Below, piece after piece: positions 1 through 64,000 of a stretch of DNA of 64,000 nt (positions are counted from its first letter, which is position 1; every line of letters starts with the position of its first letter). The notes under the pieces were generated by a model. That model saw nothing but the letters and a program-made list of their open reading frames with translations. It searched no databases and had not been told where the DNA came from. Where the stretch lies: contig JAJSLM010000001.1 in assembly GCA_026127925.1 (NCBI GenBank), forward strand, positions 186,001 through 250,000, written 5' to 3'. Position numbers and translations under genes: made by a program. This stretch comes from Thermoplasmatales archaeon. GTDB lineage: Archaea; Thermoplasmatota; Thermoplasmata; Thermoplasmatales; Thermoplasmataceae.

Positions 1-3000
1 CTGAATTCCTGCGAGAAAAATTTTCTGAAGTTACCAAATATATCAGGAAGAAAATGCGAGCTCAGAACCCTGACTGCGACATCGTCGGCATCTACTGCCC
101 TTATAATCTGTGCCAGAGAGAGCTGTCTCTCGATCTTTTCTTCCATTGTTCCTATGGATTTGTAGGAACAAATTTTGACTCCAGAATCTATCTTCTCTGT
201 ACGAGTTGTAAATCCCATACCCATGGTAACGCCCGTGGTCTGCAATAGTTTCCCTGTTGTAGTCATGAAACTCTCAATCTCTGAGGCCATCTTCCCTTCA
301 ATTGTGGCTTCATAAAATTGAAGCGGATATGTGTACATCGTATCTACATTCAGGGCCTCCTTGTCTACTTCGTCCGGATTAAGTTTTACTGTCAAGACAA
401 GGGGGGCATCCATCAGCCCACCAGTCGTAGATGGGAGGAATGATCTAGAAAAGTTCAAGAGTCCATCTAAGAGTAGCATCACACTATCCTCATCGCCATC
501 GCAGTTCCTCCTCTTGGCAGCATGATACAGCGGATGTGCATAACAGCCACTCACGTCTGCGAACCCGATAATTCTGCCAACGATCCCTCCAGATGTGTGC
601 GGAGCCAGACCTATGACAAGCTGTCCTATTAGGTCCGATGGCGTTTCGCACATATAATATGGGGCGAGGCCATAATATTTAACCAATAAATCATCAATGT
701 ACTTTGATACTCTCAACAAATACTCCGCTGACGAGAGAGGCATAATAAGGTCTTGCGGAAAGATTTCAATAAAATCAGAGATTTCATATCCAAGTTCTCT
801 GGCTCTCTCCTCAGATAGGCCAATCTCGGATAGCCTGAAGTGCGTTATGGGTATATCAGACATATCGTACCTACACGTACCGTCTTTATTTATTGTCACG
901 TCATGCAGCGCGCGGACAAGTCCCTTTTCTATGGGTTCGCAGGTTTTACTGTTTGAAATCAATCCCTTAACACCTTTTATCTCGAGTTTGTCAGGAATGG
1001 TTACCCCAAGATTTTCTGTTGCTGAGTTAATCATTTCCGAAAGATTGATTTTCACCTTTCTTATTGTGTGGGTATCTTCTGTAAGCGAACCACAGCTAGG
1101 GCATCTGGGCACACATGTCTCAGCTCCACAATTTTTACATCTTCTAAGGTCCACCTCAACTTCATATCCCGAAAGTGTATTCTTCTCCGCATTCTTGAGA
1201 GATCGGCGAGAATCTCCATAATTTTCAACGGGGAATAGAAGATGAACTTTGGGCTTCATTTTCCTGTCGCCAGCTTTTTCAGGCCTTCCTAATCTTGCTC
1301 CTATTCTAGTCGGAGACCTTGGTATTATCCTAATTCCCGAGAGTTTGTTGACCAGCGAAATAGGATCATCTCCATTTGTATCCTGTTCTCTCACAATGAT
1401 TTTATCGTCTTTTAAATCTAGCCCCAGGCAAACGATAAGCGGATAATAGTTTTCTACAGAGATATTAAGGTGCGACCTAAATTCTACTCCAAGTTTAACG
1501 AGAATGTCAAAAACTCTTCTGTCTGTTGGAATCACGAGCATATTTTTGTCTATGGACGATTGCATGACCTTTTCTCTGAGATATAAGACTTCATCAACAG
1601 ACAAATCGTGCCAAAAATAATCATAATCTGGATAAAGCGGTACGCCATTCTCTCTGGAAATTGCAACCGCCTCAAGATGATCAGGTTTATTTTTTGTTTC
1701 AATGGATTTTCCGGAAGATTTGACAATCTCCAACCACCATTCTATGTTGAATGATCCAGGAAGAAGTCTTCTGTTATTTTCTAAAAATTCACCATAAGAT
1801 ATGAGGATTTCCCCAATATCTGTTATCTGTTCCACGTCTTTAGCTATATTCCTGGCGTCTTTCTCATCGTTGACTCTAATGTGTCTCCCGTCATTCAAGA
1901 GCACCATTGGGCCATCGATATTCTCGCATGGTGTTATCGCGGCTGCCTTTCCGGGAAGTTCGGTCTTTATTTGCGATCCTACAGCTATAAAGCCGTCAAG
2001 TATCACCATTGTAGCTGGATTTATAGATACGGCAGCAAGTCCTGAGACGCGTGACCTTCCATAACGCAGCCTAAATCCTCCAGGTCTCCCAGGGTGAGAA
2101 AACACTGGTCTTCCCGCCACTATATCTTTCAGAAATTTGTCGGAAACATGCTCTACAGGTTTTTCCTCATTTGTAGATTTTTCCCCTCCTGAGCCAAGAA
2201 AATTCCATTCGCTTAATCCAAGTTTGTCGGTATACTTCTTGACCTTCCTTGCTTTCTGTATCAATCCTTCACAGAGAACAAGGCACATTCCACCGCGTAT
2301 CCGATTTGTTTCTATTCTCTGCATATCACGATGACCGGAAACTTCCTCTTCCTCACTCCCTTCGCCGTCTATACATATGGGTGATTTCTTTACAACTTCC
2401 CTGATTTCGTCTTTCGAAGGAAAATATTGAAGATGTTTTCTTCTGTTGTAGTCCTGAACCTCTTCTATGTATCTATCCTCCTCGTCTGAAGTGGCAACAA
2501 ACTTCCCTATACCAAGGTCCCTGCGAACTATATCTGTGATAAGAACACTCATAGCCTGCGCGGTTGCTCCCGCACCTCTTATCGGTCCGGCGTACACAAT
2601 TGATGCATATGTAGATCCATCGGTATTTTTGTTGATCTTAATCTTTGAAATACCTTCTAGTGGGGCCACGGATATCCCTTCTGTGAGGATCGCGAGTCCA
2701 ACCCTAACAGATTTGTCAAGGGCCGTTTCTTTTTCTGCCTCTGGGTACCTCCTGGCTACGCTTCTTGAAATTTCTATCGCAAGTTCTTCACGGGTCATTT
2801 CTTTCGACAACTTGCGTATATCTTCGGCTATTCCGGGCACACCTATTAGTTCCTCTACACGATCAGCCATATCCGTGGCAAGGGGAATCTCTACTTTTGT
2901 TGATACATCAAGTCCCTTGGCTCTTACCGCTTTTGCCAAGGTGTATTCTTTCTCAAGCTGACTTATAATCGACTGTTGATATTTTTTAAGATAGGATTCA

Positions 3001-3008
3001 AGATCCAA
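1..3008 (-). CDS. polC: DNA polymerase D large subunit DP2 (3' end beyond left edge)
   Basis: Catalytic large subunit of the archaeal replicative DNA polymerase PolD. The frame is open from 3008 to the left edge, giving about 1,002 residues; the C-terminal end, where the family carries a further zinc module and a PCNA-binding peptide, lies outside. The catalytic double-psi-barrel motif NCDGDED is encoded at 486-506 and a zinc module CKNCGAETCVPRCPSCG at 1089-1139. No intein interrupts the visible motifs. An in-frame TGA two codons before TTG 3008 leaves that TTG (or the ATT before it) as the only sensible start, and the N-terminus (LDLESYLKKY) is family-like. The small subunit DP1 is not adjacent. 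Identification is secure; only the start codon is uncertain. Confidence 0.96.
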   Translation of the reverse strand, partial: MDLESYLKKYQQSIISQLEKEYTLAKAVRAKGLDVSTKVEIPLATDMADRVEELIGVPGIAEDIRKLSKEMTREELAIEISRSVARRYPEAEKETALDKSVRVGLAILTEGISVAPLEGISKIKINKNTDGSTYASIVYAGPIRGAGATAQAMSVLITDIVRRDLGIGKFVATSDEEDRYIEEVQDYNRRKHLQYFPSKDEIREVVKKSPICIDGEGSEEEEVSGHRDMQRIETNRIRGGMCLVLCEGLIQKARKVKKYTDKLGLSEWNFLGSGGEKSTNEEKPVEHVSDKFLKDIVAGRPVFSHPGRPGGFRLRYGRSRVSGLAAVSINPATMVILDGFIAVGSQIKTELPGKAAAITPCENIDGPMVLLNDGRHIRVNDEKDARNIAKDVEQITDIGEILISYGEFLENNRRLLPGSFNIEWWLEIVKSSGKSIETKNKPDHLEAVAISRENGVPLYPDYDYFWHDLSVDEVLYLREKVMQSSIDKNMLVIPTDRRVFDILVKLGVEFRSHLNISVENYYPLIVCLGLDLKDDKIIVREQDTNGDDPISLVNKLSGIRIIPRSPTRIGARLGRPEKAGDRKMKPKVHLLFPVENYGDSRRSLKNAEKNTLSGYEVEVDLRRCKNCGAETCVPRCPSCGSLTEDTHTIRKVKINLSEMINSATENLGVTIPDKLEIKGVKGLISNSKTCEPIEKGLVRALHDVTINKDGTCRYDMSDIPITHFRLSEIGLSEERARELGYEISDFIEIFPQDLIMPLSSAEYLLRVSKYIDDLLVKYYGLAPYYMCETPSDLIGQLVIGLAPHTSGGIVGRIIGFADVSGCYAHPLYHAAKRRNCDGDEDSVMLLLDGLLNFSRSFLPSTTGGLMDAPLVLTVKLNPDEVDKEALNVDTMYTYPLQFYEATIEGKMASEIESFMTTTGKLLQTTGVTMGMGFTTRTEKIDSGVKICSYKSIGTMEEKIERQLSLAQIIRAVDADDVAVRVLSSHFLPDIFGNFRKFFSQEF

Positions 3009-3086
3009 AATGTATCATCTCTAAACTCTCTTTGTTCAAATCTCTTTGATGCAGATTTAGTTTTATTAAGAAATATGAATATGCGC

Positions 3087-4703
3087 TCACCTTGTCACTT
3101 CTGTTTGAAGCAAATTGTCCTTATGTTTAAGGGCCTCTTTCACTAGATGAAGGTGAAGCTTCGAGGGATTCATCGGTCTTGAGAGGAACTCGCTGTGAAA
3201 TTGTACTGCAAAGAGAGAAGTTTCACCCTTAAGTTCCGTTATCTCCATTCTTCTCTCCTCAGAATCCACGCCAGAAAAAATCAGACCTGATTGTTCAAGT
3301 CGCGCGATATAATCTGGATTTACCTCGTACCTATGCCTGTGACGTTCGTATGTCTCGTTTTTTCCATACAGGGCTTTCGCAAGTGTATGGTCTCGTATGA
3401 GAACTTTCTGGGAACCTAATCTCATTGTTCCACCCTTATCTGTCACCCCCTTTTGCTCCGGAAGTATGTCTATAACGGGATTCTTTGTATCCGGTACAAA
3501 TTCCGTACTGTTTGCATCTTTGAGACCAAGCACATTTCTTGCGTATTCTATTACAATAACCTGGAAGCCAAGGCAGACGCCCGCCAGTGGCATGTTGTTC
3601 TCTCTGGCGTACTTTGCAGAGAGAATTTTTCCTTCTATCCCTCTTTGGCCAAATCCTGGAGCTATTAGTATTCCATCAACATCTTTTAACGGTTCCAAAC
3701 TTTTCTCTAGATCTAGAGATTCCACCCATTTTATGTTGACATCAATTCCAGTATTTCCAGTAACGTGCGTGAAAGCTTCCTTATGGCTTATGTAGGCATC
3801 GTGAAGTTCTGTATATTTACCTACAAGAGCTATTGTCACGCTTTCTTTCGGGTTTTTTATGTTCTCTTTGAACGTCTTCCACTCATCTGTGGCTTCATTT
3901 CCATGTAATGAGAATTTTTTAAGAATGAAATCAATAACGCCCTCCCTCTTTATGCTTTCTGGGAGAAGGTATACGTTTTTCACATCTACAACGCTAATTA
4001 TACCGCCCAGTGGTACATCCGTGAAAAGAGATATCCTGTTTTTAGACTCGATTGTAAGAGGGTTCTTGGATCTGCAGAACAGCATATCGGGCTGTATGCC
4101 TATCTCTCTTAGAGCCTTGACACTATGCTGTGTGGGTTTAGTTTTCTGCTCCCCCATGGGCCCGACCTCAGGTACGAGTGTCACGTGTGCAAATATAAAA
4201 TTTCCTGTTCCTTCTTCCCTCCCGAGCTCTCTAACCGCTTCGAGAAAAGGCATTGATTCTATATCACCTACAGTTCCGCCGATTTCTATTAGGATGACAT
4301 CATAATCACCGCTAGAAGCAACTAGACGGATCCTCCTCTTTATCTCATTAGTAACATGGGGAATAATTTGAACAGTACTCCCAAGGTACTCCCCTTTCCT
4401 TTCTTTTTCAATAACTTCTTTGTAAACTTTTCCAGTTGTTATATTATTATCCTTGGTCAGTCTCACATCCATAAATCTTTCATAGTTGCCAAGGTCTAAG
4501 TCAACTTCACTTCCATCATCAAGAACAAAAACCTCTCCGTGCTGGTACGGATTCATCGTTCCCGCGTCATAATTGAGGTACGGATCAATCTTTATGGAGG
4601 TCACCTTAAGCCCTTGTGATTTTAGAAGATATCCTAAACTGGATGTAATGGTTCCTTTTCCTAAGCCGGAGATAACTCCACCTGTTATCGCTATATAATG
4701 CAT
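3087..4703 (-). CDS. pyrG: CTP synthase
   Basis: Makes CTP from UTP, ATP and glutamine in the cytosol. The N-terminal synthetase domain has the P-loop-like [10 protein letters not shown] and [20 protein letters not shown]. The C-terminal class I glutamine amidotransferase domain has PGFGQRG, the nucleophile in GVCLGFQ (Cys377 counted from this start) and the HSEF of the triad. About 538 residues, as usual for the family. I chose ATG 4703 (MHYIAITGG), which matches the family N-terminus, over an in-frame ATG six codons upstream at 4721. It lies 78 bp downstream of the DP2 start on the same strand, so the two could share a transcript. Confidence 0.97.
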
Positions 4704-4906
4704 TAGAGTATAGGGAATCAAAACTAATTAATTTTTTGCAGATCGAGGATTATGATCGAGACTGAAACAGATCTGGTAACTTAACGGTTAAAGCTAATCC
4801 CACTAACGACACAAAAAATTTTGAGAACTTTTCTTCGGGTTAAATTAATGCAAGGATAAATCATAATGGTATAGGAAAGTTTTTCACTTGGCTTTAATGA
4901 CGTCTA

Positions 4907-5491
4907 ATGATGGTTAGAATCAATATCTCTGTTTCGAATGAGACCGCGAAACTGATCGAAACTCAGGCTAAGGACACTGGAAGGACAATAAGCTCAACTA
5001 TAACTGATGCCATTAAGACTTGTTCGATCATCAAAGAAGGAGGGTATCAGGTTGAGAATCTAATTAACGCCATGCAATTAAGCAGACTTTACAAGGTAGC
5101 AGGCACGATACCTGTCCCACGTATACTTCTAGACGGTCTAGTAAGCGATCTCTTTGCCTCGGATGAAAACAAAACGACAGACCTATGGGCAGAAGCTGGC
5201 AATTCCATAGGAATAATCCTGAAAACTTTTGCACCAAACCTCGATGTTCTTTCCAGTTTATTGAAAAAATACAGCAATTTACTTCCAGCAGATTCTATAC
5301 AAATTAATTATGATGAGCGTAGCTTAGAGGTAGTTTTAACCGGTATTGGCTACAGCTACGCGTCATCAAAGTGCACGGCCGTTGCCATTGTAAAGGCCAT
5401 GGAAGTGTACGATTTCACAGAAACCAAAGAAGACATACTCGAAGGGTCCATTAGATTACTATTCCAAAAAAAACAGGCGGTCAATATATAG
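4907..5491 (+). CDS. Ribbon-helix-helix N-terminal domain protein, unknown function
   Basis: 194 residues. The first ~45 residues (RINISVSNETAKLIETQAKDTGRTISSTITDAI) look like an Arc/CopG-type ribbon-helix-helix DNA-binding module: one amphipathic strand followed by two helices. The remaining ~145 residues match nothing I recognise; they are mixed alpha/beta with no membrane segment and include a glycine-rich GIGYSYASSK stretch near residue 145. A transcription factor with a sensing or oligomerising C-terminal domain is the simplest reading. Tandem ATGs at 4907 and 4910 are both possible starts. It stands alone between divergent pyrG and the bd-oxidase operon and could regulate either; this is inference. 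Confidence 0.7.
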   Translation: MMVRINISVSNETAKLIETQAKDTGRTISSTITDAIKTCSIIKEGGYQVENLINAMQLSRLYKVAGTIPVPRILLDGLVSDLFASDENKTTDLWAEAGNSIGIILKTFAPNLDVLSSLLKKYSNLLPADSIQINYDERSLEVVLTGIGYSYASSKCTAVAIVKAMEVYDFTETKEDILEGSIRLLFQKKQAVNI

Positions 5492-5600
5492 GAGATTGTT
5501 TTAATGGGTCTCGAAATAAACAGCAATTTTTAGTTGCATAATACGAATGCCCTCAATAGGTTATTGGGTCAAAGAGTGACATTAAATATGGTCGTGCATC

Positions 5601-5642
5601 TATGCGCAAAAGTGCGTAAATTTATGTCCTATCATTTAAATA
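5601..5642 (+). promoter_or_regulatory. Promoter region of the bd-oxidase operon
   Basis: A TTTAAATA TATA box lies at 5635-5642, 28 bp before the first ATG (5670), and a GGTGA ribosome site lies at 5661-5665. Upstream, 5601-5618 is an imperfect inverted repeat: 7-base arms TATGCGC and GTGCGTA around AAAA, with two G-T mismatches. It could be a regulator site. The TATA call is supported by position and sequence; the role of the repeat is unproven. Confidence 0.45.
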
Positions 5643-5669
5643 AGAAATTGACATGGGATTGGTGAAATC

Positions 5670-6344
5670 ATGATAAATATCGTTCTACTTTCGACTTTAG
5701 TAATATTCGTACTGACGTTTGTGCTTGCGTCTTTTATGACTTACGATTACTTCAGAAAAAGAAAGGAAAGCATAATTTTTTGGTCCCTTGGGCTATGGGC
5801 TTTTGCAGTTGGAGTAATTTTAGAAATTCTTTTTGCAGATGGAATTTATTCGCAGATCTTGATAAAGTCATACCTGTTCATAGTTGCATTGGTTGTAGAA
5901 GCTTTGGCCATTGGGTCGGTTCTCCTTCTAGGAAATAAGAAAATCACTCAAGCCTATGCGGCATACGTAATCGTTACATCTATTGCCCTAGTACTCGTTC
6001 TTGCATTCTCCAACATAGGAAATATATTGGTTAGCGGGGTTGTTTTTGGTTTATTGCCCCTTTACGTGACTCTTCTTTCTGCTTTTATCACTTTTCCTGC
6101 GGCGGTGGCGCTAATAGGAATATCATTTTATTCATACACCAAAACAAGAAATATAAAAATGGTAAGCATAATTGCTGGCGTAATCGTTGTAAGCGTCGCT
6201 GGAACGTTATATATTGCTGCTTTCCCCGCTTTTCTTTACTATTCTGAGTTCATTGGTATACTCCTCCTATGGGCAGGGTTCTTCAATTTCAAAGGCTTAT
6301 TCAAGATCGTTTCTAAAGAGGTGAAAGAAAATGCTTCCAACTGA
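5670..6344 (+). CDS. Polytopic membrane protein, first gene of bd-oxidase operon
   Basis: 224 residues with about seven hydrophobic segments separated by short charged loops (for example YFRKRKES near residue 27 and SYTKTRNIK near 155). No catalytic or metal-binding motif is evident, and I do not recognise the family. Its 3' end overlaps cydA by 14 bp, and cydA is read from a GAGGTGA ribosome site inside it, so the genes are translationally coupled. Context suggests an accessory, assembly or third subunit of the oxidase, but a sensor-type seven-helix protein is also possible. Confidence 0.8.
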   Translation: MINIVLLSTLVIFVLTFVLASFMTYDYFRKRKESIIFWSLGLWAFAVGVILEILFADGIYSQILIKSYLFIVALVVEALAIGSVLLLGNKKITQAYAAYVIVTSIALVLVLAFSNIGNILVSGVVFGLLPLYVTLLSAFITFPAAVALIGISFYSYTKTRNIKMVSIIAGVIVVSVAGTLYIAAFPAFLYYSEFIGILLLWAGFFNFKGLFKIVSKEVKENASN

Positions 6345-7755
6345 GATGGACCGAATAACGATTGCTTATAGTCTGGGTATCCACATTTTGTTTGTTTCAA
6401 TATCCCTTGCTTTGCCTATTATAATGGTAGTTGCCGAGTATATTGGGTTTAAAAGAAAGAATGCATATTTCGACCTTCTTTCCAAGAGAATGTCCAAGGC
6501 AATGGTAATTTTCTTTGCTATTGGAACAGCTTCAGGGATCGCTGTAGCAGTTCAATTGCTCGTTTTATGGCCAGGCTTTATGGGTCTCGTCGCAAGTGTT
6601 GCTATATTGCCGTTTTACGTCGAGGTGTTTGCGTTCTTTATGGAGGGTATCGCTCTTGGCGTATACGTATATTCTTGGGATAAGATTGCAAACAGACACC
6701 TACACATGTTCTTTGGTGCTATGATAGCCTTTTTTGCAAATCTCTCTGGCGTTCTGATAATAATGGTCAATGCTTGGATGAATACCCCTAATGGTTTTAA
6801 TATAAGTGCCTATCTTAAAAGTGGGGTTCTCATAGGGCTGAACCCATTATCAGTTTTCGGAACCGCATCGACACCGATCGAGGTAATGCATGCTTTAGGC
6901 TCTACCTTATTCACGGGTGCATTCATTATCCTGGCATACTTCGCGATAAAGTTTCTTTTTGCAAAATCTGCAGAACTAAAATATTATTTCAAGAGCGGAT
7001 TGAAAATTGCTTTTGGCCTTGTTTCTCTCGTTTTTATCCCTGTAGGTTTAGGCGGAACCTTATCAATGGGCATGCTCGGGACCCTTGAACCTGCAAAATA
7101 TGCTGCTCTAGATATGGATCTTGTTCCCCGCGCTAATGCTTATGAGTACATGTTTGGATGGAAGGTTCCGATTCCTGGGTTGCAGAGCATACTCCTCACG
7201 GGGAAAGCGTCAGGAACAGTACCTGGATTGAGTTCATTTCCGAAGTCCGATTGGCCCCCACTATTTGTTCATACAACCTTTGATCTCATGACAATATTCG
7301 GGATAGTACTTGGTGTGTTTATAATCGTGGGCTTAATCGCTATAGCAGTCAGGTACTACCTATCTAAATCCAAAAACTGGAAGCATAAGCCAATACTCTC
7401 CAAAATATTCGATCCGGTTTATGGCTCGTTCATGACATATGTCACAATATTCATGGGTGCAATAGCTATGATAACACTTGAACTCGGTTGGATCACAGAC
7501 GAGGTAGGAAGGCAACCTTGGATCGTTTATGACGTAGTGAAAACATATGCCGTATCCAACCTTTCTGGCTGGGTAATACCACTTGGTATTTTTGTAATGG
7601 TTATGTACACTTTCCTAGCAATCTTCACTGTCTTCATAGTCAAGAGAATACTGACAAATGACGACATTATATTGAAATTGAAGGATTATCCGTCATGGGA
7701 GAGAAAGATTGTCAGTGGAGAAAAACCCGCGACGATGGCGAGGGGATCTAAATGA
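6331..7755 (+). CDS. cydA: Cytochrome bd-type oxidase subunit I
   Basis: Membrane quinol:oxygen oxidoreductase subunit carrying the hemes. 474 residues, multiple membrane helices. Family features: His18 in the first helix (YSLGIHIL, counterpart of the E. coli His19 heme ligand); glutamates 98 and 105 in YVEVFAFFMEG (the conserved pair of the oxygen-site and proton path); His187 in MHALGSTLF; a quinol-loop-like stretch WKVPIPGLQSIL; and the family signature GRQPW near residue 400. The start at 6331 is supported by GAGGTGA at 6318-6324. The quinol loop is short, as in non-proteobacterial CydA. Electron donor and heme types cannot be read from sequence. Confidence 0.92.
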   Translation: MLPTEMDRITIAYSLGIHILFVSISLALPIIMVVAEYIGFKRKNAYFDLLSKRMSKAMVIFFAIGTASGIAVAVQLLVLWPGFMGLVASVAILPFYVEVFAFFMEGIALGVYVYSWDKIANRHLHMFFGAMIAFFANLSGVLIIMVNAWMNTPNGFNISAYLKSGVLIGLNPLSVFGTASTPIEVMHALGSTLFTGAFIILAYFAIKFLFAKSAELKYYFKSGLKIAFGLVSLVFIPVGLGGTLSMGMLGTLEPAKYAALDMDLVPRANAYEYMFGWKVPIPGLQSILLTGKASGTVPGLSSFPKSDWPPLFVHTTFDLMTIFGIVLGVFIIVGLIAIAVRYYLSKSKNWKHKPILSKIFDPVYGSFMTYVTIFMGAIAMITLELGWITDEVGRQPWIVYDVVKTYAVSNLSGWVIPLGIFVMVMYTFLAIFTVFIVKRILTNDDIILKLKDYPSWERKIVSGEKPATMARGSK

Positions 7756-8729
7756 GTGCAATTCCGTTTTTCGTCAACTACGGTGTCCTTGCAGCATTTC
7801 TTGTTTTGTTTTTGGTAGAAGTAGGCATGGCATTTCTTGCAGCCTTAAACTATGAGAAGTTCAAAGGATTAATCATGCCATATATCGTTCCTATATGGGA
7901 GATAAACGGGACATTTGCGGTATTTTATGTTGTAAACCTTGAGGCCACGTATCCTTCACTTGTTCCTGCTGTGGGAACCCTTTTCGTAGCTCCTTTGATA
8001 TTTTCATTTGTCATTTATGCTGTACACAATGGATTTCTCGCGTATTCTGAATTCATTGAAAAAAAGGAACCTGAAAGAATTTTCATGATCACCTATGGAA
8101 TCTCAACGTTAATCGTGGCATTCGTAGCTGTTTCCATGCTTACGTCTTCAGTCAGTGCTATAGGCATCAGCCTGAAAACACTTAGTATCACATCTTATAC
8201 ATTCTTCCTTAACGGGTTTAACATAATGTATTTCATCGCGATATTCTTCCTGGTTCTTACAATAGTGTTCATTTTGTTCAGCGTTAAAATGTACTCCCCT
8301 TATCTTCCACTGGTGTTTCTTGTCATTTCACTGATATTCTTGTTTGTTCCGACTTACATCTATACGAGATATATATTCAATAATTTTCTGCACTACTATC
8401 CGATATTTATCGTGGTGCTTCTGATATTCGTTGGTTCCTTCTTGCTTTATTACATGGAAAGATACAAACTGGTCTCAAAAGCTTTGCTGGTTCTGGGTTC
8501 TTATATGTCGATAATGTTTTACGGTGCTCTTGAATATCCGTACTTCTTTAACGGCGCGATAAACGCATCCAACTCTACAGTGACAGGGCCTATCGGAGCG
8601 GCGGAGGATGTAATAACAATCGTTGGTGGCCTCGCTGTTGTTATATTTATGGCAGTATTTGTTTACTTCAGCTATTTTGTTAAAGAAGGAAAGGTTAGAA
8701 AGACCAGAGCAGGTAGCCTGGCAAAATAA
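7752..8729 (+). CDS. cydB: Cytochrome bd-type oxidase subunit II
   Basis: 325 residues, about eight to nine membrane helices, overlapping cydA by ATGA. Subunit II of bd oxidases packs against CydA and carries few conserved residues. The PIWEINGTFAVFYVVNLEATYP segment near residues 45-65 (only partly quoted here in family terms) corresponds in position to the WDGNETW region of CydB. It is shorter than E. coli CydB (379 residues), as is common in archaea. Position and topology support the call more than residue identity does. A T-run near 8760-8768 may end the transcript. Confidence 0.85.
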   Translation: MSAIPFFVNYGVLAAFLVLFLVEVGMAFLAALNYEKFKGLIMPYIVPIWEINGTFAVFYVVNLEATYPSLVPAVGTLFVAPLIFSFVIYAVHNGFLAYSEFIEKKEPERIFMITYGISTLIVAFVAVSMLTSSVSAIGISLKTLSITSYTFFLNGFNIMYFIAIFFLVLTIVFILFSVKMYSPYLPLVFLVISLIFLFVPTYIYTRYIFNNFLHYYPIFIVVLLIFVGSFLLYYMERYKLVSKALLVLGSYMSIMFYGALEYPYFFNGAINASNSTVTGPIGAAEDVITIVGGLAVVIFMAVFVYFSYFVKEGKVRKTRAGSLAK

Positions 8730-8828
8730 GCTGTTGTTTTTACATAATATTATTCTCAAATTTTTTTTGTAAATTTCTGAAAAACTTAATCACTCTATTT
8801 GGTATTCATGTTTTGCCGGTAAGAGGAT

Positions 8829-9329
8829 ATGGCGGAACCGCAGATCCTATTTTTTTATACGCACGAGGACGATCCATCAAAGTCAACGATGAGAAAACTG
8901 AAAAGATTTGGTTTAGCAAAAGAATCAAGTATGTCAATTATTTCAAAGGCCGTTTCGCTAACTCCGTATTCTGAGAGGTACTTAGGGGCATGGGATAGGG
9001 ATCTGGTGCTCATGCATGGTCTTGGAGTTATTGATGGGTCTTGGAATAAAATTAGTTCTATAGAAAAAATGAGGTTACGTTTTTCAAGAAAACTTCCAAT
9101 CCTCGTACCTGTAAATCCAGTGAATTACGGAAAACCGGAAAAACTTTCATCTGTAGAGGCAGTTTCGGCAGCACTGTACATAATCGGTTTTCACGATCTG
9201 GGTTTAGGATTGCTTAACAAGTTCAAATGGGGACCAAATTTCTATACCTTGAATAAAGAATTACTGGATGACTATTCCAAATGCAGGTCCGAAAGAGAAA
9301 TAATCACTACTGAAGAGGCTTATTTTTGA
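8829..9329 (+). CDS. tsr3: 16S rRNA aminocarboxypropyltransferase Tsr3
   Basis: Transfers the 3-amino-3-carboxypropyl group of S-adenosylmethionine onto a hypermodified pseudouridine of small-subunit rRNA. The RLI-like/DUF367 signature is clear: GLGVIDGSWNKI near residue 70, then LPILVPVNPVNYGKPEKLSS and VEAVSAALYIIGF, which correspond to the family's LVAANPVNYG and VEALAAAL motifs. 166 residues, the normal archaeal length. Its 3' end overlaps the convergent PP-loop gene by 23 bp. Confidence 0.93.
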   Translation: MAEPQILFFYTHEDDPSKSTMRKLKRFGLAKESSMSIISKAVSLTPYSERYLGAWDRDLVLMHGLGVIDGSWNKISSIEKMRLRFSRKLPILVPVNPVNYGKPEKLSSVEAVSAALYIIGFHDLGLGLLNKFKWGPNFYTLNKELLDDYSKCRSEREIITTEEAYF

Positions 9330-10737
9330 TCCATTCGTTGTTTCTTAAACTATATTCTCCGTTTGTATAACTAAAAATGATCTTTCGGATTGAATCCCTG
9401 AAATTCTCGGGCACAAAAGAGAATGATTCACTTTCCTCTGGAAGAATGTGTATAGATTCTATATGTGTGCGATCTTTATTGTCTGTTGGCTCCTTTCCAA
9501 GACGTTCCTCTAATAGAATAAGTTCATCTGGATCAAGTCTCATTCTTTCTTTGGAAACTTTAGAGAGCAGTTCTTCATTGTTGAGATTATCATATCCTAT
9601 GGTAGAAAGATTCCCACCAGCAGCCTTCACAAAAAGCATCACGCCCATGCACTTGCTGCAATTTCCACAAGGTCTTATGAGTCCTTCAACTTTTCTGCAT
9701 GAGTGGCACGATCTTTGAAGCCGAAACAAATCTGGATATCGATTAACTAGTATATTTTCGACAACCGATGCTGTTATGGGATAAACCGCAGACCAAACGC
9801 TGGTTTGGAATCCCTTATGATTGAGATATGAGCTCATAATTCGGTTGAAGTCTATTGACTGATCAAATATACCATAATAATGCTTGAATCCTTTAAAGTC
9901 CCCCATCTCTCTGGGATCATCAAATTCATCACCTATCACAATGCCACTGATCTTATTCTTTTCAATAATAGGCAGTGAAGACATCACGTAAACTGGAAAT
10001 ATGAAAAGCTGTACCGGATACGTGTCTGTCTTCCTTTGTATAACATTCTGGTTTATCGATTGCATATTCCTCAGGCAGAATCTATAAAATCGGTCAACAT
10101 TAGACCAAATCCTCTCTACATTTCTCTTTTTTGCCGTAAAATCATCATAAGCCGTTTTTGCCGTCATCCAGTGCGCTCCAGATTCGTTGAAGAATATCTC
10201 GAAAGTGTTCGCGCCTATTTCACTGAGCATGCCATATGAAAGCAGGCTTTCTTTGCCCCCAGAGGAAAGAATCGCAACATTGTTTTCTATGGTTTCAGGA
10301 GCATGTGTGTCCATAAAGGAATCTGTCCGTACAACTTCCGTGATTCCATCAATGTTGCTTGATGTTATGTCCGAATCAGTAGGGATATAGTTTGATTTAA
10401 AGAATTCATATCTCCTTCGTACAAGCTTGTTTATGAATACGTCTCTGTTGTTTATCCTTACAAACTTCTTGATCGCCTCCATGTCATTATCTGAAACGGG
10501 ATAATCCAGAGTAAGTTTCTTAGCAAAGAGTGTAAAGTTAATTGCAGGCATTGTAATGATCAGGCCGCCAAGATTCTCATTCAAACTGACGTCATCGGAG
10601 TACCTGAACTTCAGGTTAAATGGAATATCTTCCCCATTCCTTGTTAATGTGACGATTCCGGAAAGTGTATTCTTTCCATAGGAAATGTTAGAAATAGTGA
10701 TGTTATCAAATTCAGAAATAACGTCTATGAAGCTCAT
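9307..10737 (-). CDS. PP-loop ATP-pyrophosphatase family protein with QueC-like zinc motif
   Basis: 476 residues. A PP-loop SSGGKES at residues 158-164 identifies the N-type ATP pyrophosphatase (HUP) fold used by enzymes that adenylate a carbonyl or carboxyl substrate. Five cysteines at 344, 347, 357, 360 and 363 (CHSC then CGNCSKC) resemble the zinc site of QueC (7-cyano-7-deazaguanine synthase). However, a ~150-residue N-terminal domain and a ~110-residue C-terminal tail are absent from QueC, so I do not call it QueC. It is the last gene of an operon with the DUF1611 and PLP genes (5 bp gap). Substrate unknown. Confidence 0.8.
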   Translation of the reverse strand: MSFIDVISEFDNITISNISYGKNTLSGIVTLTRNGEDIPFNLKFRYSDDVSLNENLGGLIITMPAINFTLFAKKLTLDYPVSDNDMEAIKKFVRINNRDVFINKLVRRRYEFFKSNYIPTDSDITSSNIDGITEVVRTDSFMDTHAPETIENNVAILSSGGKESLLSYGMLSEIGANTFEIFFNESGAHWMTAKTAYDDFTAKKRNVERIWSNVDRFYRFCLRNMQSINQNVIQRKTDTYPVQLFIFPVYVMSSLPIIEKNKISGIVIGDEFDDPREMGDFKGFKHYYGIFDQSIDFNRIMSSYLNHKGFQTSVWSAVYPITASVVENILVNRYPDLFRLQRSCHSCRKVEGLIRPCGNCSKCMGVMLFVKAAGGNLSTIGYDNLNNEELLSKVSKERMRLDPDELILLEERLGKEPTDNKDRTHIESIHILPEESESFSFVPENFRDSIRKIIFSYTNGEYSLRNNEWIKNKPLQ

Positions 10738-10742
10738 CCATT

Positions 10743-11771
10743 TCAGTGTGCGTACATTTCCTGAATCAGCGACGGAGTGAAATCAAACGGGTCAAATACC
10801 GGTATTCCGAAGCGGTTTTCAAGATTCGCGATCTCCTCCCTGACTTCACTTCTTGTCATACCCTCACTGTTCAGAGATATCGCTATGACCTTTTTCTCAG
10901 AAAGAAGCTCAAGTATCTTGATGTATTTCTCGAGGTCCGGGATCTTCATCGACGGGAAGCCGTCAAAGTATTTCCTTTTGGGTGCATGCTGCAATATTAT
11001 GGCATCAGGTCTGATGGCCCCTATTATCTCAAAACTTCCCGGGTATACCGGGTGAAGAACCGATCCCTGTCCTTCCACAACCATCACTTCAGGATGTTCT
11101 TCTTCCCAGGCATCGACTGCGATCTTTTCCAACCCTCCTGGGACGAAATCATTGATCATCGAGTCTAAAACGGTTGTATGTTTGAATCCCTGCATCCAAG
11201 CTGTTTGGCCCGTTCCAAGCATGACAGCGTTTACTCCTTTCTTCTTGAAGTTATTTGCTACTATTACTGCGGTCGTTCTCTTTCCTATCGCACTATCCGT
11301 GCCAAGAACAGCGATTCTGAAAGACTCTACATTGAATATTTTTCCCGTGAACATGTACTTCCAGTTGAGGAATATCTTCCTGACATCAACTATATTGGAT
11401 CCACTTTTCTCCGCAATTGCCTTAAATTCTGGGTCATCGCTAAGGAATTCATGCAATCCGCTTACTACGTTCATTCCTCTCTGGAGAGCCTCCGATACAT
11501 AACTCCTATAGTTCAGCGGCAGGAATCCGCCATCCGTGGCTACACCAATAATTAGCGTATTCGCACCCTTCTCCACACCTTCCACGACTGTTGAAACTAT
11601 TGGTATACCATTTCTCCTTCCACTCAAAACCTGACCAGAATCCTTACCAGCCCTTGTTGAATCTATGACCGAGGAAACCTTATACCTCGTTGTGTATCTA
11701 ACTAAGCCATTTCCAGTTTTTCCATCTATGGTGCCAAATGCACCCTCTGATAAGATCACTGCGTTGTCCAT
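10743..11771 (-). CDS. DUF1611 / DgcN-like P-loop protein
   Basis: 342 residues. The N-terminal ~145 residues form a Rossmann-like domain (LIIGVATDGGFLP); the C-terminal domain begins with the P-loop GTDSAIGKRTT (157-167), followed by GTGQTAWMQG and VVEGQGSVLHP. This is the DUF1611 architecture; one characterised member, DgcN, acts as a D-glutamate N-acetyltransferase. It overlaps the upstream PLP gene by 16 bp and lies 5 bp before the PP-loop gene, so the three are one operon. The usual DUF1611 partner, a dipeptide epimerase, is missing here; the fold-II PLP enzyme sits in its place. Substrate is not known. Confidence 0.82.
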   Translation of the reverse strand: MDNAVILSEGAFGTIDGKTGNGLVRYTTRYKVSSVIDSTRAGKDSGQVLSGRRNGIPIVSTVVEGVEKGANTLIIGVATDGGFLPLNYRSYVSEALQRGMNVVSGLHEFLSDDPEFKAIAEKSGSNIVDVRKIFLNWKYMFTGKIFNVESFRIAVLGTDSAIGKRTTAVIVANNFKKKGVNAVMLGTGQTAWMQGFKHTTVLDSMINDFVPGGLEKIAVDAWEEEHPEVMVVEGQGSVLHPVYPGSFEIIGAIRPDAIILQHAPKRKYFDGFPSMKIPDLEKYIKILELLSEKKVIAISLNSEGMTRSEVREEIANLENRFGIPVFDPFDFTPSLIQEMYAH

Positions 11772-12721
11772 AGTTTTCCCCTCCCGGTAAGTACAACTAC
11801 CACATCTTCGTTCTTATTCCCCCTTCTTATTCCTTTGTCAACAGCGGCCAGGGAAGATGCAGAAGCCGGAAGAATCGATAGCCCTTCGTATCTCTCCAGG
11901 AGAGTTGAATAGGCAATCATTTCTGAGTCCGATATGTAGGATGCAAATCCCTTGGTTATGTATATAGAGTCCAAAGCTTTCTGCCCATCGTAAGATCTAT
12001 AGTTTACAAGTGGTTCCGATGTCGGTGTTTCGATGATTGCACTTGGGTCCAGCTCCATTATCTTTCTTGAGTTCATCTTCCATGATGCCACTATAGCATT
12101 TCCATAGGGTGTGCTTGAGCCCACAAACTTGGGCAGCGTATCAATTATTCCTCTGTTATACATTTTCAAAAATCCTGAGAATATCCCCGATATTGTTGTT
12201 CCATTCCCCATAGGAACCGAAACATAGCTCGGGCTTTTGTCAAGGTCGTCTACGATCTCATAGGCAATCTGTTCATAACCTTCCATGTCGATTTTGGAGT
12301 TCGGAGAGCCAGGACTGCAATCATACCAGTTTTCTTCCCTGCTTATGGCCCTCATGTTTTCTACAACGTCTTCGTATCTTCCAGGTAGTTGCAATACTCT
12401 TGAACCGTTGGAAACAATCTCATCATTACGATCTCCAGTGTATGATTCAGGAATTCCAATAACCGATTTCATTCCATAAACCCTGGCGAAATAAGACAAT
12501 GAGGCTCCATAATTTCCACATGTTGCAAGTGAAATTGTGTCGTAGCCCTCATTCTTTGCATTAAGGACATGCAATCTGGCAATACGGTCTTTCTGGGTAC
12601 CTGTTGGCCCCGCGCCTTCAAATTTCACAAAAATTCGTTTTAATTTGAGGACGCGTTCTAGCTTGGCAATTCTTAAAAATGGTGTTCTACCAGGAGGTTT
12701 ATCTTCCTCAACTTCTTCCAT
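11756..12721 (-). CDS. Threonine-synthase-like PLP enzyme (fold type II)
   Basis: 321 residues. The predicted Schiff-base lysine is Lys44 in GPTGTQKDR (family pattern TGSFKDR). The SLATCGNYGAS stretch corresponds to the substrate/phosphate loop (SGNTGAS in relatives), and VPMGNGTTISGI to the glycine-rich PLP-phosphate loop. Fold-II relatives include threonine synthase, serine dehydratase and racemases, diaminopropionate ammonia-lyase and cysteine synthase; none is singled out. It is much shorter than classical threonine synthase and lacks that enzyme's N-terminal extension. First gene of an operon with DUF1611 and PP-loop genes; a GAGTGA ribosome-site-like sequence precedes the ATG. Confidence 0.82.
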   Translation of the reverse strand: MEEVEEDKPPGRTPFLRIAKLERVLKLKRIFVKFEGAGPTGTQKDRIARLHVLNAKNEGYDTISLATCGNYGASLSYFARVYGMKSVIGIPESYTGDRNDEIVSNGSRVLQLPGRYEDVVENMRAISREENWYDCSPGSPNSKIDMEGYEQIAYEIVDDLDKSPSYVSVPMGNGTTISGIFSGFLKMYNRGIIDTLPKFVGSSTPYGNAIVASWKMNSRKIMELDPSAIIETPTSEPLVNYRSYDGQKALDSIYITKGFASYISDSEMIAYSTLLERYEGLSILPASASSLAAVDKGIRRGNKNEDVVVVLTGRGKLWTTQ

Positions 12722-12768
12722 TTAATTTCACTCAGGTTATTAGCCTGCTAAAGAAAGAAAGATAATCT

Positions 12769-12801
12769 CAATATATAAATATATCCTATTATGAATTAGG
12801 A
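12769..12801 (-). promoter_or_regulatory. Promoter and inverted repeat of the PLP-DUF1611-PP-loop operon
   Basis: Read on the minus strand, an ATATTTATATAT TATA box lies about 50-60 bp before the ATG at 12721. Directly upstream of it, 12784-12801 is an inverted repeat with arms TCCTA and TAGGA around 8 bases, placed where an activator or a TFB-blocking repressor would bind. The TATA call rests on sequence and position; the operator role is inference. Confidence 0.4.
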
Positions 12802-12919
12802 CAAAATGTGTTGGTTGTTCTGGAATTTCACCACGATTGGTAGCTGATAATTGCAAGGAAATATACGAAAGAAGGAGATCCCGCAAGCATATATTTTTAA
12901 GAATTACGACTAGGAAATC

Positions 12920-13013
12920 GACGAATAATCGCTTTGTAGGCAGTCGTTCCTGACTGTTAGGTACTTTCCAAACCTCTTGTTGCCAAGACTGTGGTTTAAC
13001 TGCCGTTACAGCA
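12920..13013 (+). ncRNA. Candidate structured RNA (H/ACA-like ending)
   Basis: The 334-base gap between the PLP gene and dtdA has no credible ORF. On the plus strand a TATATTTTTAA box at 12890-12900 precedes a stretch with strong self-complementarity: GGCAGT (12939-12944) can pair with ACTGCC (12999-13004) to close a ~54-base loop that contains AGGT/ACCT and CAGTC/GACTG pairings. ACA follows three bases after the closing stem (13008-13010), the arrangement of an archaeal H/ACA guide RNA. Boundaries are guesses and alternative folds compete. No tRNA or C/D motif fits. Confidence 0.28.
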
Positions 13014-13055
13014 AATTATGAAGCAAATATAGTTGAAAATGACGGAAAAATGACG

Positions 13056-13850
13056 TCAGATTTTTATAATCTCTAGAGAAAGCTCGTCAGCAACCTTCTC
13101 TACCATTGATTTTGCAACGGATTTTGTACCTTTTTTGTCCATTATAAAACCTTTGCAATTTCTAGTTTTCATTACGCTTTGTTTAAGCAGTTCTTCAGTA
13201 ATACCCTCGAGAGAATGTTTGGAGATCATGTGGCCCATATTAAGAGAATTCCTGTAAAAATATTCTGTTATTTTAGGCATGTAGTGGCCACCTCCAATGC
13301 CAACGAAGTTATCGAAATTATTTGATTCTGTGAAAACTCCTTCCATAATCAAATCGAGCGCATCACCACGGGTCCATTCTCTCTCCGAGGTACCTATCTC
13401 TATGTAATAATTCGGGATCGTGAGGAGTGGGCCGTGGTGTGTAGCCTCAAATGTTACACTAAAATATTCACCGGAATAGCTCTCTTTCATTGCTCTGAGC
13501 GCAGATGACATCTTCTCAGGATCGCTTTCAGAGAGTTTTCCTGGGAGACCTCCGAGGTCAGCGCTAGAAAAATTACCAGTCGGATGTACTGTTATAGACT
13601 TTATATCCGCTGATGAAGAGTGTTTAGAGAGAAAAATTATATCTTTGATATTTGGTTGCAAAGGCAAAACAACAGAGGGCAAAGCGTTCATAAAAAGGTG
13701 TTTTTCTTCTATTCTCACCATAATATAATCTTTATAGTGCAAAACGCCATCGGTATTCTTTTCAAAAGAAAAACTCTCCAATATGTGATCAGCCATGACC
13801 TTGCTTGCATCATCTGCATTGGAAGATATTATGAGATGAAAATCCTGCAT
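13056..13850 (-). CDS. dtdA: D-aminoacyl-tRNA deacylase (archaeal/plant GEK1 type)
   Basis: Hydrolyses D-amino acids mischarged on tRNA. Family motifs are all present: LSKHSSS, VHPTGN, FEATHHGP, YIEIGTSEREW and VGIGGGHYMPKITE, with histidines that bind the two zinc ions. About 264 residues, normal for the archaeal enzyme. I chose ATG 13850 (MQDFHLI), two bases after the upstream stop; an in-frame TTG at 13856 overlaps that stop. Third gene of a minus-strand run with two helical proteins, and transcribed toward the PLP-DUF1611-PP-loop operon. Confidence 0.94.
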   Translation of the reverse strand: MQDFHLIISSNADDASKVMADHILESFSFEKNTDGVLHYKDYIMVRIEEKHLFMNALPSVVLPLQPNIKDIIFLSKHSSSADIKSITVHPTGNFSSADLGGLPGKLSESDPEKMSSALRAMKESYSGEYFSVTFEATHHGPLLTIPNYYIEIGTSEREWTRGDALDLIMEGVFTESNNFDNFVGIGGGHYMPKITEYFYRNSLNMGHMISKHSLEGITEELLKQSVMKTRNCKGFIMDKKGTKSVAKSMVEKVADELSLEIIKI

Positions 13851-13852
13851 AT

Positions 13853-14293
13853 TCAAGACATCTTTGTTTCAACAAGATCGTGGTAAAGGCGATCGGCCTT
13901 GGATGCTAGTTTTTCTTTTTCAATTTCGATGTTCTTTAGGAAAGTGGGTGGGAAGTTTATTTTATTCACGATTCTGGAAATTTCCTTTGCAGAATAATCC
14001 TCACTTTTTGCGAGGAAAAGGAGTACTGAACTCAGGCTGCCTACATCCACAGCTCTGGAAATCATGTGTTCGGTAGAATGAATCGGTTTGGCAACATTTC
14101 CGACAACATATGCTGGGTTTGGATTTTTCTCCATTTTTACAGAATCAGCAATTTCTGAGTTTGCCTGACGGAACGCATTAACGAAAGAGCGAATGTTCGA
14201 CAAGGTTGTCTTTTTTTCTATCTCTGCATACTCATCTATCAACTGGCGTTCGATCTCCAGGATATTAGACACATCTTTTTCCACTTTGTACAC
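13853..14293 (-). CDS. Helical protein of unknown function upstream of dtdA
   Basis: 146 residues from a GTG start, predicted almost entirely alpha-helical and rich in Lys/Glu, with no recognisable catalytic motif, cysteine pair or membrane segment. A central stretch (NPNPAYVVGNVAKPIHSTEHM, residues ~57-77, shown only to mark it) is the least helical part. It ends 2 bases before the dtdA ATG, so co-translation is likely and a link to tRNA quality control is possible. I do not recognise the family. Confidence 0.75.
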   Translation of the reverse strand: MYKVEKDVSNILEIERQLIDEYAEIEKKTTLSNIRSFVNAFRQANSEIADSVKMEKNPNPAYVVGNVAKPIHSTEHMISRAVDVGSLSSVLLFLAKSEDYSAKEISRIVNKINFPPTFLKNIEIEKEKLASKADRLYHDLVETKMS

Positions 14294-14353
14294 CCGAATG
14301 AAATTGTCATTGCCTTTTAAGTAATAACTTTTGCTGATAGAGAGGTAAACGAG

Positions 14354-14845
14354 CTATTGTTTGGAAAGCATCATTGATCTGTACGAAAGGACCAGTTTGA
14401 GAAATGGAAGACCATTGTATCTCTCAAGAGTGAAGCTACCTGAGTATAGTGGGTCCTTGGACAGTTTGACAAACCAATAGGTTAATCTGGAAACATTTAC
14501 TGCCGCATGGAAGGCAAGCGAAGCATTCTCGTTTGTTGCACGGAGCAAACGATCGTATTCATTATCAAGTTCCTCCTCCCCAGACGAAATATCAACCAGG
14601 AATTTGTAAGAAGGTGGTTCTTTAAGGTTTATCAGCGAATCTTCCAGATTCCTCAAGTATTCTACTATTTTCTTATAATTATCTTTCCAGGCGGTATCCA
14701 GGTTCATGAGACGCGCAATGAAAGCAAGAACTTCGTTGTGCTGGATGAAATACGCCTCAACGTCAGAATCAAATTCCTCGTCTTTCTTTGATATAACACA
14801 GTGAAATTTTGGAAAGCGGTTAGATGCTGTCATCAACCTTGACAT
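14354..14845 (-). CDS. Helical protein of unknown function
   Basis: 163 residues, starting MSRLMTASNRF, soluble and mostly helical. The C-terminal part (NASLAFHAAVNVSRL then KLSKDPLYSGSF) has a spacing and residue pattern similar to the C-terminal part of the protein at 19135-19620 (AS, 21 residues, DPL in both), hinting at a small lineage-specific family. It is 60 bp upstream of the next helical gene on the same strand. No function can be assigned. Confidence 0.7.
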   Translation of the reverse strand: MSRLMTASNRFPKFHCVISKKDEEFDSDVEAYFIQHNEVLAFIARLMNLDTAWKDNYKKIVEYLRNLEDSLINLKEPPSYKFLVDISSGEEELDNEYDRLLRATNENASLAFHAAVNVSRLTYWFVKLSKDPLYSGSFTLERYNGLPFLKLVLSYRSMMLSKQ

Positions 14846-15078
14846 TATTGTGTGTTAATAAACTATCCGTCACCATTTTTCTGGAGATGATCGCTAATCT
14901 ATTCTATCATCTAAATATTCTCTTCAAATTCACATGTACCCCAATTTTATGAAACCAATGCGCTTATGCCATTCAATTATGAATTTGTCTCTGGGAATAA
15001 TTGTAAATGGTCTTTTTAGCATTTGCTCGTTAGAAAGCGATAGAAACTGTTTTAACAAAAACAAAATTACCTACCATA

Positions 15079-17448
15079 ATGGATTTGGACATTTTTGCTA
15101 TAGAGAAAAAGTGGAAAGAGTTCTGGGCAGAGAATAACCTATATTCATACGATCCAAAAATCAAGGAAAGAGAGAAATGGTTTTCCATCGATACCCCTCC
15201 GCCAACCGTTTCCGGCAAGGTACATCTTGGCCATGCGTTCTCCTATCCCCAGCAGGATTTCATAGCTAGGTACAAGCGGATGTGTGGCTATAACGTGTAT
15301 TACCCATTTGGTTTCGACGACAACGGCCTTCCAACGGAGAGATACACAGAAAAATCTTTGGGGATCAAAGGGGAAAAGATGGACAAAAAAAACTTTATTG
15401 ATCTCTGCCACCAGGAGGCGGAGAAAGCCAGGAAATCCATGCTTCAGGTGTACATAGATCTTGGGCTAAGTGCAAATTTCAAAGACGCGTACATAACATC
15501 TTCCGAAATTTCCACAAGGCTATCGCAGTTAATGTTTCTTGATCTGATAAATAAAGAGAAAGCTTACAGAACGGAGGCCCCTGTGATCAGGTGTCCTGTG
15601 TGCCTTACCGCAATTTCCCAGATCGAGATGAAGGATTCGGAAAGAAACACAGATTTTGTATATGTAAAATTTGGAAAAATCACAATAGCAACGACAAGGC
15701 CGGAAATGATTGCCGCTTGCGTAGCCGTGATGGTAAATCCTATGGATGATAGATACAAGCACCTCATCGGATCAAAAACCGAAGTGCCACTGTATTCATA
15801 CGAGGTTCCAATCATTGAGGACGAAAGCATATCCATGGACAAGGGAACCGGCGCAGAGATGCTTTGTACATTTGGGGATCAAAACGATGTGTACCTGTGG
15901 AGAAAATATTCTCTTGGCACAAAGATGATACTCACTGAAAACGGTCACTTGAACGAGAAATCGGGATTCCTCGAAGGTCTCGGAATCCAGGAAGCAAGGA
16001 AAGCCATGATTTCCAAGCTTGAATCAATGGGACTGATTGAAAAGGTAGAGCGGATTAAACACAGTGTCAATGTCCATGAACGATGCGATACTCCTGTGGA
16101 GATAGGAATAAGCAAGCAGTGGTTTGTGAAGTGCCTTGACTCAAAGGAAGAGCTTAAGGAGTTTTCGGCACAGATCACATGGATTCCTGAGCACATGAGA
16201 TCCAGGCTCACTAACTGGATTGACGGACTAAAATGGGATTGGTGTATTTCCAGGCAAAGATTTCTCGGTATTCCTTTTCCTGTATGGTACTGCAATTCAT
16301 GTGGAAAAACGCTGTTTGCTGGCCCGGATGAGTTACCTGTTGATCCCAGGTTTGATAACAAGAAGAGAAAATGTGATGCTTGTGGTTCTAGCGATATTGT
16401 TCCAGAAACAGACGTGATGGATACATGGGCCACCTCCTCTCTGAGCCCAAGACTCTCAACGGAACCCTATGGGCTATTCGACCTTCTTTATCCTGCCGAT
16501 ACAAGGTTCCAAGGCCATGATATAATCTCGTTTTGGGCTTTTACGACAATCCTGAGATCGAAATATCACTATAACAAAATACCGTGGGATAAAATATACA
16601 TAAACGGGATGGTAAGCGATTCCGAAGGAAAGAAGATGAGCAAGAGCAAGGGGAACATTGTCGACCCGGAGTTCTTTTTGAAACAGTACGGTGCTGATGT
16701 CGTCAGATATTGGGCATCTACTGTAATTCCAGGTGACGATGCCCACGTGAAGGAACAGGACTTCCTCCGAGGTAGAAAGATAATCATAAAGCTATACAAT
16801 GCCTCAAAATTAGTTAATATGCTCACAGGCATAAAGAAGATCGAAAACTCAGAAAGAGAGCTGAAATTCCCTGTGAACAAATGGGTGATGTCCAGGCTAG
16901 GGGATACCGTTTTCAAGTTCAGGTCACTCATGGACGAATATCAGGTTTCAAGGGCACGTTCCGAACTGGACAATTTCTTCTGGAACACATACTGCGACAA
17001 TTACCTGGAAATGAGCAAGGCTCTTCTCAAGAATGAAAGTGAAATAGGAAAGGATTACGCTGACGAAATAGTCTACACCTGCAACAAAAGCATGCTGCAG
17101 ATTCTAACGCTATATGCACCAATTCTTCCTTTTATTACTGAAGAGCTTTACGAGGCACAGCCGCTTAAGGCAAAGAGAAGCATACACGAAGAATCCATTC
17201 CAAAAGCTTTCGTAAACGCGAAGACCGATCAAGAAGTAAAAGAGATGGACTACGTCGTTGACATATTGTCCAGGATAAGGTCACTCAAATCCTCGATGAA
17301 ATTATCAATGAGCGCACGAATAGAAAACATAACGCTACTCGGGGATCTTTCACTTATAGAAAAGTACTCAAGCTTTATCGGAATCATAATGAATATCGGG
17401 TCAATAAATGGAAAAGCATCTCAAGAAACGAATGCCTTTATAAGCTGA
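15079..17448 (+). CDS. valS: Valyl-tRNA synthetase
   Basis: Charges tRNA-Val; class I synthetase, cytosolic. 789 residues. Visible: the ValRS start of the Rossmann fold TPPPTVSGKVHLGHAFSY with the HIGH-type signature HLGH; the inserted editing domain (residues ~170-330, including IATTRPEM); zinc-binding-like cysteines CNSCGKT and CDACGSSD; the DVMDTWATSS motif characteristic of ValRS; and KMSKS as KKMSKSKGN. It is short at the C-terminus because the bacterial coiled coil is lacking, as in archaea. ATG 15079 fits the family start. It stands alone, convergent with glnA. Confidence 0.97.
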   Translation: MDLDIFAIEKKWKEFWAENNLYSYDPKIKEREKWFSIDTPPPTVSGKVHLGHAFSYPQQDFIARYKRMCGYNVYYPFGFDDNGLPTERYTEKSLGIKGEKMDKKNFIDLCHQEAEKARKSMLQVYIDLGLSANFKDAYITSSEISTRLSQLMFLDLINKEKAYRTEAPVIRCPVCLTAISQIEMKDSERNTDFVYVKFGKITIATTRPEMIAACVAVMVNPMDDRYKHLIGSKTEVPLYSYEVPIIEDESISMDKGTGAEMLCTFGDQNDVYLWRKYSLGTKMILTENGHLNEKSGFLEGLGIQEARKAMISKLESMGLIEKVERIKHSVNVHERCDTPVEIGISKQWFVKCLDSKEELKEFSAQITWIPEHMRSRLTNWIDGLKWDWCISRQRFLGIPFPVWYCNSCGKTLFAGPDELPVDPRFDNKKRKCDACGSSDIVPETDVMDTWATSSLSPRLSTEPYGLFDLLYPADTRFQGHDIISFWAFTTILRSKYHYNKIPWDKIYINGMVSDSEGKKMSKSKGNIVDPEFFLKQYGADVVRYWASTVIPGDDAHVKEQDFLRGRKIIIKLYNASKLVNMLTGIKKIENSERELKFPVNKWVMSRLGDTVFKFRSLMDEYQVSRARSELDNFFWNTYCDNYLEMSKALLKNESEIGKDYADEIVYTCNKSMLQILTLYAPILPFITEELYEAQPLKAKRSIHEESIPKAFVNAKTDQEVKEMDYVVDILSRIRSLKSSMKLSMSARIENITLLGDLSLIEKYSSFIGIIMNIGSINGKASQETNAFIS

Positions 17449-17584
17449 TTCGCCGTTTTTCTTTATTCTTCTCTCATTCTCAAGAAGAGAAAAACATGGG
17501 CATTTTGTATAAATTAAACAACATAAAACGCCCGACGAATTTAAGTGAAAATTTTGTAAAATTGAGGGTTCTCCGCGCATAAAA

Positions 17585-18919
17585 TTAGAGTATGGAGAGA
17601 TACCTGTCAATTTCCCACGTTGTCACATATGATCTAAACGCATCCCACTCCCTTTGCTTTACAGTAAGGAAGTTCTCGAAGATATGCTCCCCAAATGTCT
17701 CTTTCATCAGCTTGCTGTTTTTAAAGTGGTGTATGGCCTCTCCAAGGCTCTCTGGCAGGGATTGAATACCGTTCTGTTCCTTTTCCTTCGGTGTCATGTG
17801 GAATATGTCTTTCTCTACAGGATCAGGTGGTTCAAGCTTTCTATTTATGCCGTCAAGCCCCATGGCAAGAATTGCGGCGAACTGAAGATAGGGATTACCA
17901 GCAGAGTCTGGGCATCGCAATTCCATTCTCTTCCTGTTGCCTCTACCAGCGGGAATCCTGACAAGTGCAGATCTGTTCTTATTTGCCCAGGATATATACA
18001 CTGGAGCCTCATAGCCTGGAATAAGCCTCTTGTACGAATTTACCCAGGATGCAAGAACTGCTGATGCCTGGTTTATGTTGCTGAGTATACCTCCCAGGTA
18101 ATGATATGCCAGGTCACTTAGTTCAAACCTGCCGTTTTCGTCGAAGAACATGTTTGTTTTCTCGTCAGAGCTCATTATACTCTGATGTACGTGCATGCCT
18201 GTTCCGTTGACCCCATTTATTGGCTTAGGCATAAAAGTAGCGTAAAGTCCGTGTCTCTGGGCGGAATTCTTTATGATATATTTTAGCATGGCTACTCGAT
18301 CCGCCATCAGTGTAGCAGGTGCATAACGAAGATCAATCTCTTGTTGACCCGCTGCGACTTCATGATGTCCGGCTTCAGGCTGGTAGCCAAGATCGTAAAG
18401 CTGCTTAAGTATTTCCTGGCGAATTTCATTTGCCGCATCCACAGGCGTGTTGTCAAAGTATCCGGCATTGTCGCTTGGGATCGCTGTAGGATTACCACTT
18501 GAATCTCGCTTAAATAAGAAGAACTCAAATTCTGGGCCCACAAAAAAATCCATACCTTTACTTCTTAGTTTGTCGACAGTTTTTTGGAGCACAAATCTAG
18601 GATCGCCAAGGAATCGATCACCACTAGGCATATACACATCGCATACAAATCGTGCGACTTTGGCCCCATCTCCTGTGAACGGTATAACTGTGTATGTAGA
18701 AAAATCCGGATGTGCACGCATGTCAGATTCTTCTATCTGTGCGAAGCCTGCAACCGAGCTCCCATCAAAGACCACACCTTCTGTTAATGCGTTCTCAAAC
18801 CTATTTCTTGGTACAGTCAGGGTCTTCATCGATCCAAGCAGGTCCACAAACTGGAACTGCAGGAACTCAATATTATCCTTCTTTATCTTTTCAAGCATGG
18901 TATTAATTTCATCTGCCAT
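17585..18919 (-). CDS. glnA: Glutamine synthetase, type I
   Basis: Condenses ammonia and glutamate with ATP hydrolysis. 444 residues. Family signatures: FVDLLGSMKTLTVP, DGSSVAGF, the metal-site GPEFEFFLF, GHHEVAAGQQEIDLRYA, the NGVNGTGMHVHQS loop, and NRSALVRIPAGRGNRKRMELRCPD at the ATP/glutamate site. The adenylylation tyrosine region of the beta subtype is absent (KDIFHMTPKEK sits there), so this is an alpha-type enzyme, which in the family is controlled by feedback rather than by adenylylation. Upstream and divergent from it is tRNA-Gln. Confidence 0.97.
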   Translation of the reverse strand: MADEINTMLEKIKKDNIEFLQFQFVDLLGSMKTLTVPRNRFENALTEGVVFDGSSVAGFAQIEESDMRAHPDFSTYTVIPFTGDGAKVARFVCDVYMPSGDRFLGDPRFVLQKTVDKLRSKGMDFFVGPEFEFFLFKRDSSGNPTAIPSDNAGYFDNTPVDAANEIRQEILKQLYDLGYQPEAGHHEVAAGQQEIDLRYAPATLMADRVAMLKYIIKNSAQRHGLYATFMPKPINGVNGTGMHVHQSIMSSDEKTNMFFDENGRFELSDLAYHYLGGILSNINQASAVLASWVNSYKRLIPGYEAPVYISWANKNRSALVRIPAGRGNRKRMELRCPDSAGNPYLQFAAILAMGLDGINRKLEPPDPVEKDIFHMTPKEKEQNGIQSLPESLGEAIHHFKNSKLMKETFGEHIFENFLTVKQREWDAFRSYVTTWEIDRYLSIL

Positions 18920-19039
18920 GCTAAAGCGAATCTTCGATCCCTTTATAAATATTGCTTGCTCTTTTTCGAATTTATTAATCGATTAGAACATCTTTCTTTG
19001 GAAAAGTGTTAAAAGCATTCTTGTTATGACTGCAGGTAT

Positions 19040-19112
19040 AGCCCCGTGGTGTAGTGGCCAAGCATAGCGGGCTCTGGACCCGTTGACAGCAGTTCGAATC
19101 TGCTCGGGGCTA
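19040..19112 (+). tRNA. tRNA-Gln (anticodon CTG)
   Basis: Seven-pair acceptor stem AGCCCCG (19040-19046) with CGGGGCT (19105-19111), then discriminator A. The anticodon arm GCGGG-CTCTGGA-CCCGT puts CTG at positions 34-36, reading CAG. The T arm GCAG-TTCGAATC-TGC is canonical. No intron; CCA is not encoded. The A1-U72 pair is typical of archaeal tRNA-Gln. Confidence 0.95.
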
Positions 19113-19134
19113 TAGGGATTGATGAAGAAACTAA

Positions 19135-19620
19135 ATGCCGGATGCTGGGACGGATGAAGAAGATTTCTCGATGGTCATGACGGAGTACGTCGATCAGAAG
19201 ATAAGAGTGGATCACCCAATATTGTTTTACCAGTTGGAGATGAAGCTTGCAGAGGCGGATCTAGGCCTCGCTATATCTAAGGGTATTCGACTCAATGAAA
19301 CAAGGCAGATACTTGATATGTTGGACACTCTTTACAGCCTTCTGTCAGATCCAGATTCAAAACTTCCAGATCAACAGAGAAAGATGCTGAATCATGCCGA
19401 CAATGTATGGCTTGATCTTAAGTCCAAATTAAGTTCCGGCGATGAACGCGCTTCATTCTTGTTAAGCAGCCATTCACACATGTCTGAGGCACTTGGGTAT
19501 CTGATAAAGGCACGTGATGATCCATTATTTAAGGAGATAATCCCGGACTATCTTTTAAAGTACCTATCAAAACTGAGTGTATTTACCTATCGTGAGGCGA
19601 TAGGGCACGTCATGCTTTGA
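19135..19620 (+). CDS. Helical protein of unknown function downstream of tRNA-Gln
   Basis: 161 residues, acidic at the N-terminus and strongly alpha-helical (LEMKLAEADLGLAISKGIRL; LDMLDTLYSLLSD), with no cysteine, membrane helix or known motif. The last 60 residues (ERASFLLSSHSHMSEAL, then DDPLFKEIIPDYLL) share spacing with the protein at 14354-14845. It begins 23 bp after tRNA-Gln and may be co-transcribed with it. Its 3' end overlaps the convergent epimerase-like gene by 11 bp. Confidence 0.72.
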   Translation: MPDAGTDEEDFSMVMTEYVDQKIRVDHPILFYQLEMKLAEADLGLAISKGIRLNETRQILDMLDTLYSLLSDPDSKLPDQQRKMLNHADNVWLDLKSKLSSGDERASFLLSSHSHMSEALGYLIKARDDPLFKEIIPDYLLKYLSKLSVFTYREAIGHVML

Positions 19621-20452
19621 TTTCGTAGTTTTTAATGTAATCTGAGAACGATATGGGATTCTTAACGAATCTATACAGATAAGTGTCTTCTCTGTAATAG
19701 TTCAGGAGAAGTCGATGTACTTCCTCTTTCTCGAATATGTTTGTATTCTCTATTGATGCAATACTCCTCTTTAACCAAAACTTGCCCTCGGCGATACTTC
19801 TTTTTCTTTTTCCTAGCTTTTCAAACGCCAGATTGGCAGCATCAGCAAAGGTAATTTTATCGTTGGAATTCGCATCAATCGCCCCTTTAGTGTCTTTTGC
19901 TGACTGGATTACAGTAACAAGATCCTTAACATGAATTGGAGCAAGTGGTCCACCGATAGGGAGCCTCGAGATGCCTGTTGAGGCAAGTCTAAAAAGGTTT
20001 TCCGTGAATACGTCACCGTTTCCGAATACGATGGAAGGTCTCACATTAAGGTGGTTCTTCACCAAAGAAACATTATCTTCTACCAGGCCTCTGATCCTGA
20101 AAAATTCCGAAGCCCCATAATGAACATTAATCGAGGAAATGAAGACAAGTCTCTGATCAGTGTCGTTCTTTTTTATAATGCCAACGACATTCTTTATCCC
20201 ATTTACAAATGTATCAAATAAATTGCTACCATCCTCTTTCTCAGTTCTAACGGATACAATGATCATATCCGCACCGTTTAAAGCACTGTTGAGTTTATCT
20301 GCTTCTGTTATGCTTCCCTCAATCCACTGAATACCTGCACTTTTCAGTTCTGCATTTTCACTTCTAGAATAAGAGGTAACACTATCTGCCTGAATGTATT
20401 TTGCAATGTTACGCCCTATGTATCCTGAGCCACCAATTATTACTACTTTCAT
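19610..20452 (-). CDS. NAD(P)-binding epimerase-like protein (atypical SDR)
   Basis: 280 residues. The N-terminal Rossmann motif GGSGYIG (residues 7-13) followed by a short-chain-dehydrogenase pattern (GADMIIVSV, FISSINVHYG, NVRPSIVFG) places it with the NAD-dependent epimerase / complex I 39-kDa-like atypical SDRs. The usual YxxxK catalytic pair is not evident (YGASEFFR is in its place), as in atypical members that bind cofactor without classical catalysis. Substrate unknown; single gene, convergent with its neighbour. Confidence 0.8.
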   Translation of the reverse strand: MKVVIIGGSGYIGRNIAKYIQADSVTSYSRSENAELKSAGIQWIEGSITEADKLNSALNGADMIIVSVRTEKEDGSNLFDTFVNGIKNVVGIIKKNDTDQRLVFISSINVHYGASEFFRIRGLVEDNVSLVKNHLNVRPSIVFGNGDVFTENLFRLASTGISRLPIGGPLAPIHVKDLVTVIQSAKDTKGAIDANSNDKITFADAANLAFEKLGKRKRSIAEGKFWLKRSIASIENTNIFEKEEVHRLLLNYYREDTYLYRFVKNPISFSDYIKNYEIKA

Positions 20453-20767
20453 TCTTCCTTATGAGAGCGAAGACGTTAAAATTTTTTTGCATACAATTCT
20501 CATTTTATTTTCCTGTTAACCCATGATCGCTATTTCATAGCAAATTTGAACATTTTCTTCTAAGATTGGTATCTTAATTTTTTAACCATGAAACAAGCGC
20601 ACACGTTAGCTCTTGATGAAATTCAAAACTTGAGAAAAGCTAAATTTAGAAGGTGGGAGACGTATTACGCATGCAAGGAAAGAACACGGTTTAAAATCAC
20701 TAATGTAAATTTAACATAGCTTCACGGAAACTTAATTATGTGTTGTAATAATTAAAGAACGATTAGC
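20453..20767. other. Intergenic region, 315 bp
   Basis: AT-rich divergent spacer between the epimerase-like gene and the thiolase-like gene. It contains a small inverted repeat GCTAT-TTC-ATAGC near 20530-20545 and one possible mini-ORF on the plus strand (ATG 20588 to TAG 20719, 43 codons, basic). Nothing supports translation of that ORF. The thiolase promoter should lie near 20720-20750, which is AT-rich. Confidence 0.4.
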
Positions 20768-22027
20768 ATGAAAGATAAGTCAAAGAATGTTTACATGGTG
20801 AGTGGAGGTGTGACAAAGTTCGCAAAGGCCACCCCTGAAATGGATTTTCGTCTCAGGGTTAAAAAAGCTTTTGATTACGCAATGAATGATATTAACATGC
20901 CACTTTCAGAGATAGATGGTTCTGTCGCCTCTTATTTTTCGGACCATTTCCAGAGGCAGCTTATGGCCGGGATTATGGTTCAGGATTATCTGGGCCTAAC
21001 TCCGAAACCGAGTAAGAGGATTGAAGGTGGCGGAGCGACCGGAGGACTTGCTTTCCAGACAGGATATGAGGAAATAGCGTCCGGTAGGATGAATACATGT
21101 GCGGTTTTTGGTTTCGAAAGCATGTCTCACGTGAATACATGGAAGGGAAATGAGTTTATAGCCCTTGCCAGCGACACAAACTTTGACTATCCAGTGGGTG
21201 GTTTCTACACCGGGTATTACGCTATGATGGCCGTGAGGCATATGCACGAGTTCGGGACAACGGTAGAACAACTGGCAAAAGTATCAATCAAAAATCACAA
21301 AAACGCGAAACACAACCCTTACTCCCAAAGTCCAATGGATCTGACGGTAGATATGGTTCGTAATTCTCCGATGGTATCTTATCCTTTGACCAGACTGGAT
21401 GTCTGTACAATGTCTGATGGTGCAGCAGTTTCAATCCTCGCCTCTGAAGAAAAGGCGTTTGAGCTAACAGACCATCCCGTGCTGATAAAAAGCATAGGAA
21501 CCGGAACAGATACCATGCGTCTCTCTGATAGGCCGTTTGGAAAGGTGCCGCTCCTCCCAAACGAGAAAGAATCGGATTATCGTGATCTGAAATATCCAGG
21601 AATCCATTCATTCAGGGCCGGCAGGACGGCGGCTATAGAAGCTTACAAGGGCGCGGGAATAACTGATCCATTGGAAGAACTTGACGTTATAGAGCTTCAT
21701 GATGCCTATACCTCGTCCGAGATACAGACGTATGAAGATCTAGGATTATGCAAGTACGGGGAAGGCGGCAAATTTGTAGAGGAAGGAAAATCTGAACTAA
21801 ACGGTAAGGTTGCCGTGAATCCATCTGGAGGTTTGCTGGCCTGCGGTCATCCGGTTGGAGCAACCGGAATAATGCAGAGTGTATTCATGTTTTGGCAGCT
21901 GCAGCACACCATAAACAAGCATTTTAAAGACGATTATCTCCAGGTCAATAATGCCAAGCGTGGCCTTATTCACAGTCATGCGGGTACAGGAACGTATGTG
22001 ACTGCTACAGTTATGGAGGCGGTATAA
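20768..22027 (+). CDS. SCP2-type thiolase-like protein lacking the nucleophilic cysteine
   Basis: 419 residues with the thiolase fold. At the position of the acyl-carrying cysteine (family pattern ExxCASG) the sequence is EGGGATGG (residues 86-93), so the residue is Gly89. The C-terminal CGHPVGATG and the HDAYTSSE loop that replaces NEAF are retained. Archaeal and bacterial homologues of this type pair with DUF35 proteins; in actinobacterial steroid degradation such cysteine-less Ltp proteins act as aldolases with a DUF35 partner. The DUF35 gene here overlaps by one base (TAATG). An acyl-CoA thiolase in the strict sense is therefore unlikely; the substrate is unknown. Confidence 0.85.
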   Translation: MKDKSKNVYMVSGGVTKFAKATPEMDFRLRVKKAFDYAMNDINMPLSEIDGSVASYFSDHFQRQLMAGIMVQDYLGLTPKPSKRIEGGGATGGLAFQTGYEEIASGRMNTCAVFGFESMSHVNTWKGNEFIALASDTNFDYPVGGFYTGYYAMMAVRHMHEFGTTVEQLAKVSIKNHKNAKHNPYSQSPMDLTVDMVRNSPMVSYPLTRLDVCTMSDGAAVSILASEEKAFELTDHPVLIKSIGTGTDTMRLSDRPFGKVPLLPNEKESDYRDLKYPGIHSFRAGRTAAIEAYKGAGITDPLEELDVIELHDAYTSSEIQTYEDLGLCKYGEGGKFVEEGKSELNGKVAVNPSGGLLACGHPVGATGIMQSVFMFWQLQHTINKHFKDDYLQVNNAKRGLIHSHAGTGTYVTATVMEAV

Positions 22028-22521
22028 TGACAATCGATCCTAATGCAAAAATGCCAGAAACCCAGAACGGGACAGAGGTGTACAACACGGATCCTCTTAC
22101 AGTTAAATCCCACTATGAAATAGATTACATACACAGCTACGCTCAAGATTCTGAATTCTTTAGAGCACTCGGAAAAAAGAAACTGATGGGAAGCAAATGC
22201 AAGAAATGCGGATACAAATATGCAACGCCCAGGAGTCATTGCATGATGTGTGGTGCAGAAACAGAATGGTTTGAGCTTCCAAATGAGGGGAAGGTCCATT
22301 CATTCACCACCTGCTATTTCGGAAGCGAAGAATTCCTTCCTGAGACACCGTTTAATCTCGTAATGGTGGAATTCGAAGGCGTTGACTCCCTCTTTATGTC
22401 GAGGCTCATAGGAGCTTCGCAGGAAGACATATATGTAGGCATGAAAGTAAAAGCAAAGTTTAAGAGAATACAAAAATTCAGTCCCACCGATGTGTATTTT
22501 GTTCCAGTCGTTGAGAAATAA
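22027..22521 (+). CDS. DUF35 zinc-ribbon/OB-fold acyl-CoA-binding protein
   Basis: 164 residues. A rubredoxin-like zinc ribbon CKKCGYKYATPRSHCMMCG (residues ~59-77) is followed by an OB-fold with the family GKVHSFTTCYF and PFNLVMVEFEG motifs. DUF35 proteins bind CoA esters and bridge thiolase-like partners. The start codon overlaps the stop of the thiolase-like gene, so the two products are almost certainly one complex. An N-terminal ~45-residue extension precedes the zinc ribbon. Confidence 0.9.
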   Translation: MTIDPNAKMPETQNGTEVYNTDPLTVKSHYEIDYIHSYAQDSEFFRALGKKKLMGSKCKKCGYKYATPRSHCMMCGAETEWFELPNEGKVHSFTTCYFGSEEFLPETPFNLVMVEFEGVDSLFMSRLIGASQEDIYVGMKVKAKFKRIQKFSPTDVYFVPVVEK

Positions 22522-22548
22522 TCTTAGATAAGTGTAGGTTAAAATACT

Positions 22549-23049
22549 CTACCTACAATCTATCAATTTTTTTCTGCAAGCTTCTTCAAGGATATCCCTG
22601 CCTAAGTTGGTTATGTTGTTTTCTTTATCCAATAGGCCCATTTTTGAGAGTTTAGGATCTCTACTGGAACCTAATTTTCTAAAATAAAGCAAATTCTCAA
22701 GGTTCGTAGAATCGAGTAATTTCAAATAAACGAGTGGTGTCAAACTCTTAAGTGCAATTTCACCTTCGCGAGTGATTTCGTAGTATGTGTGGTGTTTGTG
22801 GACTTCGGCACTCTTCTTTAATTTTGCCGAGCTCCTCTTGATCGAAGTGTTTGTGTAATGCGTAAGGTATCTATATTTAAGGAGAATTTCCAAATACGTA
22901 TTGACAGCGATGAGTGGTATTTCTGTGTATTTCCTCACATTCTTTGCGTAGTCTACTTTAGCTACAGACATATGGCGGAGCACAGCAGTGAGCCTGTAAT
23001 CTTCAGCAAGTTCCCTAATTTTCGGATCCATGTCCCTCAGATTTGCCAA
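22549..23049 (-). CDS. DUF2250-type winged-helix protein
   Basis: 166 residues. The N-terminal ~90 residues have a winged-helix pattern (LRHMSVAKVDYAKNVRKYTEIP, shown only to mark helices 2-3; HHTYYEITREGEIAL as the wing), as in DUF2250 proteins. No ligand-binding domain is apparent beyond a C-terminal helical part. Probably a transcriptional regulator. It is divergent from thyX and convergent with the DUF35 gene; its target is unknown. Confidence 0.65.
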   Translation of the reverse strand: MANLRDMDPKIRELAEDYRLTAVLRHMSVAKVDYAKNVRKYTEIPLIAVNTYLEILLKYRYLTHYTNTSIKRSSAKLKKSAEVHKHHTYYEITREGEIALKSLTPLVYLKLLDSTNLENLLYFRKLGSSRDPKLSKMGLLDKENNITNLGRDILEEACRKKLIDCR

Positions 23050-23126
23050 CGATACTGTATGGTTACGCGCATTATGGAAATTTTGCTAATGCAAAAGATA
23101 ATTTAGGTTCTTAGTTATGATCTTTT

Positions 23127-24701
23127 GTGTCAGAATTCTCGAACGAAGACAAAGATGTTTTCATTGTGAAACTTGAAAAGATGATTGACAGAGGAGCATT
23201 GCTTTCCCGATACAGCCGTACTTCCAATCTCGATATACGCGATGTATATCGAAAGGAATTCATTGGTAACGAAGACCGCGGAAAGAATTTTTACAAAAAA
23301 GTATTCCTGGAATACGGAGACGAATCCGTTTCAGAGCTCGTGACTGCGCAGGTCGCTGTCCAGGGTGTTTCAAATGTGCTTTCGAAAACCGCTGAGGAAC
23401 TGCGTGTAGGGCTATCTTTTCTTGAGAAATCGTCCAGGTATGTTCGGTACGACAAGAAAGTCAATGGAAGATACCTTTTTGCAGATGGCAAAAGCATAGG
23501 CATACCAGATAAGTTTCACGAACAGTACGAATCTCTATGCAATTCCTTGTTCGATCTCTATTCAGCAGCCTATTCATCTGCCATTGAATTTTACAGGAAG
23601 AAATTTCCCATCGAGACACTTTCATTCACGGATGATAACGGGAGCAACATACAGATCAAGGATCTTAAAGGTGACGATTTTGAAGATTCTAAGAAGTCTT
23701 ATGAAAGTGCCCTGAGGGCACGGGCACTTGACGATCTTAGGTATCTCCTGCCCGCTTCAACGCTAACAAACATAGGAATATCCGGGAATGCCCGATCCTA
23801 CGTCAACCTTATTCAGAAATTGAAATCATCACAGTTGCCAGAATACCAGCGTGTAGCCTCTTCTCTTTATGCAGAACTGGAGTCAGAGTTTCCAAACCTG
23901 ATAGATTCTGCTGTGAATAGCCATGGTGAATCCACAATAAATTATGTATCATCCCTTAAGACAATAAACATACCGCAGATTAAAAGCTCGGGAAAGATCG
24001 ATCCTCTGGTAAAACTCGCCTCTTTTGAATCCCAGGATCACGTGGCGAGACGTGTGGCAGCAGTGATTGCGTTTAAAATGCAGGATAAGCCTTTTACTGA
24101 TGCCATCTCGGAGTTCAGCACAATGGATATGAGGCGTATAGAATCGATATACAACCAGATTGCGAATCTCAGAAAAAACAGGAGAGATAAACTTCCGAGG
24201 GAATTTGAAATTGCAAGATACCTCTTTGAGGTGAATACCAACTATGGAGCTTTCAGGGACATGCAACGACACAGATTTTTAAGCATCGTAAGACAGTACC
24301 TTTCATGCAATCATGGATATGATACTCCCACATTCTTCAGGAATGGGGAATTTTCCGATCGCTTCATGGAACTGATGGAAAACGCAAAAGAGCTTAATGA
24401 GAGGTTGAGAATGGAATCTGGCCCGGAGATTGCGCAGTATTGTGTACCATTTGCCTACCATTATCCTATTAGCGTAGAAGCTGATCTGCGTGAGCTCGTA
24501 TACTTTTGCGAGTTACGGTCTACTCCGCAGGCTCACGAAGATCTGAGACACGTTGCTATGGATATATGTCATTCCGTTGAAAATGTTCATCCAATCTTCA
24601 AGCCCCTTTTCAAGTTTGTTGATTTTTCCAGCTACAGCCTTGGAAGACTAACATCAGAACAGAGATCTATAAGGAAATTGCGGGACGTTTCGAATCAGTG
24701 A
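23127..24701 (+). CDS. thyX: Tandem-domain ThyX-like (flavin-dependent thymidylate synthase) protein
   Basis: 524 residues, about twice a normal ThyX. Each half carries ThyX signatures. The first half has GLSFLEKSSRYVRY (residues ~95-108) and RYLLPASTLTNIGISGNARS (~205-224). The second has the classical RHR..S motif at 381-386 (RHRFLSIVRQYLS) and VPFAYHYPISVEADLRE with AHEDLRH at the end. The RHR triplet is missing in the first half (ELR stands there). FAD- and dUMP-binding residues may be split between halves. Likely makes dTMP using folate and NADPH; no thyA is seen in the window. The start is GTG 23127; ATG 23117 is out of frame. Confidence 0.85.
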   Translation: MSEFSNEDKDVFIVKLEKMIDRGALLSRYSRTSNLDIRDVYRKEFIGNEDRGKNFYKKVFLEYGDESVSELVTAQVAVQGVSNVLSKTAEELRVGLSFLEKSSRYVRYDKKVNGRYLFADGKSIGIPDKFHEQYESLCNSLFDLYSAAYSSAIEFYRKKFPIETLSFTDDNGSNIQIKDLKGDDFEDSKKSYESALRARALDDLRYLLPASTLTNIGISGNARSYVNLIQKLKSSQLPEYQRVASSLYAELESEFPNLIDSAVNSHGESTINYVSSLKTINIPQIKSSGKIDPLVKLASFESQDHVARRVAAVIAFKMQDKPFTDAISEFSTMDMRRIESIYNQIANLRKNRRDKLPREFEIARYLFEVNTNYGAFRDMQRHRFLSIVRQYLSCNHGYDTPTFFRNGEFSDRFMELMENAKELNERLRMESGPEIAQYCVPFAYHYPISVEADLRELVYFCELRSTPQAHEDLRHVAMDICHSVENVHPIFKPLFKFVDFSSYSLGRLTSEQRSIRKLRDVSNQ

Positions 24702-24786
24702 AACTAAACTATGCTCTAATTTTCCTAAATATCTATTTGCTGTTGTTCACAATGCCTGTACTATTAAAGTTCTCAGAAATTGCGTC

Positions 24787-24833
24787 ATTTTGACAAAATC
24801 GGTATCTAAAGATAAACCACAAATATTTATATA
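24787..24833 (+). promoter_or_regulatory. Thermosome promoter with upstream inverted repeat
   Basis: TATA box TTTATATA at 24826-24833, about 37 bp before the ATG at 24870. Upstream, 24787-24799 is a perfect 6-1-6 inverted repeat, ATTTTG-A-CAAAAT, ending 26 bp before the TATA box, where an activator or heat-shock regulator could bind. The ribosome site GGTGA lies at 24860-24864. Confidence 0.5.
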
Positions 24834-24869
24834 GAAGAACATATTTAGCTGTAAGGAAAGGTGAAACAA

Positions 24870-26522
24870 ATGTTAGGTGGTCAAACGCCAATCTTAATTT
24901 TAAAGGAAGGTACACAAAGAGAACAGGGAAAAAATGCACAGAAGAACAACATAGAAGCAGCCAAGGCAATCGCTGATGCAATCAGAACGACACTCGGTCC
25001 AAAAGGCATGGATAAGATGCTTGTGGACTCTATTGGCGATATAATAATTTCGAATGATGGTGCTACTATATTAAAAGAAATGGATGTTGATCATCCAACT
25101 GCGAAGATGATTGTCGAGGTTGCCAAGTCGCAGGACATGGCTGTCGGTGACGGAACAACAACTGCTGTTGTGTTCGCTGGAGAACTTCTCAAGCAGGCGG
25201 ACGTACTTCTGGACCAGGGAGTTCACTCCACAGTGATAACGAACGGATTCAGATTAGCCGCAAATGAAGTTGAGAAAGTAATGGAAAAAACCGCTATCGG
25301 TTCAAGAGACGACGAAACACTCAGGAAGATAGCAACTACTGCACTTTCTGGTAAGAATATCGGTCTCTCAAGTGATTTCCTTGCAGACCTTGTCGTGAAA
25401 GCAGTCAATGCAGTCGCTGAGGATCGCGACGGGAAGATCATTGTAGATCCCGCTAATATAAAAGTAGATAAGAAAAACGGTGGCAGCGTCGACGACACCG
25501 AGTATATCAACGGTCTAGTAATCGATAAGGAAAAAGTTCATTCTAAGATGCCTTCGGTTGTAAAAGGGGCGAAAATTGCTTTGATAGATTCTGCACTCGA
25601 GATAAAGAAGACCGAGATTGAGGCTAAAGTCCAGATAACCGATCCATCAAAGATTCAGGATTTCCTGAGCCAGGAATCTGAGACCTTTAAGACAATGGTG
25701 GACAAGGTCAAGAAGAGCGGTGCAAACGTGGTTCTGTGCCAGAAAGGCATCGATGACCTAGCTCAGCATTATCTCGCAAAAGAAGGAATATACGGTGTTC
25801 GCAGGGTCAAGAAAAGCGACATGGAAAAACTGTCAAAAGCAACAGGTGCCAAGATTATAACCAACCTCGATGATCTTACCGAATCTGCTCTTGGAAGCGC
25901 CGAAAAGGTAGAAGAGAAGAAGATAGGCGATGACAGGATGACATTCATTACCGGATGCGCAAATCCAAAGGCTGTTAGTATTCTCATACGTGGTGGAACG
26001 GAGCATGTAATATCTGAGATAGAGCGTTCTCTAAACGATGCCATAAGAGTCGTTGCAATAACGAAAGAGGATGGCAAGCATCTTCCAGGTGGAGGCGCCA
26101 TTGAAGCTGAGCTCGCCATGAAGATGAGGAACTTCGCAAATACCGTTGGGGGAAGGGAGCAGCTTGCAATTGAGGCATTTGCCAAGGCACTTGAAATCAT
26201 ACCTAGGACTCTGGCGGAAAATGCAGGTATGGATCCAATAAACACGCTCATAAAGCTAAAAGCGGCCCACGATAAGGGACAGGTTACTGCAGGAATAGAC
26301 ATCAACAACAATGAAATCGGCGACATGGAAAAGCTTGGTGTCTACGATCCACTCCGGGTCAAAAGACAGGCTGTCGAGAGTGCGGTAGAAGTATCCACCA
26401 TGATTCTAAGAATAGACGATGTGGTAGCCAGTAAGAAATCGTCTGGGCCCGAAGGTGGAGCACCCGGTGGACCTGGTGGAATGGGCGGCATGGGTGGTAT
26501 GGGTGGAATGCCACCATACTGA
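24870..26522 (+). CDS. thsA: Thermosome subunit (group II chaperonin)
   Basis: ATP-driven cytosolic folding chamber. 550 residues. Equatorial motifs [14 protein letters not shown] and [14 protein letters not shown], apical-domain [20 protein letters not shown], and [10 protein letters not shown] near the end are all family-typical; the tail ends [18 protein letters not shown], the usual flexible Gly-Met repeat. The start is ATG 24870 (MLGGQTPIL); the GTG at 24861 belongs to the ribosome site. Only one subunit gene lies in the window; whether it is alpha or beta cannot be told, so the symbol is provisional. Confidence 0.96.
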
Positions 26523-26528
26523 TATCCC

Positions 26529-26537
26529 TTTTTTTTT
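26529..26537 (+). terminator. T-run terminator after thermosome gene
   Basis: Nine consecutive T residues begin 6 bp after the thermosome stop codon, a typical archaeal intrinsic termination signal. There is no clear hairpin, and archaea do not need one. Confidence 0.55.
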
Positions 26538-26710
26538 CCAAATGCGAATAATTATAGTGTACATAACATATATATCCTTCTGAAGCCTCTTTTTCTAATA
26601 TTTCCCTTATATTTTTCTCAAAGAATTACTGTGATTTCTGATGGCCTGAAGTAGCAATCAATTCTCCGAAGATTTTAGTAATATCCAGATATCTCGTAGA
26701 TGGTGACATA

Positions 26711-27820
26711 TTGAATCTTTATGAATACATGGGTAAGGATATATTTCGGAGATATGGTATACCGGTACCGGACAGTTATGTCGTAGAAAAGGAATCCGAT
26801 TTAAGGAAATTTGAAAGGCCATCTGTTGTAAAATCACAGATACTACTTGGTGGCCGTGGCAAGTCAGGAGGAATAAAATTTGCAAAAAATCAGAAGGAGC
26901 TCGAAGATGGTGTTCACGAACTTCTTGGATCAAAAATCAGAGGACTATCCGTAACCAAAGTTCTGATAGAAGATATGCTCAACATCAAGCATGAATACTA
27001 TGTCAGCATATCACTGAACCGCTCGGAGAGATCTCCATTTATTATTGCTAGTTCGTCGGGAGGCGTAGAAATAGAATCTGTCCCGAAGGAAAAGATCTTC
27101 ACGCGAAAGATAGACCCTCTCTTGGGTTATTCGGACTATGTTGGGCGTGAGGCTGTAAAATTTATGGGTTTAGACTCGAAGCTCGGTCCTCAATTCAAGG
27201 CGATACTGTCGAAGCTTTTCACAGTTTTTAATGAGGAGGACTGTGAGCTTGTTGAGATCAATCCATTGGTGGAGACGGCAGATGGAAAGCTTATTGCAGC
27301 AGATGCAAAAGTTATCATGGACAGCGATTCTATGTTCAGGCACAAGGACATAAACGTCATCGACCCGGAGAAAACACCTCTAGAGCTGGAGGCACAGTCA
27401 AAGGGATATGCTTTCGTGGAACTCGACGGTGACATCGGTGTCATTGCAAACGGTGCCGGATTGACGATGGCAACAATGGATGCGTTAACTCTTCATAAGG
27501 GTAAACCAAGAAATTTCCTTGATCTTGGTGGCACGGATAGCGTTGACATTGTTGTTGAAGCCTTCGAACTGGTCCTGAAAGCTAATCCTAAATCAATACT
27601 TGTCAATATATTCGGTGGTGTAACAAAAGCTGATACCGTTGCCAACGGAATCGTTGCCGCAAAAGAAAAGTTCAACATCATGAAACCCATAGTTGTGCGA
27701 CTTAGCGGAGTACACGAGGATGAGGCCAGAGAGATACTTAAACGAAACGGAATTGAGCCATTTTCAATGATGATGCCTGCTATAGAGCAGGTAGTTAAGA
27801 GGACAGGTGAGATAGAATGA
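26711..27820 (+). CDS. sucC: Succinyl-CoA synthetase (ADP/GDP-forming) beta subunit
   Basis: Citric-acid-cycle step linking succinyl-CoA and nucleotide triphosphate. 369 residues. The ATP-grasp domain (VVKSQILLGGRGKSGG, VEINPLVETADGKLIAADAK) is followed by the CoA-ligase domain with GAGLTMATMD, FLDLGGT and NIFGGVTKAD. The start is a TTG at 26711 (LNLYEYMGKDIF) preceded by GGTGA at 26702-26706; homologues begin at the same place. Overlaps sucD by ATGA. Confidence 0.95.
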   Translation: MNLYEYMGKDIFRRYGIPVPDSYVVEKESDLRKFERPSVVKSQILLGGRGKSGGIKFAKNQKELEDGVHELLGSKIRGLSVTKVLIEDMLNIKHEYYVSISLNRSERSPFIIASSSGGVEIESVPKEKIFTRKIDPLLGYSDYVGREAVKFMGLDSKLGPQFKAILSKLFTVFNEEDCELVEINPLVETADGKLIAADAKVIMDSDSMFRHKDINVIDPEKTPLELEAQSKGYAFVELDGDIGVIANGAGLTMATMDALTLHKGKPRNFLDLGGTDSVDIVVEAFELVLKANPKSILVNIFGGVTKADTVANGIVAAKEKFNIMKPIVVRLSGVHEDEAREILKRNGIEPFSMMMPAIEQVVKRTGEIE

Positions 27821-28674
27821 GCGTTTTAGTCAATAAAGACACAAGGGTAATTGTACAGGGTATTACGGGTCATCAGGGTGCTTTTCATGCAGGGGAGATG
27901 TTAAAATTTGGAACCAAACTCGTAGGTGGCACGTCTCCAGGAAAAGGCGGAACTATGTTCCAGAATAATGTTCCAGTTTTCGATTCGGTATCTGATGCGA
28001 TGTCGCAGCACCCCGATGCTACCATGGTATCTGTTGCTGCCCCATTCGTTAAGGATGCTGCCTTTGAAGCAATAGATCAGGGGATAAAGATCGTCTACAT
28101 CCTGACCGAGCATGTCCCATTCCATGACACAATGGAGATCGTTCATGAAGCTTCTCACAGAGGGATCACAGTTCTTGGTCCTAACGGTCCAGGTATAACG
28201 GTTCCCGGACAGTGTAAGATAGGTATCATGCCAAACCAGATATTCCGGAGTGGCGATGTTGCCGTTGCATCAAGAAGCGGAACGCTAACGTACGAGATAG
28301 TTTATTCAATTACCCATGCCGGTTTTGGAGAGAGTGTTGTTATAGGTCTGGGTGGAGATCCTGTTGTAGGGCTAACCTTTGTTGATGTCCTGAAGATGTT
28401 TGAGAAGGATGAGGCTACAAAGAAAATTGTGCTAGTAGGAGAGATAGGCGGAAACAATGAAGAACGGGCAGCCGAGTATATAAAAGCACATGTGAGTAAA
28501 AAGGTTGTAGCGTATATCACGGGTAGGAGTGCGCCTCCAGGAAAGAGGATGGGGCATGCAGGAGCGATAATAGAGAAAGGCGTAGGCACAGCAGAATCAA
28601 AGATCAAAGCCTTCGAAAGTGCAGGTGTGCCGGTTGCAGAGTATCCTGTGAACGTCCCTGATCTTCTGAAGTGA
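27817..28674 (+). CDS. sucD: Succinyl-CoA synthetase alpha subunit
   Basis: 285 residues. The N-terminal CoA-binding Rossmann fold has VQGITGHQGAFH and GGTSPGKGGT; the phosphohistidine site is in GKRMGHAGAI (family GHAGA); GLGGDPVVGLTF and GPNGPGI are also family motifs. Forms the heterodimer with SucC, whose gene overlaps it by 4 bp. Six bases separate it from argF, so succinyl-CoA synthetase and ornithine carbamoyltransferase are probably co-transcribed. Confidence 0.96.
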   Translation: MSVLVNKDTRVIVQGITGHQGAFHAGEMLKFGTKLVGGTSPGKGGTMFQNNVPVFDSVSDAMSQHPDATMVSVAAPFVKDAAFEAIDQGIKIVYILTEHVPFHDTMEIVHEASHRGITVLGPNGPGITVPGQCKIGIMPNQIFRSGDVAVASRSGTLTYEIVYSITHAGFGESVVIGLGGDPVVGLTFVDVLKMFEKDEATKKIVLVGEIGGNNEERAAEYIKAHVSKKVVAYITGRSAPPGKRMGHAGAIIEKGVGTAESKIKAFESAGVPVAEYPVNVPDLLK

Positions 28675-28679
28675 TCTAA

Positions 28680-29594
28680 ATGATGAAAGATGTGCTTTCT
28701 GTACTGGACATGAAGGATGATCTGGGAGATCTTGTAGCCAAGTCTGTTAGGTTTAAGCGAGATCGTTATACACCTGTTGAAGGCATGCAGAACAAAGTTC
28801 TTGGCATGATTTTTGAAAAGCCTAGCACGAGGACAAGGACGTCTCTTGAGACTGCAATGGTACAGATGGGAGGTTATGCCATATACTTGAATCCTAATGA
28901 CATGCAGCTTGGGCGAGGAGAAACTGTGGAAGACACCGGCAAGGTCCTGTCGAGACTCGTTGATGTCATATCTTATAGGGCCTTTTCACATGAGAAAATG
29001 GTCGAACTCGCTCGTTCATCGTCCGTTCCGGTGATCAACGCTCTCGATGATCTTGAACACCCTCTGCAAATAGTGGCAGATTTCGCAACCATTCTTGAAA
29101 AGAAAGGAAGAACAAATAACTTAAAATTCAGTTATGTCGGGGACGGCAACAACATGAGTAATTCCCTTATCCTTGCTTCAGCTATCCTCGGAACTGACAT
29201 CTCCGTAGCCAGACCAAAAGGATATGGGCCAAATCAGAGTCTGCTTGATGCAGCTCTAAAGATTGCAAGGGAAACTAAGTCAAAGATAGAAATTCTCGAG
29301 GATCCAGTTAAAGCAGTTGAAGGTGCAGACGTAATATACACGGACGTTTGGGTCTCCATGGGCGAAGAAAAAGAGAGGGAGGCCAGGGAAAGGTTATTCA
29401 TGCCGTACCAGGTGAATTCTGATCTCTGCGAGCATGCAGATAAAAATTACATATTCATGCACTGCCTCCCGGCACACAGAGGTCTTGAGGTTTCGGCAGA
29501 GATAGCAGACGGGGTGCATAGCGTAATATTCGATGAAGCAGAATACAGGCTACATTCATCCAAAGCGGTGATAAGTTCCCTTTTATCAGTCTGA
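28680..29594 (+). CDS. argF: Ornithine carbamoyltransferase
   Basis: Makes citrulline from ornithine and carbamoyl phosphate for arginine synthesis, or catabolically in reverse. 304 residues. The carbamoyl-phosphate motif is STRTRTS (family SxRT); the HPLQ motif lies in EHPLQIVADFATI; the ornithine-side motif is MHCLPAHRG with the catalytic Cys. DVWVSMGEEKE is also typical. Tandem ATGs at 28680 and 28683. Downstream of sucCD with a 5 bp gap. Confidence 0.95.
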   Translation: MMKDVLSVLDMKDDLGDLVAKSVRFKRDRYTPVEGMQNKVLGMIFEKPSTRTRTSLETAMVQMGGYAIYLNPNDMQLGRGETVEDTGKVLSRLVDVISYRAFSHEKMVELARSSSVPVINALDDLEHPLQIVADFATILEKKGRTNNLKFSYVGDGNNMSNSLILASAILGTDISVARPKGYGPNQSLLDAALKIARETKSKIEILEDPVKAVEGADVIYTDVWVSMGEEKEREARERLFMPYQVNSDLCEHADKNYIFMHCLPAHRGLEVSAEIADGVHSVIFDEAEYRLHSSKAVISSLLSV

Positions 29595-29756
29595 TTCTGA
29601 TATTTTCCATTATTTTTTTTTAACATTCAGTTATAATATTATATGTTCAATGGAATAATTTATGGACCCAGTTCTAGCCGTCAAAAATGAATGAGATTTT
29701 TCACATTTGACCTTGCGTCACAAAAAGCTTTATCTAACATGAGAGAATGAAAGAGC

Positions 29757-30080
29757 ATGGTATTCCCAAAACGTGTCAGGGATTCTAAGGACATTAACAG
29801 CATCATAGAGGCACGTAGAAACTCAGATAATCTCAGGGATATACCCAATATTCTTGTACCTGTATGGCAACTCAAAATAAGGGAACGTTTTGGAATAAAT
29901 ATCGATCGCGAAGTCGCTGAATATATCGTTCTTGCAGCACACGAAAGAGGGACCTGGAGACGGCAAAGAGCGACAAGGAAGATTGAGAAACTTTTGATCT
30001 CTAGAGGTTTATCCAGAGAGGAATCAGCATCCGAGGCAAGATTGATTATTGACCTCGCTATCGGCAACCCAGAAAAATAA
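29757..30080 (+). CDS. Small basic helical protein of unknown function
   Basis: 107 residues, ATG 29757, highly charged (many Arg) and helical, with no known motif. Two stretches stand out: GTWRRQRATRKIEKLLISRG and REESASEARLIIDLAI. The charge suggests nucleic-acid or ribosome binding. It ends 3 bp before the METTL5-like methyltransferase, so it may work with that RNA enzyme. An overlapping antisense ORF at 29681-30067 is rejected as a shadow. Confidence 0.62.
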   Translation: MVFPKRVRDSKDINSIIEARRNSDNLRDIPNILVPVWQLKIRERFGINIDREVAEYIVLAAHERGTWRRQRATRKIEKLLISRGLSREESASEARLIIDLAIGNPEK

Positions 30081-30083
30081 ATT

Positions 30084-30692
30084 ATGCAGGAAATAAGATC
30101 AAAGAAAGAGCTTGAAATATTTCTTCAGAAGCTAAAGGGGAATAGGGCTTATCGCATTGACCTTGAACAGTACCCAACTGATACGATCGTCGCTTCCAAC
30201 ATTTTGAACACCGCGTATCTGGATGGGAACATTGAAGAAAAGATGGTTGCTGATCTTGGATCTGGAAATGGGATTTTTGCTGTCGGAGCTGCTCTGTTAG
30301 GAGCTAAGAAAGTATATGCAGTTGAATCGGATCCAACTCTGGTTGAAGTCTTGAAGGAAAATGCGAAAGGATTGAATATAGAAATATTGAATGAAGATGT
30401 CTCAAAATTTAATTCACCAGTAGATACGGTAATAATGAACCCGCCATTCGGATCAGTGATGACGCATTCCGATAGAAAATTCCTAAAAAAAGCGGTTGAA
30501 TCGGCTGGAGTGATCTATTCAATTCACAACTCTAAGTCTTCGGAATACGTGGAAAAATTCTATAAGGCACATGGTGAGATAATTAGAAAATACAAGACAG
30601 CAATAACTGTTCCAAGGATTTACAAACATCACACAATGGATCGGGCAAAAGTAGACTGTGTTGTCTTTACCTTAACGGTGGATCATCCATAG
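30084..30692 (+). CDS. METTL5-like RNA N6-adenine methyltransferase
   Basis: 202 residues. Rossmann-fold methyltransferase: the SAM site is DLGSGNGIFAVGAALLGAKK (residues ~55-75, partial), the acidic strand end is VESD, and the catalytic motif NPPF lies in VIMNPPFGSVMTHSD. This arrangement, with the adjacent conserved DRKFL, identifies the archaeal METTL5 relatives, which methylate adenine in small-subunit rRNA. The exact target in this organism is inferred. Probably co-transcribed with the preceding small basic protein. Confidence 0.85.
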   Translation: MQEIRSKKELEIFLQKLKGNRAYRIDLEQYPTDTIVASNILNTAYLDGNIEEKMVADLGSGNGIFAVGAALLGAKKVYAVESDPTLVEVLKENAKGLNIEILNEDVSKFNSPVDTVIMNPPFGSVMTHSDRKFLKKAVESAGVIYSIHNSKSSEYVEKFYKAHGEIIRKYKTAITVPRIYKHHTMDRAKVDCVVFTLTVDHP

Positions 30693-30751
30693 ATTTTTGC
30701 GTGAGGTGAGCAGAAATAATAATTAGTTTCTGATCAATTAGGGGCAAGCAT

Positions 30752-30824
30752 GGCCGGGGTGGGGTAGTGGGTATCCTTGGGGACTGTGGATCCCCGGACC
30801 CGGGTTCAATTCCCGGACCCGGCC
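30752..30824 (+). tRNA. tRNA-His (anticodon GTG)
   Basis: The anticodon arm GGGGA-CTGTGGA-TCCCC gives anticodon GTG. The T arm is CCGGG-TTCAATT-CCCGG. The histidine identity pair is encoded: G at -1 (30752) opposite discriminator C73 (30824). Acceptor pairs 1-6 are Watson-Crick, but position 7 is G59 facing A17 of the 3' strand (30759/30817), a G-A mismatch. No intron and no encoded CCA. Confidence 0.94.
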
Positions 30825-30979
30825 TATAAACAATATTTATTCAGTTTTCATAAGTTATCAATTTAAGAACGGTAAAATTTGAATGAGAACTCAGGGGAAA
30901 ATTAATCAATCTCCGGGTTTCTCAGATCATTTTATATGTCTTTATCAAAATTTTTCTGCATAGAAATAAAACTGGTAAA

Positions 30980-31195
30980 TTATTTTGGAACGATGCGAAC
31001 TACGTTACTGCCCCGGACTATAACAGTTCCAAGTTTCTTTGTGGATTCTTCGCCTGCCTCTTCCACCTCATCTAGAACCATATTCATATAGTCATCATAC
31101 CCTGTCAGGACACCATCCAGAACTCTATTGTCCTTCAGTAGTAACGCAACGTGCTTGTTCAAATTTTCTTCCAGAACCTTCATTGGCATTATCAT
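30980..31195 (-). CDS. Sm-like archaeal RNA-binding protein (Lsm)
   Basis: 71 residues with the Sm1 motif (KHVALLLKDNRVLDGVLTGYD then DYMNMVLDE, residues ~14-42) and Sm2 motif (GTVIVRGSNVVRIVP). Forms a ring that binds U-rich RNA. The start at 31195 is supported by GAGGT overlapping the stop of the upstream small gene. Last gene of an operon with Csl4, consistent with a role in RNA processing. Confidence 0.95.
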   Translation of the reverse strand: MIMPMKVLEENLNKHVALLLKDNRVLDGVLTGYDDYMNMVLDEVEEAGEESTKKLGTVIVRGSNVVRIVPK

Positions 31196-31206
31196 TTATT
31201 CAGACC

Positions 31207-31365
31207 TCAATTGTAATCGTCCATGTCTTGGTTATCGTCCCTGCTCATTATAACTTGGATTAATCCTCTAAGAACCTCTTTCATGTCATTCAGTTCTTTC
31301 CTCATGGAGTCAACTTCGTTTGATAATTTCTCCACGTCCTTTATCCTGTTAACATCATTTTTCAT
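31207..31365 (-). CDS. 52-residue coiled-coil protein between csl4 and lsm
   Basis: A short gene: ATG at 31365 overlaps the csl4 stop (ATGA), and TGA lies at 31209-31207. The 52-residue product begins MKNDVNRIKDVEKL and has heptad-like hydrophobics (VEKLSNEVDSMRKELNDMK) ending in a very acidic tail (SRDDNQDMDDYN). A GGTG ribosome site precedes it, and the lsm ribosome site overlaps its end. Tight placement between two exosome/RNA-binding genes argues that it is real and possibly an adaptor or oligomerisation partner. Function unknown. Confidence 0.7.
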   Translation of the reverse strand: MKNDVNRIKDVEKLSNEVDSMRKELNDMKEVLRGLIQVIMSRDDNQDMDDYN

Positions 31366-31940
31366 CTCACTACACCTTCTGGCACGATATCCCCGTAGTC
31401 CTCGGCTACTCTTCTAGATTCCGTTCTTTCACAGTTTGGGCAAAATAGCACGGAGCCCTTCCGTATCATGGTTGTCCTGCATTTCGGGCATATTGTTTTA
31501 AGCACTCCGAGATTCTTACCGAGCAACCCTATCTTCAATTCCGATTTATAGATTCCTATGACTTTTCCTCTTACAAGGTCGCCGATCATCATTCCGGAAT
31601 CCCTGTCGCTTTCCTTCTGTCTTGGAAGATCGGCACGCCCTATGGCAACGTATTCCACTAGATTATGATCCTTATCGACCATTACGGACACCTCGATAAC
31701 CGCTCTCCCCCTCTCAACTTCTACAACCCTTCCATACACGATGGCACCAACAAAAATCTTCGGTTTGGTCTTTATCGATAAAACTGAAACTGTGAGATCT
31801 CTTTCGCTAATGTCGAGAAATCCGTAAATGAGCGAGATAATCTTGCCATGATCTTCATAGGTATTCCTTCCCGGAACGTACTCTTCTGTAGTAGCTATTT
31901 CTTCACCGGGTATCACTATTTTTCTTTCTTTTTTATCCAT
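31362..31940 (-). CDS. csl4: Exosome RNA-binding subunit Csl4
   Basis: Cap subunit of the archaeal RNA exosome. 192 residues from ATG 31940 (a TTG at 31949 is the longer alternative). N-terminal domain with VIPGEEIATTEEYVPG, a central S1 domain (VGAIVYGRVVEVERGRAVIE), and a C-terminal zinc ribbon CPKCRTTMIRKGSVLFCPNC. The layout and spacing are exactly those of archaeal Csl4. It is followed by the 52-residue gene and lsm with overlapping or short junctions. Confidence 0.94.
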   Translation of the reverse strand: MDKKERKIVIPGEEIATTEEYVPGRNTYEDHGKIISLIYGFLDISERDLTVSVLSIKTKPKIFVGAIVYGRVVEVERGRAVIEVSVMVDKDHNLVEYVAIGRADLPRQKESDRDSGMMIGDLVRGKVIGIYKSELKIGLLGKNLGVLKTICPKCRTTMIRKGSVLFCPNCERTESRRVAEDYGDIVPEGVVR

Positions 31941-32095
31941 CTTGATCAATCTTAAAATTTATGAGATAAAGAGCAAAGTAAAACCATTCTAATTAAACTT
32001 TCTTTATGTTTTCGGTGATCAAAGATGATCATTATTATTCTTTTTTGCGCATTAACCAACGGAGCGGAGAGAGCCAAAACAAATCCCAATTGTGA

Positions 32096-33382
32096 TTATC
32101 CTCTTACAGCCTTGAGTAACTTTTCTATTGAGATTTGAGACTGCTCGCCCGTTTTAAGGGTCCTTAACGTTACATCTCCAGACCTTATGTCTTTCTCGCC
32201 AATTATAACCGCATAGTCACAGTTATTTGATGAAGCATTCTTCAACTGAGCCGAAAGGCTCCTACCGTTCAGGTCCGATATTGCAGAGGCGCCTGAATCT
32301 CTTAGCTCCATAGTAAGATCTATGCAACGATCCGCCAGTTTTTTCGTAGTACAGCAGACGGCGTACCTTTTTCTTTTCGGTTCGGATTTCCATTTGCCTG
32401 TTCTTTTCATGAGAATCTCAAGCACAGCATCGCCCATTCCGAATCCTACGGCAGGGATGCTTTGTTCAGACAAAAGATTTGAAAGGTTATCATATCGCCC
32501 GCCTCCAAAGATAGCTCTTAATTCTCCTTTCTTATCGAAGCCTTCAAAGACGATACCGGTATAATAACCGAGACCCCTGACTGTGGAAAGACTCACAACA
32601 ATTCTTGTACTTGTATACTTTTTAATCAAGGCGTAGGTATCTTCCAGGCGATTAACATTCTCCACGGTTTTATCATCCATGAAGATCAGTGAAGAGAGAA
32701 AGTCCATAAGATCGGGTGGATTCAGGTTTTTCTCTAGGAGCTTAATTACCGATTCAGCTTGCTCGTCATCTATTCCCTGATCACTAAGCTCCGATAGAAG
32801 GGTATCATTTTCCACCTTCCCGTAATGGTCTATGATAGAAAGAGTAGCTGGAGCGTTTGAGATTCCGAGGCTACTCAGTATATTATTCATCAAATTCCGG
32901 TCATTTAGCCTGATCTCGTATTCCTCATTCAGGCCAAGATCATCAAGGATATTTGCCGCGAGCCCAATGATTTCTGCATCTGCGTAAATAGAATCAGAAC
33001 CGAAAATATCCGCATTAAACTGTACGTGCTCTCGTAGCCTTCCAGATTGTGGTTCTTCATATCTCCACAGTTTTGGCATACTGTACCATCTTACGGGCTT
33101 AGAGATCTCTTTCCTGGAGGTAAGTAACCTGACCGTGGATGGAGTTGCCTCTGGGATCAGTGTTACTTCCCTTCCACCCTTGTCTTTGAATGAAAAAGTC
33201 TGTTTTACCAACTCGTCTCCGGACTTTATCCTGAACAGATCAAGTGGTTCTACGCTTGGGTACTCGATAGGCGCAAAACCGAATCTTGAGGCCACATCCT
33301 CCATCTTACTGAATAATTCAAGCCTTACCTGTGCATCTTCCGGAAATATGTCTCTGAAACCTTTAAGGTGCTCGAATCCCAT
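32096..33382 (-). CDS. hisS: Histidyl-tRNA synthetase
   Basis: Charges tRNA-His; class II synthetase. 428 residues. Motif 1 region FAPIEYPSVEPLDLF, motif 2 RWYSMPKLWRYEEPQSGR, the histidine-specific LSTVRGLGYYTGIVFE, and motif 3 in AVGFGMGDAVLEIL (arginine replaced as usual in HisRS), then the anticodon-binding domain from ~330 on. The substrate tRNA-His gene lies 1.3 kb away on the opposite strand. ATG 33382 fits the family start. Confidence 0.96.
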   Translation of the reverse strand: MGFEHLKGFRDIFPEDAQVRLELFSKMEDVASRFGFAPIEYPSVEPLDLFRIKSGDELVKQTFSFKDKGGREVTLIPEATPSTVRLLTSRKEISKPVRWYSMPKLWRYEEPQSGRLREHVQFNADIFGSDSIYADAEIIGLAANILDDLGLNEEYEIRLNDRNLMNNILSSLGISNAPATLSIIDHYGKVENDTLLSELSDQGIDDEQAESVIKLLEKNLNPPDLMDFLSSLIFMDDKTVENVNRLEDTYALIKKYTSTRIVVSLSTVRGLGYYTGIVFEGFDKKGELRAIFGGGRYDNLSNLLSEQSIPAVGFGMGDAVLEILMKRTGKWKSEPKRKRYAVCCTTKKLADRCIDLTMELRDSGASAISDLNGRSLSAQLKNASSNNCDYAVIIGEKDIRSGDVTLRTLKTGEQSQISIEKLLKAVRG

Positions 33383-33449
33383 TGGGGGATAAATGGAGAA
33401 TCAAATATAAACAGTCCTATTCTCGTAAGAGATAGGCTGACTATCTCTT

Positions 33450-34736
33450 TCATTTATTCTCAAGGATTAGGCGATAGAGCCTTTTGAAGTATCTTGAGAG
33501 AGAAAAATGAGAATATGTTCCAAGCGTGTTGTGTACCTGAATCCCATCCTCACCAGATATCCCCCTCCCCAGTATATTTGTTAAGACTTTTTCAGAATCA
33601 TCGGAAATGGTACTGTAATGGAACTCATGGCCGTAAACCAGATCACCTTTCCTGAACAGAATCGAGGATTTCTTGCTTTTAAGTTTTGTATAGCCCAAAG
33701 TTAGCTTGGAATTCTTGTTAACTTTGCCATCGAAGACACCAACCATCCTTAGGTTCCCTTTGTCTGTAACCATCTCCTTCTCAAGGTACATCAGGCCTCC
33801 ACATTCAGCAAGAATTGGCTTTCCTGATTCAGAATGGTTTTTTAGAAACTCCGAAACCTTGTTATTGCTCGATAGTTCATCTGCGTAGAGTTCTGGGTAC
33901 CCCCCGCCGAGGTACACAAAGTCAGGGTCATCAGGTGATTCACCCTTCAGTGGTGAAAAGTACTGTACCTTGCCAAGTTCCTCAAGCTTGAAAAGAGAAT
34001 CAGAATAATAAAAATTAAAAGCCTTATCAAGTGCCACGGCTATTTTAAGATCATTCCGTTGCAATGCATGCGAGTCTGAGTTCACTTTCGCCTTTCTGGA
34101 TTTTATTGTTCCTGCTTTCTCTATAAAGGAAAAATCTATATTTCTTGAGATTTTTTCTGCCATGCCTCTCAAATTTTCAATCTCAAGGGACGTGTACAAG
34201 CCAAGATGTCTTTGAGGAATAGAATATTCTTTATCGTTAGGGATGGCCCCTATTATTCTAGCGCCGTGTTTTTTAAACTCTCTGGATACCATCTCTAAGT
34301 GTTTGTCCGAACTGTATTTATTCAGTATAACACCTATGTTCGATTTATGGATGAAACCACTAGCAATGTAATAAGCTGATTCTGCAAGCTTACTGATGTC
34401 CACGACAAGTATATACGGGATCTTCAGCTTTTCAAAATAATAATGGGTGCTAAGATCTATCTGTGTGCCGGAATCATACATACCCATTACGCCCTCAACC
34501 ACTGCATAGTCGAAATTATTGGCCAGAGACGGAAGTATATTAACGTAGTTCCTGCCTTGGATCCATCGGTCCATATTCCAGGTTCTATTTCCTGTCAATT
34601 TTGAAGATATCCCGCCGTCTATGTAGTCCGGGCCTATTTTTACGCCGGTAGAATTCTTCAGTTTGCTCAGAATCGCTAACGTTACTGTTGTTTTTCCAGA
34701 ATCCGTAGATGGAGCCGTGATCCCTACTACTCTCAT
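33450..34736 (-). CDS. cbiA: Cobyrinate a,c-diamide synthase
   Basis: Amidates cobyrinate side chains a and c in cobalamin biosynthesis. 428 residues. The N-terminal P-loop domain starts MRVVGITAPSTDSGKTTVT and has VKIGPDYIDGG and VEGVMGMYD; the C-terminal class I glutaminase-like domain carries YLGGGYPELYA and the nucleophile in LAECGGLMYL. All are CbiA-typical. No other cobalamin genes adjoin, so it may serve salvage or a scattered pathway. Cofactor F430/CfbB-type amidation is the main alternative for this family. Confidence 0.92.
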   Translation of the reverse strand: MRVVGITAPSTDSGKTTVTLAILSKLKNSTGVKIGPDYIDGGISSKLTGNRTWNMDRWIQGRNYVNILPSLANNFDYAVVEGVMGMYDSGTQIDLSTHYYFEKLKIPYILVVDISKLAESAYYIASGFIHKSNIGVILNKYSSDKHLEMVSREFKKHGARIIGAIPNDKEYSIPQRHLGLYTSLEIENLRGMAEKISRNIDFSFIEKAGTIKSRKAKVNSDSHALQRNDLKIAVALDKAFNFYYSDSLFKLEELGKVQYFSPLKGESPDDPDFVYLGGGYPELYADELSSNNKVSEFLKNHSESGKPILAECGGLMYLEKEMVTDKGNLRMVGVFDGKVNKNSKLTLGYTKLKSKKSSILFRKGDLVYGHEFHYSTISDDSEKVLTNILGRGISGEDGIQVHNTLGTYSHFSLSRYFKRLYRLILENK

Positions 34737-34907
34737 TATGTGCCGGATAACAGTTTTAATTAAATCTTTATTCTTTCTAGTTTCAATTCCTAATTGTCAA
34801 CTTAGCTGTTATGTGCTGCTCTTCGAATGCAGATCTTGAATAGCCAGTGAATCACCAAAGAAAGAAATAGCGAATATTTTTATTAACTTCACTATAGCCC
34901 AGTTAAG

Positions 34908-34991
34908 ATGATTTACAAACAAGTTAAGAGCGTAAACGGTTGCAGTTGCTTGGATTCTTTCAACGTGGCAAAGGAAAGGCGATCAGAGTAA
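34908..34991 (+). CDS. Possible 27-residue leader ORF
   Basis: ATG 34908 to TAA 34989-34991, whose last base starts the next gene (TAATG). The peptide begins MIYKQVKSVNGCSCLDS and contains a CSC pair. A TATA-like GAATATTTTTATT at 34872-34884 predicts transcription start near 34900, so this would be the first and nearly leaderless start codon of the message. It could couple or regulate translation of the zinc-ribbon membrane protein. Chance ORFs of this length are common. Confidence 0.3.
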   Translation: MIYKQVKSVNGCSCLDSFNVAKERRSE

Positions 34992-35794
34992 TGACAAAGA
35001 AGTGCCCCATTTGTGGTTTTGAAAATCTAGATGATGCTAAGTTTTGCTCTTCTTGTGGTTATTCCTTCTCATCTGAAAGTTCTTCCAGCGGTCCGGCAGT
35101 TTCTGTCGCTTCTACAAATCAGGATACGGCTGGAAAGAGTAGATTGTCCAGAGCATTTGACCTGTTCATGAAGAACCTCGCAATTGTGATTCCTTCAGTT
35201 GTATTGCTCGTAGTGGAAATTATACTGATGGTGATCCTTGGAGCATTGGCAATGTCGTTCTTTCTGTTCTCTGGGTATTCGATCACTTCTTTTACAGCAG
35301 CATCCATCCTCGCTCATGTAATCAGTGCAATTGTATCGGTTGTAATAGCGGTGCTTTATTTCCTGACTTTACACGCTACAATGTACGGTGCTAGGGAAGT
35401 AATCCATAATAGAAACGTAAACTTGAATTCAACCTTCGAAAGGGCCATTCCCACTTTTCACGACCTTCTAAAACCTGTAATTTTAATCATAATTATCGGT
35501 GCGTTGCTCGGCTATGTCGACGAGTTCCTTTCGATATTGGTCGTTGGTGTTCTCAGCGTTCCAATATATGTAATGTCAGCCTCCATGATCCTGGGGAAAT
35601 CTAAGGGATTCTCTGAATCCATTAACTGGTTTATTGAATTGTTCAATAAGGATGGCTCAAGTGCTATCGTAATCCTTCTTGGATCACTGTTCAGTATTGT
35701 TCCGGTTCTCAACATTTTTGCAATTCCGTATACAGCTGAACTCACCTATATTTCTGTGGACGAAGTTACGGTGCCACAATCAAAGTCGGTTTAA
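34991..35794 (+). CDS. Zinc-ribbon membrane protein, unknown function
   Basis: 267 residues from ATG 34991. The N-terminal zinc ribbon KKCPICGFENLDDAKFCSSC (residues 3-22) is followed by a Ser-rich linker and about five to six membrane helices (residues ~65-260). This architecture, a cytosolic zinc ribbon followed by a multi-pass membrane domain, is common in archaea and bacteria without a fixed role. I prefer this start to the upstream in-frame TTG 34940 because zinc-ribbon proteins of this type begin right at the first CxxC. Confidence 0.8.
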   Translation: MTKKCPICGFENLDDAKFCSSCGYSFSSESSSSGPAVSVASTNQDTAGKSRLSRAFDLFMKNLAIVIPSVVLLVVEIILMVILGALAMSFFLFSGYSITSFTAASILAHVISAIVSVVIAVLYFLTLHATMYGAREVIHNRNVNLNSTFERAIPTFHDLLKPVILIIIIGALLGYVDEFLSILVVGVLSVPIYVMSASMILGKSKGFSESINWFIELFNKDGSSAIVILLGSLFSIVPVLNIFAIPYTAELTYISVDEVTVPQSKSV

Positions 35795-35809
35795 AACAAT
35801 GCTACATAA

Positions 35810-35849
35810 TTTATATCATTTTATCAACAAATTTTAATTACTAAGTAAT
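35810..35849 (+). promoter_or_regulatory. Promoter and candidate autoregulatory operator of Fur-family gene
   Basis: TATA-like TTTATAT at 35810-35816. The perfect 6-1-6 palindrome ATTACT-A-AGTAAT at 35837-35849 spans the predicted transcription start (about 25 bp downstream of TATA) and ends 14 bp before the TTG start. That is the place a Fur-type repressor would occupy to control its own gene. The palindrome is directly visible; its use as an operator is inference. Confidence 0.42.
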
Positions 35850-35863
35850 ACTATTGATAGCTA

Positions 35864-36289
35864 TTGAACTATTACGTGACAGCACTTAGAAATGCCAGAT
35901 TCAAAATAACGCCGCAAAGACTCGCAGTTGTAGACTTTGTTAGCAGAAATACTCCAGGACATTTCACGGCTGAACAGGTCTTTAGAAATGCAAAAGAGAA
36001 TGAGCCCACAATTACCCTTGCCACTACTTATAATGCCCTTTATGCACTGGAAAAATCGGGCGCTTTGAAATCCTTCGAATCCAAAAATACAACCTGGTTT
36101 GAGTCAAGGGTAAAATTTCACGCTAATTTTATATGCAATGGCTGCGGCAAAATTTATGACATCGATCTGGATGAAAAAAAATTGATGAGTTTGATAAACA
36201 CAGATGGCTTTGAGGTCGAAGACATGGATCTAATCATTAGGGGAATATGTCCTGATTGTGTGGCAAAGAGACCTAAAAGTAAAGCCTAG
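35864..36289 (+). CDS. Fur-family metal- or peroxide-responsive transcriptional regulator
   Basis: 141 residues, from a TTG start. The winged-helix DNA-binding domain (FKITPQRLAVVDFVSRN, HFTAEQVFRNA, ITLATTYNALYALEKSGAL) is classic Fur. The regulatory metal site includes KFHANFICNGCGKIYDID, and the structural zinc site uses CNGC plus CPDC near the end. Fur, PerR and Zur subtypes cannot be separated by sight. A palindrome spans its promoter (35837-35849). Confidence 0.92.
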   Translation: MNYYVTALRNARFKITPQRLAVVDFVSRNTPGHFTAEQVFRNAKENEPTITLATTYNALYALEKSGALKSFESKNTTWFESRVKFHANFICNGCGKIYDIDLDEKKLMSLINTDGFEVEDMDLIIRGICPDCVAKRPKSKA

Positions 36290-36310
36290 AGAAACGGGAT
36301 CTTTTTCATT

Positions 36311-37351
36311 TCACTCAAGATACATTTTTTCCATTACTTCTATAGCATCTCTATTTTCTTTTACGTCGTGAACTCTCAAATAATCCACATGATTTTGAGC
36401 GAGATATATTGAGGTAGCTATAGTTCCAGGTAGCCTTCCCGTTACATCCTCACCAGTTATCTTCCCCAGGAATCCTTTTCGCGAAGTTCCCACCAATAGG
36501 TCTGGTCCGAATTCAAAGGACTTTATATCATGAAGAATACTCAAATTTCCATTGATATCTTTTCCAAAACCTATACCTGGGTCCACTATTATGTCATCAG
36601 TAGAAATACCTGCTTCAAGCAGGTTTCGTGCTTGCTTATACAGGAATGAAATCACTTCTGGAACGATATCTGAATAAACAGTTTGATCTTGCATGTTTTC
36701 CGGAATCCCCCTCATGTGCATTACTATGCATTTTATTCTGTTCTCCAGCGCCACTTGCACCATGTCATTGTTTGTAAATCCCGAAATGTCGTTGAGAAAC
36801 GAAATATACTGTGCGAATTTCCTTGCAGTTTCTGGATGTCGTGTATCCAGTGAGAGAGGTACGTTTGAAGTCGTAGAAATATATTCAATATACGGGCGAA
36901 GACGTGATATTTCACTTTCAGAAGAAATTTCTTTGCTTCCTGGTCTCGTGCTTTCGCCTCCCACATCAATTACGTCTGGTTTTAAATCTATCAGCCGGTC
37001 AAGGTCGCGTATGTCCGAAATCCTCGATGCCGGAAAAAATGAATCCGGAGTGGCGTTAACAATGCCCATAATCTTTGGTTTCTTGAATGAGATCTTTTTC
37101 CACCGATTTATCTTACTGACGGATCTTAGCAGAAAAGGAAAATTCTTAAGCGTTTCCGTGGTTGTTTCTTCAGGTAGATATGAAATATCAAGCAAGCAAT
37201 GATTCATTGAAATCCCTTCAATTATTACAGGTTCCAATTTTTTAATTTTTTTGGTCCCTAATTCTTTTATGTAAAAAGCCTCAAACATCGTAGAGTTCGA
37301 TGCATTATTAGAATATCTAGTTCTTGCTGGAAAGGCAAAATTCTCTAACAT
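36311..37351 (-). CDS. folP: Dihydropteroate synthase-like protein with N-terminal extension
   Basis: 346 residues. From residue ~93 the TIM-barrel DHPS motifs are complete: KIMGIVNATPDSFF, DVIDVGGESTRPGS, LSLDTRHP, FLNDISGF, DDIIVDPGIGFGK and LLVGTSRKGFLG, ending with RVHDV. The first ~92 residues form an unrecognised domain (LGTKKIKKLEPVIIEG, SMNHCLLDISYLPEE). DHPS makes the pterin-aminobenzoate bond of folate; archaeal members may serve modified folates instead. No other folate genes adjoin. Symbol provisional. Confidence 0.88.
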   Translation of the reverse strand: MLENFAFPARTRYSNNASNSTMFEAFYIKELGTKKIKKLEPVIIEGISMNHCLLDISYLPEETTTETLKNFPFLLRSVSKINRWKKISFKKPKIMGIVNATPDSFFPASRISDIRDLDRLIDLKPDVIDVGGESTRPGSKEISSESEISRLRPYIEYISTTSNVPLSLDTRHPETARKFAQYISFLNDISGFTNNDMVQVALENRIKCIVMHMRGIPENMQDQTVYSDIVPEVISFLYKQARNLLEAGISTDDIIVDPGIGFGKDINGNLSILHDIKSFEFGPDLLVGTSRKGFLGKITGEDVTGRLPGTIATSIYLAQNHVDYLRVHDVKENRDAIEVMEKMYLE

Positions 37352-37503
37352 ATCTATCTGTTCTCATTTTCTTAAATACCAGAAGCATTATTGTATTTTC
37401 TTCTTACTAAGCTAACAGCGAGTCAAATAATTATGTTTCTCCGATATTGTTTATCTGGTAAACCTTATTATTGAATTTGTGATATACTAAGGAGGTTAAA
37501 AAT

Positions 37504-37941
37504 ATGCATTTTGATGGAACGTTTGAGGTAAAGGCACCTAGAGAAAAGTTATACAATCTTTTGATGGACCCGAACCAGGTTTCTTCCTGTATGCCAGGAT
37601 TCAAGGGAATTGATGTAACTTCACCTGAAGATTATACAATTGCTCTGAAAGTGGGGGTTGCATTCATAAAGACTGAAGTAAAGATGCACATGCTGGTAAA
37701 AGAGGCACAGTCACCTTCACACGCTAAGTTAGTTGGTAACGGTGTTAGCTCAAGCGGCAATCTTGATATGGAAGTCATAGCAGATTTGACTGAAGAAAAT
37801 GGTCAGACAACCATGAAGTGGGCGGCCGACGCAAATGTAAGTGGGAAGTTGGCATCGATGGGACAACGTATGATAACCGGCCAGGCTGAAAAGATCATCA
37901 AGAATATGTTTGATTGCCTCAAGGCAAAGGTTGTTCAATAA
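37504..37941 (+). CDS. CoxG/SRPBCC-family protein
   Basis: 145 residues. Family signatures FEVKAPREKLYNLLMDPNQVSSCMPG (N-terminal, partial), then a central strand set and WAADANVSGKLASMGQRMI, typical of carbon monoxide dehydrogenase subunit G (CoxG) proteins with the helix-grip lipid-binding fold. CoxG helps membrane placement or maturation of molybdenum hydroxylases. No coxMSL genes are beside it. A strong GGAGGT ribosome site lies at 37491-37496. Confidence 0.9.
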   Translation: MHFDGTFEVKAPREKLYNLLMDPNQVSSCMPGFKGIDVTSPEDYTIALKVGVAFIKTEVKMHMLVKEAQSPSHAKLVGNGVSSSGNLDMEVIADLTEENGQTTMKWAADANVSGKLASMGQRMITGQAEKIIKNMFDCLKAKVVQ

Positions 37942-37976
37942 GATCGCTACAAGAAGATCGATGCACAATTCTTTCA

Positions 37977-38876
<900 letters not shown>

Positions 38877-38985
38877 TCACATTTGCTTGAATCTTCTGGT
38901 ATGCAATCAGGTATGCTGCATCAATATCGGAACTATCATTGCCCCATCCTTCGTTTCCTGTGTGATTAATCAATGTCATAAAAGC

Positions 38986-40401
38986 TTATTCGCCTTCAAC
39001 TGCAGTAGTATTGTTTTGCAAAGTAAACGAATAACTCTTCCGCCTCAGAATTGAGATGATTATTCCGACAACAACCCATACAGCGAATACGATAGACCCT
39101 ATAATTACTGCCTCATCGATTGATATAAAAGTCCCATAAAAGATGAATCCTAGGATCCCTATTGCCACTACTGGTAAAGCGACATTTAAAGCCCCGAATT
39201 TTTTCGTAGCTCTTTTGTTTAGAACCGGAAGTGAAGCGTTGGCAATCGCATGTACTAGCAGAGGTGCAAGTGTAGCCACAACCCCTGCCATCAACCATGC
39301 ATTGAAGCCAGTTATAGTTAAAGTTCCTACAATTGATACTCCTGCAGCAGCAATTCCTATTACCGCTGCGGAGATATGAGGTGTTTGGTGTTTGTCGTGA
39401 ATCCTTGAGAGAAACGTAGGAAACACCTTGTCTCTACTCAGTGTCATAGAGATTCTTGAAGAACTGTTGAAGAAAACAACCAGATCGGTCAGAATGCTGT
39501 TCACATAAAAAATTGTTAGAATAATAGCCCCTATCATACCGAGATCATTCTTAGTAAGAATTACGCCTGGAACTAGGTTGGAAGCATATGTAGACATATT
39601 CAAGGGCCCCCAACCAACGGTGAAAGCATAAGCTGCGAAAATGAAGAAAAGTCCAAGTATAACTGAAGAAAGAAGGATCATATCACCTACCATTTTCTTA
39701 GCATTTTTGGCTTCTTCTCCCAAAGGTGTCATCGCACCAAACCCTGAAAAAGCAGTATACATGAAAAGCACACCAAGCATAACACCGCTTAGGCCACCAG
39801 AGGCAAACTTTGGCGTGAAAACTTCAACAGTGTTGATAGATGGCTTCGATAGTACTATGAAAAGTCCTATAACAACTACTATGATTATTTCTAGTGTGCC
39901 CATGACCATTGCATACCTAAGGGATTGTTTAATGCCGATGACAGAGACGAAGTAGCCAAAAAGCAACGAGATCAGTAATAAAGGCACCCAGGAATATGGT
40001 GGAAGATTTATCCCGAAAATTTCAGAGAGTAACGCCGGTAGAAAAACTGAGATGCTCATGGCTATAAAAGCCATTGCGAAAATCTGATAAAGTATGTACA
40101 TCCATCCAGTAAACGCCCCAGTAACAGGACCAAAGGCATGTTTGCTGTAATCATAGTATCCTCCAGAACCTGCAACTCTCTTAGAAACCCTCGTGATAAT
40201 GTATGCGTTCAATAATACAACAAAAAATGCAATCAGTGCAGCGAGAGGCAATGCACCAAGTGAATATTGTGCAGCCCCTGTCATGGTTGCTACAGCTGCA
40301 CCAGCCGGTGCAGATCCGGCAACTCCTTGAAAAAGTATTTCTCTTCTATTTAACACGTTTTTTCTTAGCTCATTGCTAGACATTCTCATACATATAGACA
40401 T
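38986..40401 (-). CDS. APC-superfamily amino acid permease
   Basis: 471 residues with about twelve membrane helices. Helix 1 carries GVAGSAPAGAAVATM (the unwound substrate helix of APC transporters), and SGGYYDYSKHAFGP follows helix 2, as in amino-acid/polyamine permeases. Start uncertain: ATGs at 40401, 40389 and 40383 are in frame; the last (MSSNELRKN) is plausible. Next to peptidase F1 and an M20 amidohydrolase, so uptake of amino acids or peptides' products fits. Substrate unknown. Confidence 0.9.
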   Translation of the reverse strand: MSICMRMSSNELRKNVLNRREILFQGVAGSAPAGAAVATMTGAAQYSLGALPLAALIAFFVVLLNAYIITRVSKRVAGSGGYYDYSKHAFGPVTGAFTGWMYILYQIFAMAFIAMSISVFLPALLSEIFGINLPPYSWVPLLLISLLFGYFVSVIGIKQSLRYAMVMGTLEIIIVVVIGLFIVLSKPSINTVEVFTPKFASGGLSGVMLGVLFMYTAFSGFGAMTPLGEEAKNAKKMVGDMILLSSVILGLFFIFAAYAFTVGWGPLNMSTYASNLVPGVILTKNDLGMIGAIILTIFYVNSILTDLVVFFNSSSRISMTLSRDKVFPTFLSRIHDKHQTPHISAAVIGIAAAGVSIVGTLTITGFNAWLMAGVVATLAPLLVHAIANASLPVLNKRATKKFGALNVALPVVAIGILGFIFYGTFISIDEAVIIGSIVFAVWVVVGIIISILRRKSYSFTLQNNTTAVEGE

Positions 40402-40545
40402 TTGTTATTTAATGATTTGTGTGGAGAACCTGACAGTTTGGATCGGCTATTATGATGGAGAATTAATAACTTGAATTTTTCAAACATCCATTAATTAAGC
40501 GTTAGTTTCAAGCATTAATATTCATTATTGCTATATTGTGCGGTC

Positions 40546-41172
40546 ATGGAATCAACACGTAGGTCTCTTGAGAACCTATGCGCAGTTATCTTGTGTTCAG
40601 GAATCTCAAAGAGATTCGGTAGCAACAAACTTGTTGCAGATCTTCACGGGAGACCTGTGGTATGGTATGTGCTCAGCAATGTTCGCAAATCTGGAATCGA
40701 CAGTGTATATATTGTTGCAAATAGCAAAAACTACGGGATTCTTGAAAGCCATCTACCTAAAGAAAATTATATCATCAATAGAAACTACAAGGATGGGTTA
40801 TCCTCCTCTATCGTCTGCGCTGTAGATGCTCTAAAAGATAAATTCAATAGAATTTTAATAATGAATGGGGATCAGCCTTTTTTTAAATCGTCTTTGATTA
40901 AAAACTTGGTTTCTATCCAGGATAACAATCCAAGAAATATAGCGTCTGCTTCCTTCAAAAGATATCCTCGAAATCCTGCCATATTTCCCAACGAATTTTA
41001 TGATCAATTGCTTCTTTTGAAAGGCGACGCCGGTGCTAGACAAATAATAGTCAAGAACATGGAAAAAGTCTCCCTCCTCGAGATTGCTGATGAGATGTAC
41101 TTATTTGATATCGATACACAATATGATTACGAGAAAGCACAGTCGCTATTCATGGAATATGCGGAGCATTAA
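40546..41172 (+). CDS. MocA-like molybdenum cofactor nucleotidyltransferase
   Basis: 208 residues from ATG 40546 (an in-frame TTG lies at 40528). The N-terminal nucleotide-binding signature CAVILCSGISKRFGSNKL (the family has LAAGxSxRMGxxK; here Cys-Ser replaces Ala-Ala), NRILIMNGDQP for the metal-binding Asp, KGDAGARQII and the final DIDTQYDYEKA are those of MocA/MobA-like enzymes that make the cytosine-dinucleotide form of molybdopterin. A hydroxylase partner is not in the window. Confidence 0.83.
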   Translation: MESTRRSLENLCAVILCSGISKRFGSNKLVADLHGRPVVWYVLSNVRKSGIDSVYIVANSKNYGILESHLPKENYIINRNYKDGLSSSIVCAVDALKDKFNRILIMNGDQPFFKSSLIKNLVSIQDNNPRNIASASFKRYPRNPAIFPNEFYDQLLLLKGDAGARQIIVKNMEKVSLLEIADEMYLFDIDTQYDYEKAQSLFMEYAEH

Positions 41173-41259
41173 TGTTTGGCGGTAAATATCTCCTTATCTT
41201 TCTATGTTTTTGTGGTAATCGATGAAAAACTCTTTTAGATATAAAATATATATCTCCTG

Positions 41260-42426
41260 ATGGCAGGAGAAGTTGTTAATGAAGAGACCCAAAGATATAT
41301 CGTATCAATGCGAAGATTTTTTCACGAGAATCCGGAATTGAGCTTCAAGGAAGATAAAACACTCGAAAGAATTAAGAATGAGCTTCAAACCATTGGATTA
41401 CAGGTTCACGAGATAAAAGAAGGAGGGCTGTATTCGGACATAGTCGGCGAGAAACCCGGAAAGACAGTGGCCGTCAGAGCTGATGTTGACGCACTCCCTG
41501 TCACAGAGGAAACTGATGTACCTTTCAAATCCAAGAATAAAGGGGTAATGCATGCCTGTGGTCACGATGCACACATGGCTATGCTTTTGGGCCTTGCAAA
41601 AGTTGCTGTTGCTAGAAAAGCGGAACAGCATGGAACTATAAGACTCTTGTTTCAAAGAGCAGAAGAACGTCCTCCGGGAGGGGCAGTCCATCTCATTAAT
41701 GGTGGAGCGCTAGATGGTGTTGATTATGTTATCGGCCAGCACGTATTCACAAGATTCGAAAGTGGAAAAGCTGCCTTCTTTTACAGGGAGGCAATGGCAA
41801 ATGCAGACGAATTCACAATTAGAATTCATGGTAAAGGCGGACACGGTTCTGCACCCGATGAAGCAATCGATGCACTGATGGTTGCATCGGAGTATGTCAC
41901 AACGGCTCAGACAATAGTGTCTCGACTTGTAAGTCCAAAGAGACCCACAGTTGTGACTTTCGGTACTTTTCAGGCTGGTTACAGGTATAATATCATAGCG
42001 GCACATGCAGAATTGACTGGAACAGTCAGAACGTTTGATGACGAAACAAGAAATATAATCAAAGTTAATCTTAAGAAATTACTCTCTCATCTCTGTGAGG
42101 CGTATGGAGCAACATACGAATTTGATTACCAGGAAGGTTATCCTGCGGTAGTAGACAATGAAAAAGTAACCCGAATCGTAGAACAGGTGGCTTCGGAAAT
42201 ACTTGGCCCAGAAAATATTTTGCATCCAGATCCTGACATGGGTGGAGAAGATTTTGCGTATTATCTTCAAAAAGTACCTGGGACGTTCTATTTTCTTGGA
42301 GTAGGAAACAAAATGAAGGGAATTGACAGCCCTCAACATAGTCCAACGTATAATGTTGACGAGGATGCGCTCCCCAATGGGACGGAAATACTTTATAAGT
42401 CAGCAATAACCCTATCAAAAAGCTGA
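41260..42426 (+). CDS. M20-family amidohydrolase/carboxypeptidase
   Basis: 388 residues. Metal-binding motifs HACGHDAHMAMLLG, the catalytic-base region FQRAEERPPGGAVHLI, GQHVF, GKGGHGSAP and GGEDFAYYL match the aminoacylase/N-acyl amino acid hydrolase branch of M20. FHENPELSFKEDKT at the start is also characteristic. Cleaves an N-acyl or N-terminal amide bond of amino acids; exact substrate unknown. Consistent with the peptide-use genes nearby. Confidence 0.92.
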   Translation: MAGEVVNEETQRYIVSMRRFFHENPELSFKEDKTLERIKNELQTIGLQVHEIKEGGLYSDIVGEKPGKTVAVRADVDALPVTEETDVPFKSKNKGVMHACGHDAHMAMLLGLAKVAVARKAEQHGTIRLLFQRAEERPPGGAVHLINGGALDGVDYVIGQHVFTRFESGKAAFFYREAMANADEFTIRIHGKGGHGSAPDEAIDALMVASEYVTTAQTIVSRLVSPKRPTVVTFGTFQAGYRYNIIAAHAELTGTVRTFDDETRNIIKVNLKKLLSHLCEAYGATYEFDYQEGYPAVVDNEKVTRIVEQVASEILGPENILHPDPDMGGEDFAYYLQKVPGTFYFLGVGNKMKGIDSPQHSPTYNVDEDALPNGTEILYKSAITLSKS

Positions 42427-42615
42427 TCCAAGAGTCTTAGAGAGCTATAAGATAATGTCAAACCTTGACCACTATTTGATGCGGCAGACCAGATTTGAAT
42501 AGCAAAAAGAACACTGTTGGTCATATTATGTATGACGGAAAATTTGGTATGAACACCGAAGAATAAGATGATGGTCTCAGGGACTAGCAAACAATAATAT
42601 TAAACAAATGATCTG

Positions 42616-42627
42616 TCCCTTAAGGGA
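42616..42627. promoter_or_regulatory. 12-bp perfect palindrome upstream of MFS gene
   Basis: TCCCTTAAGGGA, a perfect 12-base palindrome, ends 14 bp before the GTG start at 42642. A TATA-like AATATTAAAC near 42596-42605 would place transcription start inside it, so it is a candidate repressor operator for the transporter gene. Confidence 0.4.
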
Positions 42628-42641
42628 GTAGTATAGATAAC

Positions 42642-43832
42642 GTGGAGTTAGCAAATAATAAGGATTTTTATTTTTATGTTTCGATGCGAGGCCTTACGGC
42701 TGTTCCGGCATCAGCGTTCATAATTTACATTCTTTGGGTTAGTTTGGAAATAACAAAATCTTCAATAATCTCTGGTATTATCGATTCAATCTCCATAATA
42801 CCTTTCTTTGGCGCCCCTATATTTGGGACTTTACTGGATACATCCAGAAAGAAGAAACTAATTGGTTTTACAGGGCTATGTTTGGCTATTATAAGTATTC
42901 TAATAGTTCCATATTCTTATGTATTTTCAACTTTAATAGCAAAAGTATCCTTATTGATTTTAGCGACATTATTGTTTAGTAGTTCCCGCGAGATACTGGG
43001 CAGTCTATACAACGTCCTATCGAAGTCCATTCTAAAAAAGTCGCAGTATAGATCTGGCGTATCCTTAGAGAATACGGTGGCTAATGCAAGTCGTTTAATA
43101 GGACAGGCTTTTCTGGGAATAACGTTGGTATATTCATTGTACCTCACGACTACATTTTTGGCCATATTTGAAATAGCAGCAATAATCTTCCTCATTCTTA
43201 TACCTTCCAAAACCCAGCAAAATAAAGGGAATCCGCAATTAAAATTCATTACGGAAATAAAAAAAGGTTATGATTTCGTCAAAAAGAGTAAAGTTGTCAA
43301 GGGAATTATATTGACAAGTGTACTTTCTAATCTATTCGCTGGTATGCTTGATCTTATAATTGTATATTTGGTAGAGATTAAACTATCTCTATCCGCTCTT
43401 TTTCTAAGCGGAGTTTTGGTTTCCTTATTATCGGGAACTATTATCGGCACTCTAATCTCGAAAAAATTTAATCAAAACGGTTTCAAAATAATGGGAGGTG
43501 GGTTGGTTTTGGCCGGTATCGATATACTTTTTGTCGACTTTACTGTATCATATCTTTATCTCATAATCATTTTCATCATATTCGGGGTTATTTCAGGATT
43601 CATAGAAAATGCAGGATCAAATTTGATGCTTAATGAAGTGGATCTCGAAGTATTTTCTAGAGCGAGTGGTTTTGTTTCTGCCTCAAGCTCTGGTGCAATT
43701 TTTCTCTCTTCTATCATAGCAGGTTACGTGATATTTTATCTCCGCTATTCCTCTGCCATTCTGATGATTTTTTTGGGGCTTATTGTCGTAGGAACTTTAA
43801 CATTTCGTTTTAGCAGATTTATTAAAGGTTGA
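42642..43832 (+). CDS. MFS transporter
   Basis: 396 residues, about twelve membrane helices, with a charged central loop (SKTQQNKGNPQLKFITEIKK near residue 188). The loop LLDTSRKKKL after helix 2 corresponds to the MFS motif-A region. From a GTG start. Base composition looks more AT-rich than its neighbours, and it stands alone in an accessory stretch, which would fit recent acquisition. Substrate unknown; a drug or metabolite exporter is possible. Confidence 0.85.
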   Translation: MELANNKDFYFYVSMRGLTAVPASAFIIYILWVSLEITKSSIISGIIDSISIIPFFGAPIFGTLLDTSRKKKLIGFTGLCLAIISILIVPYSYVFSTLIAKVSLLILATLLFSSSREILGSLYNVLSKSILKKSQYRSGVSLENTVANASRLIGQAFLGITLVYSLYLTTTFLAIFEIAAIIFLILIPSKTQQNKGNPQLKFITEIKKGYDFVKKSKVVKGIILTSVLSNLFAGMLDLIIVYLVEIKLSLSALFLSGVLVSLLSGTIIGTLISKKFNQNGFKIMGGGLVLAGIDILFVDFTVSYLYLIIIFIIFGVISGFIENAGSNLMLNEVDLEVFSRASGFVSASSSGAIFLSSIIAGYVIFYLRYSSAILMIFLGLIVVGTLTFRFSRFIKG

Positions 43833-44073
43833 TTCAAAATATCTCTATCTTCCTTTCACCTCATTGTTAACGTAGTATGACATACGCCTGAAAGCTTCAA
43901 AGGATAGAAAGCAACTAGGTTTACTGTGAGAGAAACTATGTGTTGAATGGATTGGGAAAGTGAAGAATGACTATATTACATGACTCAGGGTAGGCTTTTA
44001 AGGCCGTTCGCTTCCATATCTCTAGTTTCTGTGTAAATTGAAAATAATACCACTACTGCAGATATACGAAAAA

Positions 44074-44532
44074 TTAATGGGAATTTGGTAAAAATGTAAT
44101 GTTTTGAACAATTGTAACGGTATCATCGCTGGACTTTGTGGTAAATAAGAATGTATAGTGTCCCGCCGAGATACTAAGATCTAAGGATTCTCCATGAGAA
44201 TAAGTGGCATTTTTATCAAGATTAGCTTGTTCTGACTTGTTGTAGCCAACCCATATTACCAAAGCAGTTAGTTTTGTTGAGTTCCAAGAACCAACGATGG
44301 TTCCTGAAACGTTACTATTATATGACGAACCAGTACCAATCGACCATCCGTTTGCTGCTGATAAGTTATATTGAGTCCCTTTTAATGCGATTATATTTGA
44401 TGGAATTTTCTTTGGTTGATTAAGGTCAGAATAATAAATGTTGACAGCAAAGTATGCACTGACCACGACCAAAGCAATGGCAACTGCAACTATAATCTTT
44501 TCAAATTCTTTCACAGAATTGCCCCCCTTCAT
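44074..44532 (-). CDS. Membrane-anchored exported protein, unknown function
   Basis: 152 residues. A single hydrophobic segment near residues 13-31 (IIVAVAIALVVVSAYFAV) follows a short charged N-terminus, and the rest is Ser/Thr/Asn-rich and probably outside the cell, with several possible N-glycosylation sites (NLS, NVS, NST, NKS, NAT, NIT). No known domain. Codon-level composition is AT-rich like the surrounding accessory region. Confidence 0.68.
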   Translation of the reverse strand: MKGGNSVKEFEKIIVAVAIALVVVSAYFAVNIYYSDLNQPKKIPSNIIALKGTQYNLSAANGWSIGTGSSYNSNVSGTIVGSWNSTKLTALVIWVGYNKSEQANLDKNATYSHGESLDLSISAGHYTFLFTTKSSDDTVTIVQNITFLPNSH

Positions 44533-44907
44533 ACATCCACAGAATTTGAGTATGTGTCAATGTTAATATTAGACGTAACAGTTAAGATAACAACACCTAC
44601 AATTTTAATTTTTTCGTTAATAGAAGTGGAATGCATATATGAATATTGTAGCGTGCATAACTACATAACTCACACACTTCCAAAACTAAGTTCATGCAAC
44701 CTGATTTAGCGTGCCATTTTGAACGTATTAATCGTTGTATTCTTTTTCGTTCTATTCAATCTCTTTAGATTAACGGGCAGTTAGGTTGACTCATTGCGGG
44801 CTGTATCTAAATTTTGTAGCAATTGATCTAATAACACATCGCGTCTTTATGCAGATAAAAATTCAGGAGTTTGGGTCGATGAAGCCAAACTCGATAGTAA
44901 AAAAAAT
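44533..44907. other. Intergenic region, 375 bp
   Basis: AT-rich spacer between the exported-protein gene and yceI. I see no convincing ORF, tRNA or repeat; an ORF spanning 44786-45061 on the plus strand runs antisense into yceI and is rejected. The promoter of the exported-protein gene should lie near 44560-44620. Confidence 0.4.
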
Positions 44908-45453
44908 CTATGGTTTAGAAAAAGCTTCTAGCGAAATATCAAGATTCACTATATCAGAGAGGATAGCTCCTCCCCCTTCCATTAGTTTGTTCCACTTGAG
45001 GCCAAAATCCTTCCTGTTAAGTTGCCCCTTCATTGAGAGTCCGAATCTTTCATTACCATAAGGATCAATAATTTTGCCTCCATAGTCGCCGGTCAACTCT
45101 ATGCGTTTCTGAATCCCATGTATTCCTAGAACCCCTGAAACCTTCAAGTTTTCTCCAGAAACTTCAACTTTCTCTGTTTTGAATGTGATGAATGGAAATT
45201 TATCATCCCCGAGGAGTGTCTTATCTGTTCTAAGATCGTTATCTCTCATCTCATTATCCGTGTCTATGCTCTTCCAGTCTATACTTACATCAGCTTTCAG
45301 TGTCTCGGGATGTGTGGGGTCGCCGGTGATCTTCGCAGTATAGTTCTTGAATTTACCTCGTACCGTGCTGATCATCATGTGCCTTATAGAGAATCCTAAG
45401 TTGCTGTGCACTGTATCTACTGTCCATTCCTTTTCTACAATATTTTGTGCCAT
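44908..45453 (-). CDS. YceI-family protein
   Basis: 181 residues from ATG 45453 (a GTG at 45465 is the longer alternative). Motifs WTVDTVHSNLGFSIRHMMIS, VRGKFKNYTAKI, the NEMRDNDLRTDKTLLGDDKF stretch and VSGVLGIHGIQKRIELT are those of the YceI lipocalin-like fold, which binds isoprenoid-type lipids. There is no signal peptide, so it appears cytosolic. Divergent from an HxlR-family regulator across a 63-bp spacer that contains repeats, suggesting that HxlR controls it. Confidence 0.93.
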   Translation of the reverse strand: MAQNIVEKEWTVDTVHSNLGFSIRHMMISTVRGKFKNYTAKITGDPTHPETLKADVSIDWKSIDTDNEMRDNDLRTDKTLLGDDKFPFITFKTEKVEVSGENLKVSGVLGIHGIQKRIELTGDYGGKIIDPYGNERFGLSMKGQLNRKDFGLKWNKLMEGGGAILSDIVNLDISLEAFSKP

Positions 45454-45478
45454 TGTTTTTCCCACTCAGGTATAATAA

Positions 45479-45509
45479 TTACAGTTAAATACCTAAGGTA
45501 ACTTACAGT
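45479..45509. promoter_or_regulatory. Divergent yceI/hxlR control region with repeats
   Basis: Contains two direct TTACAGT copies (45479-45485 and 45503-45509, 24 bp apart) flanking a 5-1-5 palindrome TACCT-A-AGGTA (45490-45500). TTAAATA at 45485-45491 would serve as TATA box for hxlR, whose ATG is at 45517. The layout suits HxlR-type control of both genes. Confidence 0.45.
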
Positions 45510-45516
45510 AAAGTAG

Positions 45517-45891
45517 ATGGCAAGCTATAAACCTGATACTAAGGACATGAATATTAAAGGTAGTACGACAATTTGCCCCATAGTCGAGGCAATAAAGGAA
45601 ATAGGCTCTGAATGGAAACTAATAGTCATAAGATATCTTGATGATGGGCCAAGTGGATTTAATGATCTATTGAGAACAGCAAACGGAATAAATTCAAAAA
45701 CACTTTCGTCCACTCTAAAGAGTCTCGAGGAAAGCGGCATTATAGTACGTAATGTCCAGAGCACGCGGCCATTTCGCGTAAGATATGAGCTCACATCAAA
45801 AGGCAAGGCTCTGAACAAGGCATTAATGGATCTGAAAGAATGGGGACAGGAATGGGTTGTTTCAATTCCTGATAATCAAGTTGCCACTTAG
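45517..45891 (+). CDS. HxlR-family transcriptional regulator
   Basis: 124 residues. CPIVEAIKEIGSEWKLIVIRYL followed by GPSGFNDLLRTANGINSKTLSSTLKSLEESGII and RVRYELTSKGKAL is the HxlR winged-helix pattern, with the N-terminal cysteine (Cys20) that acts as redox sensor in some relatives. Its stop overlaps the stop of the severed pirin tail on the other strand (45888-45890). Probably regulates the divergent yceI and possibly pirin. Confidence 0.92.
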   Translation: MASYKPDTKDMNIKGSTTICPIVEAIKEIGSEWKLIVIRYLDDGPSGFNDLLRTANGINSKTLSSTLKSLEESGIIVRNVQSTRPFRVRYELTSKGKALNKALMDLKEWGQEWVVSIPDNQVAT

Positions 45892-45953
45892 AGAAAATTT
45901 GACTCTTTTACCCTAACAAATGTGTTATTTCTTAAATCAATGAGGGTTTTAAC
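45888..45953 (-). pseudogene. Severed 3' end of the pirin gene
   Basis: On the minus strand, GTT at 45953-45951 opens a frame of 21 codons to TAA at 45888: VKTLIDLRNNTFVRVKESNF plus L. This is what the end of a pirin should look like (relatives read MNTxEEIxxAxxDFRN). Joined to codon 289 of the pirin at 48755-47889 it restores one continuous frame of 310 residues with no base added or lost. Without the element between them these were one gene. Confidence 0.88.
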
Positions 45954-45980
45954 TGCTAATGGGAATATTTATATATAATT

Positions 45981-46586
45981 ATGTATTATTGTGTAATATA
46001 TACGAGTAAAATATACACAATCAGGGAGGCATGCGACATACTGCAGGTAGATGCAACCACATTGAGAAGATGGGATCGTGAGGGGAAAATACACTGCATA
46101 AGACTGTCAAATAACTTCAGAAGGGTTCCTGAGGAGGAAATAAACAGGATATTAGGGGTAAAGAGCAATAGAATAGATGCAATATACGCAAGGGTATCCT
46201 CTAACGATCAGAAGAATGATCTATATAACCAGATCAATAGATTGAAATCATTACACATGGATGCACAGGTATTCAGCGATATAAAATCTGGATTGAAATT
46301 CAACAGAAAGGGATTCACTGAACTGTTGAATATGATTGAGGAGGATAAAATAAATAACATATATGTTACTCATAAGGACAGGCTGGCAAGGTTTGGCTTT
46401 GATCTGATAGAGAATATATGCAAAATCCATGGTACAAGAGTAATAGAGGTGGATGGGGAAGAAATACCATCGGCAAATGAGGAACTAACTAGGGATTTAA
46501 TATCCATAATAACATCATTCTCAGCAAGGTTGTACGGGTTAAGGTCTCATAAGATGAAGAATATTTTGGATGCGGTAAAAGGATGA
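45981..46586 (+). CDS. tnpA: IS607-family serine recombinase TnpA
   Basis: 201 residues. N-terminal MerR-like helix-turn-helix (YTIREACDILQVDATTLRRW, residues ~12-31), then the small serine-recombinase domain with catalytic Ser in AIYARVSSNDQ (Ser73), and VTHKDRLARFGFDLIE with the conserved arginines. This N-terminal placement of the DNA-binding domain defines IS607 transposases. A TATA-like TATTTATATATAA lies just upstream inside the element. About a dozen extra residues precede the usual start, so the true start may differ. Overlaps tnpB by 4 bp. Confidence 0.94.
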   Translation: MYYCVIYTSKIYTIREACDILQVDATTLRRWDREGKIHCIRLSNNFRRVPEEEINRILGVKSNRIDAIYARVSSNDQKNDLYNQINRLKSLHMDAQVFSDIKSGLKFNRKGFTELLNMIEEDKINNIYVTHKDRLARFGFDLIENICKIHGTRVIEVDGEEIPSANEELTRDLISIITSFSARLYGLRSHKMKNILDAVKG

Positions 46587-47833
46587 GCCATAAGTGGAAA
46601 TCTATCGGCGAGAAAAGAACCATATCATTCAGTTATGTTCCAGGGAGTAACATACTGAAATATCTAACTGACATGCGGGATTTAACAAATAAGGCCATAC
46701 TCAATGCATATTCAATAGCAAAATCAGATAATAATCAACTGCCTTCACCGATCACCTTGAGAAGGTCGTTGAAAAGATATTATGACAGTAACATGATTTA
46801 TGCAAAGCACCATATCAATCCTGTATGCAGAACTGCCATAGCAATACTTAGGTCATACAAGAAAAACAATAATGGGAAATTGAAGGTCGTTAAAGCAGAA
46901 AGACTATCGATGAGGATAGATTCTGAGCTGGCAAGGATAGAGGATAATAAAGTAAGGATAACAATAAAGCCTCATGAGTATGAATACATCGATATTGTTG
47001 ATAAAAATAAGAAATTCAGTGAATACTCCAATCATCCCGTATCAGAGGTATTATTAACGGAAAGTAGAGTATACATCACGTTCATAACAGGAAGCGATAA
47101 TAAGCCTGTGATTGGAGATAATATAATAGGATTTGATTTAAACTTTAAATCAGTTGATTACACAGTAATAAAAAATAACAGGATAGTTGAGGTGAACTCC
47201 ATAGATACATCCGACATAGCAAAAACTCAAAGGGACTACACGAGGAAGAGAACAAAGATACAGAAGCATATTAAGAATCCCGCCAAACGGATCAGGAAAC
47301 TGAAAGAGGCAACACACAGACAGCAGAATGTCGTAAGGGACAAACTCCAGAAACTAACGACCGGAATAGTTGATGATAACAGAGATAAGACCTTCGTGTT
47401 CGAGAATTTGACAAATATAAAAAAGGAGGGGCAAAAAAAGAAATATAAGGATAATAAAAAAGACAATAAAGCCAGCAAGGGACGGAATAGTACTCCGAAG
47501 TCTAAGAGGTTCAGAACAGATATTGGCAGATGGCCATACAGACTGTTCCAAAAATTTGTAGATTATAAATCCAATAACAGAACACTGTACATAAATCCAG
47601 AGGGGACTTCTTCTGAATGTCCTGTATGTGGTGGAAAATTAAAGCACCCAATCTGGAAAAAATCTGAATGCAATAACTGTGGTGTAACCTTCAGCAGGGA
47701 TAGATTATCCTCATTATCTATCTCTGCCAAGGGATTACGCCTATGCGGTACCCCGTTTACCGTGAGTGGCAGTGCCTCCTGGTATTCTATGAAGAATAGT
47801 TACCTGTACCATCCAGATCAGGGCAACTATTGA
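46583..47833 (+). CDS. tnpB: TnpB, RNA-guided RuvC nuclease of IS607 element
   Basis: 416 residues. RuvC residues Asp185 (GFDLNF), Glu274 (FENL) and Asp373 (FSRDR) are present, with zinc-finger cysteines 346, 349, 363 and 366 (CPVCGG, CNNCG). The basic bridging region and TSSECPVCG are typical. TnpB relatives cut DNA matching a guide carried by an RNA that reads off the element's right end, helping the element persist. The last ~40 residues after Asp373 are less typical (usual ADRDxxAAxN is SRDRLSSLSIS). The 3' end overlaps the disrupted pirin frame. Confidence 0.92.
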   Translation: MSHKWKSIGEKRTISFSYVPGSNILKYLTDMRDLTNKAILNAYSIAKSDNNQLPSPITLRRSLKRYYDSNMIYAKHHINPVCRTAIAILRSYKKNNNGKLKVVKAERLSMRIDSELARIEDNKVRITIKPHEYEYIDIVDKNKKFSEYSNHPVSEVLLTESRVYITFITGSDNKPVIGDNIIGFDLNFKSVDYTVIKNNRIVEVNSIDTSDIAKTQRDYTRKRTKIQKHIKNPAKRIRKLKEATHRQQNVVRDKLQKLTTGIVDDNRDKTFVFENLTNIKKEGQKKKYKDNKKDNKASKGRNSTPKSKRFRTDIGRWPYRLFQKFVDYKSNNRTLYINPEGTSSECPVCGGKLKHPIWKKSECNNCGVTFSRDRLSSLSISAKGLRLCGTPFTVSGSASWYSMKNSYLYHPDQGNY

Positions 47834-48755
47834 GAATTCCAGCGACTGCAAGAAAGAGATGCATAACAGTGCATAATATTTCAGGAACGGCTTCATCTAT
47901 CTGTTCCCTAGAGTTCATCACTATTGGCCCATACCAATAAATTGGTTCGTTTAATGGTTTTCCGGCCAAAAAGATAAACCTTGCTTTGCCACCGTTTGTT
48001 GACAGGACAATTCTTTCACCGTTCCTTGAGAATACGCCGAGATTTCCTGCTGCAAGTGTCTCCCTTGCCTTCGATTCGCTTGTTACACTGCCAGCGATTA
48101 CGTATATCATGGAGTTTAACCCATTCTCTACACTGAGTTCGAAAGTAGATTCATCTTCCATAAAAACATCAAAATATGAGGTCTTCAGCGGGTTTTGTTC
48201 AAGCAAACCATCTATCCCAAAGTAGTTCCCAGCAACAATCTTGACGATTGCTCCGTTACCGTTATCAATTTTAGGAAACTCATTTCCCTTGAAATCTCTA
48301 TACGTAGGCATAGACATCTTTTTGGAAGCCGGCATATTTAGCCACAGCTGCATACCTACAACGCTGTTTGGCATACCAGTGGTTTTAAGCAATTCTTGCG
48401 GATCCTTTTCATTCAATGGTTTCGGCATTTCTTGATGAAATATACCGCTACCTGCTGTCATCCACTGTATATCCGACGGATATATCGTTCCCTTATGTCC
48501 CTCACTGTCCTCATGTTCAACTTTTCCCTCAAGCAAATAGGTCACAGTTTCTATTCCTCGATGGGGATGCCATGGGAAGCCCGCGATGTAGTCTTCGATT
48601 CTATTGGATCCAAAATGGTCAAGTAGAAGAAATGGATCCGTTATCTTGGCGGATTCGTGTCCTCCAAAAATTCTCTTTAGCTTTACACCTGCGCCATCCT
48701 GTGTATTCGTTCCGTGAAACACATAGTCTATATTTTTTATCATTTTGACCACCAT
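47787..48755 (-). pseudogene. Pirin-family protein, 3' end replaced by IS607 sequence
   Basis: Pirins are iron-containing bicupin proteins (quercetinase or redox roles). Cupin motifs GFPWHPHRGIETVTYLLEG (near 58-76), HEDSEGHKG, GSGIFHQEMP and GNLGVFSRNGERI are intact. Residues 1-289 are native; the remaining 33 residues (from VPEILCTVM to the stop at 47787) are read from the end of the IS607 element, and the true last 21 codons lie at 45888-45953. Because the lost part is only the final helix, the hybrid may still fold. ATG 48743 is an alternative start; GGTGG before it could be its ribosome site. Confidence 0.9.
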
Positions 48756-48841
48756 TGTGATGTACTTTGTATAGTTACTCTATTTATTAAAGCTACTTAA
48801 GCTTAGTCATTGAATTCATGGTGAAATTTGTAGCATTATGT

Positions 48842-50575
48842 TTATTTGTTCTTGGTGTCAAGATAAGAATTAAAATCGTTAACAAATTCTGTTAAATCGG
48901 CAACGATTCCATAGTCTGAATACTTGAATATTTCTGCATTTGGATCGCTATTCACCGATATTATGATCTTTGAGTAGCGAATTCCAACAACATGATTGGG
49001 CTGTCCTGATATCCCTAAATTCAGATAGATGGACGGAGATATGGACGTGCCGGTAAGTCCTATCTGCTGCTGCCTGGGAACAAATTTCATATCCACCACA
49101 GGTCTGGATGCTCCAACTGATGCATCAAGTTTCCCGGCTAGCCTAACGATCTCCTGAACAAAGTTCTTGTTTTTAACCCCTCTCCCGAATCCTATAACAA
49201 TATTTTTTGAATTCAATGGGGTAAATTCGCTAGGAACGGGTGTTTCCTCAATTACTTGTATCTGTGACATATAGTCAGAAGGCAGTTCAATAATTTCAGG
49301 ACTAGAATTTGGGATCATTTTTTTGAACATTCCCGGGCGAACCGTAGCCATCTGGGGATCTGTTTTCGAATAAATCGATGCGACAACATTTCCCCCAAAA
49401 GCTGGTTTGTACTGTATTAGTCTTCCATTGGCAATATCCAGATCAACGCAGTCTGCAGTCAAACCAAGGGACATTTTAGCAGCAATAGAAGCAGCAATGT
49501 CTCGTCCATTGATTGTTGATGGAAATATTACATATTTTGGGCTATTTTTATTGATAAAATTATAAAGGGATGCAGTTAACTCATCAACGTTTTTTGCTCC
49601 GACGTAATAATACTTATTTCCAACAAGCGTCGAAGCCTTAGCAGGCTCTATGTTCCCAAATATTATTGTGTTTAACGAGTTTTTTGAAGCAAGTTCAGCA
49701 CATTTCGAGGAGATCTCTTCGGAGATCTGAATATCGTCGATCGCAACAGATAGTATGGAATCATGCCCATTCTCATAGTCATTAACCTGGATTTTCTCTG
49801 TGTTGTTGCCAGTTTTGGAGTTGTTTTCGATGATTTTCATGATCTTGTCAAAAACATTGGATTCATAGCTAAGCATGGTAGCCTCTCTCTTGCTTTCCAT
49901 TAATTTTGTGCCCTGAACCACTGTAGGACTGAATTCCTGTCCAGTGATATCTAAGCTGATTTTAACAGAATCAAAAATTTCTATTTTTGAAGACATGTCC
50001 GGGGTTCCGGGCTTAATAGCACGTGCCTTGTTGATCTTCTCGCTTACAGATAAAACGGCAGGTATAGCGATCTTAGCTTTGGAAGTACCTCTCTCAAGAT
50101 CTCTCTCTACAACTATGGAATCTTCATTTATAGTTTCAATCTTGGAAACAGATGAAAGAAATTGGTAATCCAAGAAAACAGCCACTTCTGGAGGAACCTG
50201 CGAAGTTTCTCCGTCGAGGGAATACTTACCTGTCAATATCAGGTCTGGTTTCTCTATTTTTGCAAATTCCGACAGGATCTTGGAGGTTGCGAGGGTATCC
50301 GATCCGCCAAACTTTCTGTCCGATATTAGTGCGGCCCTATCAATACCCATTCTAAGTGCTTCATTTAATACCTGAGAAGCCTGAGTTGGTCCCATGGAGG
50401 CCACTATTGTTTCCATGCCATAGGTATCTTTTAGCCTAAGCGCTTCCTCAACAGCCTTTTTATCAAAAGAATTCATGGAAAGAGGTACGCCATCCCTGAC
50501 AATCCGCTTTGTGTTCTCGTCAAATTTTATCATGTTTACATCTGGGATCTGCTTGATAAAAACTAAAACCTTCAT
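48842..50575 (-). CDS. Fused electron transfer flavoprotein (EtfB-EtfA)
   Basis: 577 residues joining both ETF subunits. Residues ~1-250 are the beta subunit (KVLVFIKQIPDVN, DKKAVEEALRLKD, LTGKYSLDGETSQVPPEVA); ~275-577 are alpha, with the FAD domain (NIVIGFGRGVKNKNF, VGASRPVVD, RQQQIGLTGTSISPSIYLNLGIS, split here only for reference). Accepts electrons from acyl-CoA dehydrogenases and passes them to the quinone pool. ATG 50575 chosen; the TTG at 50584 is less likely. Downstream of the acyl-CoA dehydrogenase on the same strand. Confidence 0.92.
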   Translation of the reverse strand: MKVLVFIKQIPDVNMIKFDENTKRIVRDGVPLSMNSFDKKAVEEALRLKDTYGMETIVASMGPTQASQVLNEALRMGIDRAALISDRKFGGSDTLATSKILSEFAKIEKPDLILTGKYSLDGETSQVPPEVAVFLDYQFLSSVSKIETINEDSIVVERDLERGTSKAKIAIPAVLSVSEKINKARAIKPGTPDMSSKIEIFDSVKISLDITGQEFSPTVVQGTKLMESKREATMLSYESNVFDKIMKIIENNSKTGNNTEKIQVNDYENGHDSILSVAIDDIQISEEISSKCAELASKNSLNTIIFGNIEPAKASTLVGNKYYYVGAKNVDELTASLYNFINKNSPKYVIFPSTINGRDIAASIAAKMSLGLTADCVDLDIANGRLIQYKPAFGGNVVASIYSKTDPQMATVRPGMFKKMIPNSSPEIIELPSDYMSQIQVIEETPVPSEFTPLNSKNIVIGFGRGVKNKNFVQEIVRLAGKLDASVGASRPVVDMKFVPRQQQIGLTGTSISPSIYLNLGISGQPNHVVGIRYSKIIISVNSDPNAEIFKYSDYGIVADLTEFVNDFNSYLDTKNK

Positions 50576-50683
50576 GGAGGGCAAATTATGTCTACTTAGA
50601 TAAACATAAGTGGTACGACGCTAACCTAATAAATTTTTTATGAAAAACTGAATTTAAGTAACACTGCCTTTATGCATCCTGCA

Positions 50684-52342
50684 TTAATGTTTCTTCAACA
50701 TCCATTTCAGACCTTCTGATTTTTCTCCTGAAATGAATTCTGCAGGCATAATCTCATTTTTGCGGAAATGTCTCCAGAAATATATGTTTGCACTATTTAT
50801 GATTGAGTTTTTGTCCTTTTGTGAGCGGGCACTGAATCCAACGGAATAGAGAAGCACGGACGATGCATATTCCCCTAATTTTGATAACAGATCCTTGGCA
50901 AACAGCTCACCGGTTCCCAATTCTAGCATGGAATTTAAAAAGGAAACAAGGTTTCCTCTTTCTTCATTTAGCATACTTCTCACTCTATCGTCAGGTATAG
51001 CAGATGTCAGTTGATCAAATTCCTTTAGGAATAAAATATGGGCTTTCTTTTTCTGAATCGCTTCAAGCATATCCAGGGCTTGGATGTTGCTAGTTCCCTC
51101 CCAAATTGACGTTACAATGGCGTCTCTGTGGAATTTTGCTACGGGAAATTCTTCAAAGAACCCTATTCCGCCGAAAATTTCCATGGAATAGCGAGTGACT
51201 TCTGCAGATGTCCAGGATGCCATATTCTTGGCAATGTGAGACAGGAGTCTGGCGTAGTTGTAATCATCTGAATAAGGAGGTTGGGATTTTGAAGATTTTG
51301 AGAATTTATCTGCTGCGAGAACAGATAAGAATATCGCCGCCTCAAGCTCAGATTCGTTCTCAAGAAAATCTCTGAGAAGCAATGGATGATCTATTATCTT
51401 CTTTCCAAAAGCCTCCCTTTGATTCGCAAACAAATAAGCTTCCCATAAGGCTTTTCTCGCAATTCCCACTGCAGCTATTGCATCATCTATCCTTGAAATT
51501 GTTAGTATTTCCATTGCATAATAAACGCCCTTGTTCATGTTCCCAATCAGAAAACCATTGGAATTTACAAATTCAACCTCTCCGGTAGGGACTGCTATGG
51601 TGCCCAGTTTGTCTTTTAGCCTTCTAATCTGATAATTTAGATCCCCGTTATCCTTATACGCTGGAACAAAGAACACTCCTAAATTTTTTGCACCATATCC
51701 CTCTTTTACCTTGGCGGTGACAATTGCTCCATCGGCAAGTCCAGCGTCACTTGCGAAGTACTTATCGGTTCCATTTAGGACCCACGAATCATCTCTTTGT
51801 GTAGCGACGGTGTTGTTGGCGCCAAGATCGCTTCCTCCCTGTGTTTCGCTGTAATACGTCGCTCCAAGCCATGGGTCGTCAAGAGACAAATAATTTTTCA
51901 GGTATCTGTCCTTCAAATTTCGGTCTCCATATTTTGAAATAGCATAAGCTGTCTGCGCAGTTAGAGTAAGTGTACAGAACAATCCTGAATCGGATATTAA
52001 GTAGCCAGATAGAAAATGGTATGTTAAAGGAAAGTCTGATTCTATACTTTTTCTTACAATTCCAAAAGAAAGCAGTTTGTTCAATAAATTTCTATGATCT
52101 GGAGATATTCTGACATAGTCTATCCTTTTTCCCAGAACACTCCACGTTCTAAGGATTGGTTTTGCCTCATGATCTATGAAATCGGCTGATTCTACCACTT
52201 CGTTGGAAACAAAAAGGCCTAGGTCAGCCAAGTCAGAGTCGTACTTAATATCAAGAAATTGGACGATGTTGACAAGTGGAACATCATCAAGTAAATAGTT
52301 AACTCCTTTGCTCAAAAATATTTCAGAAAATTGGTTTTTCAT
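50684..52342 (-). CDS. Acyl-CoA dehydrogenase, AidB-like long subtype
   Basis: 552 residues, longer than the common ~380-residue enzymes. The FAD/substrate motif YYSETQGGSDLGANNTVA matches the AidB/ACX-like subtype (TEKQGGSD); VLNGTDKYFASDAGLADGAI, GTIAVPTGEVEF and IWEGTSNIQALDML are also typical, and the latter sits in the region of the conserved Arg/Glu near the flavin. Oxidises an acyl-CoA at C2-C3 and hands electrons to ETF. The fused ETF gene follows after about 100 bp. Chain-length or branched specificity unknown. Confidence 0.9.
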   Translation of the reverse strand: MKNQFSEIFLSKGVNYLLDDVPLVNIVQFLDIKYDSDLADLGLFVSNEVVESADFIDHEAKPILRTWSVLGKRIDYVRISPDHRNLLNKLLSFGIVRKSIESDFPLTYHFLSGYLISDSGLFCTLTLTAQTAYAISKYGDRNLKDRYLKNYLSLDDPWLGATYYSETQGGSDLGANNTVATQRDDSWVLNGTDKYFASDAGLADGAIVTAKVKEGYGAKNLGVFFVPAYKDNGDLNYQIRRLKDKLGTIAVPTGEVEFVNSNGFLIGNMNKGVYYAMEILTISRIDDAIAAVGIARKALWEAYLFANQREAFGKKIIDHPLLLRDFLENESELEAAIFLSVLAADKFSKSSKSQPPYSDDYNYARLLSHIAKNMASWTSAEVTRYSMEIFGGIGFFEEFPVAKFHRDAIVTSIWEGTSNIQALDMLEAIQKKKAHILFLKEFDQLTSAIPDDRVRSMLNEERGNLVSFLNSMLELGTGELFAKDLLSKLGEYASSVLLYSVGFSARSQKDKNSIINSANIYFWRHFRKNEIMPAEFISGEKSEGLKWMLKKH

Positions 52343-52542
52343 ATGTAATAATCACATGGTTCCTTAATACTTTTTATAATCCAATACCCGTTCTATACGA
52401 GTTTACTTAAATGTGTTCTGCACAAGTATTTATAACAAAATCGTGATTATGAATGTGCCCCAGAACGAGCGGTGCATAGTATGAGAAAATCATCTTAATA
52501 TTGCCTGATCGTTATTGGGAAAGTAACTTGTGGATGATGAAA

Positions 52543-53286
52543 ATGGTTAACGTAATTGTGCTGATAAAACAGATGCTTGACTTAGAACAGATAAGATCTG
52601 ACCCAGGGACAGGAAAACCTATAAAAAATGGAGTTCCCGCAAAACTGGAAACCTTAAGTGAAAATTCAATAGAGGCTGCAGTAACACTGAAAGAGAAATA
52701 TGGAGGAAAAGTTACTGCGATACTTTTCGGCAATGAACAATCATCAGCATCAATGAAACGTGCGTACGCAATGGGAGTTGATGATGGATATATCATCACG
52801 GGCTACAAGGAGAGTAATTATCTTTTCACTGCTCGGGTTTTAGCCGAGAAAATAAAGGAATTGCCGCACGACGTAATTATTCTGGGTAATCAATCTGCTG
52901 ATACATTCTCCGGATTTCTCTCAGGGCAGCTCTCTGCATTATTGGGCGAACCGCTCCTAGGCAATTCCGTCTCAATAGACATCGAAGGCGATGCAGTAAA
53001 AGTTAAGAGAAATCTTGAAAATAAGAGCCTGATTATTAGTGCAAAAAAGCCTGCTATAGTTTCAGTCAGTCAAGAGATTAATGAACCTAGACTCCCGCCA
53101 GTTATGCAGATCATGGCTGCAGGAAGAAAACCAATACACACCGAGGCACCAAAAATACAGCCAAGTGGATCTGTACAAATCCTCAGTGAGATTTCTCCAA
53201 AAAGTGACAGGAAGAAGATAATATTTGAGGATGTGGATAAGGGTGTTTCTGAAGTAGGTAAGATTCTAAAGGAGGCGACAAGATGA
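52543..53286 (+). CDS. etfB: Electron transfer flavoprotein beta subunit
   Basis: 247 residues from ATG 52543 (MVNVIVLIKQMLD); in-frame ATGs at 52534 and 52537 are possible. ETF-beta pattern: KNGVPAKLETLSENSIEAAV, LFGNEQSSASMKRAYAMGVD, ILGNQSADTFSGFLSGQLSA and the AMP/FAD-side IVSVSQEINEPRLPP. Overlaps etfA by 4 bp, so the pair is made together. Divergent from the acyl-CoA dehydrogenase gene across about 200 bp, implying shared control. Confidence 0.92.
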   Translation: MVNVIVLIKQMLDLEQIRSDPGTGKPIKNGVPAKLETLSENSIEAAVTLKEKYGGKVTAILFGNEQSSASMKRAYAMGVDDGYIITGYKESNYLFTARVLAEKIKELPHDVIILGNQSADTFSGFLSGQLSALLGEPLLGNSVSIDIEGDAVKVKRNLENKSLIISAKKPAIVSVSQEINEPRLPPVMQIMAAGRKPIHTEAPKIQPSGSVQILSEISPKSDRKKIIFEDVDKGVSEVGKILKEATR

Positions 53287-54170
53287 AAGCTTTGGTATTT
53301 TCCGAGAATTCATCTCTGGCTGCGCAAGTGATCTCAGGCTTGAAATCAGTTCTTGATTTTTCGGTTGCTGTTCCAAAGGATGAAGCAGATTCCGTATCAG
53401 AGTATGGAGCAAAGGAAGTAATCTCGCTGGACGGCAATCTACAAACTGATGCCATTGGAAAAAAGATTTCAGAGCTTATGAGCAGCTATGATTTCCTCTT
53501 CGTTCCTTCAACCGTACTGGGAAGGGAAGTGGCAGGTTATGTTTCCGCTGCATTGGGCCAGATAGCAATTCCTGAGATAAGTAAATTTGAGATAGCGGAT
53601 TCCAAGTGTAAAACGAGCAGTCTTTCCCTTGGTGGTAAATCAATAATTGATGTTATTTCTAATGCAAAAGTTCTGACTGTAGCCCCAGGTTTTGCTGACC
53701 AGGTTAAAGTACCGGAGAAATCCAAGATTTCGGCAATGACTTTACCAGATTCTTCCATAACTATCATATCTGAAGAAGAGAAAAAAGGCACTGGAGTAAA
53801 TATTGAATCTGCAAAGGTCATAGTTTCGATAGGACGCGGAATTGGAAAGAAAGAGTCTATATCTGTCGTTGATCCCCTGTTAAAAGTTGTTCATGGCGAA
53901 CTTGCTGGCTCCAGGCCAGTTTGCTTAGATTATCAATGGCTATCGGAAGATCGGCAGGTCGGATTGTCAGGTAAAAAGGTTAATCCTAATGTGTACATTG
54001 CCGTCGGAATATCCGGACAGATCCAACACATTGCCGGAATGCGTGGCTCAAAGATTGTAGTGGCTATTAACAGGGACAAGTCAGCACCAATATTCGAAGA
54101 ATGCGACTACGGTATCGTTGGAGATCTGTTCCAGATCGTACCAAAACTCGTTGCAGCCATAAGTGGATAG
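53283..54170 (+). CDS. etfA: Electron transfer flavoprotein alpha subunit
   Basis: 295 residues. The C-terminal FAD domain is clear: VIVSIGRGIGKKE, GELAGSRPVCLDYQWL, RQVGLSGKKVNPNVYIAVGI, GQIQHIAGMRGSKIVVAINR, APIFEECDYGIVGD. The N-terminal domain is shortened (LVFSENSSLAAQVISGL). Pairs with EtfB from the overlapping gene. A second, fused ETF is encoded 2.7 kb away, so this one may serve different dehydrogenases. Confidence 0.94.
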   Translation: MKALVFSENSSLAAQVISGLKSVLDFSVAVPKDEADSVSEYGAKEVISLDGNLQTDAIGKKISELMSSYDFLFVPSTVLGREVAGYVSAALGQIAIPEISKFEIADSKCKTSSLSLGGKSIIDVISNAKVLTVAPGFADQVKVPEKSKISAMTLPDSSITIISEEEKKGTGVNIESAKVIVSIGRGIGKKESISVVDPLLKVVHGELAGSRPVCLDYQWLSEDRQVGLSGKKVNPNVYIAVGISGQIQHIAGMRGSKIVVAINRDKSAPIFEECDYGIVGDLFQIVPKLVAAISG

Positions 54171-54412
54171 GCTGGTCCTCAGGAAATATTAAACCATCTC
54201 TTACATTTGCCTCAAACTGTTCATTTAAACGCACTTGAGAGTACTTATTCTTAGGGTGTTCTTCATTTTCTCACCATTTATAAGCAAAAATCTCTCTTGG
54301 ATATTAAGCTCGTTTACTACTCCATGAATCAAAAACCCCCAGTCTATCAGGATGAATAGATAAAACAAGGAAACCTGCGAATCCTTTTATTTGTTACGGT
54401 GATTTCTTAACA

Positions 54413-54871
54413 ATGGAACCCGTGAAGACAGGATATAGCAAAAACTTCTTGTTCAGCAGGAAGCGTATCACTATCATTTCCATTATAGTCATTATTTCCG
54501 TTACCGGTTTCTTTGTGGGGACCCATATGGAAACACAAAATACTGTCAATGTAATGTGGCTTAGTATTCACACTCAATACACCGGATCCGACCATTTCTT
54601 TGGTCCAAATGTACGATACGTGCAACAAGATTTTCACACTCTTAACTCAGGAACTGGGGAAACATTCTCATTTTCTGTCACAAATTATGGTCATAGTACT
54701 CATGAGATAGCTGGTGCTTTGATCACCACAAGTGGCTTTCATCTTATTGAGGTTATTAGCGGCATAAATACGCCAATCCATCCAGCCCAAACAGTCATCA
54801 TAAAATTAGAGGTTATGACTCCTCCTACGGATTATGCAGGGAATCTCAATATTACGCTTTCTACACTATAA
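54413..54871 (+). CDS. Membrane-anchored exported protein, unknown function
   Basis: 152 residues. Basic N-terminus, then a membrane segment near residues 21-36 (ITIISIIVIISVTGFFVG), then an extracellular beta-rich part with GETFSFSVTNYGHSTHEI, IHPAQTVIIKLEV and NITLSTL, reminiscent of immunoglobulin-like or CARDB/NEW3-type beta sandwiches. No enzymatic motif. It precedes a radical SAM gene by about 100 bp on the same strand; whether they are functionally linked is unknown. Confidence 0.7.
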   Translation: MEPVKTGYSKNFLFSRKRITIISIIVIISVTGFFVGTHMETQNTVNVMWLSIHTQYTGSDHFFGPNVRYVQQDFHTLNSGTGETFSFSVTNYGHSTHEIAGALITTSGFHLIEVISGINTPIHPAQTVIIKLEVMTPPTDYAGNLNITLSTL

Positions 54872-54977
54872 TGTAACTTTATTTTTAGCGTATATATTTC
54901 ATTCGTCGAGCATCCTCGAAACCAAATAAACCTAACATATTAGGCTCTGTATGTAAATTTCTCAAATCGTTAACTAT

Positions 54978-55964
54978 TTGAAGCGATGTCCATTGCATAA
55001 TCCAACCGTTTACGTTTCTCTGCAAATTACCTCAGCCTGTGAGTACAACTGTATGCATTGCATAATAGACTCAAAACATTTCCCTTCTCCAGATGAACTG
55101 TCTCTTGATGAGATAAAAACCATCATACATGAACTTTCAGTGGCAAAAGATATTTCCCCGGTGATAATTTTTACGGGTGGAGATCCCATGTTGCGAAAAG
55201 ATCTCAGGCAAATGATCAGCTTCTCTGTTAGCGAAAATATTCGTTACTATGTCATGCCTTCTGCATCTCCGTTGGTTTCCGGCGAATTCATGAACTTTTT
55301 GTTGGAAAATAACGCTTCCGGGATAATAATGAGCTTGGACGGAATCAATCCAAAGATTCACGATGCAATCCGTAGAAGTTTGGGCCTGCTTGATCTCACT
55401 GTTTATCTGCTGAGAGAGGCGAAAAAACATAGACTTCGAACTGTTGTTTCTACAACAGTCATGAAACAGAACATAACGAATCTGCCTGACATAGCGGTCT
55501 TTCTTCATGATCTCGGAATAACTGACTGGGCATTGATATTCTTAGTAAATAAAGGACGCGCAAGTTCCTTGGAATCTATTAATGACGTGGAAAAGAAAGC
55601 AGTGCTCCGCTGGTCGAGATCTTTATTGCAATCCGGTATCAATACTCAACTCCTTGGCCTCACGGAGCATGATTATCTCGCGCACCAAGCAGACGAAGAG
55701 TTGGAGCTAAAATCCACTGCGCTTTTCGACTTTCTGATTAAAAAAACTTCAAGAATTATTTATCCGGAAAATCTGAAAAGGTTTGCAGGTAAGGAGAGCG
55801 TGCCTAATGAATGGCTTGAAATGTATGTTTCCAGCAATGGGAAAGTTTATGATTCAGTATTCAGTGGAAACATGATTGGGGATGTACGAAGGGATAAATT
55901 CAAGAATCTCATATCTAGAGCGCTGGTAAACGAATCCAAATCGATCCTTAATGATCTCGAATAG
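54978..55964 (+). CDS. Radical SAM protein with cysteine-free SPASM-like tail
   Basis: 328 residues. The [4Fe-4S]/SAM motif is CEYNCMHC (Cys21, 25, 28), with FTGGDPMLRKD and IIMSLDGINPKIHDAIR placing it near the AhbC/AhbD-MoaA-like group (heme synthesis and peptide maturases). The C-terminal YVSSNGKVYDSVFSGNMIGD aligns with the point where SPASM domains carry cluster cysteines (PxGxVxPC), but no cysteine is present. The start is TTG 54978; an in-frame stop at 54954 rules out a longer N-terminus. Substrate unknown. Confidence 0.85.
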   Translation: MKRCPLHNPTVYVSLQITSACEYNCMHCIIDSKHFPSPDELSLDEIKTIIHELSVAKDISPVIIFTGGDPMLRKDLRQMISFSVSENIRYYVMPSASPLVSGEFMNFLLENNASGIIMSLDGINPKIHDAIRRSLGLLDLTVYLLREAKKHRLRTVVSTTVMKQNITNLPDIAVFLHDLGITDWALIFLVNKGRASSLESINDVEKKAVLRWSRSLLQSGINTQLLGLTEHDYLAHQADEELELKSTALFDFLIKKTSRIIYPENLKRFAGKESVPNEWLEMYVSSNGKVYDSVFSGNMIGDVRRDKFKNLISRALVNESKSILNDLE

Positions 55965-56069
55965 AATCAAGTGTAGATTAACTGGAGGAAAATTCCTGCA
56001 AGGTTCATAGATTTAACGTAACTTTTTTAACTGGTTTATTATTTTGTATAATCATAGGATTGAACAGAA

Positions 56070-56708
56070 TTGTCTGAAAAAAGCAAAGGAGCCCTCGAAG
56101 TAACAGTTTCGGTAAAGAGATCAGACTGTCTGGTCACGAATCTTATGTCGGAGATGAGTAGTGGCTGTTCAGTAGAACGCCTTAAGATTGGAAAGAATAC
56201 TACGATCCACAGAATTATTTGTTCAAACGATAATTTTGAAGACACCTATATTAGATTGAAAAAAATAAGTCTGAGCATTATAAGGGTCGGAAAGAACACG
56301 ATATGGGCTGAAGTTCCGAGTTGTTCCGCGTGCAGGTATTTTTCATCATCGGATGCGGTCGTGTTGGGAACACGAAATATAAAAGAAGATGTTGTTGCCT
56401 TTCGATTGCTCATTCAAAACTCATACAGGCTTAAAACTATAGAAAAGACGCTTGAGCTGAGCGGGCTCATGCCGAAGATTGAGGATATTTCGCTGGAGAG
56501 CTCTGACGTATTGACAGAAAGGGAAAAGGAAGTTCTGGAAGCAGCATATTCACACGGATATTTTGATTCCGATAGGAAAATGACTCTCACCGAAATTGCT
56601 GAATCCATGGGCGTGTCCGCTGCCTCCCTCTCCGATGTCCTAAGGCGCGGTACAAAAAAGGTAATCAAATACTATCTAGAAAATCTCCTTCTGGATGGAA
56701 AGAAATGA
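56070..56708 (+). CDS. Bat-type HTH (HTH_10) transcriptional regulator
   Basis: 212 residues from a TTG start. C-terminal HTH_10 domain as in halobacterial bacterio-opsin activator: LTEREKEVLEAAYSHGYFD, KMTLTEIAESMGVSAASLSD and VLRRGTKKVIKYYLE. The ~150-residue N-terminal sensor is not recognised but contains VPSCSACRYF, a CxxC pair that could bind metal or sense redox state. It follows the radical SAM gene by about 105 bp and may regulate that neighbourhood. Confidence 0.85.
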   Translation: MSEKSKGALEVTVSVKRSDCLVTNLMSEMSSGCSVERLKIGKNTTIHRIICSNDNFEDTYIRLKKISLSIIRVGKNTIWAEVPSCSACRYFSSSDAVVLGTRNIKEDVVAFRLLIQNSYRLKTIEKTLELSGLMPKIEDISLESSDVLTEREKEVLEAAYSHGYFDSDRKMTLTEIAESMGVSAASLSDVLRRGTKKVIKYYLENLLLDGKK

Positions 56709-56875
56709 AATACGGTGTGTTATGGGGGCGCATATCCTTCACCATCCCAAAAATGCTGTTTCGTTGTTGATAAACTAGAGAGAGCAGATGGTTTAATCTT
56801 GTTAAAATTTTTGAAAAAATTTCAATAATTAGTTGCTAAATTTATTAGCTACCAAGGAATATTGTATTGATATGT

Positions 56876-58105
56876 ATGGGGTTTCGATATTCTAACCTTT
56901 TGAGAAATATCAGGCCGTCTGAAATCAGGCAACTTTCCAAGTATGCAGCCTCTAAGGACATTATATCCTTTAGCGGCGGTATGCCAAATCCGTTGACCTT
57001 TCCCATAGGGGACATGGAGAAGATCATGGACGACGTTCTTGAGGAGAGCGGCGACATTGCACTTCAGTATGGCAATACTGGTGGTCTCGACGCCTTGAAA
57101 TCTGAGATTAAGAGGCTTATAAAAGAGACAGAAAACATAAACGTTGACGAGCAGGAAATAATCGTTACTTCAGGTTCCCAGCAGGGCCTCTACGAGCTTG
57201 GGAAAATACTTGTCAATCCCGGAGAGCCTATCATAACTGAAGAACCGACATATGTTGGTGCTATCTCAGCATTTGACGCGAATCTTGTCGATTTTCATTC
57301 CATAGATATGGATGAAGAGGGGATGAGAACTGATCTGACGGAAGACGTGGTGAAGAAGCTTGTTGCAGAAGGTCATCCTCCAAAGTTCATATACGTAATC
57401 CCGACATTTCAAAACCCAACCGGAATTACTATGAACGAGGATAGAAGAAAACACATTTTAGAAATAGCCTCACGATATGATATCCCGGTAATAGAGGACA
57501 ACCCCTACGGTGAACTTCGATTCTCCGGACGGAGAATGCCCACTCTGAAAAGTTTAGATCAAGAAGGGCGGGTTATTTATCTTGGAACGTTTTCTAAGAT
57601 CATGTGTCCCGGCCTGAGAATTGGATATACTGTGGCCCCAACCGAGTTAATCTCAAAGATCAATCTGCTTAAGCAGGCACTTGATCTCTCGTCCAGCACT
57701 TTCTCTCAGTTTGTTGCCTGGCAGTACTTGAAAAGGGACATCCACAAGAAGCAGATACCAAAATCTATAGTGTTATACCGCAAATTGAAAGACACCATGC
57801 TGGATGCGCTAAATGAATATTTTCCGGAAGGTTCCTCTTGGTCCAAGCCAGATGGTGGTATGTTTCTTTGGGCTACTGTTGATCCATCAATTAACACGAC
57901 TGAGATGTTAAAGGAAGCCTTGCAAAGTGGTGTCATATATGTGAGCGGAAATGCTTTCTCTCCTGCAAAGAAGCAGTGGAACAGTATGAGGTTGAATTAT
58001 ACCTTCTCAGATGAAGCTGCTATCAGCTCCGGTATCCGTAAATTATCCGAACTGCTGAAGAAAAAGCTTTCTTATAACGAACAAGTATCTTCTGCGGGAA
58101 AATGA
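56876..58105 (+). CDS. LysN-like PLP aminotransferase (fold type I)
   Basis: 409 residues from ATG 56876 (MGFRYSNLLRNIRPSEIRQL). Features: ISFSGGMPNPLTFP, VTSGSQQGLYELGKIL, IPTFQNPTGITM, VIEDNPYGELRF and the PLP lysine in LGTFSKIMCPGLRIGY, with MRLNYTF at the end. This is the 2-aminoadipate/branched-chain or alanine-glyoxylate aminotransferase subgroup (LysN type). Lysine-pathway neighbours are absent, so the amino acid is not fixed. Its stop overlaps the next gene by ATGA. Confidence 0.9.
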   Translation: MGFRYSNLLRNIRPSEIRQLSKYAASKDIISFSGGMPNPLTFPIGDMEKIMDDVLEESGDIALQYGNTGGLDALKSEIKRLIKETENINVDEQEIIVTSGSQQGLYELGKILVNPGEPIITEEPTYVGAISAFDANLVDFHSIDMDEEGMRTDLTEDVVKKLVAEGHPPKFIYVIPTFQNPTGITMNEDRRKHILEIASRYDIPVIEDNPYGELRFSGRRMPTLKSLDQEGRVIYLGTFSKIMCPGLRIGYTVAPTELISKINLLKQALDLSSSTFSQFVAWQYLKRDIHKKQIPKSIVLYRKLKDTMLDALNEYFPEGSSWSKPDGGMFLWATVDPSINTTEMLKEALQSGVIYVSGNAFSPAKKQWNSMRLNYTFSDEAAISSGIRKLSELLKKKLSYNEQVSSAGK

Positions 58106-59088
58106 GGGCTGTTCTGGGGGGTACATTCTCGAGGCTGCATCTTGGCCACAAAGCCATGATCGATGCGGCTTTCAACGTAGCTGATGAAGTGATAGTTGGA
58201 CTTACATCGGATAAGTATTTAAAGTCCCACAAATATTATCGTGCTCCAACCTACGGCTACAGGAAAGCAAGACTGGAGAAATATCTGTCTAAATTTAAAA
58301 GGTCATACTCTATTTACCCCCTTGACACCAAATACGGCAGCACGCTTTCCAGCAACGACTATGATTTTATCATCGTCTCGGAGGAGACTAAAAAAGTCGC
58401 ATTAGACATAAACAAGAAGAGAACAGAGGCAGGTCTAAAACCCCTAACTATAGTATCTGTTCCAATTGTCCTAGCAGAGGACCTTTTCCCCCTGAGTTCA
58501 ACAAGGATACTGAACCATGAAGTCAGATCAAATGGGCATAGGATATTGCCTGTAAGAATCGGTATCGCAACACAAAACGATCTTAAGGTTAACAGTGCCA
58601 GTTTATTCTTCAAAAGCATAATGAAAAATTTCATCGTAGAGAAGATCGACAAATATGATCTCGATACGGATCAACCACTCGCGAACGATACACAGAGAAT
58701 GGCGCTAAAGAGGGCACAAAAGGCGCTTGGAGACAGAGACTATGGATTAGGTATTGAATCTGGTGTCTACAGGGATCCGGTGACAGGAAAATCGCTGGAT
58801 TTCCATTGTTGCATTGTTGTTGACAGATACTCTAGGGCGACTGTAGGGTACAGCAGCGGCTTCGAGGTGCCTGAAAATATAGTATATTTAATAAAGAATG
58901 GCAAAAACGAATCAGATGCTTTTAAGGTTCTTTATGGTGAAAACAACATAGGAAACAAAGAAGGAATTGTTGGGGAAATCTCCAGAACAAAAGTTGTCAG
59001 GGAGCAGTTAATCATAGAGTCCATAAGGAACGCTTTTATTCCGCGTATCGGTCCTTCTTTTTATGACATGGACTTGAAAGTTCTCTGA
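58102..59088 (+). CDS. coaD: Fused phosphopantetheine adenylyltransferase and DUF84 NTP phosphatase
   Basis: 328 residues in two domains. Residues 1-~150: archaeal/eukaryal-type PPAT, with GGTFSRLHLGHKAM (the HxGH nucleotidyl-transfer site) and LFPLSSTRI, making dephospho-CoA. Residues ~152-328: DUF84 inosine/xanthosine triphosphatase fold, starting VRIGIATQNDLKV and including DYGLGIESGVYRDP and NIGNKEGIVGEISRTKVVREQ, which would remove damaged purine triphosphates. Such fusions are known in Thermoplasmatales. The ATG overlaps the aminotransferase stop. Confidence 0.92.
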   Translation: MRAVLGGTFSRLHLGHKAMIDAAFNVADEVIVGLTSDKYLKSHKYYRAPTYGYRKARLEKYLSKFKRSYSIYPLDTKYGSTLSSNDYDFIIVSEETKKVALDINKKRTEAGLKPLTIVSVPIVLAEDLFPLSSTRILNHEVRSNGHRILPVRIGIATQNDLKVNSASLFFKSIMKNFIVEKIDKYDLDTDQPLANDTQRMALKRAQKALGDRDYGLGIESGVYRDPVTGKSLDFHCCIVVDRYSRATVGYSSGFEVPENIVYLIKNGKNESDAFKVLYGENNIGNKEGIVGEISRTKVVREQLIIESIRNAFIPRIGPSFYDMDLKVL

Positions 59089-59163
59089 TCCATTGAGTCA
59101 AGCTCTCCCCAAAAGCTACTTAATGGTTAAGTAATAGTTATACATATTTGAATTGGAGAGAGC

Positions 59164-59463
59164 ATGGTAACCAAGGAAGAGATATTAGAGCAGCTTAAGC
59201 AGGTCTCAGATCCAGAGATTGGGATGGACATAGTCAACTTAGGCTTGGTTTACGATATTCAGATTAACGGAGACAGAGTTTATATAAAAATGACAATGAC
59301 GGCTCCAACCTGTCCGGTTACGCCGTGGATCCTTTCACAGGCTCAAACGATTGTGGAGAACATGGAAGGTGTTGAAGCCGCCGATGTGGAACTCGTATGG
59401 GAACCTCCTTGGAATCCATCAATGATGACTGATGAAGCTAAGGAAGCTCTAAATATGGGATAA
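59164..59463 (+). CDS. MIP18/DUF59-family iron-sulfur assembly protein
   Basis: 99 residues. The family motif VSDPEIGMDIVNLGLVYDI (residues ~16-34) and TMTAPTCPVTPWI with the functionally important cysteine, then VELVWEPPWNPSMMTDEAK. Members (SufT, PaaD-like) assist iron-sulfur cluster delivery. A single gene with a leader of a few dozen bases; it ends 2 bp before the convergent acetate-transporter stop. Confidence 0.93.
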   Translation: MVTKEEILEQLKQVSDPEIGMDIVNLGLVYDIQINGDRVYIKMTMTAPTCPVTPWILSQAQTIVENMEGVEAADVELVWEPPWNPSMMTDEAKEALNMG

Positions 59464-59465
59464 AT

Positions 59466-60077
59466 TTATTTTTTCCTGCGATGTATCCCCGGTCCTGTCG
59501 GTACGGTATTCGGTCTTATTGAATTTATGATTATAGCGAAGCTTGTATAAGAGGCGAAGAACGCGGCAAAGATTCCCATGTATCCGCCGACATGTGTTAA
59601 TGTAATATTTGTGTAAATTGCTCCAAGACCCAGAAGCACGAAAGTTAGCCACAGTGTCAGGAATGTAAGATTTAGGGACACATTTGCCATCATCGCCCCT
59701 CCCCACATGTATAGCGTAAATATTCCCCAAAGGATCAGTGCCCATCCAATAGCGAAAGCAGGTGGCGCAACAACCAGGTGAGCAGCAGGCAATATATTCA
59801 ACAGTGCATAGAATTCCCAAAAAGCACCATAGCTGGTGAACGCGGTAAAGCCAAACGTGTTGCCGCGTCGCATTTCCCAAGACCCTGCTATGAGCTGGGC
59901 AAGTCCACCATAGGCGATCGCAAGCGGAACTACCACACTTACGCTTGTTCCTCCGAGAAATCCCGCGTTGACAAAGCTCAATAAAAAGGTCGTAAAAGCG
60001 AAACCAGCCAGACCAAGTGGGGCTGGATCAGCCATGAGCGCCTTATCGAACAAGCCGTGTTCCGGAAAATCCGTCAT
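59466..60077 (-). CDS. satP: Acetate/succinate transporter, SatP/GPR1-FUN34-YaaH family
   Basis: 203 residues, six membrane helices. The hallmark NPxPLGL motif appears as ADPAPLGLAGF near residue 16; GGLAQLIAGSWEMRRGNTFG and FTSYGAFW are also typical. It imports acetate (or succinate) with protons. GGAGGT precedes the ATG at 60077. Divergent from acetyl-CoA synthetase, so uptake and activation of acetate are encoded back to back and probably co-regulated. Confidence 0.93.
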   Translation of the reverse strand: MTDFPEHGLFDKALMADPAPLGLAGFAFTTFLLSFVNAGFLGGTSVSVVVPLAIAYGGLAQLIAGSWEMRRGNTFGFTAFTSYGAFWEFYALLNILPAAHLVVAPPAFAIGWALILWGIFTLYMWGGAMMANVSLNLTFLTLWLTFVLLGLGAIYTNITLTHVGGYMGIFAAFFASYTSFAIIINSIRPNTVPTGPGIHRRKK

Positions 60078-60200
60078 ATTTATTTACCTCCGATTTGCAT
60101 AAAAAGTTAACTGAGATCTTTATTTAAAAGTTTGCAATACCATATTTCTCAAAGAATTCGATCAACAAATAATATATATCTTTATCAATTACAGTTAATC

Positions 60201-62147
60201 ATGACAGAAGCAGAAGATGAAATTATAACTTTGCCGGTGGATGAAAGGTACCATACAGCGATAGAATCATACAAAAAGGTATATAAGGAATCCTTGGAGC
60301 AACCTGAAACTTTCTGGAATCGTGAAGCAGGCATAATAGACTGGTTCAAGAAATGGGATAAGGTACTGGACGATTCTAATCCACCATTCTTCAGGTGGTT
60401 CGTCAACGGAAAACTAAACGCTTCTTATAATGCGGTTGACAGGCATGTACTTGGTGGAAAGCGAAATAAAGTGGCTTATATCTGGGTTGCTGAGAACGGT
60501 GACGAGAAGATTGTTTCATATGACGGTTTATATTATCGTGTCAATAATTTTGCAAAGGCCCTTCTCGACATGGGGATAAAGAAAGGAGATCGAATTATTC
60601 TTTACATGCCTATGATCCTGGAAGCACCTGTTGCCATGCTTGCTGCTGCACGTATAGGTGCAACGTTTTCATTCGTTTTCGCTGGATTTGGTGCCTCTGC
60701 GCTTGCAGAAAGAATCAATGATTCTCGGGCAACACTCGTCGTTACTGCAGACGGCTCGTTCCGTGCAGGGAAAATTGTAAAATTGAAAGAGATCGTTGAT
60801 GAGGCCCTTACGATGTCATCAACGGTCAAGACAGTCGTCGTGGTTAAAAGGACCGGTAAAGATGTCCCGATGCAAGAGGGGAGAGATGTATGGTGGGATG
60901 ACGTTATGGGTCATGGGGCCAATTACGTGAAGCCAGAAGAAATGGATGCAAACGACCCACTGTATATCCTCTATACCTCAGGCACAACCGGAAAGCCAAA
61001 GGGTGTAGTTCACTCTACAGGTGGCTATTCTGTATGGGTTGCGAATACGCTGAAATGGGCATTTAATCCTGGTGACGATGACAGATGGTGGTGCGCTGCC
61101 GATATAGGTTGGGTTACAGGACACAGCTATATTGTTTTCGCTCCTCTCTTTCTTGGCCTGACATCGATAATCTATGAGGGTGCAATAACGTATCCTGCGC
61201 CCGATAGGCTGTGGGAAATAATCGAGAAGTACAGGGTGAACATGCTGTACACTTCGCCTACAGCGATCAGGACTCTGATGAGATATGGCACAAAATACCC
61301 GAAGATGCACGATCTCAGCACGTTGAAGGTCCTTGGAACCGTAGGTGAGCCGATAAATCCAGCAGCATGGAAATGGTATTTTGAGAATATAGGAGATTCA
61401 AAAACCCCGATCATCGACACGTACTGGCAGACAGAAACCGGTGGCTTTGTGATATCTCCCTCAAATGGACTCGGTCTTTCTCCGCTAAAACCAGGATCGG
61501 CAACATTTCCCGTCCCGGGAATTGATCCAACCATTCTTGACGAGAATGGCAAAGAGGTAAAAACCGGTCAAAAAGGATTCCTGGTTTTCAGGAAACCGTG
61601 GCCCGGTATGTTCATGACATTGAACAACGACGATGAGAGGTATAAAGAGGTGTACTTCAAAAAATATGGCATGTATTATACAGGGGATTATTCCGTCAAC
61701 GATCACGACGGTTACTTCTGGTTGCTTGGTCGTGCCGACGAGGTACTGAAGGTCTCCGGTCACCGACTAGGCACCATTGAGATTGAGGACGCATTGATAT
61801 CTTCCAACGAAGTTGCAGAATCCGCTGTTTTTGGCCGTCCCCATGAAGTGAAAGGTGACGCGATCATTGCTTTCGTGGTCCTGAAGGAAGGAGAGGGAGG
61901 TGATGGCGACATTGTTTCCAAACTGAGGAACCATGTAAGGGAAACACTTGGACCTATTTACACGCCAGACGAAATTCATGTTGTAGGTGCCCTTCCCAAG
62001 ACAAGGAGTGGCAAGATCATGCGAAGAGTCGTTAAAGCAGTATTTCTCAATCAGGTTCCTGGAGACATTAGCACCTTGGAAAATTCGGTTTCTGTGGACG
62101 AGATCAAATCGGCTATAGAACTTGTAAAGAGAGAAACATCTCTCTAG
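60201..62147 (+). CDS. acs: Acetyl-CoA synthetase (AMP-forming)
   Basis: 648 residues from ATG 60201 (MTEAEDEII); the longer in-frame ATG at 60132 lies in the promoter region. Motifs: YTSGTTGKPKGVVHS (AMP binding), CAADIGWVTGHSYIV, DTYWQTETGG, YYTGDYSVNDHDGYFW, VLKVSGHRLG and the acetylation-regulated lysine in TRSGKIMRRV. Activates acetate (or propionate) for entry into central metabolism. Divergent from the acetate transporter. Confidence 0.96.
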   Translation: MTEAEDEIITLPVDERYHTAIESYKKVYKESLEQPETFWNREAGIIDWFKKWDKVLDDSNPPFFRWFVNGKLNASYNAVDRHVLGGKRNKVAYIWVAENGDEKIVSYDGLYYRVNNFAKALLDMGIKKGDRIILYMPMILEAPVAMLAAARIGATFSFVFAGFGASALAERINDSRATLVVTADGSFRAGKIVKLKEIVDEALTMSSTVKTVVVVKRTGKDVPMQEGRDVWWDDVMGHGANYVKPEEMDANDPLYILYTSGTTGKPKGVVHSTGGYSVWVANTLKWAFNPGDDDRWWCAADIGWVTGHSYIVFAPLFLGLTSIIYEGAITYPAPDRLWEIIEKYRVNMLYTSPTAIRTLMRYGTKYPKMHDLSTLKVLGTVGEPINPAAWKWYFENIGDSKTPIIDTYWQTETGGFVISPSNGLGLSPLKPGSATFPVPGIDPTILDENGKEVKTGQKGFLVFRKPWPGMFMTLNNDDERYKEVYFKKYGMYYTGDYSVNDHDGYFWLLGRADEVLKVSGHRLGTIEIEDALISSNEVAESAVFGRPHEVKGDAIIAFVVLKEGEGGDGDIVSKLRNHVRETLGPIYTPDEIHVVGALPKTRSGKIMRRVVKAVFLNQVPGDISTLENSVSVDEIKSAIELVKRETSL

Positions 62148-62248
62148 AACAACTTTACTGCAAATTAGGCATAAAGCCCAGAGTCGTAAAATGAGCAGCT
62201 ATAGCTTTGATTTTGGTATACGCAGAGAGCAGTGGAATCTGAATCAGG

Positions 62249-62267
62249 TTTAAATACTATTTAAATA
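62249..62267 (+). promoter_or_regulatory. Tandem TATA boxes of the tbp gene
   Basis: Two perfect TTTAAATA boxes at 62249-62256 and 62260-62267, 11 bp apart (about one helical turn). The downstream box predicts a start at or next to the ATG (62288), i.e. a leaderless transcript. Paired boxes before the gene for the protein that binds them suggest tuning of TBP level by TBP itself. Confidence 0.6.
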
Positions 62268-62287
62268 TCTCCCTCAAGTGTTTATAT

Positions 62288-62842
62288 ATGAGTGAACGTG
62301 AAAAAATTACCGTCGAAAATATAGTTGCTTCAACCTCTCTGGCTGAACATCTTGATTTGAGTAGAATCGCCCTGGCGCTGGATGGTTCTGAATATGAGCC
62401 GGAGCAGTTTCCAGGATTGATTTACAGACTGCACGAACCTAAGACAGCAGTCCTGATATTCAGGAGTGGAAAGGTAAATTGTACGGGTGCGAAAAACCTA
62501 GCAAATGTTAAGAAAACAATAGATATCATTATTAGCAAGTTAAAAAAGGCAGGGATCAAGGTTACTGATAAACCTGAGATTGTTGTTCAGAATATAGTCG
62601 CGGTTTATGATCTTGAATCCGAACTCAATCTAACAGACATAGCCATGTCATTGGGTTTGGAGAATGTCGAGTATGAGCCTGAGCAATTCCCGGGCTTGGT
62701 TTACAGGGTCGAAGAACCTCGTGTTGTTCTTCTCTTGTTCGGTTCCGGAAAGGTAGTATGCACCGGTGCGAAGGAAGAGAGTGAGATCGAGCAGGCTGTA
62801 ACAAAAGTGAAGAAAGAGCTGCAAAAAGTCGGTTTGATCTAG
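62288..62842 (+). CDS. tbp: TATA-binding protein
   Basis: General transcription factor that bends the TATA box. 184 residues in two direct repeats: VENIVASTSLAEHLDL to KKAGI (residues ~7-90) and VQNIVAVYDLESELNL to QKVGL (~98-184). Each has YEPEQFPGL(I/V)YR and the GSGK...CTGAK core with phenylalanines that wedge into DNA. Normal archaeal length. Preceded by tandem TATA boxes and probably leaderless. Confidence 0.97.
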   Translation: MSEREKITVENIVASTSLAEHLDLSRIALALDGSEYEPEQFPGLIYRLHEPKTAVLIFRSGKVNCTGAKNLANVKKTIDIIISKLKKAGIKVTDKPEIVVQNIVAVYDLESELNLTDIAMSLGLENVEYEPEQFPGLVYRVEEPRVVLLLFGSGKVVCTGAKEESEIEQAVTKVKKELQKVGLI

Positions 62843-62900
62843 ACCGAATGCATCTAAAGACACTTTACATTCGGAAATTAAAAATCGTAATTGAAAATTC

Positions 62901-64000
62901 CTAAAATTTTATAAATTCTCTAAGAAACGACGTAGCGTAAATACCTCTTCCGAGGGTGAATTTAAAGCTTCCATCATTGTTTATTATAAAATTAACAGGT
63001 TTTGCGCTTATTATCCTTCTTTCTCCCTTGGAAGAAAGTTCAGGATGGTTCAGGATCTTGAACTGTTCCAGTTCAATTCTTTCATTCTCCAGAACACGTG
63101 CTTCTATCTCACCCTCATCCCCTTTTGGTATGACAGATTCATAGCCCGGAACGATTATCGTAGGCCTAATCTTGTCCGTAATAGACAATTGTTGAAGCTT
63201 ATCCATGTTGTAACCGTTCTCCTTGATTTCTGAATCCTTTGCAGAATTAAACAGCTCATCTATCTTATACATAATATCTCCAGAAACAACTTTATCTAGT
63301 CTGCCAAACTTTAACAACCTTTCAGAAAGTACATTATTGAAAATGTAGCTCTGGTATGCGTGGACGAACATAATTGCAAGATTTCGAGGGAGGACAGAAA
63401 AAGCGTCCCTTATCTCTCCATGTGCGCAAAGATAACCTAAAAGTGAGCGTTCAAAGGAGAGATGTTTAGGAAATGAGTTCAAGGCAAGGCATGGATCGTT
63501 TGTTTCTCCGAATTGAACGCGATAATCCTCGGTGTCGATCTCTCTATCGTAAATGTAAGTTCTAACTGCCCTCTCAATGTCCCCTTCCAGTATCAGCCTT
63601 CCTATTTTGTGTGTGTTTGTCCTAATTTCTCCAAATCTCTGCAAGCCGAAAAAATTAGGGAAACCTCCGTTTTGTAACACTTCATCGTATATCCTGAGAA
63701 TTTTTTCCCGATCGTTCTCGTCGTAATGAATGTTTATAGTGAAGGTGTTTCCTCTAAGATCACCCAGCTTAAGCATTCTGTTGCATTTAAAAATCTCCAG
63801 CACGTTGCAGTCCCTGAGCTCAACGCTGGATTGATCGATAGTCCCGTTTACTGTGAAATACTGTGTAGTTATCGCCCTTTTGTCCTTGGTTCCTGCGTAT
63901 GTTATCCTTTTCTTGCTTATTTGCAGACGTCTTGCAAGAAAAGAAATGAACCTGTTTGTATCCCAGTTTTTCAACTGGATCTTGAGTGCAGTGTATTTCC
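62901..64000 (-). CDS. truD: tRNA pseudouridine synthase TruD (5' end beyond right edge)
   Basis: Isomerises uridine 13 in tRNA. The frame is open to the right edge (about 366 residues seen); the start lies outside, since the sequence KYTALKIQLKNWDTNRFISF continues the TruD N-terminal pattern before the first in-window TTG (63974). The catalytic motif AGTKDKRAITTQYF holds the active Asp; GGFPNFFGLQRFG and HAYQSYIFNNVLS are family-typical, and the inserted TRUD domain lies between them. An N-terminal part of roughly 50-80 residues is missing from view. Confidence 0.95.
   Translation of the reverse strand, partial: KYTALKIQLKNWDTNRFISFLARRLQISKKRITYAGTKDKRAITTQYFTVNGTIDQSSVELRDCNVLEIFKCNRMLKLGDLRGNTFTINIHYDENDREKILRIYDEVLQNGGFPNFFGLQRFGEIRTNTHKIGRLILEGDIERAVRTYIYDREIDTEDYRVQFGETNDPCLALNSFPKHLSFERSLLGYLCAHGEIRDAFSVLPRNLAIMFVHAYQSYIFNNVLSERLLKFGRLDKVVSGDIMYKIDELFNSAKDSEIKENGYNMDKLQQLSITDKIRPTIIVPGYESVIPKGDEGEIEARVLENERIELEQFKILNHPELSSKGERRIISAKPVNFIINNDGSFKFTLGRGIYATSFLREFIKF

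What the first reader, a model, noticed from the sequence alone, without database searches (positions are those of the whole stretch)
45888..48755. IS607 element splits a pirin gene; its last 21 codons are stranded beyond the element and the frame closes perfectly
Seen directly: the minus-strand pirin frame is native to codon 289 (ending ...QIDEA), then reads into the element. On the far side, 45953-45888 encodes VKTLIDLRNNTFVRVKESNF + L + stop, exactly the expected pirin ending. Deleting 45954-47888 yields a 310-residue pirin with no frame change. AAC at both joints limits the boundary uncertainty to 3 bases. This gives precise ends for an archaeal IS607 element, whose ends are otherwise hard to find because it has no inverted repeats, and shows a recent insertion.
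Basis: seen in the sequence. Interest (0 to 1): 0.72.

Follow-up and report, generated by a model that had tools for sequence, protein, structure and literature searches.

The report
Jumping gene interrupting an archaeal pirin
A common type of mobile DNA (an IS607 element) has jumped into the pirin gene of a Thermoplasmata archaeon and cut off its last 18 amino acids; a related species with the intact gene shows that the element begins nine bases earlier than first thought, at the GG typical of this family.

Summary
The core observation holds. An IS607-family element (tnpA 45981-46586, tnpB 46583-47833) splits a minus-strand pirin gene, and the gene's 3' end lies stranded beyond it. The congener G001 carries the uninterrupted gene in the same gene order.

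The stated ends are wrong. Deleting 45954-47888 leaves three extra codons (VKT) that none of 29 related pirins has. Deleting 45945-47888 (1,944 bp) gives a 307-codon pirin that aligns with the congener's 307 codons without a gap. The slip went unseen because 9 bp is a multiple of three. The stranded piece is 18 codons plus stop (45888-45944), not 21. The AAC at both joints is inside the element. The real shared core is GG (45945-45946, 47889-47890), the known IS607 crossover dinucleotide.

Copies in related genomes confirm both ends: left ends always follow GG (25/25), usually GGG (23/25). Four other insertions in coding sequence have empty sites in relatives with no gap at the joint. The right end looks like a TnpB guide-RNA end; GGG resembles published IS607 TnpB target motifs.

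This is an ordinary member of a known family. 'Recent' means only after the split from G001 (pirin DNA about 82% identical).

The parts
45945..47888 (+). IS607-family element, 1,944 bp (equivalently 45946-47889 or 45947-47890, within the GG core)
   Evidence: Leaving it out gives a 307-codon pirin that aligns without gaps to the congener's intact gene; both ends recur in independent insertions
45943..45946 (+). AGGG at the left joint: A and first G are target DNA, 45945-45946 is the GG core
   Evidence: Congener alignment; GG before 25/25 left ends, GGG before 23/25
47889..47890 (+). GG core at the right joint
   Evidence: Right ends of independent copies end ...GAACGG and then diverge
45981..46586 (+). 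tnpA, IS607-family serine transposase (201 aa)
   Evidence: NCBIfam NF033518 above cut-off; Pfam HTH plus Resolvase; solved relatives ISC1926, ISC1904
46583..47833 (+). tnpB, divergent TnpB-type nuclease (416 aa; C-terminus shortened by a 1-nt insertion relative to other copies)
   Evidence: Pfam Cas12f1-like TNB above cut-off; guided_TnpB below cut-off; C-termini compared
47745..47890 (+). predicted right-end (guide) RNA scaffold
   Evidence: Conserved in 18 copies although read by tnpB in different frames; consensus fold with limited covariation
47891..47910 (+). predicted guide segment, antisense to the pirin codons just before the break
   Evidence: Position by analogy with published IS607 TnpB right-end RNAs (PMC10711439); sequence read directly
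47889..48755 (-). pirin codons 1-289 (5' part)
   Evidence: Pfam Pirin and Pirin_C; congener homologue
47787..47888 (-). element-encoded tail of the chimeric pirin ORF (33 residues plus stop)
   Evidence: ORF 47787-48755; absent from relatives
45888..45944 (-). stranded pirin 3' end: LIDLRNNTFVRVKESNFL and stop
   Evidence: Attached to pirin in the congener and in other family members

Best explanation
A 1,944-bp IS607-family element (TnpA serine recombinase plus TnpB nuclease) inserted at an AGGG site within a pirin gene. Inferred from the family: TnpA makes a circular form and recombines its GG with the target GG, so the insertion is conservative and excision would restore the gene exactly. 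Shown here: the join at GG gives a pirin collinear with the congener's, codon for codon, and pirin loses its last 18 codons and instead runs 33 codons into the element. Inferred: the right end is a TnpB guide-RNA scaffold whose guide is the adjoining pirin sequence; an excised or empty allele would read GGG next to that guide sequence and could be cut by TnpB, whereas the occupied right junction reads CGG and may be spared.
For: Uninterrupted, syntenic pirin in the congener. Both coding sequences are 924 nt once 45945-47888 is left out. VKT is absent from 29 pirins, and the corrected join scores better on Pirin_C (98.2 against 93.0 bits, profile columns to 102 against 97). Both ends recur in independent insertions. 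Four other insertions in coding sequence have empty sites in relatives with no gap at the joint when joined in the same way. IS607 transposase model above cut-off. GG core and (G)GG target published for IS607 (PMC6188088). Published IS607 TnpB target motifs: GAGGG or AGGAG (PMC11061315), GGG (PMC10711439).
Against: The congener reads GTG, not GGG, at the target, so the exact pre-insertion bases are inferred. TnpB falls below the NCBIfam guided_TnpB cut-off. The fold of the window right end alone is not clearly better than shuffles (z -1.25), and only 3 pairs show change on both sides. 2 of 25 left ends lack the third G. No expression, excision or cleavage data.
Confidence: 0.95

Rival explanations
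1. One reading: the element is 45954-47888 and the native pirin has 310 residues, including VKT.
For: The frame also closes with this join, because the 9-nt difference is a multiple of three.
Against: VKT is missing from all 29 related pirins; the congener alignment needs a 9-nt gap exactly there; GGTTTTAAC is the conserved left end in copies with unrelated flanks; there would be no GG core at the left joint.
Confidence: 0.02
2. The crossover used the first two bases of GGG (45944-45945), so that the empty site had only GG and the element carries an extra G.
For: GG alone is the published core, and 2 of 25 left ends follow GG without a third G.
Against: The restored pirin would be one base short of the congener's and out of frame; five other joins inside ORFs stay open across the joint with GGG, and relatives' empty alleles align to the GGG joins without a gap at the joint.
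Confidence: 0.02
3. The junctions are an assembly artefact.
For: Draft genome of 17 contigs; reads were not available.
Against: Both joints lie inside a 441-kb contig; the joints match the ends of independent insertions in other genomes and the IS607 GG rule.
Confidence: 0.01

Closest known systems
ISC1926 and ISC1904 (archaeal IS607 elements of Sulfolobus)
   Same: TnpA with the same catalytic domain (PDB 6dgc and 3ilx found by sequence); IS607 family, whose members have no terminal inverted repeats and make no target duplication (PMC6188088)
   Different: Different host lineage and end sequences; the end sequences of ISC1904/ISC1926 were not compared here
IS607 of Helicobacter pylori
   Same: GG at both termini, insertion at (G)GG, no target duplication (PMC6188088)
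   Different: Bacterial; here the left flank is usually (A)GGG
ISXfa1 and ISFba1 IS607 TnpBs
   Same: TnpB downstream of an IS607 TnpA with a guide RNA running over the right end; GGG (ISXfa1) or AGGAG/GAGGG (other IS607 TnpBs) as target motif, similar to the flank here (PMC10711439, PMC11061315)
   Different: TnpB here is divergent, below the NCBIfam guided_TnpB cut-off, and its activity is untested; no Rfam family matched the right end

Membership tests
IS607 family | Serine transposase with N-terminal MerR-like HTH and C-terminal resolvase catalytic domain | tested here: met
   NF033518 189.4 bits against cut-off 110; Pfam domain order; PDB relatives
IS607 family | GG at both element-host joints, no target duplication beyond the core | tested here: met
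   45945-45946 and 47889-47890; 924-nt CDS restored without indel; other copies
IS607 family | Accessory tnpB downstream of tnpA | tested here: met
   46583-47833, overlapping the end of tnpA by 4 bp
IS607 family | Transposition through a circular intermediate | not testable with these tools
   Needs a circle-junction PCR or reads
TnpB RNA-guided nucleases | Match to curated TnpB models | tested here: inconclusive
   Pfam TNB domain above cut-off; NF040570 72.6 bits against cut-off 100, TIGR01766 31.5 against 32
TnpB RNA-guided nucleases | Right-end guide RNA | tested here: inconclusive
   Strong conservation across frames and a consensus fold, but the single-sequence fold is not significant and there are no RNA data
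TnpB RNA-guided nucleases | RNA-guided cleavage next to a target motif | not testable with these tools
   Only the conservation of (A)GGG before the left end
Pirin | Pirin and Pirin_C domains | tested here: met
   Both above cut-off; the interrupted ORF stops at column 94 of 103 of Pirin_C, the corrected join reaches 102

The most novel reading that the evidence does not exclude
In this archaeal group, 317-395-bp derivatives (G081, G093, G092) keep only the left end and the guide-RNA right end. They may act as guide-only passengers, mobilised by TnpA and protected in trans by TnpB of full copies, with GGG (empty site) against CGG (occupied joint) telling the two states apart.
Probability: 0.25. 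Interest if true: 0.45.

Novelty: new member of a known kind. Interest (0 to 1): 0.25.

Why it matters
It gives base-exact ends, a GG core and an (A)GGG target motif for an IS607 group in Thermoplasmata, supported by five empty sites (pirin and four others), and so predicts the target motif and guide of its TnpB. It also shows that a frame that closes perfectly does not fix a boundary: an error of a multiple of three goes unnoticed without a homologue.

Tried and rejected
Three paper look-ups failed for too short search terms and were repeated with longer ones. Rfam found only two tRNAs in the window. No relative of tnpB in viral contigs; only distant ones, under 60% identity, on plasmids. Weak matches to the right-end pattern in G000:C8, G000:C11, G001:C66 and G001:C6 do not resemble the right end upstream of the pattern and were set aside. 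A further joined site, G081c, aligns with gaps near the joint and was not used. Dating the insertion from the stranded tail was rejected as too weak: 10 differences in 57 nt, about the rate of the body.

Full report
Observation. On the minus strand a pirin ORF runs from 48755 through codon 289 (47889) and then reads 33 codons into other DNA. On the plus strand, inside the interruption, lie tnpA (45981-46586) and tnpB (46583-47833). TnpA exceeds the NCBIfam IS607 cut-off, has the HTH-then-resolvase order and is related to the solved ISC1926 and ISC1904 transposases. TnpB has the Cas12f1-like TNB domain but is below the guided_TnpB cut-off. The genome holds one full copy and one other, diverged tnpA.

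Empty site. Among 61 genomes searched, the congener G001 has a pirin matched over all 310 query residues at 87% identity, uninterrupted, with the same ETF and HxlR neighbours. In 29 related pirins the segment equivalent to IDEA is followed directly by the segment equivalent to LIDLRN; the three residues VKT appear in none. Leaving out 45945-47888 instead of 45954-47888 gives a coding sequence of 924 nt, identical in length to the congener's, with no indel, and a better Pirin_C match (98.2 against 93.0 bits).

Ends. The corrected joint places GG on both sides (45945-45946, 47889-47890). Nearly all right ends from related genomes read TTTCARGAACGG and then diverge. In 25 left ends with a readable flank (the window's included) the element always follows GG, and in 23 GGG, most often preceded by A. 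Five other insertions inside ORFs (G079a, G079b, G081d, G075a, G077a), joined at GGG, stay open across nearly the whole 400-bp join; one G fewer or more shortens the frame. Four of these joins align to uninterrupted alleles in other species with no gap at the joint, and 11 of the 16 alleles compared carry GGG themselves. So the first G belongs to the target and the element brings only its own GG. This fits the published IS607 behaviour: GG at both termini, (G)GG target, no duplication (PMC6188088), exchange over a GG overlap through a circle (PMC4058570).

Mechanism. Shown: a conservative insertion at GG that truncates pirin. Inferred from the family: exchange through a circle, and precise excision. 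The last ~145 bases of the element are strongly conserved although tnpB reads them in two different frames in different copies and stops early in the window copy, which points to constraint on the RNA rather than on the protein. A consensus fold keeps 98% of cells paired, with three pairs showing change on both sides; the window sequence alone is not clearly more stable than shuffles (z -1.25). IS607 TnpBs are reported to use AGGAG or GAGGG (PMC11061315) or GGG (PMC10711439) as target motif; the left flank here reads TGAGGG. The restored empty site would read GGGCTTCATC, the occupied right junction CGGCTTCATC; in the own genome the occupied junction is the only site within three mismatches, and the congener's site has two mismatches, one of them in the motif. 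TnpB cutting of the empty allele and sparing of the occupied one is therefore plausible but untested.

Age. The insertion postdates the split from G001 (aligned DNA about 82% identical). The stranded tail differs from the congener at 10 of 57 sites, about the rate of the body (158 of 867), 6 of them at third positions. This is compatible with a recent event but is a weak test. No same-species comparison was available.

Verdict. Ends of archaeal IS607 elements were known before (PMC4058570, PMC6188088).

Noticed in passing
G000:C2:104252-104289 (L002) and G001:C97:4262-4309 (L075): Solitary right-end remnants of 38 and 48 bp that stop exactly at GG, with no left end found nearby: probably traces of older insertions in the genus.
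   Followed up: partly
L088/L127 (G081), L089/L128 (G093), L081 (G092): Deletion derivatives of 317-395 bp that keep the left end and the right (guide-RNA) end but no room for the genes; the G081 one sits in an ORF that is uninterrupted in G079 and G080.
   Followed up: partly
window 47818-47826: One extra base in tnpB (GATCAGGG) relative to 17 related right ends, which shortens the C-terminus; the other copies read this stretch in two alternative frames.
   Followed up: partly
G000:C6:58522-59070 (L036): A second, diverged tnpA (36% identity) elsewhere in the genome, without a close relative of this tnpB.
   Followed up: no
window 45888-45891: The original pirin stop overlaps by 4 bp the 3' end of the convergent HxlR-type regulator gene (45517-45891 +).
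   Followed up: no
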